A DNA stretch of 38,207 bases from Syntrophomonadaceae bacterium (GTDB taxonomy: Bacteria > Bacillota > Dethiobacteria > DTU022): positions 1 to 38,207 of the forward strand of contig PWYU01000056.1 in assembly GCA_003567725.1 (NCBI GenBank), read 5' to 3'. The position numbers were made by a program, and so were the translations under genes. Shown in pieces: positions 1-38,207 of the stretch. How positions within the stretch are numbered: the first letter of the stretch is position 1; each line of letters starts with the position of its first letter. Under the pieces are notes generated by a model, which did no database searches, had not been told where the DNA came from, and worked only from the letters and a program-made list of their open reading frames with translations.

Positions 1-1
1 A

Positions 2-106
2 CAATCCGGTTCAACGCCCGCACAATCCGGTTCAACGCCCGCACAATCCGGTTCTGCGCCCGGACAATCCGGTTCAACACCTGGACAATCCGGTTCTGCG
101 CCCGGG
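2..106 (+). repeat. Five 21-bp tandem repeats
   Basis: Five head-to-tail 21-bp units with the shared core CAATCCGGTTC. They differ mainly in the ACG/ACA/GCG codon and the final GCA/GGA/GGG codon. The period is a multiple of three, so unit gain or loss would keep the reading frame. Further units may lie upstream of the window. Confidence 0.85.
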
Positions 107-118
107 CAAACCGATTAA
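2..118 (+). CDS. C-terminal end of a gene with Gln-Ser-Gly-Pro heptapeptide repeats (partial)
   Basis: The window opens inside an open frame that ends at TAA 116-118. It translates as five copies of a seven-residue unit, QSG-S-(T/A)-P-(A/G), followed by QTD and stop. Tails rich in Gln, Ser, Gly and Pro are usually flexible, surface-exposed linkers. The next gene, a lipoprotein, starts 35 bases on, so the two may share a transcript. The 5' part lies outside the window and the function is unknown. Other frames of the repeat are also open, so the coding call rests on the plausible composition, the terminal stop and the position just ahead of a gene on the same strand. Confidence 0.5.
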   Translation, partial: QSGSTPAQSGSTPAQSGSAPGQSGSTPGQSGSAPGQTD

Positions 119-153
119 ACTAAACGGCCCTGAAAGGATAATGCAAAATTATC

Positions 154-750
154 ATGACCTTTTTTACAAGGAAAAACTTAAAAGGCCACAAAAAACAGGC
201 AATATTTCTTTTTATAGCCCTTATAATACCAGTCATCACTTCCTGCAGCGAGCAGCCAGGTGATCAGCATGACAACCTGGATACACAAAACAGACAAGAT
301 GGGTGGGCTCAGCGATTGTCATCACAGGACACAGAAAGCCTTTCATTCAAACACTTAGATCAATGGATAATGGTTAAAGAAACTCATCGAGATAATATTA
401 CTTCCCTTCACCTGGAACGGCCTAATAATGATGAAGATACTATAAAACTGATTATAACCATCTTACCTATCGTTTTATATGAAGATGAGCTTTTGTTTGA
501 GGCAAAAAAAATGCTCGAATCAAGCCTTCATAATATTCAATCCGTAGAAGTAAGGGAAAAATTAATATCAAACCTTAAATTAATTATTCTTGACTATATA
601 GTTGGTGAAACAGGACAGATAAAGGTTCGGGCTGCCGGCTTCTCAAGCGGAGGGCGCTCTTATCTATTTACAATTTTAGCAAATGAAGACTCATTTTCTG
701 ATGCCACCATCGAACTTGAAATGATTCTTAGTTCCATAGATCTTGATTAA
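154..750 (+). CDS. Putative lipoprotein of unknown function
   Basis: A 198-residue protein. It has a basic N-terminus (residues 6-14), a hydrophobic segment at about 16-29 and a lipobox-like ITSC ending at Cys31, so it is probably exported and lipid-anchored. The mature part is polar and mixed alpha/beta, with no motif I recognise; small exported proteins of this size are sometimes stress- or adhesion-related, but nothing here proves that. A weak AAGGA lies about 15 bases before the ATG, so the exact start is uncertain. It lies between the repeat-tailed gene and the c-di-GMP enzyme, all on the same strand. Confidence 0.6.
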   Translation: MTFFTRKNLKGHKKQAIFLFIALIIPVITSCSEQPGDQHDNLDTQNRQDGWAQRLSSQDTESLSFKHLDQWIMVKETHRDNITSLHLERPNNDEDTIKLIITILPIVLYEDELLFEAKKMLESSLHNIQSVEVREKLISNLKLIILDYIVGETGQIKVRAAGFSSGGRSYLFTILANEDSFSDATIELEMILSSIDLD

Positions 751-918
751 ATTTTGAAATTAAATATTAAAAAGAACCCTCTAAAAGCGGCCAGATGGAA
801 TTAAAGTGGAATTGTTATAATATTAATAATGCAGATCAGTATAACACCCTGAAGCAAACGGGCCTCATACCTTTGCATCTCAATTGAAATCTAGAGTTTT
901 TTAAAATGGGAGAGTTTA

Positions 919-3282
919 ATGAAAACCAGGTTCTTTTTTTATATATTGGTGACAACTTTTCTCATCGGTAGTTTTATATTTGGTTTTTATATATGGCAGG
1001 AAACTTCTAGACCAAGTCTTACTGAAGCAGAATATAGCAAACTGAGTGAAGTAGCTCCTCTAGTTTTTGCAGGCGATAAAGATTTTCCACCCCTTTCTTA
1101 TAAAGATGCTGAAGGGCAGTACAGTGGTTATGAAGCTGATTTGGTCGCTGCTCTGGAAGAATATCTTGACATCAAAATAGAATACACCCAGCTAACCTGG
1201 AACGATGCGTTAGAAGCCTTATCTTCAAGCGAAGCAACGGCAATTACCGGCATGCGTATTACTACTGAGAGAAATAATAAATACAACTTTACAAACCCAT
1301 ACTGGGAAACTTCTTACACTTTGGTTTATCATAAAGACAATAATCACGAAGAATTGTTAAACCGTGATCAGGTTGTAGTGGTTTTGCAAAGAGACTCAGC
1401 AGCTTACAATTTATTTTTAGATTATTATTACGATGAAAATATATCATTTATCCAGGCTGACCACCACAGCGACGCTTTGGATTTAATAATAAATGGCAAA
1501 GCCGAGCTATGGTTTGAAAAATACCAGGTGGTTCGTCATGAAGCTCATAATACTGGAATGCTTGATAATTTAAGCTTTTACACTCTTCCAGAAAGTGTTG
1601 GCCAATATGCAATTGCCCTTGGGCCTGAGTATTCCTCGCTGATCCCTATTTTCAATAAAGCACTACTGCACTTAGAGGAAGACCTTGTATTGTCTGAGCT
1701 CGATCAAAAGTGGTTTGGGTTGACTGATTACAGACCTGACGCAGCATCATTTGGGCTTACTATACCTGTAGTGCTTTACATACTATTCAGTCTTATGCTT
1801 ATTGTTATTTTCTGGAACCGTTATTTACAGTTGAAAGTTGATCAAAAAACAGAAGAATTGAGCAATAGTGAAAAAAAATTTAAAGCGGCTTTTGAAAATT
1901 CACATGATGCTATTATTATAACTAATAATAAGGGTGATATCCTTGGTTGCAATCAAAGTGCAATTGATCTCTTCGGCTACGAGCATAAGCATGATTTGCT
2001 GTCTTTGAATTTTCTTGAACAATCACCCGAGAAGCAGCAAGACGGCAGTAACTCTTATCAACTCCTTTGCGAAATCATGAATTCAGTACATGAAAGTAGT
2101 AATTATTTTAAATTTGAATGGCAATTTACTCATAAAAACGGACACATCTTTATTACCGAGGTAACCTTAACAGCCTATCTCCTGGCCGGGGGAACTGTTC
2201 TTCAGGCCAATATTAACGATATAACCGAACGAAAAAAATTTCAAGAACAGCTTGAATACTTAAGCCTGCATGACCAATTAACCGGCATTTATAACCGCTA
2301 CTGCTTTGAAAAAGAATTATTGAGATTAAAGAACAGCGACTCTTATCCTATCACTTTACTTTCGTGCGATATTGACGGTCTTAAACTGATAAATGATTCC
2401 CTTGGACATCAATTCGGCGATAAACTTCTGGTAAACTGTGCTACAATTATGCAGCAAGCATTGCGGGATTTTGATATACTAGCTCGGGTAGGCGGCGATG
2501 AATTTTGTGCCTTAATGCCAAATACCGACCCTAAAACCGCTGAAGAAATTACCCGAAAGATTAGAGCCAACCTTTCAGCTTACAATAAAGCAAATCCTAA
2601 TTTGCCTCTTGGACTCTCAATAGGTCTGGCTTCAACTGAAAATGATGATACTTTGTTTAATGATTTATATAAAAAAGCCGATGACTTGATGTACCGTGAC
2701 AAACTTTACCGCAGCACCAGTATTAAGAATAAATTAGTGCAAAGCCTATTGGCCGCCCTTGCAGAAAAGGATAATATCATAAGTGGCCATGCTCAGCGCC
2801 TTGAAGAGTTATGCCTTACAATTGGCGAAAAGGTTAACCTTACGTCAAGGCAGTTGACGGATTTAGCCCTTCTGGCTAAAGTACACGATCTAGGCAAGGT
2901 AGGGGTTACAGATCAAATCCTTTATAAACCAGGAAAACTTATCGATAGTGAATGGACAGTAATAAAACAACATTCCGAAAAAGGCTATCGCATTGCCATG
3001 TCATCACCGGATCTAACCGGTGTAGCTGATTTAATCTTAAAACACCATGAAAGATGGGACGGTGATGGTTATCCCATCGGACTGACAGCTGAGGATATCC
3101 CCATAGAATGTCGTATTATGGCAATTGTTGATGCTTATGATGTCATGATTAATAAACGGCCTTACGCAAAGATAAATAGCAAACAGGAAGCCCTGAATGA
3201 AATAAAAACTATGTCTGGATCACAGTTTGATCCAAATCTTGTAGAAGTATTTCTTTCTATCTTTAATGATGAAGCCAGTTAA
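919..3282 (+). CDS. Bifunctional c-di-GMP signalling protein: periplasmic solute-binding sensor, PAS, GGDEF and HD-GYP
   Basis: A 787-residue membrane protein with a TM segment at about 7-26 and an extracytoplasmic family-3 solute-binding domain at about 47-265, of the type that binds amino acids. A second TM lies at about 280-302, PAS at about 316-435, GGDEF at about 440-600 and HD-GYP at about 605-787. The cyclase motif GGDEF (525-529) is intact and preceded by RDFD, an RxxD product-inhibition site at the usual five-residue distance. The phosphodiesterase side keeps HD (656-657), HHE (709-711) and GYP (717-719). Synthesis and breakdown of c-di-GMP may therefore sit in one protein under control of a periplasmic ligand. 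GGGAGA precedes the ATG. The ligand and the dominant activity cannot be told from sequence. Confidence 0.9.
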   Translation: MKTRFFFYILVTTFLIGSFIFGFYIWQETSRPSLTEAEYSKLSEVAPLVFAGDKDFPPLSYKDAEGQYSGYEADLVAALEEYLDIKIEYTQLTWNDALEALSSSEATAITGMRITTERNNKYNFTNPYWETSYTLVYHKDNNHEELLNRDQVVVVLQRDSAAYNLFLDYYYDENISFIQADHHSDALDLIINGKAELWFEKYQVVRHEAHNTGMLDNLSFYTLPESVGQYAIALGPEYSSLIPIFNKALLHLEEDLVLSELDQKWFGLTDYRPDAASFGLTIPVVLYILFSLMLIVIFWNRYLQLKVDQKTEELSNSEKKFKAAFENSHDAIIITNNKGDILGCNQSAIDLFGYEHKHDLLSLNFLEQSPEKQQDGSNSYQLLCEIMNSVHESSNYFKFEWQFTHKNGHIFITEVTLTAYLLAGGTVLQANINDITERKKFQEQLEYLSLHDQLTGIYNRYCFEKELLRLKNSDSYPITLLSCDIDGLKLINDSLGHQFGDKLLVNCATIMQQALRDFDILARVGGDEFCALMPNTDPKTAEEITRKIRANLSAYNKANPNLPLGLSIGLASTENDDTLFNDLYKKADDLMYRDKLYRSTSIKNKLVQSLLAALAEKDNIISGHAQRLEELCLTIGEKVNLTSRQLTDLALLAKVHDLGKVGVTDQILYKPGKLIDSEWTVIKQHSEKGYRIAMSSPDLTGVADLILKHHERWDGDGYPIGLTAEDIPIECRIMAIVDAYDVMINKRPYAKINSKQEALNEIKTMSGSQFDPNLVEVFLSIFNDEAS

Positions 3283-3371
3283 TGCATACACCAATGCTAA
3301 CAAATCATCAGGTGCCGAAAATCCTTTCAAAAATAACAAAGATCTAGATTGGTCTTTAAATAATATAATGA

Positions 3372-3711
3372 TAAATGAAAAGGGCAGGTGCTTTCGCTGC
3401 GCAAATCAATAGCGCCAGGCCAGGGGATTGATGATGGTACACTGGTAAATAGATGGATTTTTCCTATGCTGCAGCACAGGTAGGCGAAGCAATCGCTGAA
3501 ACTTACATGATGGAGGATATCTTTTACCTTAAACCTTGGCTTAATGAAGGGGAGTTTCTCAGTTGGCGATGATATCATGTATATCCTTATCGGAGGCGAA
3601 ATCAGACCACGGGTTATAGATGCTCTTCAATCTCTGATTGGAATGATTAAGACCGAATGTGTTACAGAAATAGAGCATGGCCAGGAAAAACCTTCAAACA
3701 AAAGATTTTAA
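3372..3711 (+). pseudogene. Possible decayed gene (short overlapping open frames)
   Basis: The 592-base gap after the c-di-GMP gene holds no intact gene. Three short protein-like stretches lie head to tail in different frames. One is around 3388-3480 and contains GIDDGTLVNRWIFPML. The second is 3452-3571, starting MDFSYAAAQVGEAIAE. The third is 3543-3711, containing VGDDIMYILIGGEIRPRVID. Consecutive protein-like frames suggest one ancestral gene broken by frameshifts. I do not recognise the family. The longest open frame on the opposite strand (3327-3578) has an unconvincing composition. Confidence 0.25.
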
Positions 3712-3874
3712 CCTGCTTCTAATCATATAACTGAATCATCTTTTGCTGCAGTAAGCGGCTTGAAATAGTTATGATATTAAATAAATTCCTTCAACAAAAA
3801 ATAAGTAATTCTATCCCCGCTACTTTGACTATAATTATAGTTTCAAACCATTTTCATTCAGCTTATTAAAACCG

Positions 3875-5299
3875 TTAACCGGATTTTTCTTCAATGCTTT
3901 TTTGGACCTTTTCCAGATAGTGATCGATATTGAATTTAGATCTGCTTCCTTTGTAGCTCATATAGCGGACTTTGCCGAAGATAGACCTCTCACCCCAGGC
4001 CCGGTCGTGCACACCGCCAATACTCCAGGCTATACCGCTGTAACCATTGGGATCACGCCCGTCCAGGGAATATTTATCATTAAGATAGATGGCAAATTTC
4101 TGAGCTTGCCCGGGCGATTCCGTCCATTCCAGGATTTTTTTGGCCCAGTACATGCGCATGTAACCGTGCATCTTACCGGTTATGGCCATTTCATTTTGGG
4201 CGGCGTTCCAGAGTCGATCATGGGTGCTGGCTTCTTCGAAAACCGGCAAGGTATAGAGGTATTCCCGGGAGTCTTTTCTGTGCAAATCCAGACTCTCCCG
4301 GGCCCAGCGCGGAAAACCGGCTGTACTGTCATAGGTTTGATTATAGAAACAGTAGTTGTCGGATAGTTCCCGGCGCACCACCAGTTCTTCAAGAAAAGCC
4401 TCCTTTGATTCCATAACCAGATGATCATTTTTTTTAGCGCCAGCCTTATTGACCTCATAGGCAAGCCTTTGGGGCGATAGCTGTCCAAAATGCAGATAGC
4501 AAGATAGTTTTGATTGTCCGTTTTTTGAAGGATCATTTCGATCCCGGTCATAAAACGCTATTTTAGAAGAGAGAAAGTGCTGCATTGCCTTCCTGGCAGC
4601 AGCTTCACCAGGTTTGAATCGCAGTACTTCAGGTACAGATCGATCAACGGTAAGCAGCTTTTCTGCAGCCTGCCAGTCTGTTAAAGAAAGCTCCTCTTTC
4701 TTGTTTTTCTCTTGATTATGCAGATCTAAGTAAGAGTAGGGATGAGATACCGGCTCCGGGATGTCAGTCAAATATTTCTGCAGCTGTCTTTTTATTTTGG
4801 GCCGGAAGGTATAGGCGGCATACTCCTGCTTATCAGAAGCCAGGCGGCAGGGCACAATGTTGTGAGCATCAACCTCATAAAAAGCCAGCGGCAGTTTTTC
4901 GGCCACCGCAGTTTTCCAGCCGCTGTTGATGCGCAGGGGAGAAAAATCGGTTACCAGGGCCCCGGCCTGCTTTTTTCGGCAAAAATTGGTTACTTCGAAA
5001 GCCGGCTCTCCTTTAAGCAAAATAAAGGTGATGCCCAGTTCGAAAAGGTCTTTTTCTAATTCTGCAAGCCCTTTTAACATAAAACGATACTGGCGCAGGG
5101 TAGCTCCCAAAAATTCAGGGACCAGGCAAATTATTACGGCCAGAGGTTGTTTTCTCTCAAGAGCCAGTTTTTGGGCATATAAAAGGGCCCAGTTATCTCG
5201 AACCCGCTGATCGCGGCTCATCCAGTAAAATACCGGTCCCTGGTTCACCGGTTCGTGATTGAGCTTATAAATCCGGCTGTTATCGATTTCAAAGCCCAT
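3875..5299 (-). CDS. phr: Class II deoxyribodipyrimidine (CPD) photolyase
   Basis: A 474-residue flavoprotein expected to split UV-induced cyclobutane pyrimidine dimers using light and FADH-. The N-terminal antenna/Rossmann-like domain contains FYWMSRDQRVRDNWAL, a class II hallmark. The C-terminal FAD domain has the class II signatures KMHGYMRMYWAKKILEW and DGRDPNGYSGIAWSIGGVHD, followed by a basic C-terminus. The length fits the family (about 450-480 residues). The start is ATG behind GAGGGA. It stands alone and is the first of three consecutive minus-strand genes that do not look functionally linked. Confidence 0.93.
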   Translation of the reverse strand: MGFEIDNSRIYKLNHEPVNQGPVFYWMSRDQRVRDNWALLYAQKLALERKQPLAVIICLVPEFLGATLRQYRFMLKGLAELEKDLFELGITFILLKGEPAFEVTNFCRKKQAGALVTDFSPLRINSGWKTAVAEKLPLAFYEVDAHNIVPCRLASDKQEYAAYTFRPKIKRQLQKYLTDIPEPVSHPYSYLDLHNQEKNKKEELSLTDWQAAEKLLTVDRSVPEVLRFKPGEAAARKAMQHFLSSKIAFYDRDRNDPSKNGQSKLSCYLHFGQLSPQRLAYEVNKAGAKKNDHLVMESKEAFLEELVVRRELSDNYCFYNQTYDSTAGFPRWARESLDLHRKDSREYLYTLPVFEEASTHDRLWNAAQNEMAITGKMHGYMRMYWAKKILEWTESPGQAQKFAIYLNDKYSLDGRDPNGYSGIAWSIGGVHDRAWGERSIFGKVRYMSYKGSRSKFNIDHYLEKVQKSIEEKSG

Positions 5300-5443
5300 A
5301 ATTTTCCCTCGCTTATAATAAGCATAATGGCCGGAAACTGGCTTGAGGCGTAATGTTGAAGGGTTTAAAAACTTCGATTACCTGCTGCTATGCTGGCAAT
5401 TTTTATGCCGTCAATTATATACAAGCGCACCTTATGAAATCTT

Positions 5444-6043
5444 TTAAGGGGCTTTTAATACCTCTACCCTAACTTCAGCCAGGCCCTGCTGCTTCATGCC
5501 CAGCTCCTGGGCCGCCTTTTTGGAAAGGTCTATGATTCTTCTATCACCTGTAAATGGTCCGCGGTTGTTAATTCTTACTACAACCGAGCGCTTATTGCAA
5601 AGATTGGTCACCCTCACAACTGAATCAAAGGGAAGGTGCCGGTGAGCAGCGGTGAGTGAATACATATCGTAAGTTTCGCCACTGGCAGTAGGCCCGTCGT
5701 GAAAATTGGCACCATACCAGGAGGCAATCCCTTCCTGGATCCCATCCTCAGCCCAGGTTTCAAAGTGATCGTCACCGGATATGAGATAAGCGGCAACGGG
5801 TTTTTTTATCTCCAGTTCCTGCCAGATGAGGCCGGATTCATCACAGTCACTCCTTTTAGTGAAAAGCTCATCAAGCGCTTTTTTATCTCTTTCGCTTTGC
5901 ATTACTGCGCCAACAAAAGGAGCTGGAGCCTCATTGCGAAAGGCTTCAAGGGTTTTAATCCCGCTACTGCCCAGGTCAATCAGTAACAGGAAAAATAGGA
6001 TTATGCTTAAATTGAATATGATTAACTTAATAAACAAATGCAA
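5444..6043 (-). CDS. RlpA-like double-psi beta-barrel protein (septal ring lytic transglycosylase family)
   Basis: A 199-residue protein with an N-terminal hydrophobic anchor (about 5-24), a charged spacer, and a C-terminal RlpA/expansin-like barrel at about 105-197. That domain carries GIASWYG, PTASGETYD, LTAAHRHLPF, VRVTNL, VRINNRGPF and RIIDLSKKAAQELG. Family members act on or bind peptidoglycan. The catalytic Asp of active RlpA proteins should lie in the INNRGPF...R-IIDLS region, which is present. No SPOR domain is visible. The TTG start at 6043 is five bases behind AAAAGGA. An exact TTGACA occurs upstream at about 6101-6106 on this strand, but no good -10 box is correctly spaced from it. 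Confidence 0.85.
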   Translation of the reverse strand: MHLFIKLIIFNLSIILFFLLLIDLGSSGIKTLEAFRNEAPAPFVGAVMQSERDKKALDELFTKRSDCDESGLIWQELEIKKPVAAYLISGDDHFETWAEDGIQEGIASWYGANFHDGPTASGETYDMYSLTAAHRHLPFDSVVRVTNLCNKRSVVVRINNRGPFTGDRRIIDLSKKAAQELGMKQQGLAEVRVEVLKAP

Positions 6044-6140
6044 TCAAGTCCTTTTCAAGGCAGTGTTGCTGCTGTTCTTTTTTTAGACTATAATTTATGA
6101 TTTGTCAAATCATAAACAAAAGCTTTTTTAAAACGTTCCG

Positions 6141-8027
6141 CTATCGCAGGCTCATGATTTCCTGCAGTGGCTCCCTCAATTCTATAGGAATAGCCGCTAT
6201 TTTTGTATTACGGTCACCAAGCAGCGTTTTGCCAACTATAATCAGGGCTTTACTCCAAAGTTTGCCCGGCGTTGACTGCGGTGCTTTTTGATTCCAGAAG
6301 TATCCATCGCCAGCCATTTTGCCAAATTTGCGGCTTACGGCACTTAAATGGGCCGTCCCCCCTCTTTCCAAGAGATAAAGCAGTAAATCACGTTCTGCCT
6401 GGCTTAATCTTCCCACTAAATCATGCAGGTTTTCAATGACGGTTAAATAAGAAAGAATTTCATACTCTCTTTCCGGACGGAAGCGCTTTGCATCAAGGCC
6501 GAGCACTGCACAAATACTGAGCAGCCATTCATCGGGCATATTATTCAAACCCTGCTTTAAGCCTGCATTGGAGGAAAACTCCTGCGCTTCCACTTCTTCG
6601 CGCAGTTTATCTTCAAAATTTTTTTCTGACAAAGCCTTCTTACTTTTTTTTAATAATGTTTTTGCTTCACGCAGTATCAATTCCGCTTTTTCACGTGTAG
6701 CCGCACTTATCTCATAATGTTCCATGCTGTTTATATATTTGATAGCATCTTTGTAATTACCTGTTTCCAGATTGATTTCGGCCAGGTTAATATCTACTAC
6801 GGAATTACAGGGGAATACAGTATTTAAAGTTTCAAATAGGTTTATAGCCAGCTCCCAGTTCTCATTAGTCCGGTAAAGGTTACCCAAAATCATCATGGCC
6901 CGGGGGTAATAATTGCCTTTTTGGAAATAAGGTTCAAGAACGCTTATGGCTTGATCAACCTTTCCCTGATCTCTTAAAAGAATAGCATCATTACAAACTC
7001 TTTCCATGGCCGGATTATGTTTAAGGTGGGGGTTAGAACAATAGAGAGCGATCATTTCTTTACGCCCGTTGAGTATAATCGGTATTGCGTCGCCTTCTTT
7101 AAACACCCCTCTCTCGGTTAGGGTTGAAGCAACAGTTAACTTAAACTTCTCTGGCAGGTTAGGAGACTGCAGGATCTGGAGACCCAATATTTTGCCCCAG
7201 TCGCAGCCGTAATTTACCAAAAGTTTGAAAGCGTCATCTCTTTGTTTTTCAGGGGCTTTTTCATCAAAAGCAATATCAAGCAAAATAATCCGGATATGGC
7301 CATTTGCAAAAATCTCTTCCTGCTTTTTGCGGTTGATTCCGGATTCATATAAAGATTCTTTTACTTCATCCCAGCTGGGTGGAATATAGTGGAGTTCAAA
7401 GTGGGGTATAACCCGCCTTCCCATCAAAAAGGCAATTCTTTGCAGCGGTACAGTAAAATTACCGATCTTGTTTAAAGGCTCCCAGGTAAAAGCGGCCTCC
7501 TTATAGCGTTTCAGGTTAAAGTAAGCCACGCCGGCTTTATAACGATTTTCCCAGTTAACATGGTATTGCTCGAAGCGACGGTAGAGGTCTAAAACCTGCC
7601 GGTGATCTTTAAGATCGCCTGCCGCCCGCATAATATGCACCGTATATTCATACCATGCCTCAGGATTGATGTTCATTTCCTCCAGGCAGCCCAGACCGTT
7701 TTCAAAAACAATTATAGACCGGTTTAGATATTCCTTTGCCTCTTTCTGTTTGTCTTTAAGGGCCAGGAGCTGCGCGGCAAAAGCATAGCTAAAAGGATTG
7801 CCCTGCGGCGGATTTGAGTTGAGCAGCCCAGCTAAAGCTTCCAAAGCTGCTTCATCTTTACTGCCGGCATGCAAAGCCAAAGCCAAATTATTTAAGGCTA
7901 TTATACTATCTTTCTCATCTGCCTCTTCTACTGCCCGGCGAAAAGTTATTTCCGCCTTTTCATATTTCTGTTCATCCATCATTTCTAAACCTTGATCCAT
8001 CAACCTGGAATATTCTTCGGTGCTCAA
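6141..8027 (-). CDS. Tetratricopeptide-repeat (TPR) protein
   Basis: A 628-residue, mostly helical soluble protein. TPR-like helix pairs lie near the N-terminus (YEKAEITFRRAVEEADEKD; LNNLALALHAGSKDEAALEAL) and again in the middle (NYYPRAMMILGNLYRTNENW; AINLFETL; VVDINLAEINLETGNYKDAI). The C-terminal 130 residues are a separate charged and hydrophobic region with no family I recognise. TPRs normally hold protein partners, and the role is unknown. I chose TTG at 8027 because AAAGGGG lies eight bases ahead of it. The ATGs at 8081 and 8051 have no ribosome site. No signal peptide is present. Confidence 0.75.
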   Translation of the reverse strand: MSTEEYSRLMDQGLEMMDEQKYEKAEITFRRAVEEADEKDSIIALNNLALALHAGSKDEAALEALAGLLNSNPPQGNPFSYAFAAQLLALKDKQKEAKEYLNRSIIVFENGLGCLEEMNINPEAWYEYTVHIMRAAGDLKDHRQVLDLYRRFEQYHVNWENRYKAGVAYFNLKRYKEAAFTWEPLNKIGNFTVPLQRIAFLMGRRVIPHFELHYIPPSWDEVKESLYESGINRKKQEEIFANGHIRIILLDIAFDEKAPEKQRDDAFKLLVNYGCDWGKILGLQILQSPNLPEKFKLTVASTLTERGVFKEGDAIPIILNGRKEMIALYCSNPHLKHNPAMERVCNDAILLRDQGKVDQAISVLEPYFQKGNYYPRAMMILGNLYRTNENWELAINLFETLNTVFPCNSVVDINLAEINLETGNYKDAIKYINSMEHYEISAATREKAELILREAKTLLKKSKKALSEKNFEDKLREEVEAQEFSSNAGLKQGLNNMPDEWLLSICAVLGLDAKRFRPEREYEILSYLTVIENLHDLVGRLSQAERDLLLYLLERGGTAHLSAVSRKFGKMAGDGYFWNQKAPQSTPGKLWSKALIIVGKTLLGDRNTKIAAIPIELREPLQEIMSLR

Positions 8028-8274
8028 CTGCAAACCCCTTTCGCTGATCATTTCTAATATATTGTTTAATAACAAAAACATTGCTTATATCATAAAGCAT
8101 ATTCGATCAATTTGGTAGCATCAAAAGCGGTTTGTTTTTAGCAAAACTTAAACAGCCTGAACTAAAATACTGATGGTCATTAAAACCACGGTAATTGATA
8201 TAGTTTTCTGGCAATGATATAGTATAAACAAGTTAGCATTTGAAGACAAAACCTTTTAGGAGGACATATCTGCA

Positions 8275-8919
8275 TTGAGTGATAATTTTCAGTGTCTCAG
8301 GGAAAACATGGTGAATACCCAGATAAAAGCCCGGGGTGTTAATGATAAAAAAGTCCTCGCAGCTTTTCACCGGGTGCCGCGACACATGTTCGTAGGACCG
8401 GACCAAGAACTCCAGGCCTATGAAGATCATCCCCTGCCGATTGAACATGATCAGACTATTTCACAGCCATTCATTGTCGCCCTTATGACTGAAGCCTTAA
8501 AACTGACAGGAGAAGAAATAGTCTTAGAAATCGGCACCGGCTCAGGCTATCAAACCGCAATATTAGCAGAAATAGCGGGGCATGTTTATACCATTGAGCG
8601 TTTTGAGAAGCTCTCACGCTCCGCATCTATATTGCTTGATAAACTCGGTTATAACAATATTAGCTACAGGGTTGGTGATGGCACTAAAGGATGGCCGGAA
8701 GAGGCTCCCTTCGAAGGTATCCTGGTCGCGGCAGCCACAGCTGATATTCCACCCGCTTTAATGGACCAGCTGGCACCCAACAGCAGGCTGGTCATACCTG
8801 TCGGCGATTCAAGATCCCAGGACCTGCTGATTGTTAGCAAGGATGACCGGGGCAACCTGGATAGAGAAAGCCTTGGCGGCTGCAGATTCCTACCCCTGGT
8901 GGAAGATAAAGAACGCTGA
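8275..8919 (+). CDS. pcm: Protein-L-isoaspartate O-methyltransferase
   Basis: A 214-residue cytosolic enzyme that methylates L-isoaspartyl residues formed by protein ageing, using S-adenosylmethionine, and so starts their repair. The family signature VPRHMFV is followed by DHPLPIEHDQTISQP and the SAM-binding motif VLEIGTGSGYQTAILAEI (about residues 83-100). The fold is complete to the C-terminal RFLPLV segment. The TTG start at 8275 lies 11 bases after a perfect AGGAGG (8258-8263). It is monocistronic and divergent from the TPR gene. Confidence 0.92.
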   Translation: MSDNFQCLRENMVNTQIKARGVNDKKVLAAFHRVPRHMFVGPDQELQAYEDHPLPIEHDQTISQPFIVALMTEALKLTGEEIVLEIGTGSGYQTAILAEIAGHVYTIERFEKLSRSASILLDKLGYNNISYRVGDGTKGWPEEAPFEGILVAAATADIPPALMDQLAPNSRLVIPVGDSRSQDLLIVSKDDRGNLDRESLGGCRFLPLVEDKER

Positions 8920-8954
8920 TTAACCTGTTTTATGCGGTTTAAAAGATCTATTAG

Positions 8955-9107
8955 ATGATCGGACCGGTTTATTCCAACATGACCGAATACCTGCTTGAGG
9001 ATCTGGTTTACTGTCTGCAGCAAAAGCACAGGCAGGATTCCCATCCACTGGATCCGTTCAAAATAATGGTTCCCAATCGCAACCTTTTAACCTGGACCCG
9101 GTTATAA
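8955..9107 (+). pseudogene. Short fragment resembling the N-terminus of RecC (exodeoxyribonuclease V gamma)
   Basis: A 50-codon frame from ATG 8955 to TAA 9107. It reads MIGPVYSNMTEYLLEDL, then HPLDPFKIMVPNRNLLTW, a pattern like the first 50 residues of RecC proteins (a Y-x-SN start, then DPF, then V-P-N-R-N/W-L). A second short frame (about 9171-9290) follows and could be a further piece. There is no ribosome site and no rest of the gene, so I read it as a relic. The remaining bases to 9433 hold only the terminator listed next. The family assignment is by pattern only. Confidence 0.35.
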
Positions 9108-9317
9108 GTGACTTCCCCTCATCAAAGCATCCGTACCCTGTTAAGGCATAGGGCTTACCTGCGTGATTAGATGGATTTAATCAGCAGCCAGCCCCTGAGC
9201 ATTTTGCATTTTACTGACATGATCAAAAATGAATTACTCCTGGACTTAATATTTCGCCGGAAATCATTCCATGGGCTTTCTTTATGTGGGCTATAAATTA
9301 CGGCTGGCCGTCGCACA

Positions 9318-9350
9318 AATAAACCCATCAGCAAAGCTGACGGGTTTATT
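9318..9350 (-). terminator. Rho-independent terminator of the dehydrogenase-hydratase gene
   Basis: The inverted repeat AATAAACCCATCAGC / GCTGACGGGTTTATT has a three-base AAA loop and a single mismatch. On the minus strand it lies about 85 bases after the stop of the fused fatty-acid enzyme and its 3' arm ends in TTTATT. It may also work in the plus direction. Confidence 0.8.
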
Positions 9351-9433
9351 ATTCCTTGATGTAAATAATTTAAGACCGTGCAGTTGATATGATAATTTCC
9401 GATATTTTAAAGCGGCCTTGGATTTATTGCTTT

Positions 9434-11473
9434 TTAACGCCCTTGATATTCTGGAGGCCTTCCCGGGGGGGCCTGCAGTCCAGCCAGGGCATCTTCAGTG
9501 GAAAAGATCTCCTGTAAACGGTTTAATTCAAGCTCAATGGCCTGGCTGGTATCAGCCTTTATCTGGGCATCAATCAGCTCATCGGCCTTCTTAAGGGCCA
9601 GGGGAGCCTTTTTAGAAACAATGCGGGCTGTTTTGGCGGCAAGCTCTTGATCAACTCCCTGCGGCGGTTCTCCTTTTAAGAGGCGTTTAACATTTTCTTT
9701 TGAACAGGCCTCTTTAAGCTGACTGTATTCTGCCGGTATGTCCCTGTTGCGGTACTTATCAAGCCCTCCAACTTCAATTAACTCTGCCAATGTCTCTTCT
9801 ACCTCCTGAAGATCAACCAGCCTGGTAATTATACCCAGCGCTAAAGCATCCCGGGCCCGCAATGCCTTGCCGGTGAAAACATAATACTTGGCCAGCTCAG
9901 GGCCAAGGTGCCTGGCCAGGCGGTACATTCCTCCCAGTCCGGGATAAATGCCGATACCGGTTTCGGGAAAACCTAGAGAACCATCTTTAGTAGCAACTAT
10001 AGCCTGGCAGGCCAGGGCCAGCTCGCTTCCTCCTCCAAGAGACAATCCATCCAACAAAGCCACAGTTGGTTTGGGTGATTCTTCGATTTCTTTTAGCAGT
10101 TCATGCCCCTGGCGGGTAAATTCATAGATGTCTTCGAAATTATCGGCCTTAATGTTTTTCACAAAAAATCCGATATCTGCACCGGCGACGAATTCTTTGC
10201 CGGCAGTTTTGAAAACAATTCCCTTAACATCAGGATTATTAACTGATCTTTTAAATTCATGGGCCAACTGATCCACCACTTGCGGATTCAAGGCATTCAT
10301 AGCTTCAGGCCTGTTAATGGTAATATAAGCCAGGCCGTCTTTTAGCTCTACGTCCACATACTTAAATATAAAAGGCTCTTTCTTTTGATACTGCGTTTTT
10401 AACAGGCCGGATATTTTGAAGTCAGAGTGCCGTTCACTCATTTCGCTGACAATACGGTAAGCTTGATCTATGCCGATGCGGTTTGCCAGTTCAAAAGGAC
10501 CAAAACGCCAGCGTAAACCGATTTTTGCGCCCCTATCGGTATCTTCAATTGTTGCAACTTCTTCTTCAACCAGATCAGAAGCAACCCCAATGGCAGTTGC
10601 ATATAGACGATCTGTGATGAGCTGCAGTTTTGATTCGTCTACTTCACCGCTCAAATCCCAGTTTTCTTTAGCCTCAAATTGTTTTTTTAGTAATTCCGGT
10701 GCATCATAAAAAGGCCCTATTTCTTTACCAAGAACCACCGCGGAGTGATAAGCGATGGGTACTCCGGTAACATTGATCAACTCAAAGGGTCCCATACCGA
10801 TTTTAAATGCTTTTTTTGCCGCTTCTTCAATGGTGGGGATATTGGCTGTGCCCTCTTCTAAAATACGTATCGCTTCCACATACCAGGGAATAAAAAACCG
10901 GTTAACGGCAAAGCCTGGAGAATCTTTAACTACAATAGCTGTCTTGCCGTGGAGTTTACTGACCAGGAGCGCTTTTTGCAGAGTTTCCTGACTGGTCCCT
11001 TCATGGCATACTATTTCAAGGAGCCGGTTCATAGCGGGATGGTAAAAATAGTGCATCCCAATAACCCGGTCCCGGTAATTGGTATACCTGGCCAGATCGA
11101 GGACCCTGAAGCTGGAAGTGTTAGTGGCCAAAACCGTGTCCGGGGGACAGATACCATCAAGTGAACTGAAAACCTCTCCTTTCACAGTTTCATTTTCAAA
11201 GACTGCTTCCAACACCAGGTTCCGATCAGCCAGATCATCCAGGCTGGTAGAACCTTTAATCCTGGATAGAATCTTTTCAACCTGATCCGCAGTAAATATT
11301 TTACGCTCTATCCCCTGCTGCAAAGTCTGCTTAATGTTCTTCATGCCTTTTTGTAAATATTCATCTGCAATGTCAACCAGAACCACATCCAGGCCTTCCT
11401 GGGCCATTTTCTGAGCAACTCCACTGCCCATATTGCCGGCGCCTACGATCCCTACTTTAAAAACATCTCCCAT
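9434..11473 (-). CDS. Fused 3-hydroxyacyl-CoA dehydrogenase / enoyl-CoA hydratase
   Basis: A 679-residue bifunctional enzyme for the hydration and NAD-dependent oxidation steps of beta-oxidation, or the reverse in butyrate formation. The N-terminal dehydrogenase has the NAD motif GIVGAGNMGSG (about 8-18), the catalytic-His region GMHYFYHPA and the helical VNRFFIPWYVEA segment. The C-terminal crotonase domain (about 400-600) has the oxyanion region EFVAGADIGFF and both hydratase glutamates, in GGGSELALAC and FPETGIGIYPG. The order dehydrogenase-then-hydratase is opposite to FadB and matches archaeal-type fusions. The ATG at 11473 lies six bases after AGGAGG; upstream in-frame ATGs have none. 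No thiolase or acyl-CoA dehydrogenase is nearby. Confidence 0.9.
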   Translation of the reverse strand: MGDVFKVGIVGAGNMGSGVAQKMAQEGLDVVLVDIADEYLQKGMKNIKQTLQQGIERKIFTADQVEKILSRIKGSTSLDDLADRNLVLEAVFENETVKGEVFSSLDGICPPDTVLATNTSSFRVLDLARYTNYRDRVIGMHYFYHPAMNRLLEIVCHEGTSQETLQKALLVSKLHGKTAIVVKDSPGFAVNRFFIPWYVEAIRILEEGTANIPTIEEAAKKAFKIGMGPFELINVTGVPIAYHSAVVLGKEIGPFYDAPELLKKQFEAKENWDLSGEVDESKLQLITDRLYATAIGVASDLVEEEVATIEDTDRGAKIGLRWRFGPFELANRIGIDQAYRIVSEMSERHSDFKISGLLKTQYQKKEPFIFKYVDVELKDGLAYITINRPEAMNALNPQVVDQLAHEFKRSVNNPDVKGIVFKTAGKEFVAGADIGFFVKNIKADNFEDIYEFTRQGHELLKEIEESPKPTVALLDGLSLGGGSELALACQAIVATKDGSLGFPETGIGIYPGLGGMYRLARHLGPELAKYYVFTGKALRARDALALGIITRLVDLQEVEETLAELIEVGGLDKYRNRDIPAEYSQLKEACSKENVKRLLKGEPPQGVDQELAAKTARIVSKKAPLALKKADELIDAQIKADTSQAIELELNRLQEIFSTEDALAGLQAPPGRPPEYQGR

Positions 11474-11755
11474 TATTAACCTCCTCATAATGATATTCAT
11501 CCCAGGTGCTTTAAGCTTGAAAATTAAAGTCAAACAGTACATCGATCAGGAACATCACCCTGATATCCCCTGATAAAAACAGAATGTTGGAATTATATGA
11601 TATTTCTACATTGCCGGAAAAATACCTGCCATATCAAATCAACCTTTTTGATTATTTCGTGAGATCTCTTAAAAAAGCCGACCTTAAAGAAAAAGAGTAA
11701 AGCAGAATTTAAAAGAAGCAGGACTCAGCGCTAAATGGATTCCTATTTAGTTATG

Positions 11756-11910
11756 ATCAGGTAACTACGCAGCCTATTGTCTTTGTTGAATGATAAGCGG
11801 CGCCACGGGGACGGTTCGAACGTCCCTTAAAGCATAGCTTTAAGGCCGAAGGGGAAACGGTGCAACCGTCCCCTGTGGCTTAGCGGGATAGGCCTGAGTA
11901 GTTACATGAT
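11756..11910. repeat. 155-bp nested inverted repeat (REP/MITE-like element)
   Basis: Three nested palindromes. The outer arms are 11756-11777 and 11888-11910 (GTAACTAC...GCCTAT against ATAGGC...GTAGTTAC). The middle arms are GCCACGGGGACGGTT (11802-11816) and AACCGTCCCCTGTGGC (ending 11879). The inner hairpin is CCTTAAAGC-ATA-GCTTTAAGG (11825-11845). The CACGGGGACGGTT core resembles intergenic palindromes that recur in many clostridial genomes. No gene fits inside. The rest of the 11474-11938 gap shows nothing further to me. Confidence 0.7.
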
Positions 11911-11938
11911 TAGCATAGTTATTTATTTTGATCAGATG

Positions 11939-12136
11939 CTATTCCCTGGCCAGGTTCTCCATTTTTTCCAGGTAGAACAGGGCCTGAAATTGTCTCATCT
12001 TGATGTCTTCAACGAGCTGATCTTTTTCCGGCCCTTCTGGCATAGTATTCTTTTTTCGCTTCAAACTGGCAATATGATCAGACAATTCCCTGACTTCTTT
12101 GTTCAATCTTAACAGCTCATCATTTTGACTGGTCAT
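11939..12136 (-). CDS. Small coiled-coil protein of unknown function
   Basis: A 65-residue, highly charged, helix-forming protein. Heptad-like leucines (LLRLNKEVRELSDHIASLKR) are followed by a Pro-Gly break and a second helix (DIKMRQFQALFYLEKMENLA). That is a helix-hairpin or coiled-coil plan with no signal peptide or TM. AGGTAG precedes the ATG by about ten bases. The composition is far more protein-like than the overlapping plus-strand frame. It lies between the repeat element and the proline reductase operon and has no evident link to either. Confidence 0.5.
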   Translation of the reverse strand: MTSQNDELLRLNKEVRELSDHIASLKRKKNTMPEGPEKDQLVEDIKMRQFQALFYLEKMENLARE

Positions 12137-12352
12137 TGCAGATCTACCTGCCTGAAAAGGGTTTTATTTGCCTGCTGTTATTTTCTTTTTAAGATGAACT
12201 TATCCTTCTGCGCCAACAATAATGGCTTAGATTATTTAAAACAGCTTGTGGCAAAGAAGATTATTAAGGAAGGATTTAGCAAAGCTTATAAGGAAATAAA
12301 GCCGGCACTTTCATCAAAACGTAAAACTTAAAATAGATTCTGCCTGATCAAA

Positions 12353-12392
12353 ATAAAAAAAGTGCACCGGAGGTAAAAAAGCGAGAGCCGGT
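12353..12392 (-). terminator. Candidate terminator of the prd operon
   Basis: On the minus strand, just after prdE, ACCGG (12388-12392) can pair with CCGGT (12366-12370). A run of seven T then TATTTT follows. The stem is short and the loop long, so this is a tentative call. Confidence 0.35.
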
Positions 12393-12859
12393 TACAGCTG
12401 CTTTTTTTTAAGCAGCTTCAACATTGCCAGGGCTTTGCGGGCATCCTGGGAATTAATATTATTTTCTCCCAAAACTTCTGTTTCCCGGCCGTCTGCCGAT
12501 TTGTTTATATCAATCACCTTTGACTGGGAGCTGTTCAGGGTTACCGGTTCAGCCTGCACTCCTTCAAAACAAAGCCCTACAGCAGGTATCTTTAAGCTTG
12601 ACAGCTGTTCCAGTAAAAGGTTGAAATCTAGATGACTGTTACCCCAGCTGTCCATGGAAACCAGGACCCCATCAGGCTTTAGAGCGCTCACCCATGTCCC
12701 AAGACGCCGGATAACAAATTCTTTACTTTCATAGTTAGCCGCTATTCCTGCTACAATCACCCCGGCCGGCCGGCAATCGTTATCTTCGCCGAGCAGTTCC
12801 ATAAGAGGGTCTTTGAAATGATGTTTCGTTGTTTCCTTGGTCGATGGCCCTATGCCCAT
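12392..12859 (-). CDS. prdE: Proline reductase cluster protein PrdE (PrdA alpha-part paralogue)
   Basis: A 155-residue protein, last gene of the operon. From its first residue it is collinear with the C-terminal, pyruvoyl-bearing part of PrdA: GIGPSTKETTKHH matches PrdA VGPASKENTRHY, SWGNSHLDFNLLLEQL matches GFGNNHIDFSLHHNQM, and both end in a DARKALAMLK / DAVRAVAMLK helix. The initiator Met stands where PrdA has its cleavage Cys, so no pyruvoyl group can form here. In characterised Clostridium clusters PrdE accompanies the reductase and its role is unclear. Its own GGGAGGG site lies upstream, 88 bases after the prdD stop, so it is a separately translated gene. Confidence 0.8.
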   Translation of the reverse strand: MGIGPSTKETTKHHFKDPLMELLGEDNDCRPAGVIVAGIAANYESKEFVIRRLGTWVSALKPDGVLVSMDSWGNSHLDFNLLLEQLSSLKIPAVGLCFEGVQAEPVTLNSSQSKVIDINKSADGRETEVLGENNINSQDARKALAMLKLLKKKQL

Positions 12860-12947
12860 AATTTATAATCCCTCCCAGTTAATCATCAATCAGGATAGCT
12901 CTTTTTAAACCAGGCTTAAACATACTCCATTGCAGTGCGGAAGCGAT

Positions 12948-13715
12948 TTATGTCAGGGCCCGCAGCGCCCCGTCGCGATATTCGTTTGGGGTCAAAAATA
13001 CTGGCATATTGCCAAGATCGATAATTGAACGGCTGCCTGCTACACCACAAGGTTCTTTGGGCAAAACCAGAAAATCGTGCATTGCGCCCTGGCCGGGCAG
13101 TAACTTTATCAGCAAAACATCTGTTTTACCGGGCTCTAATTGATCTTCATAAACATGCTTTTCTGTATAAGCCTGACTATCCCTGTTTTTTAATTGATCC
13201 CGGATAGTTTGCAGGTAAGAATCCGCTGCCCTGTGAGCAGCCATAATCCCCTGCCGCTTATATACAGCGCCTTCTTTTAAGGTTACCTGGACCAGGATGA
13301 TGCGATCGCTCTTTGCGGGGGTGCCGGCGCGATCAGTAAGCATTTTTTCGCTCAACAAGCCGGCTGAACTGCCGATTTGAGCCGGCGGTTTCCCGCTGGT
13401 ATCGGCCAGGGTTAAAACTGCGCAAACCCCGGTCAGGACATGGGTAATGCCTTCTCCCAGGTTTCCCAGAGCTTTACAGGCAATAGGAATTACATCTAAA
13501 ACAGCGGGAACGTCCTTTTGGAGCTGACCGGGGTTTAAAATGCCAACTTCTATATTGCTAACCAGAGGCTGATCAGAAATGTAACGGGATAAATGCTTTT
13601 CCTGGAGATCTAAAGTGCTGCCTTTAAATGCAGTTTCTTGCGCCAATGTTAATTTTTCGATGTGATAAGCTTTGATCACCAGGCGTTTAGATAAAGCCTC
13701 TGCTTTTAATACCAT
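12948..13715 (-). CDS. prdD: Proline reductase cluster protein PrdD (PrdA beta-part paralogue)
   Basis: A 255-residue protein collinear with the N-terminal, beta-subunit part of PrdA. Shared segments include AYHIEKLTL (PrdA YYPIENIEL), GEGITHVLTGVCAVLT, LPGQGAMHDFLVLP and SRSIIDLGNMPVFLTP. The last residues are RALT followed by TAA, ending at the residue that precedes the cleavage Cys in PrdA (HALT-C). PrdD plus PrdE thus mirror the two processed halves of PrdA. The ATG lies three bases after the prdB stop, with GGAGAGGA ahead, so translation is probably coupled. A scaffold or maturation role for PrdA/PrdB is an inference only. Confidence 0.82.
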   Translation of the reverse strand: MVLKAEALSKRLVIKAYHIEKLTLAQETAFKGSTLDLQEKHLSRYISDQPLVSNIEVGILNPGQLQKDVPAVLDVIPIACKALGNLGEGITHVLTGVCAVLTLADTSGKPPAQIGSSAGLLSEKMLTDRAGTPAKSDRIILVQVTLKEGAVYKRQGIMAAHRAADSYLQTIRDQLKNRDSQAYTEKHVYEDQLEPGKTDVLLIKLLPGQGAMHDFLVLPKEPCGVAGSRSIIDLGNMPVFLTPNEYRDGALRALT

Positions 13716-13718
13716 AGT

Positions 13719-14459
13719 TTAAGATGCTTCCTCTCCTTCAATGTAACGGTAAGGCAGGGCAACAATGCTTACCGGACTGTCAATTACCATTAATTGCCTT
13801 AAAGTATCGCGCAGGACATTTCTTTGCTTTTCATAATTATTTGGTTCACCCAGATTGGCTCCCATAGGCACCAGAGGTGCAACGGCGCGAGGGGTGCCAT
13901 AATGCCGGGCAATAGGGGGAAGAGCAGCTATCAGGATGGTGGGAATCCCTGCAGATTCAATCGCTCTCTGCACAATCACGGCAGAGCGGTGGCAGGTTCC
14001 TCAGCCGGCTGTTAAGACTACGGCGTCGACACCGTCATTTTTCAAGATCTCTACAATCGCCGGTCCGGTTTCCTCTTTTAGCTTGACCTGATCGCCTCCG
14101 CCGCCCATAAAGCCGAAATGGGTGTTTGCAGCTGCATTTATCAGTCCTTCTTCCACCATCTCCTGCAGGCGGTCCAGAGGGAACATGCAGTTAATATCTT
14201 TGTTGGCATCGGCATTGTCATAACCCCCGTGAGTCACCATTAATTCTGAGGTAGGAGTGTCGTTTGGTATTTCACGGAAGGTATGATCACCGGCCAAATT
14301 AAATTTTTTATCCTGCTTACGATGCACACCAGCCGCTGTTACCATGGCTACTGTCATATCCTGCAGGTCTTTTTCTACCTGTACCCAGACCGGTTCCGGT
14401 GACAGAGGAACGTTTATTTCTGATTGCAGGCCTTTAACAATTGTCATTTCAGTCATCAT
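13719..14459 (-). CDS. prdB: D-proline reductase selenoprotein subunit PrdB, with in-frame UGA for selenocysteine
   Basis: Read as one 246-residue protein: 152 codons, UGA (14001-14003), then 93 more codons in the same frame to TAA. The recoded site reads LTAG-U-GTCHRSA, the selenocysteine motif (U-x-x-C) known from clostridial PrdB and like the GrdB site of glycine reductase. With the pyruvoyl group on PrdA it cleaves the proline ring to 5-aminovalerate in the Stickland reaction. The start is ATG (or the next ATG) behind AAGGAGG. Automated callers will split it at the UGA into two false genes. It is flanked by prdA and prdD in operon spacing. Confidence 0.95.
13962..14003 (-). promoter_or_regulatory. 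SECIS-like hairpin after the prdB UGA
   Basis: On the minus strand CGCTCT (13988-13983) pairs with AGAGCG (13967-13962). The stem starts 13 bases after the UGA and the 15-base loop begins with G. Bacterial selenocysteine insertion uses such a hairpin just downstream of the UGA. The structure was found by eye, and no folding energy was computed. Confidence 0.5.
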
Positions 14460-14486
14460 AATACCTCCTTTTAGTTGATTTTAGGT

Positions 14487-16346
14487 TTAAGCCTTTTCCC
14501 CTTTACGGGAAGGCAAGATAGTCTCATTGGGAACGGTTTCGATATCTCTGCCGGTTTGCGACTTGATTAAATCAAGGTTGTTCTCTTTAACATTCCGGTT
14601 ATAAGAACTTTCAGGGGCCTTGATTTCTTCACCGGCCATTACCGCTTTCAACATTGCTACCGCCCTTACCGCATCTTCAGGGCAGAGGGTATTATTGGAC
14701 AGGATTTCGTTTTCAATACCTTCTTCTGATTTGTTCAGCTCAATCATGTTTTTCATGTATTGATTTCCCATGACCAGGGCTCCCTGCACAGCAGAAAAAG
14801 TAAGACCTACTACCGGGATGCCGCGAATGCCCATCTGGTTATGGTGAAGGGAAAAATCAATATGGTTATTGCCAAAGCCTTCAGTTCCGATAAAGACACC
14901 GTCAACATCCATAGCTTCCACCATCATTCCGAGCCTTTCAGAAACAAAATACTTCTCAGAGTTTAAGTGGGGCGATCCGACAAAAACAACGCCTGCCAGA
15001 TCCAGTTCTTCGTCCTTAAGGACTTCTAAAATAAGCGGCTCTCGCCAGTAATGCCTGGTGTTTTCCTTCGAAGCCGGTCCCACGCAGGTTAAAGCGTGCA
15101 CTCCACCGTCAAGCGCTTCCAGGGGATTTAATACCACCGGCAGATTACCAAGGTCGATAATGGAAGTGCTGTCTTCTATCCCTCCGGGTTCGGCAGGTAA
15201 TACAGCATTATCATGCATAGCTCCCTGTCCCATGATTTCTTTTACTACCAGCACCTTCTTTTTATGGGGCCTTCTTTTGTAAATCAGCTCTTCTTCACGG
15301 CCAAACATACTTTCATCAGCATTTTTAAGAGCCTGTCTAATCTCCTGGGTAATATAATCGGTGACTTCATGAGCGGCCACCGGGCCCAGTCTTTCCATGT
15401 TCATTTTAGCCTTGATAACGGCTTCAGTTTTGATAATTATGTCACCTTTATCAGGAGCTCCCGGCCTACCCCACATGATCGTTTCTTCCGGCTGGCCCTC
15501 AGTAGAACCGAACTCGCCGATCTGTACACCTTCAGCATCGGTGCCGGTAACCATAACTACCACTCCATCCAGAGCCCTGGTAATTCCTACTCCAAGCGGA
15601 TTGTTTTCCTCTTTAGTAGCTACCGGCTGAACATCAAGAATGGTCTCGCTGTACTTTTTATAGCTCTCCGGGGCAACCAGATCGAGCTTCAGTGAAACAA
15701 CCAGGTCATTTTGAGCAGCCGCTTCTTCAATAATGCTTTCTCGTATATAAAGGGTCTTATTTTCAATCTTGGTCTCAGGTCCAAGTTCAATGTTTTCGAT
15801 GGGGTAGTATTTACGAATAAGTTTCCGCTCTTCAACAGCTCTTTTTTCTAAAGCTTCGCTCTCCGCTTGAGCGGACTCTTTGCTGATTGCGGGGGCCTGT
15901 TCTCCAACCTGGACCGGATGAGCCTGTACCGCTGCTGTACCTATCGGAATTTCTAAATAAATATCTTCGCCTTTACCTATCTTGATTTTCACACTACCTG
16001 CAGAAGAAGCCACCTGGGGATAAGCGCTCTGAATGGCAGTTTCTTCTTGATCGGTTTGTTCCGGGCTTACTGCCTGGGCCGGCTCCGGTGAAACAACCTG
16101 CTCTTTGACTAAATCAGGGGTCAGGGGAGCAAGAGCGTCAACAGTTTGGTTTAAAGTATTCCCCATAGCCTGTTCGATAGTCAGGCAGTTATCAGGGATA
16201 GTTAGCAAGCCGGAGTCAATCAAGTCTGGCAAAATAGCCGGCTCTTCCAAGCTGGCTGCATCAATTACCGTACCCTGTTCCTTACGGCAGCACAGCACCG
16301 CCGGTTCATCTTTATAGCGTTTTGCATCTTCAGGCGTAATGGACAC
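14487..16346 (-). CDS. prdA: D-proline reductase proprotein PrdA (pyruvoyl subunit precursor)
   Basis: A 619-residue proprotein. Family members are cleaved between Thr and Cys, and the Cys becomes a pyruvoyl group that binds D-proline. The site here is GGVHALT-CVGPASK. With the GTG start at 16346 (protein begins SITPEDAKRYKDEPAVLCCR) the Cys is residue 421, the position reported for Clostridium sticklandii PrdA; this supports the start over GTG 16355. Other features are a PAVLCCR N-terminal region, a Glu/Pro/Ala-rich linker at about 75-165 and the beta-part core at about 175-420. A C-terminal alpha part holds NNHIDFSLHHNQMGIRG. AAAAGG/AGGTAGG lie just upstream. prdC precedes it and prdB follows 27 bases later. 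Confidence 0.95.
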   Translation of the reverse strand: MSITPEDAKRYKDEPAVLCCRKEQGTVIDAASLEEPAILPDLIDSGLLTIPDNCLTIEQAMGNTLNQTVDALAPLTPDLVKEQVVSPEPAQAVSPEQTDQEETAIQSAYPQVASSAGSVKIKIGKGEDIYLEIPIGTAAVQAHPVQVGEQAPAISKESAQAESEALEKRAVEERKLIRKYYPIENIELGPETKIENKTLYIRESIIEEAAAQNDLVVSLKLDLVAPESYKKYSETILDVQPVATKEENNPLGVGITRALDGVVVMVTGTDAEGVQIGEFGSTEGQPEETIMWGRPGAPDKGDIIIKTEAVIKAKMNMERLGPVAAHEVTDYITQEIRQALKNADESMFGREEELIYKRRPHKKKVLVVKEIMGQGAMHDNAVLPAEPGGIEDSTSIIDLGNLPVVLNPLEALDGGVHALTCVGPASKENTRHYWREPLILEVLKDEELDLAGVVFVGSPHLNSEKYFVSERLGMMVEAMDVDGVFIGTEGFGNNHIDFSLHHNQMGIRGIPVVGLTFSAVQGALVMGNQYMKNMIELNKSEEGIENEILSNNTLCPEDAVRAVAMLKAVMAGEEIKAPESSYNRNVKENNLDLIKSQTGRDIETVPNETILPSRKGEKA

Positions 16347-16384
16347 AAACAACACCTACCTTTTCATAATAATCTTCATTCTAT

Positions 16385-17668
16385 CTATTTTGTTTTTCGA
16401 ACCAATCGATTTCCAGCGGCTCTCATTATGTGGTCCGTACTGTGGTAAACCGGAACTCCTACACGAGGAGCTACATCAACGATGGTATTAGTTCATTCGT
16501 CACATGAGCCGGTTAGCAGGGCATCAACTCCTTTTTTCTTGAACTCCATTACCGTTTCTGCCTGGCCCGGGCAAATTCCGGGTTTATTACAGCGAAAACG
16601 TCCGTTAACTTCTTCCATCCTTTTGCATTTTGCGGTAATTATTTCTTCAGCGCCCATTTCCCGGGCAATATCTTGCAGCCTTTCTTCCTGAGCTCCACAT
16701 TCGCAAGCCAGGACCCCCATCTTTTTTCGTCCCCCGGGGAAAGGCATTCCTACCATGATACCGCCCGTGGTTTTTGTGATTGGTGAAGAAAATGTTGCCG
16801 TCTTGCCAGTGAAAGGTCCCCCGATAATTATTTCTCCATGCGGTTCTTCAAATCCACCGGACGCTTCGATAAAATGGCCAATTGGGGTGCCGAGAGGGAC
16901 ATCCATATAAGGTTTGCCTTTGGGGGTGTCCTTGACCCGCCCAGCCACGGTTATATCTTTGTCAATAAAGGGTTTCCGAAGCTCAATTGCTTCAACGATC
17001 CGCTTAATAGTTTCTACATTTTGGATTAACAGCCCGCTTTCCGTGGGCAATTCTCCTGGTGCCAGTTCCAGTCCCACCAGTTCCCGCACAATTACCCTTT
17101 CATCTCCGGCAGGATAGCGATCAGGCAGCAATTTTATCCGGATTCTTTTTTCCTGCGAGCAGAGGTTTAGTAAATCCCGGGCTACCGCTTTGTTTTTTTC
17201 TTTTAAAACAATTAGCGCTATAGGGGCACCGGTCATTTCCTGCAGATATTTCAGACCGCGGATTAAGACATCTGGACGGGTTTGCATAAATTTTATATTA
17301 TGCTGAAGCATAGGCTCGCATTCCGTGCCGTTGGCAATGATTATTTTAGGGTTTTTAAGAGATTTAATCTTCACGGCGGTGGGAAAACCGGCCCCACCTG
17401 CTCCAACAATACCCGCTTCCCTGATTGCTTCAAAATAATCGGAAGGTTCATCAAAAGGTATAAAAGAATTACTTTGCCTTTCTTCCCCCGCGACTACTAT
17501 ACTTTCACCCGTAATATTTTCTACTGTTCCCGATACACTGGCGTGAATATTTGCTCCCAGGACGTTTGGTTCGGCTAAAAGCTGGCCCCTGCTGACCCGG
17601 TCACCGCAAGAAACGACAGCAATAGCCGGAGCTCCCACATGCTGCTGCAGGAGGTAATGTATTTTCAT
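16385..17668 (-). CDS. prdC: Proline reductase electron-transfer selenoprotein PrdC (RnfC-like), with in-frame UGA
   Basis: Read as one 427-residue protein: UGA at 16493-16495, then 35 codons in frame to TAG at 16385-16387. Around the UGA it reads GSCDE-U-TNTIVDVAPR, and YHSTDHIMRAAG lies near the end; the downstream part is protein-like and characteristic of the family. The N-terminal half is RnfC-like, with a biotinyl/lipoyl-like fold region then VGAGGAGFPTAVKIKS and NGTECEP, a flavin/NADH-type site. It probably passes electrons from NADH to PrdA/PrdB at or near the membrane. AAAGGAGG lies 11 bases before the ATG at 17668, favoured over the ATG at 17692. It is the first gene of the operon. 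Confidence 0.93.
16454..16495 (-). promoter_or_regulatory. SECIS-like hairpin after the prdC UGA
   Basis: On the minus strand AGCTCCT (16472-16466) pairs with AGGAGTT (16460-16454) around the five-base loop CGTGT. That is seven pairs including one G-U, beginning 20 bases after the UGA. Position, stem length and a GU-containing loop fit bacterial SECIS elements. No folding was computed. Confidence 0.55.
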
Positions 17669-17729
17669 GATGGTTTTTTCCTCCTTTATCATAATATTAC
17701 AGTTTAGCTTAATCTTCTATAATATTGAT

Positions 17730-17775
17730 GCCGGGCCTCATACCCGGCTTCGAACTGACCGGTTTTGTGACCGGT
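17730..17775 (-). promoter_or_regulatory. Structured 5' leader of the prd operon
   Basis: Two short hairpins lie between the promoter and prdC. In minus-strand order, ACCGGT-CACAAA-ACCGGT (17775-17758) is followed by GCCGGG-TATGAGG-CCCGGC (17748-17730). Neither is followed by a clear T run, so an operator pair or RNA leader structure is as likely as attenuation. The rest of the 17827-18144 intergenic stretch shows nothing I can name. Confidence 0.4.
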
Positions 17776-17797
17776 TCTGCTTAATTAAGTTGATATA

Positions 17798-17826
17798 ATA
17801 ATAAACATTAATAATATATTTGCCAA
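17798..17826 (-). promoter_or_regulatory. Sigma-A-type promoter of prdC
   Basis: On the minus strand TTGGCA (17826-17821), a 17-base spacer, then TATTAT (17803-17798). This would start transcription near 17790, leaving a leader of about 120 bases before prdC. Some clostridial prd operons are sigma-54/PrdR controlled; I found no TGGCAC-N5-TTGC box here. Confidence 0.5.
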
Positions 17827-18144
17827 TCATTATTAGATTTATTCTGCAAAAGATTTCTAGATTCCTTTAAAATGGTACTTAAAAAAAACTTTATTATAAG
17901 CAGGGCTAATTGATAAATAGGATCAGAAACTCCTGGCACTGAATAAACTATATGAAGAAACAGCGCCCCTGTTGTTTCAGTGAGGCAAAGCAGCAGTTAA
18001 TTGCATAAAACTTAAGTATTTATTATTGAATATTCTGCAGGAATAGTTGATCTTTTTACGAAAGCTCAGAGTATGAGGATTATGGGGATGGATTTAATAT
18101 GACGCAGCTTATAAGTACTAATAATAAACTGGAGGAACAGGCTA

Positions 18145-18753
18145 ATGAACAACCTGGAAAGAAGTAAGGAGCACCCTTCTCTAACGAGAGATAAACCGGC
18201 CCTCCTGATTATCGATATGGTCAAAGATAATTTAGAACCTGAGCAGCCCCTGCCGATCACAGAAGCAGCCGGGAAGATTGTTGCACCTATAAATAATTTG
18301 ACAAAGGTCTTCAGGGAACAGAAATGGCCGGTTATTTTTTCCACTGATGCTTATCATTCAGATGATTTTATTTTTAGCGGACGCCTGCGACCCCATTCAC
18401 TGGCCGGAACTCGCGGGGCAGAAATTGGCAGTGCCCTCGATTACAGGGCCGGCAGAGACCTGTGGCTGCCCAAACCGCGCTTTTCGGCCTTCTTTCAGAC
18501 CGGGCTGGAAAAAACTTTGTTCAAACAGGGAGTAACCATGTGTGCAGTAGCAGGAATTACCACCAATTTCTGTGTTCTGGCCACCATCCTTGATGCCATA
18601 TGCCACGATTTTAAGGCCGTCCTGCTTGAAGATTGCACTGCGGCTTACCCGGAAAGCAGCCATGAGCGCACCGTGGAAATGTACAGAAAAAACCCCCTCT
18701 ACCCTTTACTGCGGGTGGCTACTTCAGGGGATTTAAAACAGCTTTTAACTTAA
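18145..18753 (+). CDS. Isochorismatase-family cysteine hydrolase (nicotinamidase-like)
   Basis: A 202-residue cytosolic hydrolase with the complete catalytic triad of the family: Asp24 (LLIIDMVKDN), Lys110 (LPKPRFSAF) and Cys143 (TTNFCV), the last preceded by the conserved GITTN. The fold is an alpha/beta sandwich of usual length. Relatives hydrolyse amides such as nicotinamide, or isochorismate. The metal-binding DAYHSDD stretch (Asp then His) is reminiscent of nicotinamidases, but the substrate is not certain. GGAGGA lies eight bases before the ATG. It is divergent from the prd operon, and its 3' end overlaps the end of a convergent small membrane gene by nine bases. Confidence 0.88.
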   Translation: MNNLERSKEHPSLTRDKPALLIIDMVKDNLEPEQPLPITEAAGKIVAPINNLTKVFREQKWPVIFSTDAYHSDDFIFSGRLRPHSLAGTRGAEIGSALDYRAGRDLWLPKPRFSAFFQTGLEKTLFKQGVTMCAVAGITTNFCVLATILDAICHDFKAVLLEDCTAAYPESSHERTVEMYRKNPLYPLLRVATSGDLKQLLT

Positions 18754-18939
18754 AAACAAGCCCAGCACATGAAAGATGGCCCCGGCTATAAGCACAAAGA
18801 CCAGGGTGTTAAGCAGGGCATCCCTGCCGCTTTTCACATTGCTTCCCAAACCGAATAGTTTTTTCACCTGCAGGATGTACCAGAGCACACCCACAACCAC
18901 CATAAAGATTAATGTTTCTACCATTGCTCCCACTCTCAT
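18745..18939 (-). CDS. Small two-helix membrane protein
   Basis: A 64-residue protein with two hydrophobic segments (VETLIFMVVVGVLWYIL and LNTLVFVLIAGAIFHVLGLFL) joined by a short basic loop (KKLFGLGSNVKSGRD), so it is a hairpin membrane protein. A strong AAAGGAGGAG site precedes the ATG at 18939; the GTG six bases on is an equally well placed start. No family is recognised. It is convergent with, and overlaps the end of, the cysteine hydrolase gene. Confidence 0.6.
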   Translation of the reverse strand: MRVGAMVETLIFMVVVGVLWYILQVKKLFGLGSNVKSGRDALLNTLVFVLIAGAIFHVLGLFLS

Positions 18940-19233
18940 CACTCCTCCTTTTATTAAGCCAGTAAAAATGATATCACGGGGCAATAGGCTACACAACACC
19001 TATTGTACAAACAATTTGCAAAGATTACGAGTTGAAAATGTAATTAGCAAAGAATGAATTCCAGGGGAAGCTTTGAAGGCGCTCCAGCCCAGCTTTTGCC
19101 GATTCGATTAATTCCAGGTTATAATTCAGTACAGCATTACGCCTGAGGACAGAATCTACGGATTGAGCAGCAAATTAAATATTAACAAATAAAGATACCG
19201 GTAATAAGCCCGGTACAGAGGGGAGGGATTAAG

Positions 19234-19569
19234 TTGTTTTTTAACGGATCGATTGCATTCTTCGGGGTTTCCGATCTGGCAGCGACAGACAGGTTTTACC
19301 GCGGAGAGCTTGAACTTGAGCTTTACAAGGACCAGGGTTTGTGCCGGATTTACCGGGTACCCGGCGGGGGAATGATCGGCTTTTGCTCCCACATGGCGGT
19401 GACCGCCCGGGAAAAGAGCCCGATCCTGACCTTCCTGACTGAGGATGTGGACGGCTGGCATGCGAAGCTTAAAGAAAAAGGGGCTGTAATGGAAGAGGGG
19501 CCAGGGCAATTACTACGGTATATTTGCCACAACCCTGGTTTAAAAGCGGTATGTTATAATGATAAATAA
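19234..19569 (+). CDS. VOC-superfamily (glyoxalase/bleomycin-resistance-like) protein
   Basis: A 111-residue, single-domain protein with the VOC layout: an opening strand SIAFFGVSDLAATDRFYRGELELEL, shown here by IAFFGVSDLAATDRFY; then GGGMIGFCSH, LTFLTEDVDGWHAKLKEKGA and a final strand NPGLKAVCYNDK. The family binds metal and acts on small molecules (glyoxalase, ring-cleaving or antibiotic-sequestering members); the substrate is unknown. The TTG start at 19234 is close behind GGGGAGGGA. Fifteen bases separate it from the next gene, a nucleotidyltransferase, so the two may be co-transcribed. Confidence 0.72.
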   Translation: MFFNGSIAFFGVSDLAATDRFYRGELELELYKDQGLCRIYRVPGGGMIGFCSHMAVTAREKSPILTFLTEDVDGWHAKLKEKGAVMEEGPGQLLRYICHNPGLKAVCYNDK

Positions 19570-19584
19570 GAATATCAGAAAAGT

Positions 19585-19986
19585 GTGGCTAAGCTTATGA
19601 AACTGCGCAAATGGGAAGAAAAATGCTACCAGGCCGGGCTGAGCTCCGATTTCCTGGAAAAATATAAAGAACAAGTACAAGAAGCCAAAATAAAAAGGGC
19701 AGTAGTAAAAGAGAACACCTTAAATACCGCCAAGCAAATTGCATGCGCATTAATTAAAAATCAACTGGCAGATAAGGTATATCTCTTTGGTTCATTTGCC
19801 CGCGATGATTACAATGAAAAATCCGACCTCGATCTCTATGTAATTGGGCGCAAAGGTGATACAGGCGAGATCTATAAGATAGCTGAACGATTATGTCGGG
19901 ATCGAAGGGTCAGCATGGTATTTGAGGAAGACAATGTGCCCTGGATAGAGGAAATTATCAACAGGGAAGGGATAGATTTATGTTAA
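19585..19986 (+). CDS. mntA: MntA-type minimal nucleotidyltransferase (antitoxin of a HepT/MntA pair)
   Basis: A 133-residue protein with an extra N-terminal helical extension (about 1-45) ahead of the nucleotidyltransferase core. The family motif GSx10DxD is exact: GSFARDDYNEKSDLDLY, Gly69-Ser70 and Asp81/Asp83. In characterised type VII pairs MntA AMPylates HepT near its active site and so neutralises it. The GTG at 19585 or the ATG four codons on could start it. The last seven bases overlap the start of the partner gene, which ties the two together by translational coupling. Confidence 0.82.
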   Translation: MAKLMKLRKWEEKCYQAGLSSDFLEKYKEQVQEAKIKRAVVKENTLNTAKQIACALIKNQLADKVYLFGSFARDDYNEKSDLDLYVIGRKGDTGEIYKIAERLCRDRRVSMVFEEDNVPWIEEIINREGIDLC

Positions 19987-20528
19987 TCGATAGGAATAAA
20001 TATTTAGTCGTTAAAACGGCAATCGAAAACGATCTAGAAGCTTTAAATCAACTGGCCGGGGAGCTTTCTCAGCTTGGGCTTTATCCTGATATAACAGCCA
20101 GCAGGATTGGCGGATTTGAGAAAGACAGCAGTTTTGCTTGCCGCCTCGTTGGTACTTATTTGTCAGATTACTACGAAGGCATAGAAAACATAGCCAAGCG
20201 AATCGCAAAAGAAATTGATGGCCATATTTCTACTGGTGACGAATGGCATAAAGAATTAATTGATCAAGTATCCAGGGAACTGCCAGGGAAAAGACCGTCA
20301 GTTTTTTCAGAACAAACCTACGAATTATTAGATGAACTAAGAAGGTTTCGCCATGTCTTTCAAGCAAAATATGGCTTTCGGCTAAACCCCGGCAAAATAT
20401 ATAGGAACATATCCAAGTTAAAAGAATTACATCAGCTAATGGAAATAGACATAAATAGTTTCTTGCACAAAATGGAGGCATTGGTGAGTATTGATGATTT
20501 GAATGACTCATCCGACAAGGTTAATTAA
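19980..20528 (+). CDS. HepT-like protein (RNase-toxin family) with an altered catalytic motif
   Basis: A 182-residue all-helical protein whose fold, size class and pairing with MntA point to the HepT-like (HEPN) family. HEPN RNases use an Rx4-6HxY motif. The matching segment here is LRRFRHVFQAKYGF, that is R124-x4-Ala129-x-Tyr131, so the catalytic His appears to be Ala. The downstream RLNPGKIYRNISKL region fits the same subfamily. If the alignment holds it may be RNase-inactive or a diverged member. It overlaps mntA by seven bases. The family call is from pattern and context. Confidence 0.7.
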   Translation: MLIDRNKYLVVKTAIENDLEALNQLAGELSQLGLYPDITASRIGGFEKDSSFACRLVGTYLSDYYEGIENIAKRIAKEIDGHISTGDEWHKELIDQVSRELPGKRPSVFSEQTYELLDELRRFRHVFQAKYGFRLNPGKIYRNISKLKELHQLMEIDINSFLHKMEALVSIDDLNDSSDKVN

Positions 20529-20622
20529 TACCAGTTGAATCAGCAACTTCAATGCTCTTTATAATCCCCAGTGGTACTAATCCTTTAAACGTTTTCAGGC
20601 ATACACATAAACTGCAGAGTGC

Positions 20623-21180
20623 TCAAACTTCAATAATTATTTTGGAGCCAGACTTTGATTGCATTATTTCCAGGCACTTCCTTATTTCTCGCCAATAATC
20701 GCGGTTTGGCGAAAATGCTATTTCCCTGATCTTACCCAAAATCTCAGGATAATAATGACCCAGGACAGGCCGCAGTTGTTGCCAGTTTGGATCTGTGACA
20801 TCGTTCATCTCCAATTTATAGACCCAGGTTTCATCAGAACATGGTGCCACCAGTTCAAGCAGTGATTCCAGATCATTAATATATGGGATAACCGGACATA
20901 GCAAAGTATATCTATTGACTCCTGCTTCTTTCATCTTTTTAAGGACATTTATCCTGTCCGCCTTAAAGGGAGCGTTCTTTTCGAAACGCTTCCTGGCACT
21001 TTCGTCTGTAAAAGCTACCGATATACCGGCTGCTGAAGAAGACATATTATTGAACAGGCTGGTATCACGGGTAATGAGCCCCGATTTTGTCAACACTGCG
21101 GCGGAAAAACCTTGAGCGACCAAAAGCGGCAGCGCCGTTCTTGTTTGATATAAAACTGCACTGCTAAAGGATCCTGTCTC
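20623..21180 (-). pseudogene. Truncated radical-SAM protein, C-terminal part only
   Basis: An open frame running from just after an in-frame TGA (21181-21183) to its stop at 20623. It contains LLVAQGFSAAVLTKSG, ISVAFTDESARKRFEK, RINVLKKMKEAGVN and TLLCPVIPYINDLESLLEL. These are the strands after the cluster-binding part in spore-photoproduct-lyase-like or Rv2578c-like radical-SAM enzymes. The N-terminal CxxxCxxC that binds the Fe4S4 cluster is absent, and no ribosome site is seen. The bases up to 21335 contain only broken frames. I judge it a 5'-deleted relic. Confidence 0.6.
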
Positions 21181-21335
21181 TCATAAGACTGCCTATCTAC
21201 ACCTGCTGTCACCCCGTTAAAACATTTATAAGCCGGCACCTGCTCCTATTTAAATTTTTTGACGTTACTCTGTGAAGGGAAACACGAGGCCGGCCTTACA
21301 AAATATGACATTTCAAGACCTGACTTCCTGCACGT

Positions 21336-21495
21336 CTACCGCTCCTGGATCGCTTTTAACCGGGCCAGGGCGGTGTGATATTCAAAACGGGCTTCTTCCA
21401 GGTCCAATTTCTGCCTCCATCTGTTCAAGCCTGGCCAGAGCCAGCTCTTCTTCCGCCATTTCATACTGCGGATAATCGGTGCCGTGCAGTTCCCG
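21336..21495 (-). pseudogene. Remnant of a TolC-like outer-membrane factor
   Basis: On the minus strand the frame joined to the RND remnant continues ARELHGTDYPQYEMAEEEL then ALARLEQMEAE. After a one-base shift it continues KLDLEEARFEYHTALARLKA to TAG at 21336-21338. Such an alternating helical, Ala/Glu/Leu-rich end is typical of the C-terminal helices of TolC-type exporters. Only about 50 residues survive, with one frameshift. Confidence 0.45.
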
Positions 21496-22165
21496 GGCCA
21501 GGCCCACAATGGTAATAATGTTCAGGGTTTCTCCTTGAAAATAGAGCAAAGTGAAGGTGCCAATAATAGAAACCGGGATGGCTATTGTGATAATCGAGGT
21601 CAAGAGGATATTGCCAAGGAACATGTAGAGAACAGTCACTGCCAGTATAGCCCCGATAATTGCATTGCGGCCCATACCGCGGACCGCGTCCACGATGTAT
21701 TCGCTCTGATCCATGGCAATCATAAAACTGATCCCAAATTCCTGCTCCAGCTGTTCCAATTGGTCGTGAACAAGACCGGCCACAGTGACGGTGTTGGCAT
21801 CAGGCTGCTGTTGAATGCTGAGCGTCACGGTGGTGTCTCTGTCAAGACGGGAAATCTGGTCTTCTTCAGCAAAACCTTCTTAAATATCAGCCACCTGGGA
21901 CAGTTTTACCGAGCCTGCTTCATAGGCTCCAACTACCACCTCACCCATTTCCTCCAGGGATTCGTATTCCCCGGTAATACGGGCATCATATAGGTAGCCG
22001 TAGTCTTTAATACGGCCGCCGGGCAGGTTGATATTTTCACCGGCCAGTGCCCCCTGCACTTCCGGTAAGGACACTCCCCAGGACAGCAACCGCCGGGGCT
22101 CAACTTCCACCTGCACCTCCGGAGAAAGGCCGCCTTCCTTCCTTGAAACGGTGCCTGGAGATTAA
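21496..22165 (-). pseudogene. Internal fragment of an RND efflux permease with an in-frame stop
   Basis: About 220 residues from the middle of an RND (AcrB/CusA-class) transporter. It has the periplasmic porter segment EGGLSPEVQVEVEPRRL and GRIKDYGYLYDARITGEY, then VRGMGRNAIIGAILAVTVLY, PVSIIGTFTLLYFQGETLN and IITIVGLA. A TAA (21880-21882) interrupts it in frame, and both the N-terminal third and everything after the second TM group are missing. The 3' edge runs directly into the TolC-like remnant. A full RND protein is over 1000 residues, so this is a decayed deletion derivative. Confidence 0.8.
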
Positions 22166-22193
22166 AAAAGCTCCGGGCATTTTGTTGCCACGA

Positions 22194-23213
22194 TTAATCC
22201 TTTTCTGGTTGCAAATATGCTGCTTTTGACTGCACCGTCTCCAACCTGATCGCCCTGCCAAAGGTTTGATCGGCCAGCTCCTCTCGCAGCATATCCAGGG
22301 AAGGGAGGTCGCCTTCACCGATTAAAACCATGTTGATAGTATTGTCGGCAGTTTCTGTGTTAACATTAATCAGCCGATAACCGCTACCGGCAAGCCAGGG
22401 ATCGGATGCCCTGTAGATCCTGGCCGTTATGGCGTTATTGACGATCACCCGGTAACTGGTATAAGTCAGGGGAATAGTAATTAGCAACAACACTGCCAGG
22501 GCAAGTGCAACAGCCTTTCGTTTAGATCCAGTTGATCTCCTGATTAATGCTGCCTCAGAAAAACCGATTAACCCGAAGACCAGGGTTCCGGCTAGCATTA
22601 TGGCCAAATAATTTGTTGCAAAAAGCAGCAGGCTGCCCAACGCAAGGCCCGGTTTGCCCAGGGCCAGCAGGATCCCCACGTTAGCGAGCGGGGGAACCAG
22701 GGACACAGCAATAGCCACTCCGGGCAGGGTATCGGAAACATCACGTCGCGAAAGGGCGAAAGCGCCGGCCAGTCCGGTTACCAGGGCAGCCAAAAGGTCC
22801 ATTAACCGGGGGGCTGTCCGGAGCATAACCTCGTCAATGCTCTCCGGTTGGAACAGCCTGGCCATCGGTAAAGTGATCATAAAACCGACGGCGATGGCAG
22901 TGGCTATACCACTCAAACTGACCAACAGAGAGCTGGTTATAGCAGAACGATCGCCGATGCTGACACTGAAAGCCAGACCCATTATCGGCAGCATTAGCGG
23001 CGCTACAATCATCGCCCCAATCACTACGGCCAGTGAATTTCCCAGCAAACCGAAAGTAGCGATTGATGCTGCCAGGATTAGCAGGCAAAAGAATCGCACC
23101 AATCTTTTATTCAAATCTGATCCTTCAAACAGCAGTGTATCTCTAACCCGCTTAATCTCATTGTCATCGACAGGACCACCATGCAGTATACAGCCCAATG
23201 AATTGGCCATCAT
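22194..23213 (-). CDS. DUF389-family multipass membrane protein
   Basis: A 339-residue membrane protein with about six hydrophobic segments in the central part. Family-like stretches are VVIGAMIVAPLMLPIMGLAF, LVTGLAGAFALSRRDVSDTLPG, shown here by GLAGAFALSRRDVSDTLPG, and VAIAVSLVPPLANVGILL. A soluble C-terminal tail begins at about 265. The family (DUF389/TIGR00341) has no established function. I prefer the ATG at 23213 because AAGGA lies eight bases ahead; a TTG at 23252 would add 13 polar residues with a weaker site. It lies just upstream of the RND relic on the same strand. Confidence 0.8.
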   Translation of the reverse strand: MMANSLGCILHGGPVDDNEIKRVRDTLLFEGSDLNKRLVRFFCLLILAASIATFGLLGNSLAVVIGAMIVAPLMLPIMGLAFSVSIGDRSAITSSLLVSLSGIATAIAVGFMITLPMARLFQPESIDEVMLRTAPRLMDLLAALVTGLAGAFALSRRDVSDTLPGVAIAVSLVPPLANVGILLALGKPGLALGSLLLFATNYLAIMLAGTLVFGLIGFSEAALIRRSTGSKRKAVALALAVLLLITIPLTYTSYRVIVNNAITARIYRASDPWLAGSGYRLINVNTETADNTINMVLIGEGDLPSLDMLREELADQTFGRAIRLETVQSKAAYLQPEKD

Positions 23214-23334
23214 AGCATCATTCCTTCTCTGTTTTTCATTATCTTGCAACAAAAGGTTTCCAGATCAAGGTTGTACAATTTTAGTGTATTGATCTCATGC
23301 CATCTAATACTGAAAGCGTCGAAACAGCACCGGA

Positions 23335-24666
23335 TTAAATCTCGATCAGCAGCCTGTTAGCCTCCGATTCATCGATAAGTCTGCTCATCTTTTCGAAAGT
23401 ATCAGTCAACGCGTCAAGGGCGGGAGACGGCTCGGCCGTAATCTCATCGGAGCCATGAAGCTCGAGTTGCTTTAAGGCCATCGCCACAGTAACGGCTTGA
23501 ACGTCAAGGGCCGGTTGATAAGCCTTCAAGCCCTCATGGCCTGCCTCGGCGGGACCCAATTTGAGCAGCTTAACTTCTTTGAGATTATTAAGAATGCTTT
23601 GGACCAGGAGAACCGGAACATTAAGCTGTTTTGAAACCTGCTCTGCGGTTAAAGAAGAAGATGACTCCTTAAAATTCTTCAAAAGCAGGTATAGAATATA
23701 TAAGGAAAGCACCTTGCGCCTGTAAGGGCTGATCATTTTCGGTTCTAAGCCGAACCGGTATAGTTCTATGTTCTGGGCGGCATGCGTTATTTCGGCGCCA
23801 AAAAGCACCAGGCTCCAGCTGATCTGCATCCAGATCAACAGCAGGGGCAGGGCGGCAAATGAACCGTAAATGGCGCCCAGGCTGGCAGCGCCAATCTGGA
23901 AGGTCAGATAAGCCCATTGAACCAGCTGAAAAGCGGTTCCGGCTACTATCCCGCTAACCAGGGCCGGGTATAAATGCACCCGGGTATTGGGCATCACCAG
24001 GTAGAGAAGGGTAAATATGATCCATATCAACAGGTAGGACGTAACCCTGAGCAGTATTATTAGAAGAGTGCCGAACGGGCTGCCGTCAAGGAGCTCAATT
24101 TGGGTAGATAAAAATACGGTAACCGCTCCGGCGGCAATTAAAAACAGCGGACCCACAATAACCATGGCAAAATAATCGCTTAAGCGACGCAGCCAGGTTC
24201 TGCCGTGGCGGACCTGCCAGATCTGGTTAAATATTTTTTCAACATTGGCCAGCAGCATCAAGATGGTATAAATCAATACACTCAAGCCGGCAATCGCCAT
24301 TACACCGCTATCGACCTGACGGAAAAAAGCGTCGGTCAGTTCCATAATCCAGTTAAGGACTTCTTCCCGGCCGGCCAAAGCTACCTGCAGCTGCTGTTCC
24401 AGGTATCTTTCCAACCCAAAACCCCTGGCAATACCCAATGCCAGGGTGGCAGCGGGAACAATACTCAGCACAGAAAAGAAGGTCAGGGCCGGAGCAAGCA
24501 TGACTATTTTATTCTGCAGAGCGTTCTGCAGCGCCAAAACCAATATACGTGTCTGCCTAATTAGAAACATTCGGAGTGGGTTTTTCTGATCAATTGGAGT
24601 CTGCCAGACTAACTTCATCATCAATGCAAAAGATCGATCTCTTAAATTTTGCAGAAATGCAAACAT
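23335..24666 (-). CDS. YihY/BrkB-family inner-membrane protein
   Basis: A 443-residue protein. The membrane part (about 50-300) has roughly six TM helices and the family segments APALTFFSVLSIVPAATLAL, VEKIFNQIWQVRHGRTWLRR and IYGSFAALPLLLIWMQISW, ending LVLFGAEITHA. A cytoplasmic C-terminal region (about 320-440) contains a winged-helix-like stretch (LTAEQVSKQLNVPVLLVQSI), common in longer family members. The molecular role of the family is unsettled. AAGGAG lies ten bases before the ATG at 24666; the ATG at 24675 is too close to it. Confidence 0.85.
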   Translation of the reverse strand: MFAFLQNLRDRSFALMMKLVWQTPIDQKNPLRMFLIRQTRILVLALQNALQNKIVMLAPALTFFSVLSIVPAATLALGIARGFGLERYLEQQLQVALAGREEVLNWIMELTDAFFRQVDSGVMAIAGLSVLIYTILMLLANVEKIFNQIWQVRHGRTWLRRLSDYFAMVIVGPLFLIAAGAVTVFLSTQIELLDGSPFGTLLIILLRVTSYLLIWIIFTLLYLVMPNTRVHLYPALVSGIVAGTAFQLVQWAYLTFQIGAASLGAIYGSFAALPLLLIWMQISWSLVLFGAEITHAAQNIELYRFGLEPKMISPYRRKVLSLYILYLLLKNFKESSSSLTAEQVSKQLNVPVLLVQSILNNLKEVKLLKLGPAEAGHEGLKAYQPALDVQAVTVAMALKQLELHGSDEITAEPSPALDALTDTFEKMSRLIDESEANRLLIEI

Positions 24667-24746
24667 CTTTTTCATACTCCTTAATGTATCAGCAATATAA
24701 GAATAGCACATCATCAAATATTTGCAAAACACTTAAGTTTTCATAA

Positions 24747-24783
24747 CAGAACCCGGGCGGGCAAGCCCGGGTTCTGATTTTTT
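24747..24783. terminator. Strong hairpin terminator, possibly bidirectional
   Basis: A perfect 12-bp stem, CAGAACCCGGGC / GCCCGGGTTCTG, with a GGGCAA loop. In the plus direction it is followed by ATTTTTT; in the minus direction, the way the flanking genes are read, only by TTATG. It separates the HdeD-like gene from the YihY gene. Confidence 0.75.
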
Positions 24784-24831
24784 CACACGTTATCAGCACA
24801 GATGTTTTTCTATTTATGCTGAAACCTCAGC

Positions 24832-25394
24832 CTACGCGGCTTCTTCTTTTTTGCGTTGCGGAAAAGCGGTGAAAATTGTTATAATTCCACCAACCAGGGC
24901 AATCAAACCGAAAACCCAGGGTAAAGCAAGGGCTGCAACAAAAGGAGAGCTGAGGAGAATAACCCCAAACAAAAAGTTGATGATCCCCAGGATAGCAGCC
25001 GAAAAACCGCCTCCTTTAAATGCGCCAAAGAAACTAATCAAACCAAGGATGATCCCGTTTACACCAAACATGATCACCAACATCGTCGGCAACAAAACCG
25101 CGCTCCAAATGGGGTGTTGAATTACTGAAAGGCCGCAAAAATCCCGATTAAACCTGCAATCAGCTTCCAACCCCAAAGTGACCGATCGATGAAGATCCCG
25201 GTAATTGAAAAAACACCGCTTACCAGCCAGTAAATACCAATCACCTGAACAATAACCAGGGTTGTCGCCGCCGGGTTGGTCAAAAGCAATAATCCGATGA
25301 TTACTGAAAATATTCCCTGTACCAATATAGCCCACCAGGGAGTATACCATTTTTCTCCAGATGTGTTGGCTGTTTCCGAAACAACATTACTCAT
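24832..25394 (-). pseudogene. HdeD-family (DUF308) membrane protein with a frameshift
   Basis: Two frames make one gene. The first (25394-25122) begins MSNVVSETANTSGEKWYTPW and has TM segments ending GLIGIFAAFQ-stop. One base off, the second continues GLSVIQHPIWSAVLLPTMLV to KKEEAA-stop at 24832. Restoring one base near 25130 gives a full-length protein of about 187 residues with six hydrophobic segments, the normal HdeD plan. HdeD proteins are linked to acid and membrane stress. It may be a real mutation or a sequencing error; the codons on both sides look well kept. Confidence 0.75.
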
Positions 25395-25445
25395 TTCATT
25401 ACCACCTCTGACAGAATTTTTTAGTTCCCCATACAGGGAAAAATA

Positions 25446-25748
25446 TTATGCTTTCAAAGCATTTGACTCCTTGATCTCATAATAAATTTTAAAGAAAACT
25501 ACAATTATCTCAAAATAAAATCTAATGATAATTATAGAAACCAGAAAATATAGCGGCGAAAAAATCAACGCCAGAAAACCACCCCATATACTCTGCGTAA
25601 AAGCAAATATAACCAGGGTCAGGGCACTTACTCCGGTCATAATCATGCCGAGTATATAAAGGATACTTACAATCTTGGGAATTATAAACTCTGAAAAACT
25701 GGAATCAAATAAAGCTTTGTAAAAAATCCCGCCATATTCCGAATTCAT
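25446..25748 (-). CDS. DUF4282-like small membrane protein
   Basis: A 100-residue protein with two or three hydrophobic helices (IVSILYILGMIMTGVSALTL; GGFLALIFSPLYFLVSIII). The RFYFEIIVVFFKIYYEI segment near the C-terminus is the R-x-x-x-E pattern of DUF4282 proteins. The function is unknown. TTGGAGA precedes the ATG. It lies between two DUF308 genes on the same strand, and together they look like an envelope-stress membrane-protein group. Confidence 0.7.
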   Translation of the reverse strand: MNSEYGGIFYKALFDSSFSEFIIPKIVSILYILGMIMTGVSALTLVIFAFTQSIWGGFLALIFSPLYFLVSIIIIRFYFEIIVVFFKIYYEIKESNALKA

Positions 25749-25783
25749 ATTTACATCTCCAAGTTTTTATAGATTCTCTTTCT

Positions 25784-26311
25784 TTAAAAATCTTTATAAA
25801 ACAACAGAGACAGAACAATCATTAATCCAGCTACTAAAAAATAAATGCCGTATAAGACAATTACTAGCGAAAACATGCTCATTGAGGCATAAATAAGCCC
25901 TACACCAAAAGCAAGATGGATCACGCCAAACAGAATTGACGGCATTATTTTTATTTCTTCCTTGCGTTTAAAAGCCGTAAAAAAACGGTCAAGGGCCATC
26001 AGGATCGCAAATACACCGAGCACAATACCGATTAATGTAATTGTAGCCTGCGTGTTGATTAACATATATATACCGGTACCCAGGATGGCAAGACCAATTA
26101 TTAACAAAAAGGGTTGATTATTTAATGCTTTCCAGTTAATTAATACAATTAAAACACGTACTATCCCAATTACCAGCAAAGCGGCCCCGATAATCATGGC
26201 TATAAAGCCGACAATCTGGTTTGGAATTGCGATGAATACAACCCCGATGATCATCAGTATTAGCCCTAAAAAGAGGCCCAATGGTTTTATTTTTTCATTT
26301 ACTATATCCAT
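25784..26311 (-). CDS. HdeD-like (DUF308) membrane protein
   Basis: A 175-residue protein with six evenly spaced hydrophobic helices and short loops: IKPLGLFLGLILMIIGVVFI, IVGFIAMIIGAALLVIGI, PFLLIIGLAILGTGIYMLI, TLIGIVLGVFAILMALDRFF and two more. The GIVLGVFAILMALDR helix and the repeated three-helix pattern fit DUF308. It resembles the neighbouring frameshifted HdeD gene and is intact. Its role is inferred from that family only. The ribosome site is modest (GTAGGGC). Confidence 0.72.
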   Translation of the reverse strand: MDIVNEKIKPLGLFLGLILMIIGVVFIAIPNQIVGFIAMIIGAALLVIGIVRVLIVLINWKALNNQPFLLIIGLAILGTGIYMLINTQATITLIGIVLGVFAILMALDRFFTAFKRKEEIKIMPSILFGVIHLAFGVGLIYASMSMFSLVIVLYGIYFLVAGLMIVLSLLFYKDF

Positions 26312-26361
26312 TATTTGCCCTACTTTCCTTATTTTTTGGCTTCATGCAAAAACCGTATCTG

Positions 26362-27339
26362 TCAGCTTTCCGCCGGCAACTCTTCCTCCCCTTCGGGCTC
26401 AACCGGCGGAGAGGGTTGGTTATTACCCCTGTTTTCAAGAAGTCCAGTGAAAAAATCCTGAATACTTTGCCATGCGCCGGCAGCCCACCCGGTGAAAGTT
26501 TCCCACCAAGAACCTAAATCCGGTTGGGGTTGCGGAGCTTCAGGCTCCGGAACCGGTTCATCAGGGACAGCGGTTTGATCATCTGTTATCGCCGTTTGAT
26601 CACCGTTACCGCCAAAAGCATTAACCAGAACAACAGCTAAAATGAGCACCAAGGCTACAACCAGTATTTTTTTAAGAGGAGATCCGGTGCGCCGGCGCCT
26701 CCCTTCCAGGTCTTGTACTCCCTGTCTTAGTTCCCAGTTTTTTTTCTCCAATTCATGCAGCCGATCTTCCCGGTGTAATTCAGGGTTCGTTTCTGCAACA
26801 AACTTTCCATTCTCCCATCTTCCATCACGCTTGGTGCCATCAATATAGGTTAGCGTGCCTTTTCCATCCGAATTATCTTCCCGCCACTCGCCGGAGTAAC
26901 TGGTCCCATCAAGGAAAGTGGAAGTGCCCTGGCCATGCCTTTTGTTAGAGCGCCACTCTCCTTCATACCTGGTTCCATCGGCAAAGATTGCCAGACCGGA
27001 TCCGTCACGTTAGTCTCCCTCGTACCTGGCCCCATTGGCTTTTATTTCAATCCCCCGGCCATGACGTTTGCCCTCTATCCATGCGCCAGTGTAGCTGGCA
27101 CCATCCGGATGGGTCCAGACACCCTGGCCTTCCCTTTTACCGTCTTTCCATCCCCCGGTATAGTTGTCCCCATCTGGTCTGGTCAGGGTTCCCTGACCAT
27201 TTGGTTTATCATCCGCCCAATCCCCGGCATAGACAGATCCGTCCAGCCGGGTCCATACCCCCTGACCATGACGATTTCCATCCAGCCATTCTCCTTCATA
27301 GCGGCTGCCATCCTGATAGACATGCTCTCTTCTTTTCAC
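26362..27339 (-). pseudogene. MORN-repeat membrane protein interrupted by an in-frame TAA
   Basis: A GTG at 27339 with AAAGGAGG just upstream opens a 325-residue frame that is continuous except for TAA at codon 110 (27010-27012). About eight MORN units (such as DGSRYEGEWLDGNRHGQGVW and DGTRYEGEWRSNKRHGQGTS) cover residues 8-185. The TAA falls where the fifth repeat needs Trp (YEGD-stop-RDGSG). A coiled coil (LHELEKKNWELRQGVQDLEG), one TM helix (ILVVALVLILAVVLVNAF) and a Pro/Glu-rich, Trp-containing tail follow. Both halves keep protein-like composition. No ribosome site restarts the second half. It may be a broken gene, an assembly error or readthrough. Confidence 0.75.
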
Positions 27340-27398
27340 TTTCTCTTCCCCTCCTTTGCAAAATCTTATCCACCTCAAGTTTCTGGGTCTCATTTAAT

Positions 27399-27521
27399 TT
27401 AAAAGTTATTATGATTTTCCGGATTGATGGTCCCCCCACGAAAGTTAACGTAGAATATATAAACGCTGATCACCAGAACCCAAACGGGAAACACCAGGGT
27501 TATCTTAATACTTTTACTCAT
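27399..27521 (-). CDS. Possible 40-residue single-pass membrane peptide
   Basis: A short frame with one clear TM helix (KITLVFPVWVLVISVYIFYV) and a polar tail (NFRGGTINPENHNNF). It ends 60 bases before the MORN gene start on the same strand. No ribosome site is visible, so it is tentative. The rest of the 27522-27799 gap contains no gene I can support. Confidence 0.25.
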   Translation of the reverse strand: MSKSIKITLVFPVWVLVISVYIFYVNFRGGTINPENHNNF

Positions 27522-27799
27522 GTTGGCAGGTAAGCTTCTAAGGTATCTATATGATTACTTGGGGAGCATTAAATCTTTAGCAAATGGAGGCGATGTCCGG
27601 AGCTGAAGCAGAGGTCATTTGTACAGGGCGGACATTGCAGGCGGAGCAAAGAGCTGCCAATTGAGATTCGATACCATGACAGTGCCGAAGCAATCCAATA
27701 TTTTTAAATTAGTTTTCAAATAAGAATAACCTGGTTTAAAAATTTTCACCAGCAATCTTGATTTATAAATTAAAATATTTTTAAAGGAGTGATCGTGTT

Positions 27800-28066
27800 A
27801 TGGCACGTATGTTAAGAAAAATGGCCCGGACTGCGGCTATCTCTGGAAGCGCAACTGCAGCATCGGGAAGAGTACGCCACCGCCAAGAAGCGAAATTCGC
27901 AGCTGAGGCTGCAAAAACTTCAAAGGGATCTGAGCCGGTTTCCACCCCTGAGAGTGAACTGGATCATCAAATCACCCAGCTCGAAAAATTGGCCAGGCTT
28001 AAGGAATAGGGTATTCTGACGGAAGAAGAATTTGAGGCCAAGAAAAAGCAGATTCTTGGTTTATAA
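27800..28066 (+). pseudogene. SHOCT-domain small protein with an in-frame TAG
   Basis: A basic N-terminus (MARMLRKMARTAAISGSA), an Ala-rich stretch, then the C-terminal SHOCT helices LDHQITQLEKLARLKE, TAG at 28007-28009, and GILTEEEFEAKKKQILGL to TAA. The SHOCT consensus continues through exactly this point, with Lys or Gln expected where TAG stands, a one-base change from AAG or CAG. Read through, the protein is 88 residues; as written it is 69 and lacks the second SHOCT helix. AAAGGAG lies about ten bases ahead of the ATG. I treat it as a nonsense-mutated gene, with readthrough possible. Confidence 0.75.
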
Positions 28067-28140
28067 GCAAACCCTTGAGGCCCTTAAACTAAAATTCTCA
28101 AATTTTTCCACAGGGCGAAATATTATTTTAAAACAGATCC

Positions 28141-28174
28141 CTTAAGGGGGCTGCCTCCTTAAGGGGACTGCCTC
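28141..28174 (-). repeat. 17-bp tandem duplication at the end of a lipoprotein paralogue
   Basis: Two adjacent copies of CTTAAGGGG(G/A)CTGCCTC, differing at one base. Seventeen is not a multiple of three, so the duplication shifts the frame of the minus-strand gene at its last codons. Confidence 0.9.
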
Positions 28175-28819
28175 ATTGATAACTTCGTTCGGCACTTCTA
28201 TGCTCTCAAAGGTATCAAACTCAACATAGGTAATTTTTATTTCTTGTCGCATATCTATGATTTCACCCATCATTTCCATTGCCCGGTTATAAGTAATTTC
28301 ACTTTCTACCGGTAAAAAACTTTGTGTATCAATTTTAACTGTGTAAATTAATTCTGAGAATTCTATCTCACCTAGCATATCTTCAAGATCCGCTTCTTCA
28401 ATTTCAGAAACCCCAAACAATTCTGTTCCAAGTTGTGCTTCAGCTTCTTCTTTGAGCAAAGTAGCAAGATCTCCAGTTACATCTTCATAAATTAAACTAT
28501 AGTAATCATCGTCTGCTTCCATGGTTACATGTTCCGGATTTACATTCTTAATCAGATCAATAAATTCAAAAGGATCTTCATAAGACTCGGCAAACATTAC
28601 TTCTTCAGTTATGTCTTCCCAAACCCAACCAAATTCCGGGATTTCAATATAAAGGAGATTATCTGAAAGGTACATTTTCATATCAAATTTCATTCCTGCA
28701 GTTTCCATTTCAACTTGATGTTCCGCCATCATCGGATCCTCAATCGCCCGGCCGGTAGCCTTAGCTGACGTCGAAAAACTATCCATCCCATCCATGCTCA
28801 AGTCCAGGAGCATTTCCAT
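28142..28819 (-). pseudogene. Truncated paralogue of the adjacent lipoprotein
   Basis: A 225-codon frame aligning with residues from about 50 onward of the next gene upstream: KATGRAIEDPMMAE / NVSGKAIEDPMAAE, KFDMKMYLSDNLLYIEIPE / KMDMKMYLADNLIYINIPE and LFGVSEIEEADLEDML / LFGASAADDPEMQEIL. The signal peptide, lipobox and first helix are missing, and a TGA lies just upstream in frame. The C-terminus ends RRQPP; deleting one copy of the 17-bp duplication would restore EAVPLRDLF-stop, matching EAIPFKELF-stop of the intact copy. Both ends are damaged, so it is probably a dead tandem duplicate. Confidence 0.7.
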
Positions 28820-28866
28820 TGAAAATAATCAGGATCAAGATAGATATTTGAAACTAAGGTTGTGCC

Positions 28867-29685
28867 TTAGAATAATTCCTTAAAAGGTATTGCCTCATCA
28901 ATTACCTCATCTGGCACTTCGATGCTGTCAATGGTATTAAACTCAATATAACCTATGTTAATTTCCTGTTCCATACTGATAATTTCATCCATCATTTCCA
29001 TGGTTATTTGATAGGCAATAGTATTCTCCAGAGGTAAAAAAGTACCATCTTCGATAGTTATAGTATAAACTAAATCAGAGAATTCAATCCCGCTTAAAAT
29101 TTCCTGCATTTCTGGATCATCTGCTGCAGAGGCACCGAACAGGTCTGTTTCTAGCTGGGCTTCAGCAGTTTCTTTAAGTATATTAGCCAGCTCCCCAGCA
29201 TCATCTGTGTAACTCAATAAATAGTTATCATCTGCTTCACCTAAAGTAACACTTTCCGGATCAATAAATTCCAGCAAACCTATAAACTCAAAGGGGTCTT
29301 CAAAAGTTTCAAGGAGAGGGATATCTTCGCTAATATCCTCCCAAACCCAGCCTATTTCAGGAATGTTTATGTAAATTAAGTTGTCAGCAAGATACATCTT
29401 CATATCCATTTTCTGTCCCGCTGTTTCTATTTCCATATCAAATTCTGCTGCCATAGGATCTTCTATCGCTTTTCCGGAAACATTAACTTTTGTGCTAAAA
29501 TTGCCCATTTCACCCATATCAATATCCTGGACTATTTCCATTTCAAACACTGTAGCATTAATATCTTCCGAAGCTTTAATAGTTTCCATCAAAATTTCTT
29601 CAGCTGATAAATCATCTTCTTCACATCCAACACCAATAAGTAAAAGCAGACCCATTAATATCCATACCATTAATTTTAATTTCAT
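28867..29685 (-). CDS. Lipoprotein of the DUF6612/LolA-like type
   Basis: A 272-residue lipoprotein with signal peptide residues 1-20 and lipobox IGVGC (Cys21). The acidic mature part carries the plan of LolA/LppX-like beta sheets: ILMETIKASEDINATVFEME, then strand-rich KMDMKMYLADNLIYINIPE and GWVWEDISEDI, and further strands to the C-terminus. The resemblance to DUF6612 lipoproteins is by pattern; these are anchored on the outer face of the membrane and may bind lipid or hydrophobic ligands. GGAGGT lies close upstream of the ATG. A truncated copy follows downstream. Confidence 0.7.
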   Translation of the reverse strand: MKLKLMVWILMGLLLLIGVGCEEDDLSAEEILMETIKASEDINATVFEMEIVQDIDMGEMGNFSTKVNVSGKAIEDPMAAEFDMEIETAGQKMDMKMYLADNLIYINIPEIGWVWEDISEDIPLLETFEDPFEFIGLLEFIDPESVTLGEADDNYLLSYTDDAGELANILKETAEAQLETDLFGASAADDPEMQEILSGIEFSDLVYTITIEDGTFLPLENTIAYQITMEMMDEIISMEQEINIGYIEFNTIDSIEVPDEVIDEAIPFKELF

Positions 29686-30104
29686 CTCCGCACCTCCAAG
29701 ATTATATTGTTTTAAAAACTCAACTCGCTGTTTTCATTATCTAACTTTTTAACTGCTGGCTAACATTTTGCCAGATAATAACTTTTAACAACATAAGGCT
29801 ATATAAACCTTGTGATGTAGAAACTTTATCATTAAATTTCAGATATTACAACAAACGGGCTTGCGCCCTGCCGGCAGCCTATTTGATGAAAAGGAGCCTA
29901 TAGTCTAGACCGGGACAAAACTTGGTGACCCGGCCGCATCGACTCTCCAGGCAAACCCCTTTATTCTCTGGCAAGCTTCATAATTCAATTATTATAGTAA
30001 CCTGATATCTCTGCTTGATTTCTTCAAATTTAACCCTTGCTTTCTTATATAAGAAACAACCTGTTGAAATAACATTGAGCTGCTCGATATCAATCACTAC
30101 AGAT

Positions 30105-30473
30105 TTAGCTCCCCTGTTCAGCTTCCAGGTGACCGATCCTGCGCCAGTGATAGATGTAAACTGGTGCAGCCACACCAATAAAGGCAAGACCACTCACCAG
30201 GTCCCTGGTCAGATTGCGCCGACTGTTTTCTTCAAGCAAAGCTTCGTAGCGCTCTTTTTCTTCTGCTATAAATTCAGTACCGAACCTCTCTTCCCACTTA
30301 TCCAAATCCCTGGTTAATTCACCTGGCCCGTACGGCCCGTAATAATCGTAACCGGGTATTACAAAAGCTATGGCAGTCTGGGTCAGATTAACAGCCCCTA
30401 TAATAATCAAGATCAGGGCCACAAAGCAAACCAGGTAATAATAAACAAACTCTAAGTCCCATTTAATTTTCAT
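30105..30473 (-). CDS. Small membrane protein, tandem paralogue 2
   Basis: A 122-residue protein. It has a TM helix near the N-terminus (VYYYLVCFVALILIIIGAVN), a charged Tyr/Glu-rich middle (30-90) and a second TM helix before a basic end (FIGVAAPVYIYHWRRIGHLE). It shares YYYLVC, the TM pattern and the ending PxYIYHWRRI with the gene just upstream, so the two arose by duplication. No function is recognised. It overlaps the upstream gene by 11 bases, suggesting coupled translation. Downstream, 29686-30104 holds no supported gene. Confidence 0.65.
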   Translation of the reverse strand: MKIKWDLEFVYYYLVCFVALILIIIGAVNLTQTAIAFVIPGYDYYGPYGPGELTRDLDKWEERFGTEFIAEEKERYEALLEENSRRNLTRDLVSGLAFIGVAAPVYIYHWRRIGHLEAEQGS

Positions 30474-30849
30474 CGCTTTTACCTCGCTTTTCCGCTGCGG
30501 GCCTGATCCGCCTCCAGTGGTAAATGTAAAAGGGGGCGGAAATGACTATCACAGCCAGGGAGTTAAACAGTTGACGGGTGCTGTATCCCAGGTAATAGGC
30601 TTCCATCTCTTCCTGTTCCCCCCTTCTTTTTTCCAGCTCTTCAAGCGCAGGGGGATCAAAAACCGGCTGTTCAAATTCTGTCCTGTATTCGGGGTAATAG
30701 GTGTAAAAAATAGGTATGTTGGATTTGTCGGGGAGGATAAGCTGCATGGCGCTGTTAACGCTTGAGATCGTGCCCCCGACAAGCATAAACAGGGTCACCA
30801 AACAGACCAGATAATAATAAAGATTCTTAATGCTCCAGGTTTTGGCCAT
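30463..30849 (-). CDS. Small membrane protein, tandem paralogue 1
   Basis: A 128-residue protein from the ATG at 30849. TM helix NLYYYLVCLVTLFMLVGGTI, a loop region rich in Tyr, Pro and Glu, and TM helix LAVIVISAPFYIYHWRRIR with a basic end. It matches the following gene in both membrane segments, while the loops differ. I preferred the ATG at 30849, with GGGG about 12 bases ahead, to the ATG at 30882, which has no site. The 387-base gap to the divergent phosphofructokinase gene holds the promoter listed next and no other supported gene. Confidence 0.62.
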   Translation of the reverse strand: MAKTWSIKNLYYYLVCLVTLFMLVGGTISSVNSAMQLILPDKSNIPIFYTYYPEYRTEFEQPVFDPPALEELEKRRGEQEEMEAYYLGYSTRQLFNSLAVIVISAPFYIYHWRRIRPAAEKRGKSDEN

Positions 30850-31169
30850 TTTTGTCCACATCCCCGCTGTATTAATTAACACTTTTCTTTACCTAGCAAT
30901 ATATACCTCTCAACCGGTAATAGCAATATGGAGCCTGATTTATAATCATTTTTTGGCCGTATCATACCTAAATTTAAGATATTCAATACTATACAGCAGT
31001 AAAGCAATTAAAATAAAAAGGAAGCTTCTCCAGGAGTCCCACCGGATTGATGAAAAGCACAGGCGCTTCCTGTTAATAGTCAAATCAAGGTATTTTAAAA
31101 CAACAGATATTTATGGTTTGGATTTCAATGCTGCGATAATATTATCACCCTGCCAGCTTTTATGATTAA

Positions 31170-31198
31170 TTGAATCATTATTTGTGGTAGAATATAGA
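31170..31198 (+). promoter_or_regulatory. Sigma-A-type promoter of the phosphofructokinase gene
   Basis: TTGAAT (31170-31175), a 17-base spacer and TATAGA (31193-31198), about 40 bases ahead of the ATG, followed by a GGAGG ribosome site. Confidence 0.55.
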
Positions 31199-31236
31199 AC
31201 ATATTAGAATCATGTTATTGTCGATGGAGGTAAAAA

Positions 31237-32382
31237 ATGAGCAAGAAAATTGCATTAATCACCGGTGGTGGTGACTGTCCCGGCATAAACGCTTTCCTGG
31301 CCTCGGTGGTACGGCGGGGGAACAAGGAATACGGCGCTGAATTTATCGGCATCCGCAAAGCTTTTTCCGGCCTGGCTGCCGACAACCCGCAGGACTACGT
31401 GGTAACCCTGGATACAGATAAAGTAGTGGGCTTAGAAAACCGCTCCAGCACCATTTTAGAGTCTTCGCGCTTCAATCCCTTTACAGATGAAAATATCGAA
31501 AAAGGATATCCGGAAAAAGTGTTAAGTAACCTTGAAAAACTCAAAGTGGACGGAATCATAGGCACCGGGGGCAACGATACCATTTTATCCGCCCTGCGCT
31601 TTGAAAGCCGGGGGCTGCCCACAGTTATGGCTCCAAAGAGTATCGACAACGATGTGTCAGGAACAGATGTAATGCTGGGCTTCAGGACTGCCATAGCTTT
31701 CGGCGCCCAGGCCGCCCGGAGTACGGCTGATTCGGCACGCTCTCACCGCCGTATTTCTATAGTTGAGGTTATGGGCAGGCAGGCCGGATGGCTGGCCCTT
31801 GAAATCGGAGTGGCATCCGGTGCTGAACTAATTACAATCCCGGAACGTCCGGTTGATCTGGGAGAACTGTGTGAGGAAGTAAAACGTCTCTACCATGAAA
31901 CCCAGTATGTTAACCTTGTCGTAGCCGAAGGTACCAGCATCCCCTATAATGATCCGGTTATCTTGAGGGCTAAAGAAAAGAGTGACCTGGTTCGCTACCT
32001 GATGGAAGAAACTCCTGAACTCGATGCTTTCGGCAATCCCAAGCTGGGCGGCATTTCGCAAATTTTGAGAAGGGTTTTGCGTATCGAGCTTGGTTTAGAA
32101 AAAATCGAAGAAGTGCGGACCACCGACCTTGGCTTTACCTTAAGAGGGCTGGCCCCCTCGGCCGATGACATTATCCTCGGCACCCGATTCGGAATAAGAG
32201 CTGTCGACTTACTGCTTGATGAAAAACGCTCCGGATTTATGGTCGGTATTCACGGTCTGGAAATCAGGGAAGTCCCTTATGAATATGCTTTAAAACCAAA
32301 AACTGTTAACCGTTCAGACAGGGAGCTCCAGGCCTTAGGGGTTTTTGTTTCTTCCAACCAGCAAAGCTGGAATAGCCGTTAA
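31237..32382 (+). CDS. 6-phosphofructokinase, with PPi-type active-site residues
   Basis: A 381-residue glycolytic enzyme phosphorylating fructose 6-phosphate. It has the GGGDCPGINA phosphate loop (10-19), the PKSIDNDV catalytic loop with base Asp137, and the MGRQAGWLA substrate-binding segment (180s). By alignment to the E. coli enzyme, Asp114 replaces Gly104 and Lys134 replaces Gly124, both typical of pyrophosphate-dependent enzymes. The position of Asp103 is Asn113 (GTGGNDT), which is unusual. PPi as donor is therefore likely but unproven. GGAGG lies seven bases before the ATG. It is monocistronic with its own promoter and terminator. Confidence 0.9.
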   Translation: MSKKIALITGGGDCPGINAFLASVVRRGNKEYGAEFIGIRKAFSGLAADNPQDYVVTLDTDKVVGLENRSSTILESSRFNPFTDENIEKGYPEKVLSNLEKLKVDGIIGTGGNDTILSALRFESRGLPTVMAPKSIDNDVSGTDVMLGFRTAIAFGAQAARSTADSARSHRRISIVEVMGRQAGWLALEIGVASGAELITIPERPVDLGELCEEVKRLYHETQYVNLVVAEGTSIPYNDPVILRAKEKSDLVRYLMEETPELDAFGNPKLGGISQILRRVLRIELGLEKIEEVRTTDLGFTLRGLAPSADDIILGTRFGIRAVDLLLDEKRSGFMVGIHGLEIREVPYEYALKPKTVNRSDRELQALGVFVSSNQQSWNSR

Positions 32383-32405
32383 AAAACTTATAAATATAAA
32401 GCACA

Positions 32406-32478
32406 CCCGGGAAAGATCCCTGCCGTACGCTTTATTATTTCTTTAAATTAGCTTTCCAACCCGGGATTAATTTTTTAT
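32406..32478 (+). terminator. Terminator between the phosphofructokinase and Lon-like genes
   Basis: The arms CCCGGGAAAG (32406-32415) and CTTTCC-AA-CCCGGG (32452-32465) are followed by ATTAATTTTTT. The loop is long. It lies between convergent genes and may serve both. Confidence 0.55.
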
Positions 32479-32507
32479 TTACCCGAGTCACGGGGCCGGT
32501 AATTCAA

Positions 32508-34961
32508 TTACCCTTCATTTTCCCGGTCCCTTTCATCTGCTTGATCTTCCAGCCCTTTATCCTCTGCTGCTTCCTTGCCAAGCCTTTTCATTTTCCGGTA
32601 ATTTTCACGCAGAACCTGCTCAATCCGATAGTTGATGGTTTTTTCTTCAAATGTACCGTCTTCTTGACGTTTGCCGGCCTTTATTCCCGTTAAAAGTTCA
32701 ATACCTTCTTCGACCGTACTGACGACATAGATATGAAATTTACCTTCGCGGACCGCTTCGACAACACTTTCTTTTAACATCAGGTTGTGCTCATTGCTCT
32801 TAGGAATAATCACACCCTGATGTCCGGTCAGACCCCTGGCTTTACACAGCTCGAAAAAGCCTTCAATCTTTTCGTTCACACCCCCGATGGCCTGGATTTC
32901 TCCCCTTTGATTAACTGAGCCGGTTACGGCCAGGTTTTGCTTCAGCGGCACATCGGCCAGAGAAGATAACAGGGTGTAAAGTTCCGTGCTTGAAGCACTG
33001 TCGCCTTCAATCTCGGAGTAGCTCTGTTCAAAAACAAGCCGGGCAGATAGGGTTAGAGGCATATCCCTGGCATACATGTTGGTAAGGTAACCATTTAGAA
33101 TCATAACTCCCTTGGTGTGAAGAGGCCCTCCAAGCTTAGCTTCCCTTTCTATATCAATAATTCCACCCCGCCCAAGGCCCAGGCTGCTGGTGATCCGGGT
33201 CGGCTTTCCAAAAGCATAATCGCCCATATGCATTACGGAAAGTCCGTTGATCTGGCCTACTTTTTCGCCTTCGGTATCAATAAATAAAACATCTCTTTCA
33301 ATTGCCTCTTGCAGCTTTTTTTGAACCAGGTTAGAACGATAAATCCTGGCTTCTATAGCACGGTTTATATGTTCATCGCGTACACTTTCTTCTTGATTGC
33401 TATCAGCATAGTAGCAGGCTTCTCTAACAATATCCGCTATTTCCGAAAAACGGGTGGACAGCTTTTGCTGATCTTCGGCCAGCCTAGAGCCGTATTCCAC
33501 TATTTTTGCGGTAGCGCTATTGTCGAGGGCCCTGATATTTTCCTTCTGGCAAAAGGAATCAAGGAAACCGTAATAACTGCGGATGTTTTCTTCAGTACGG
33601 GCCATAACGGTATCAAAATCCGCTTTTACTTTGAACAGTTCCCTGAATTCCATGTCCAGGTTGTATAAAAGGTAATAAAACAGGGGCGAACCGATAATGA
33701 CCACTTTTACGTCAAGATCCACCGGTTCAGGCCGCAGCGACTTGGTGGCCATAAACCCGAATTTTTCACCCGGTTCTTCAATTTCGAGCTGGTTGCTCTT
33801 AATGACCCGCTTTAAGCTTTCATAACTAAAGGGGTTTTTCAGCAGTTCTTCCACTTTTACCACGAAAAAGCCGCCGTTGGCTTCGTGCAGAGAACCGCCG
33901 CGGATCATGGTGAAGTCGGTAACCAGGCCGCCGAACTGGGTCTCTTTTTCGATCCGGCCAAAAATATTGTTGTAGGTGGGATTTAATTCCCTCACTACCG
34001 GGGCGCCCTTGAGATCGGAGTTGTCAACAATGACATTAATCTGGTATTTTTTGAAGCCCGAGTCCTGGTTAAAAGGCATTGGAAAAGGCAGCGCCTGTTG
34101 CTGCTGCTGTTGCTGTTCTCTAAATAGATGGATGTTTTCCATCATGTCTTCCTGCATTTCCTTGAGGTAATCTATAACCTTAGGTGAATCCTTGTATTTT
34201 TCAAGGAGCTCCTGGAAAAGGTGTTCAACAGCGAAGAGCGCTACCTTGCGGTCCATTTCTTCTACTTCTTCCGCCATCTTCTTGTCAATGTTTCGTGCTT
34301 CCCTGATTGTGCTTTTCAATTCTTCTTCCAGTTTACTCTTTTTATAAAATATTTCTTTTCTTTCATCTTCAGATAAAACTTGGAGGTCTTGATCTTGAAG
34401 AGGTTTTCCATCTTTTTGAGGAACTAATAAGAAACCACCGGGAGTACTCTGGATCACAAAACCGCTTTCAGTGGCTTTTTGATTAAGCTGGTTAAATAAT
34501 TCCTGTTTTTTCTCATTGTACTGCCTGGAGATATTTTCTTTCTGGGCGATGTATTCATCACTCTCGAAAGCTCGCGGTATTTCCTGGCGGGCAGTTTCCA
34601 CCAGCTTTTTTACATCTTTAGCCAAAATTGAACCTTGCCCTGCCGGCAATACCAGGTTATGGGGCTGGTAAGGGTTTTTGAAATTGTTAACGTAGCATAA
34701 GTCAGATGGTGTGGGGGTATCGGAAGCAATTTTGTCAATGTAGTTTTTAACTGCCGTCTCTTTTCCGGTACCGGGCATCCCGGCAGCGTAAATATTGAAA
34801 CCCTCGCTCTTTATGTTTAACCCAAACTCCAGGGCCTGTAAAGCCCGGTTCTGTCCGACGATGGTATCTTCAGCCTCTTCGTTAACAAAATCAGCAGGGA
34901 GCTCTTCTCCCGGTCTATAAACCAACCTCAGCTTTTCTGCGGGGACTTTCAAATTCTCCAT
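32508..34961 (-). CDS. LonB-type ATP-dependent serine protease
   Basis: An 817-residue AAA+ protease of the COG1067 Lon-related group. Walker A is AAGMPGTGKETA (about 59-70), and a long helical coiled insertion (about 160-290) contains a Gln run, then GGFFVVKVEELLKNPFSYESL. The C-terminal Lon protease domain has catalytic Ser655 (EGDSASSTE) and Lys698 (GGVNEKIEGF), 43 residues apart, the same spacing as in E. coli Lon (679/722). It should degrade misfolded or regulatory proteins in the cytosol. AAGGAGG precedes the ATG. No HrcA or CtsR-like repeat is seen at its promoter. Confidence 0.93.
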   Translation of the reverse strand: MENLKVPAEKLRLVYRPGEELPADFVNEEAEDTIVGQNRALQALEFGLNIKSEGFNIYAAGMPGTGKETAVKNYIDKIASDTPTPSDLCYVNNFKNPYQPHNLVLPAGQGSILAKDVKKLVETARQEIPRAFESDEYIAQKENISRQYNEKKQELFNQLNQKATESGFVIQSTPGGFLLVPQKDGKPLQDQDLQVLSEDERKEIFYKKSKLEEELKSTIREARNIDKKMAEEVEEMDRKVALFAVEHLFQELLEKYKDSPKVIDYLKEMQEDMMENIHLFREQQQQQQQALPFPMPFNQDSGFKKYQINVIVDNSDLKGAPVVRELNPTYNNIFGRIEKETQFGGLVTDFTMIRGGSLHEANGGFFVVKVEELLKNPFSYESLKRVIKSNQLEIEEPGEKFGFMATKSLRPEPVDLDVKVVIIGSPLFYYLLYNLDMEFRELFKVKADFDTVMARTEENIRSYYGFLDSFCQKENIRALDNSATAKIVEYGSRLAEDQQKLSTRFSEIADIVREACYYADSNQEESVRDEHINRAIEARIYRSNLVQKKLQEAIERDVLFIDTEGEKVGQINGLSVMHMGDYAFGKPTRITSSLGLGRGGIIDIEREAKLGGPLHTKGVMILNGYLTNMYARDMPLTLSARLVFEQSYSEIEGDSASSTELYTLLSSLADVPLKQNLAVTGSVNQRGEIQAIGGVNEKIEGFFELCKARGLTGHQGVIIPKSNEHNLMLKESVVEAVREGKFHIYVVSTVEEGIELLTGIKAGKRQEDGTFEEKTINYRIEQVLRENYRKMKRLGKEAAEDKGLEDQADERDRENEG

Positions 34962-35011
34962 TAATGCTTGCCTCCTTATGTTATCTTGCTATAACGACAA
35001 TCAGCAATCTA

Positions 35012-35041
35012 ATCATATCAAACAGCAGAATCGCAAGTCAA
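35012..35041 (-). promoter_or_regulatory. Sigma-A-type promoter of the Lon-like gene
   Basis: On the minus strand TTGACT (35041-35036), an 18-base spacer and TATGAT (35017-35012), about 50 bases ahead of the ATG. Confidence 0.55.
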
Positions 35042-35483
35042 AAATTTCCCCGTTTGATGATTGTGCAGTTATAAATACGATCTGGATATTTTTATCTATA
35101 AGCATATAATAATGCACTGCTCATAAAAATGCTTATTTTCTGCAATAAATTATCTATACTGAATATATGACATCTATATTTTTGTATTTTTCTGAAGGAA
35201 ATTCAAAATTTACGTAGAATATTTTGAACATCGTTTCACAACAGAAAGGAGGCGATCTACTGGCAAACCCTTTAATTTCAAAAAAAGCAGGATCCCCAGT
35301 GTCCAAAAGGAGGTGCTTAAAAAAGGCAAACATATTGGATTCATTATTCTCTAAGCTTATAAACCGTGACTGCTACTAATACATTTTTATCTGCCTACCC
35401 GATAAACCCTATCAGCCGAAGAAAAACTACAATTGTCAATCTAAAATTCCAATCATAATAAAGCAAAACCTGAGATGAAAACA

Positions 35484-35523
35484 ATATTTGCCAAATATAT
35501 AATTTGAGTTATTTTCAATAACT
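35484..35523 (+). promoter_or_regulatory. cstA promoter region with two palindromes
   Basis: A perfect TATAAT lies at 35498-35503, without a good -35 box. It is flanked by ATATTTG-C-CAAATAT (35484-35498) and AGTTATT-TTC-AATAACT (35507-35523). Such placement suggests activator or repressor binding. Elsewhere in the 34962-35542 gap, AAAGGAGG at about 35246 precedes a 39-codon frame that would need a CTG start; I do not count it as a gene. Confidence 0.4.
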
Positions 35524-35542
35524 ACTATTGGAGGCGATATGT

Positions 35543-37192
35543 GTGCATGCTTTACTTTTTGTTGTTGTTGCTCTTGTCCTTTATTTCCTGGCATATCGTT
35601 TTTATGCAACATTTTTATCTGATAAAATTTGGCAGTTAGATCCTAAGCGTAAAACTCCTGCTTACAAATATCAGGATGATTTCGAATTTGTCCCTACCGA
35701 CATGCCTGTAGTATTGGGACACCATTTTACTTCAATCGCCGGAGCAGCGCCCATTGTCGGCCCTATTGTTGCAGCGATATGGGGTTGGCTGCCTGCTTTG
35801 CTTTGGATTGTTTTCGGGACCATCTTCATTGGGGCGGTCCATGACCTCGGGGCGCTCGCTGCCTCCCTGAGGCATCAAGGCCGCGGCGTGGCTGATTTTC
35901 TCAAAGATTTACTGGGAGAGCGAGCCATGCAGCTGATGTATATAGTTGTGTTTTTCCTGCTTGTGCTTGTTTCTGCAGTTTTTGTGCATGTTATTGCAGT
36001 CCTGGCTTCAGCTTTTCCGGCGGCCGTTTACTCGGTATGGATCGAAATACCGCTGGCAATTATTATTGGCTTGTTGATCCGCAATAAATGGAATGTTAAT
36101 TTATACCTGGCCGGAGTTATAGCCGTTGTAATCATGTATGCCTTTATTGCCCTGGGAATCAGATATCCCCTGGAGCTGAGTTATCAGACCTGGGTCTTTA
36201 TTCTGCTCGGCTATATGCTTATCGCTGCCAGGCTCCCGGTATGGCTCCTGGTACAGCCGCGAGACTTTATTAACGGTATCCAGCTTGTTATAGCCCTGGC
36301 GGCTGCTACTATCGGGATCATAGCCCTGGCAGCAACCGGCGCAGGCCAGCTGGCTGCTCCTGCCGTTCGGCTTGCTCCGGAAGGAGCGCCGCCAATTTGG
36401 CCTTTCGTCATGATCACTATTGCCTGCGGCGCTATATCAGGCTGGCATTCTATTGTAGGTAGCGGAACTACACCGAAACAGTTGAAAAATGAGCGTGACG
36501 CAAAGCCTGTTGGTTACGGTTCTATGCTTGGTGAAGGTTACCTGGCTATAATCGCCCTGTTAACTGCAGTAGTCGGACTCGGAGTTGCCGGTTATACTGA
36601 ATCTTACGCTGCCTGGGGCGCAGCGGCCTGGCCGGCGATTTTTGCAACCGGGGGAAGTACTTTCCTGGTCCCGCTGGGAATACCTGCCATAGTCGGTGCA
36701 ACTTTCTTTGCCGTAGTTGCCAAAAGTTTCGCCATGACCACCCTTGATTCAGCCATGCGCTTTACCCGGATCGCCTTTGCTGAAAGCACTGTAACATTTC
36801 ATATGCCCGCACTCCTCAGGGACAAGACAGTTTCTCTATTCCCGGGTTGGGTGGTGATCTTTTATCTGGCCAATACCGGATACGGAATGGTGCTGTGGCC
36901 GCTTTTTGGTGCCGCCAACCAGATCCTGGCCGGTATCGCCCTGCTGGCGGCAGCAGTCTTCTTAAAGATGCTGCAGCGGCCAACTATTTACTATATAATT
37001 CCATTTGCAATTATGATTATAACCTCGATGGTGGCCATGGCCCACCAGATCTTTACCAATTATATTCCCAATGAAATGTGGGCTCTAGTGGTTATCGGCA
37101 GTGTAATCTTTCTCTGTGGTATCGGTATCGTAATAATTGCCCTTACCACCTGGAATGAAAAAGGGCAGGTGCCGTATAAAGAAACTGCCTGA
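35543..37192 (+). CDS. cstA: Carbon starvation protein CstA (peptide/pyruvate transporter family)
   Basis: A 549-residue membrane protein with many TM helices (about 14-16 hydrophobic segments). Family marks are RKTPAYKYQDDFEFVPTDM, VLGHHFTSIAGAAPIVGP, FIGAVHDLGALAASLRHQGR, ISGWHSIVGSGTTPKQLKNE and TTLDSAMRFTR. Relatives import peptides or pyruvate when carbon is short; in an amino-acid fermenter peptide uptake would fit, which is inference. The GTG at 35543 lies eight bases after GGAGG (35530-35534); the TTG at 35528 overlaps that site and is unlikely. No YbdD-like small gene or LytS/LytT pair is adjacent. Confidence 0.92.
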   Translation: MHALLFVVVALVLYFLAYRFYATFLSDKIWQLDPKRKTPAYKYQDDFEFVPTDMPVVLGHHFTSIAGAAPIVGPIVAAIWGWLPALLWIVFGTIFIGAVHDLGALAASLRHQGRGVADFLKDLLGERAMQLMYIVVFFLLVLVSAVFVHVIAVLASAFPAAVYSVWIEIPLAIIIGLLIRNKWNVNLYLAGVIAVVIMYAFIALGIRYPLELSYQTWVFILLGYMLIAARLPVWLLVQPRDFINGIQLVIALAAATIGIIALAATGAGQLAAPAVRLAPEGAPPIWPFVMITIACGAISGWHSIVGSGTTPKQLKNERDAKPVGYGSMLGEGYLAIIALLTAVVGLGVAGYTESYAAWGAAAWPAIFATGGSTFLVPLGIPAIVGATFFAVVAKSFAMTTLDSAMRFTRIAFAESTVTFHMPALLRDKTVSLFPGWVVIFYLANTGYGMVLWPLFGAANQILAGIALLAAAVFLKMLQRPTIYYIIPFAIMIITSMVAMAHQIFTNYIPNEMWALVVIGSVIFLCGIGIVIIALTTWNEKGQVPYKETA

Positions 37193-37204
37193 TCAAAACA
37201 GCAA

Positions 37205-37243
37205 ATCCTCCTCCTGTTTTATTAACAGGAGGAGGATGCTTTT
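37205..37243 (+). terminator. Rho-independent terminator of cstA
   Basis: A perfect 14-bp stem, ATCCTCCTCCTGTT / AACAGGAGGAGGAT, with a TTATT loop, then GCTTTTC. It begins 12 bases after the cstA stop. Nothing further is seen up to the next gene at 37470. Confidence 0.85.
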
Positions 37244-37469
37244 CATAAACTGCCGAACCAGGTACTGAAAGATTAATTAAAACCTAACCCGGGCGAGCCG
37301 GTGCCATAAAAGTTGAATTTTAAAAAACCCCTAATAAAACCAGCGTAAACCTGTGTTTCCGGCATTTTTAAAAAAGTCTTGCCAAACTTGCGCAGGATTT
37401 CAGTATTAAGGGTCTAAACAAGTTTTTCCAAGCTTATAAATTAATTTTTACCCGGGGGGAGGCTTATAT

Positions 37470-37784
37470 TTGAATTTAACGATTGAGCCTGCTCTAAAAA
37501 AATGGTTGTCTGCAAAAAAAATAGCTATTATAACGGTTGATGTAATAGTCAGCCGTGGCGGCGGCTGTTGCGGGGGCTGCTCCTTTGTTGAGACAATTAT
37601 TGATTACAAAGCCCCAGCAAACAGTGAAAATAAGTATTTGCTTTTTAATATTGATGATATAAGCATTTATGCTGCTAAAATATTGGAGAAAAAAACAGAT
37701 CATTTAGCCCTTTACTTGAAAGGTAGTTTGTTTAAAAGGATCGCTCTGAAAGGATACGAGGCAGAGTGCTCCTGGAAAAAATAA
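37470..37784 (+). CDS. Small CC-motif protein (CC/Se-motif (seleno)protein family)
   Basis: A 104-residue soluble protein. The N-terminal plan is TIEPALKKWLSAKK, a strand AIITVDVIVS, then the Cys cluster RGGGCCGGCSF (residues about 29-39). A strand-rich remainder follows, with LFNIDDISIYAAKIL and LYLKGSLFKRIAL. This matches small proteins in which an N-terminal helix and strand lead to a CC pair that in some relatives is Cys-Sec; here both positions are Cys. The function is unknown, and metal or redox chemistry is plausible. The TTG start lies behind GGGGGGAGG. It is a lone gene. Confidence 0.65.
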   Translation: MNLTIEPALKKWLSAKKIAIITVDVIVSRGGGCCGGCSFVETIIDYKAPANSENKYLLFNIDDISIYAAKILEKKTDHLALYLKGSLFKRIALKGYEAECSWKK

Positions 37785-37905
37785 GAATAACAGCTCTACT
37801 GCTGCCACCTGTGTTCAATATGCCCGGTAGCCTGATAAAGCAGACACATAAAACCGGTAGTAGATATGTCAATCATATCAAAGAGGGCAATGGTAAATTA
37901 AAAAC

Positions 37906-37937
37906 AGGGCACCAGCATTATAAGTTGCCGGTGCCCT
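37906..37937. terminator. Terminator of the serpin gene (possibly bidirectional)
   Basis: AGGGCACC / GGTGCCCT with a mostly paired interior. Read on the minus strand it is followed by GTTTTTAATTT, fitting the end of the serpin gene 44 bases upstream. In the plus direction it could also stop the CC-motif gene. Confidence 0.7.
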
Positions 37938-37980
37938 ATTTGGACTGATCACAGGTGGGGTCATCTCTTAAATTCTTACA

Positions 37981-38207
37981 TTAACGAGGATCAGTGACTG
38001 CGCCTGCAAAGAGGATGCTTTCAGCATGGTCGTCCCTGATCACGAAGAAAAAAGGCCGGTCAGAAATGACTTCAAAGGGCTCAGGGGCATCTCCCAGGCC
38101 TAAAGCGGCGGTTACTGCAGCGGCCTCAGTTCCCTTTTCGTCAACCTCGATAACAGCCTCGTGCAAGACCTGGTCAAGCAGCAGCTGCTCGCCTTCCGGA
38201 GACATTC
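37981..38207 (-). CDS. C-terminal end of a serpin (serine protease inhibitor), partial
   Basis: The last 75 or so codons of a gene running out of the window. They contain the serpin reactive-loop hinge LHEAVIEVDEKGTEAAAVTA, the variable loop ALGLGDAPEP, and the closing strands FEVISDRPFFFVIRDDHAES and ILFAGAVTDP. The hinge has small residues (TEAAAVTA), as in inhibitory serpins that can insert their loop. The target protease is unknown. Bacterial serpins are often secreted, and the N-terminus needed to judge export is not visible here. A terminator follows the stop. Confidence 0.9.
   Translation of the reverse strand, partial: MSPEGEQLLLDQVLHEAVIEVDEKGTEAAAVTAALGLGDAPEPFEVISDRPFFFVIRDDHAESILFAGAVTDPR

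Follow-up and report, generated by a model that had tools for sequence, protein, structure and literature searches.

PrdD and PrdE of proline reductase gene clusters resemble a PrdA paralogue split at the self-cleavage bond

PrdD and PrdE, two proteins encoded beside D-proline reductase, together correspond to a paralogue of the reductase proprotein PrdA that is divided into two genes exactly at the bond at which PrdA cuts itself, and in which glycine takes the place of the pyruvoyl-forming cysteine. Proline reductase is a preferred means by which C. difficile and other Stickland fermenters regenerate NAD+. The pair was analysed in the window (that is, the whole stretch of 38,207 nucleotides of contig PWYU01000056.1), which belongs to a genome whose closest relatives are Syntrophomonadaceae MAGs, and was compared with loci from other genomes. 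A preliminary description of this DNA had already remarked on the split at the cleavage site; that observation is real and stronger than first stated, the positions, reading frames and residues given there for PrdD, PrdE and PrdA are correct (Table 1), and the interpretation of PrdD/PrdE as a whole is partly supported.

Table 1 Features of the prd cluster in the window
Feature	Position (strand)	Description
prd cluster	(-)	Order prdC, prdA, prdB, prdD, prdE
prdC	16385..17692 (-), TGA read through	RnfC-like electron-transfer protein; TGA (probable Sec400) 16493-16495
prdA	14487..16355 (-)	D-proline reductase proprotein; 622 aa when started at the first GTG; a second GTG lies at 16346
PrdA scissile bond	15084..15089 (-)	Thr423 15087-15089; pyruvoyl-forming Cys424 15084-15086
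prdB	13719..14459 (-)	Selenoprotein subunit; in-frame TGA (Sec153) 14001-14003
prdD	12948..13715 (-)	255 aa; paralogue of PrdA residues ~172-423, that is, the beta chain without the N-terminal domain
prdD end	12948..12953 (-)	Last sense codon Thr255 12951-12953; stop TAA 12948-12950
prdD stop-prdE start gap	12860..12947 (-)	88 nt, out of frame; ribosome-binding site GGGAGGG 12870-12876
prdE	12392..12859 (-)	155 aa; paralogue of PrdA residues 424-~572, that is, the alpha chain
prdE 5' end	12854..12859 (-)	ATG start 12857-12859; Gly2 codon 12854-12856, aligned with the PrdA Cys

In profile searches, the window PrdA matches TIGR04480 at 842 bits, above the curated cut-off, and PrdB matches TIGR04483 at 377.6 bits with its TGA read through. 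The cysteine of PrdA is residue 424 when counted from the first GTG and residue 421 when counted from the second; the ribosome-binding site is better placed for the second GTG, and either numbering can be defended. The listed prdC open reading frame (399 amino acids) stops at a TGA beyond which a conserved in-frame TNTIVDVAPRVGVPVYHSTDH tail continues, relatives have TGA or Cys at that position, and prdC probably encodes a selenoprotein. PrdF (proline racemase) is absent from beside the window prd cluster and a CBO2463-type protein was undetected there; two tandem proline-racemase-family genes are present on another contig (G000:C31:18398-20409). Elsewhere in the window, adjoining nucleotidyltransferase (MNT)-like and HEPN-type genes, recognized by reading the sequence by eye (19585-20528, plus strand), are a likely toxin-antitoxin pair, and two similar lipoprotein-like genes lying side by side (28142-29685, minus strand) are apparently a tandem duplication.

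PrdD spans positions 2-246 of the 246 of TIGR04482 at 295.7 bits, which is below the curated PrdD cut-off of 320 bits; the PrdD proteins of the nearest genomes likewise score under this cut-off, and the window PrdD sits in a fast-evolving Syntrophomonadaceae branch. Its placement is that of PrdD, with the gene adjoining prdA/prdB and the C terminus at the PrdA cleavage position. PrdE matches no model of its own in NCBIfam and is a stand-alone homologue of the PrdA alpha chain encoded immediately 3' of prdD. On the PrdA profile (TIGR04480), PrdD covers positions 165-413 and PrdE residues 3-148 cover positions 415-560 (E-values of 5e-69 and 3e-34, respectively), so that position 414, the cysteine, corresponds to PrdE residue 2 and the split coincides with the PrdA cleavage position. 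The proposed equivalence of PrdD and PrdE to the beta and alpha chains of processed PrdA holds residue for residue, with the restriction that PrdD represents the C-terminal core of beta only and is without the ~165-residue N-terminal domain of PrdA.

The alignment gives the same boundary as the profile. In the window, PrdA reads DGGVHALT-C424-VGPASKE, PrdD ends DGALRALT-stop and PrdE starts MGIGPSTKE; when these are anchored on GP, the last Thr of PrdD falls on the Thr423 column, Gly2 of PrdE on the Cys424 column and Met1 one position before it. The PrdA rows listed have ALT-C or AMT-C here, and the detection by mass spectrometry of the C. difficile PrdA pyruvoyl peptide (amino acids 421-427; PMC9908766) indicates that the aligned Thr-Cys bond is the real cleavage bond. 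To extend the comparison, we gathered 42 loci that encode PrdD/PrdE, taken from GTDB contigs, plasmids and whole genomes; they represent Clostridia, Syntrophomonadaceae and Bacilli, the last with plasmids of Enterococcus and Ligilactobacillus among them, as well as a separate group, f44. The preliminary description had predicted the same split residue across genomes, and this is what the multi-genome alignment gives: 40 of the 41 intact PrdD genes stop one residue short of the Cys column (L010 has one residue more), and the invariant D-G is followed by six residues in 40 of the 41 and by seven in one. The opposite ends of both proteins drift: PrdE C-terminal tails range over at least 14-21 residues among the 32 measured rows, and PrdD N termini differ too, the figures for the latter being rough, as they are based on the first ATG. 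With a shared core of ~400 residues, a random cut would have a chance of about 1 in 400 of falling on the cleavage bond; the split here, with its end conserved across distant lineages, goes beyond chance.

The stop and new start said to replace self-cleavage are present throughout. Across the 42 loci the distance from the prdD stop to the prdE start varies from 8 to 296 nt and falls in all three frames, mostly with a ribosome-binding site, so that the split is a real one into two genes that yield two separate chains. The PrdE start codon immediately precedes the glycine in every locus (39 ATG, 2 GTG and 1 TTG), and in 32 of the 42 it is the sole in-frame start of the open frame; in the remaining 10 a slightly longer PrdE is possible, since a further in-frame start lies a few or more residues upstream. 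The PrdD of L052 (G862) has an internal in-frame stop, yet its C-terminal end is unchanged, and the PrdE of L042 (G894) has a broken frame; either decay or assembly error may account for these two. A second, orphan PrdD/PrdE pair (L019, G333, 7299-8553) lies between pullulanase-like and trp genes, with PrdA, PrdB and PrdC all absent within the 15-kb stretch; its PrdE starts with TTG and reads MGLGTSLKE, and here too the split is exact to the residue.

At the Cys column, cysteine is found in all 46 PrdA and glycine in all 42 PrdE sequences. The preliminary description had Met1 of PrdE replacing the cysteine and concluded that no pyruvoyl group forms; the substitution itself falls, as Gly2 aligns with the Cys and Met1 with Thr(-1), and the conclusion is supported in that no Cys-derived pyruvoyl can form in PrdD/PrdE. 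Initiator methionine is removed if the second residue is Gly, and likewise if it is Ala, Ser, Thr, Val, Cys or Pro (PMC4692089, which reviews mostly eukaryotic proteins), and mature PrdE therefore probably starts with a glycine exactly where mature PrdA-alpha has its pyruvoyl group. Of the 64 beta columns that are near-invariant in PrdA, PrdD retains 36 (each in at least 90% of its sequences) and has lost 2; among 59 alpha columns, PrdE has kept 19 and lost 14. Several of the lost alpha columns have become fixed, or nearly so, for another residue in PrdE (C424G, A428S, Y436H and R564K), and PrdA-invariant residues are kept round the site (QGAM, EP, DG, GP, KE and H435). The retained columns and the PrdE-specific residues point to constraint of their own rather than decay. 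PrdD/PrdE are thus separate chains with Gly in place of Cys, not a PrdA-type pyruvoyl enzyme (that is, one proprotein with Cys at the cleavage position), and as paralogues of an active enzyme without its catalytic residue they are candidate pseudoenzymes.

The predicted folds agree at the level of secondary structure. AlphaFold2 models the PrdA core at pLDDT 90.8 and pTM 0.92, and a PrdD-stop-PrdE chain (the read-through of L007, in which the frames are in phase) at pLDDT 74 and pTM 0.78, a moderate confidence that becomes poor near the junction; sequence rows from plasmid records were left out of the input. The order of elements is identical in the two models, and the three-state secondary structure agrees at 90% of 409 aligned residues at 38% identity; this comparison and the profile E-values both assign PrdD-PrdE to the PrdA-core fold. 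In the PrdA model, the cysteine lies in a less certain loop directly beyond a short strand. Neither model matched a fold in the PDB at E <= 0.001, and sequence search found no relatives of solved structure.

Unrooted trees place all PrdA sequences on one side (support of 100/99 for alpha and 91/82 for beta), and rooting with a GrdE-type outgroup yields one clade of PrdD/PrdE (87/75) and another of PrdA (97/74). We favour a single ancient prdA duplication, after which the copy was split precisely at the self-cleavage bond and lost the Cys that forms the cofactor; given the moderate support and the very long outgroup branch, one ancient fission is favoured rather than proven. Independent fissions in each lineage were also considered, as the PrdD/PrdE of f44 fall near the PrdA side, but the GrdE-rooted trees favour the single clade. 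The genes prdD and prdE adjoin in every locus recovered, are retained on plasmid-borne prd clusters and are absent together: of seven genomes with PrdA and without PrdD, none has PrdE. These seven, together with a second C. botulinum set that has PrdA without PrdD/PrdE (PMC3091704), indicate that some proline reductases do not need the pair. By distances, PrdD and PrdE evolve ~1.8-1.9 times faster than PrdA. Their distances covary when PrdA is controlled for (partial r of 0.42; 0 of 5000 permutations), which is suggestive only, since permutation also breaks the phylogeny. For a prozyme-like complex with the active enzyme, the joint occurrence and the covariation of PrdD with PrdE would speak only indirectly.

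Several PrdA-like proteins occur without PrdD/PrdE, three of them in one genome (L024, L025 and L026 of G102) and others at L030 and L033. Those at L026, L030 and L033 are 553-565 amino acids long, without the N-terminal domain and extended at the C terminus, and have no PrdC nearby; they are perhaps reductases for another substrate. At L029 (G295), in a genome that has PrdA without PrdD/PrdE, the active-site position of PrdB is Cys, not Sec.

As to function, we lean, with slightly more conviction than doubt, towards PrdD-PrdE as a pre-cleaved, pyruvoyl-free pseudo-PrdA subunit of the reductase. In such a scenario, the initiator Met would come off PrdE, PrdD and PrdE would assemble into a PrdA-shaped alpha/beta unit that is 'mature' from the outset, and this unit would sit next to PrdA and the selenoprotein PrdB in a PrdA-like position, where it may stabilize, assemble or activate the PrdA-PrdB complex. 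As the closest mechanistic precedent we propose the prozyme of T. brucei, an uncleaved dead paralogue that activates the pyruvoyl enzyme AdoMetDC ~1000-fold (PMC5201418). With Gly in place of the pyruvoyl group, PrdD-PrdE would be unable to bind D-proline as a pyruvoyl Schiff base. Purified C. sticklandii proline reductase reportedly has subunits of three sizes (about 45, 26 and 23 kDa), and such a three-subunit enzyme would argue against PrdD/PrdE as stable subunits in stoichiometric amounts.

A purified enzyme without PrdD/PrdE would suit the chief rival, which we hold to be possible but rather unlikely: a transient maturation factor, that is, a mature-shaped template or chaperone that is not kept in the enzyme and either docks on unprocessed PrdA (for folding, self-cleavage or pyruvoyl formation) or shields the PrdB selenocysteine until PrdA arrives. 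Anatomy and co-inheritance speak for this factor as they do for a pseudo-subunit, and an indirect protein-stabilizing role was suggested by Fonknechten et al. by analogy with the GrdE products of glycine reductase (PMC3091704), which are reported to stabilize the selenoprotein GrdB (cited in PMC3091704). However, PrdA in lineages without PrdD/PrdE keeps the Cys motif and presumably matures.

We consider it improbable that PrdD-PrdE acts as an independent enzyme, with proline or another ligand bound in a PrdA-like pocket and with the N-terminal Gly amine, or a modified form of it, contributing to chemistry or sensing. The invariance of the glycine, although six other residues would allow Met removal, the retained PrdA-invariant residues round the site and the orphan pair with no PrdA or PrdB nearby would fit such an enzyme. 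Yet the PrdE residues next to the glycine are nearly invariant as well, so that the glycine alone is not special, and a hydrazine-probe study of C. difficile caught the pyruvoyl groups of PrdA and GrdE, with a main text that is silent on PrdD/PrdE (PMC9908766). That the invariant glycine is itself functional, its amine or a derived carbonyl binding or sensing a ligand, is a quite improbable proposal; if true, it would make PrdD-PrdE a sensor or second active site derived from proline reductase and not a passive scaffold.

Still harder to credit is a non-adaptive relic of an old fission with a merely inherited boundary: the faster evolution, the two broken copies and the lineages without the pair are compatible with it, but the termini are residue-exact over deep divergence while the opposite ends drift, PrdE has fixed residues of its own, plasmid-borne clusters retain the genes and prdD/prdE are induced together with prdA in C. 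difficile. A single fused paralogue disguised by sequencing error, mis-annotation or programmed read-through is scarcely conceivable: that the frames are in phase in about half of the loci would fit it, but the variable gaps in all frames, with an equally placed stop everywhere and a usual ribosome-binding site, refute it.

That PrdD/PrdE resemble PrdA was known, as the preliminary description recognized: Fonknechten et al. (2010) identified them with the middle and C-terminal parts of PrdA and suggested a stabilizing role (PMC3091704). Their statement that the pair accompanies every proline reductase is qualified by the seven genomes with PrdA alone, and what is added here is the residue-exact boundary, the invariant glycine and the single origin. 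No statement of the boundary, of the glycine or of the single origin was found in the open papers searched; subscription papers lay outside this search, and priority is not judged. The pseudo-subunit model turns the known resemblance into a precise, testable proposal, in which a dead paralogue split at the self-cut bond is fixed in the post-cleavage state and the mature PrdE N terminus is predicted exactly, as Gly. In this model, gene fission would have reproduced a step of self-processing, and bacteria would have an equivalent of the prozyme-type control of a pyruvoyl enzyme.

Among known systems, the clostridial PrdD/PrdE (TIGR04482) share with the window the genes, the order prdA-prdB-prdD-prdE and the homology to PrdA; the window PrdD differs in its sub-cut-off score and fast-evolving branch. 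PrdA itself (TIGR04480) shares the fold, the order of elements, many invariant residues and the boundary at the cleavage bond, but it has the Cys and the N-terminal domain and self-cleaves, whereas PrdD/PrdE are born split and are without both. GrdE/GrdG of glycine, sarcosine and betaine reductase (PF09338) are remote PrdA homologues with Cys in the same column and, unlike PrdD/PrdE, each is one proprotein that undergoes cleavage and forms a pyruvoyl group. The trypanosomatid AdoMetDC prozyme (PMC5201418) is, like PrdD/PrdE, a dead paralogue of a pyruvoyl enzyme, unable to make the cofactor, and we propose an analogy of role; it belongs, however, to an unrelated family and remains one uncleaved chain, in contrast to PrdD/PrdE, which resemble the enzyme after cleavage.
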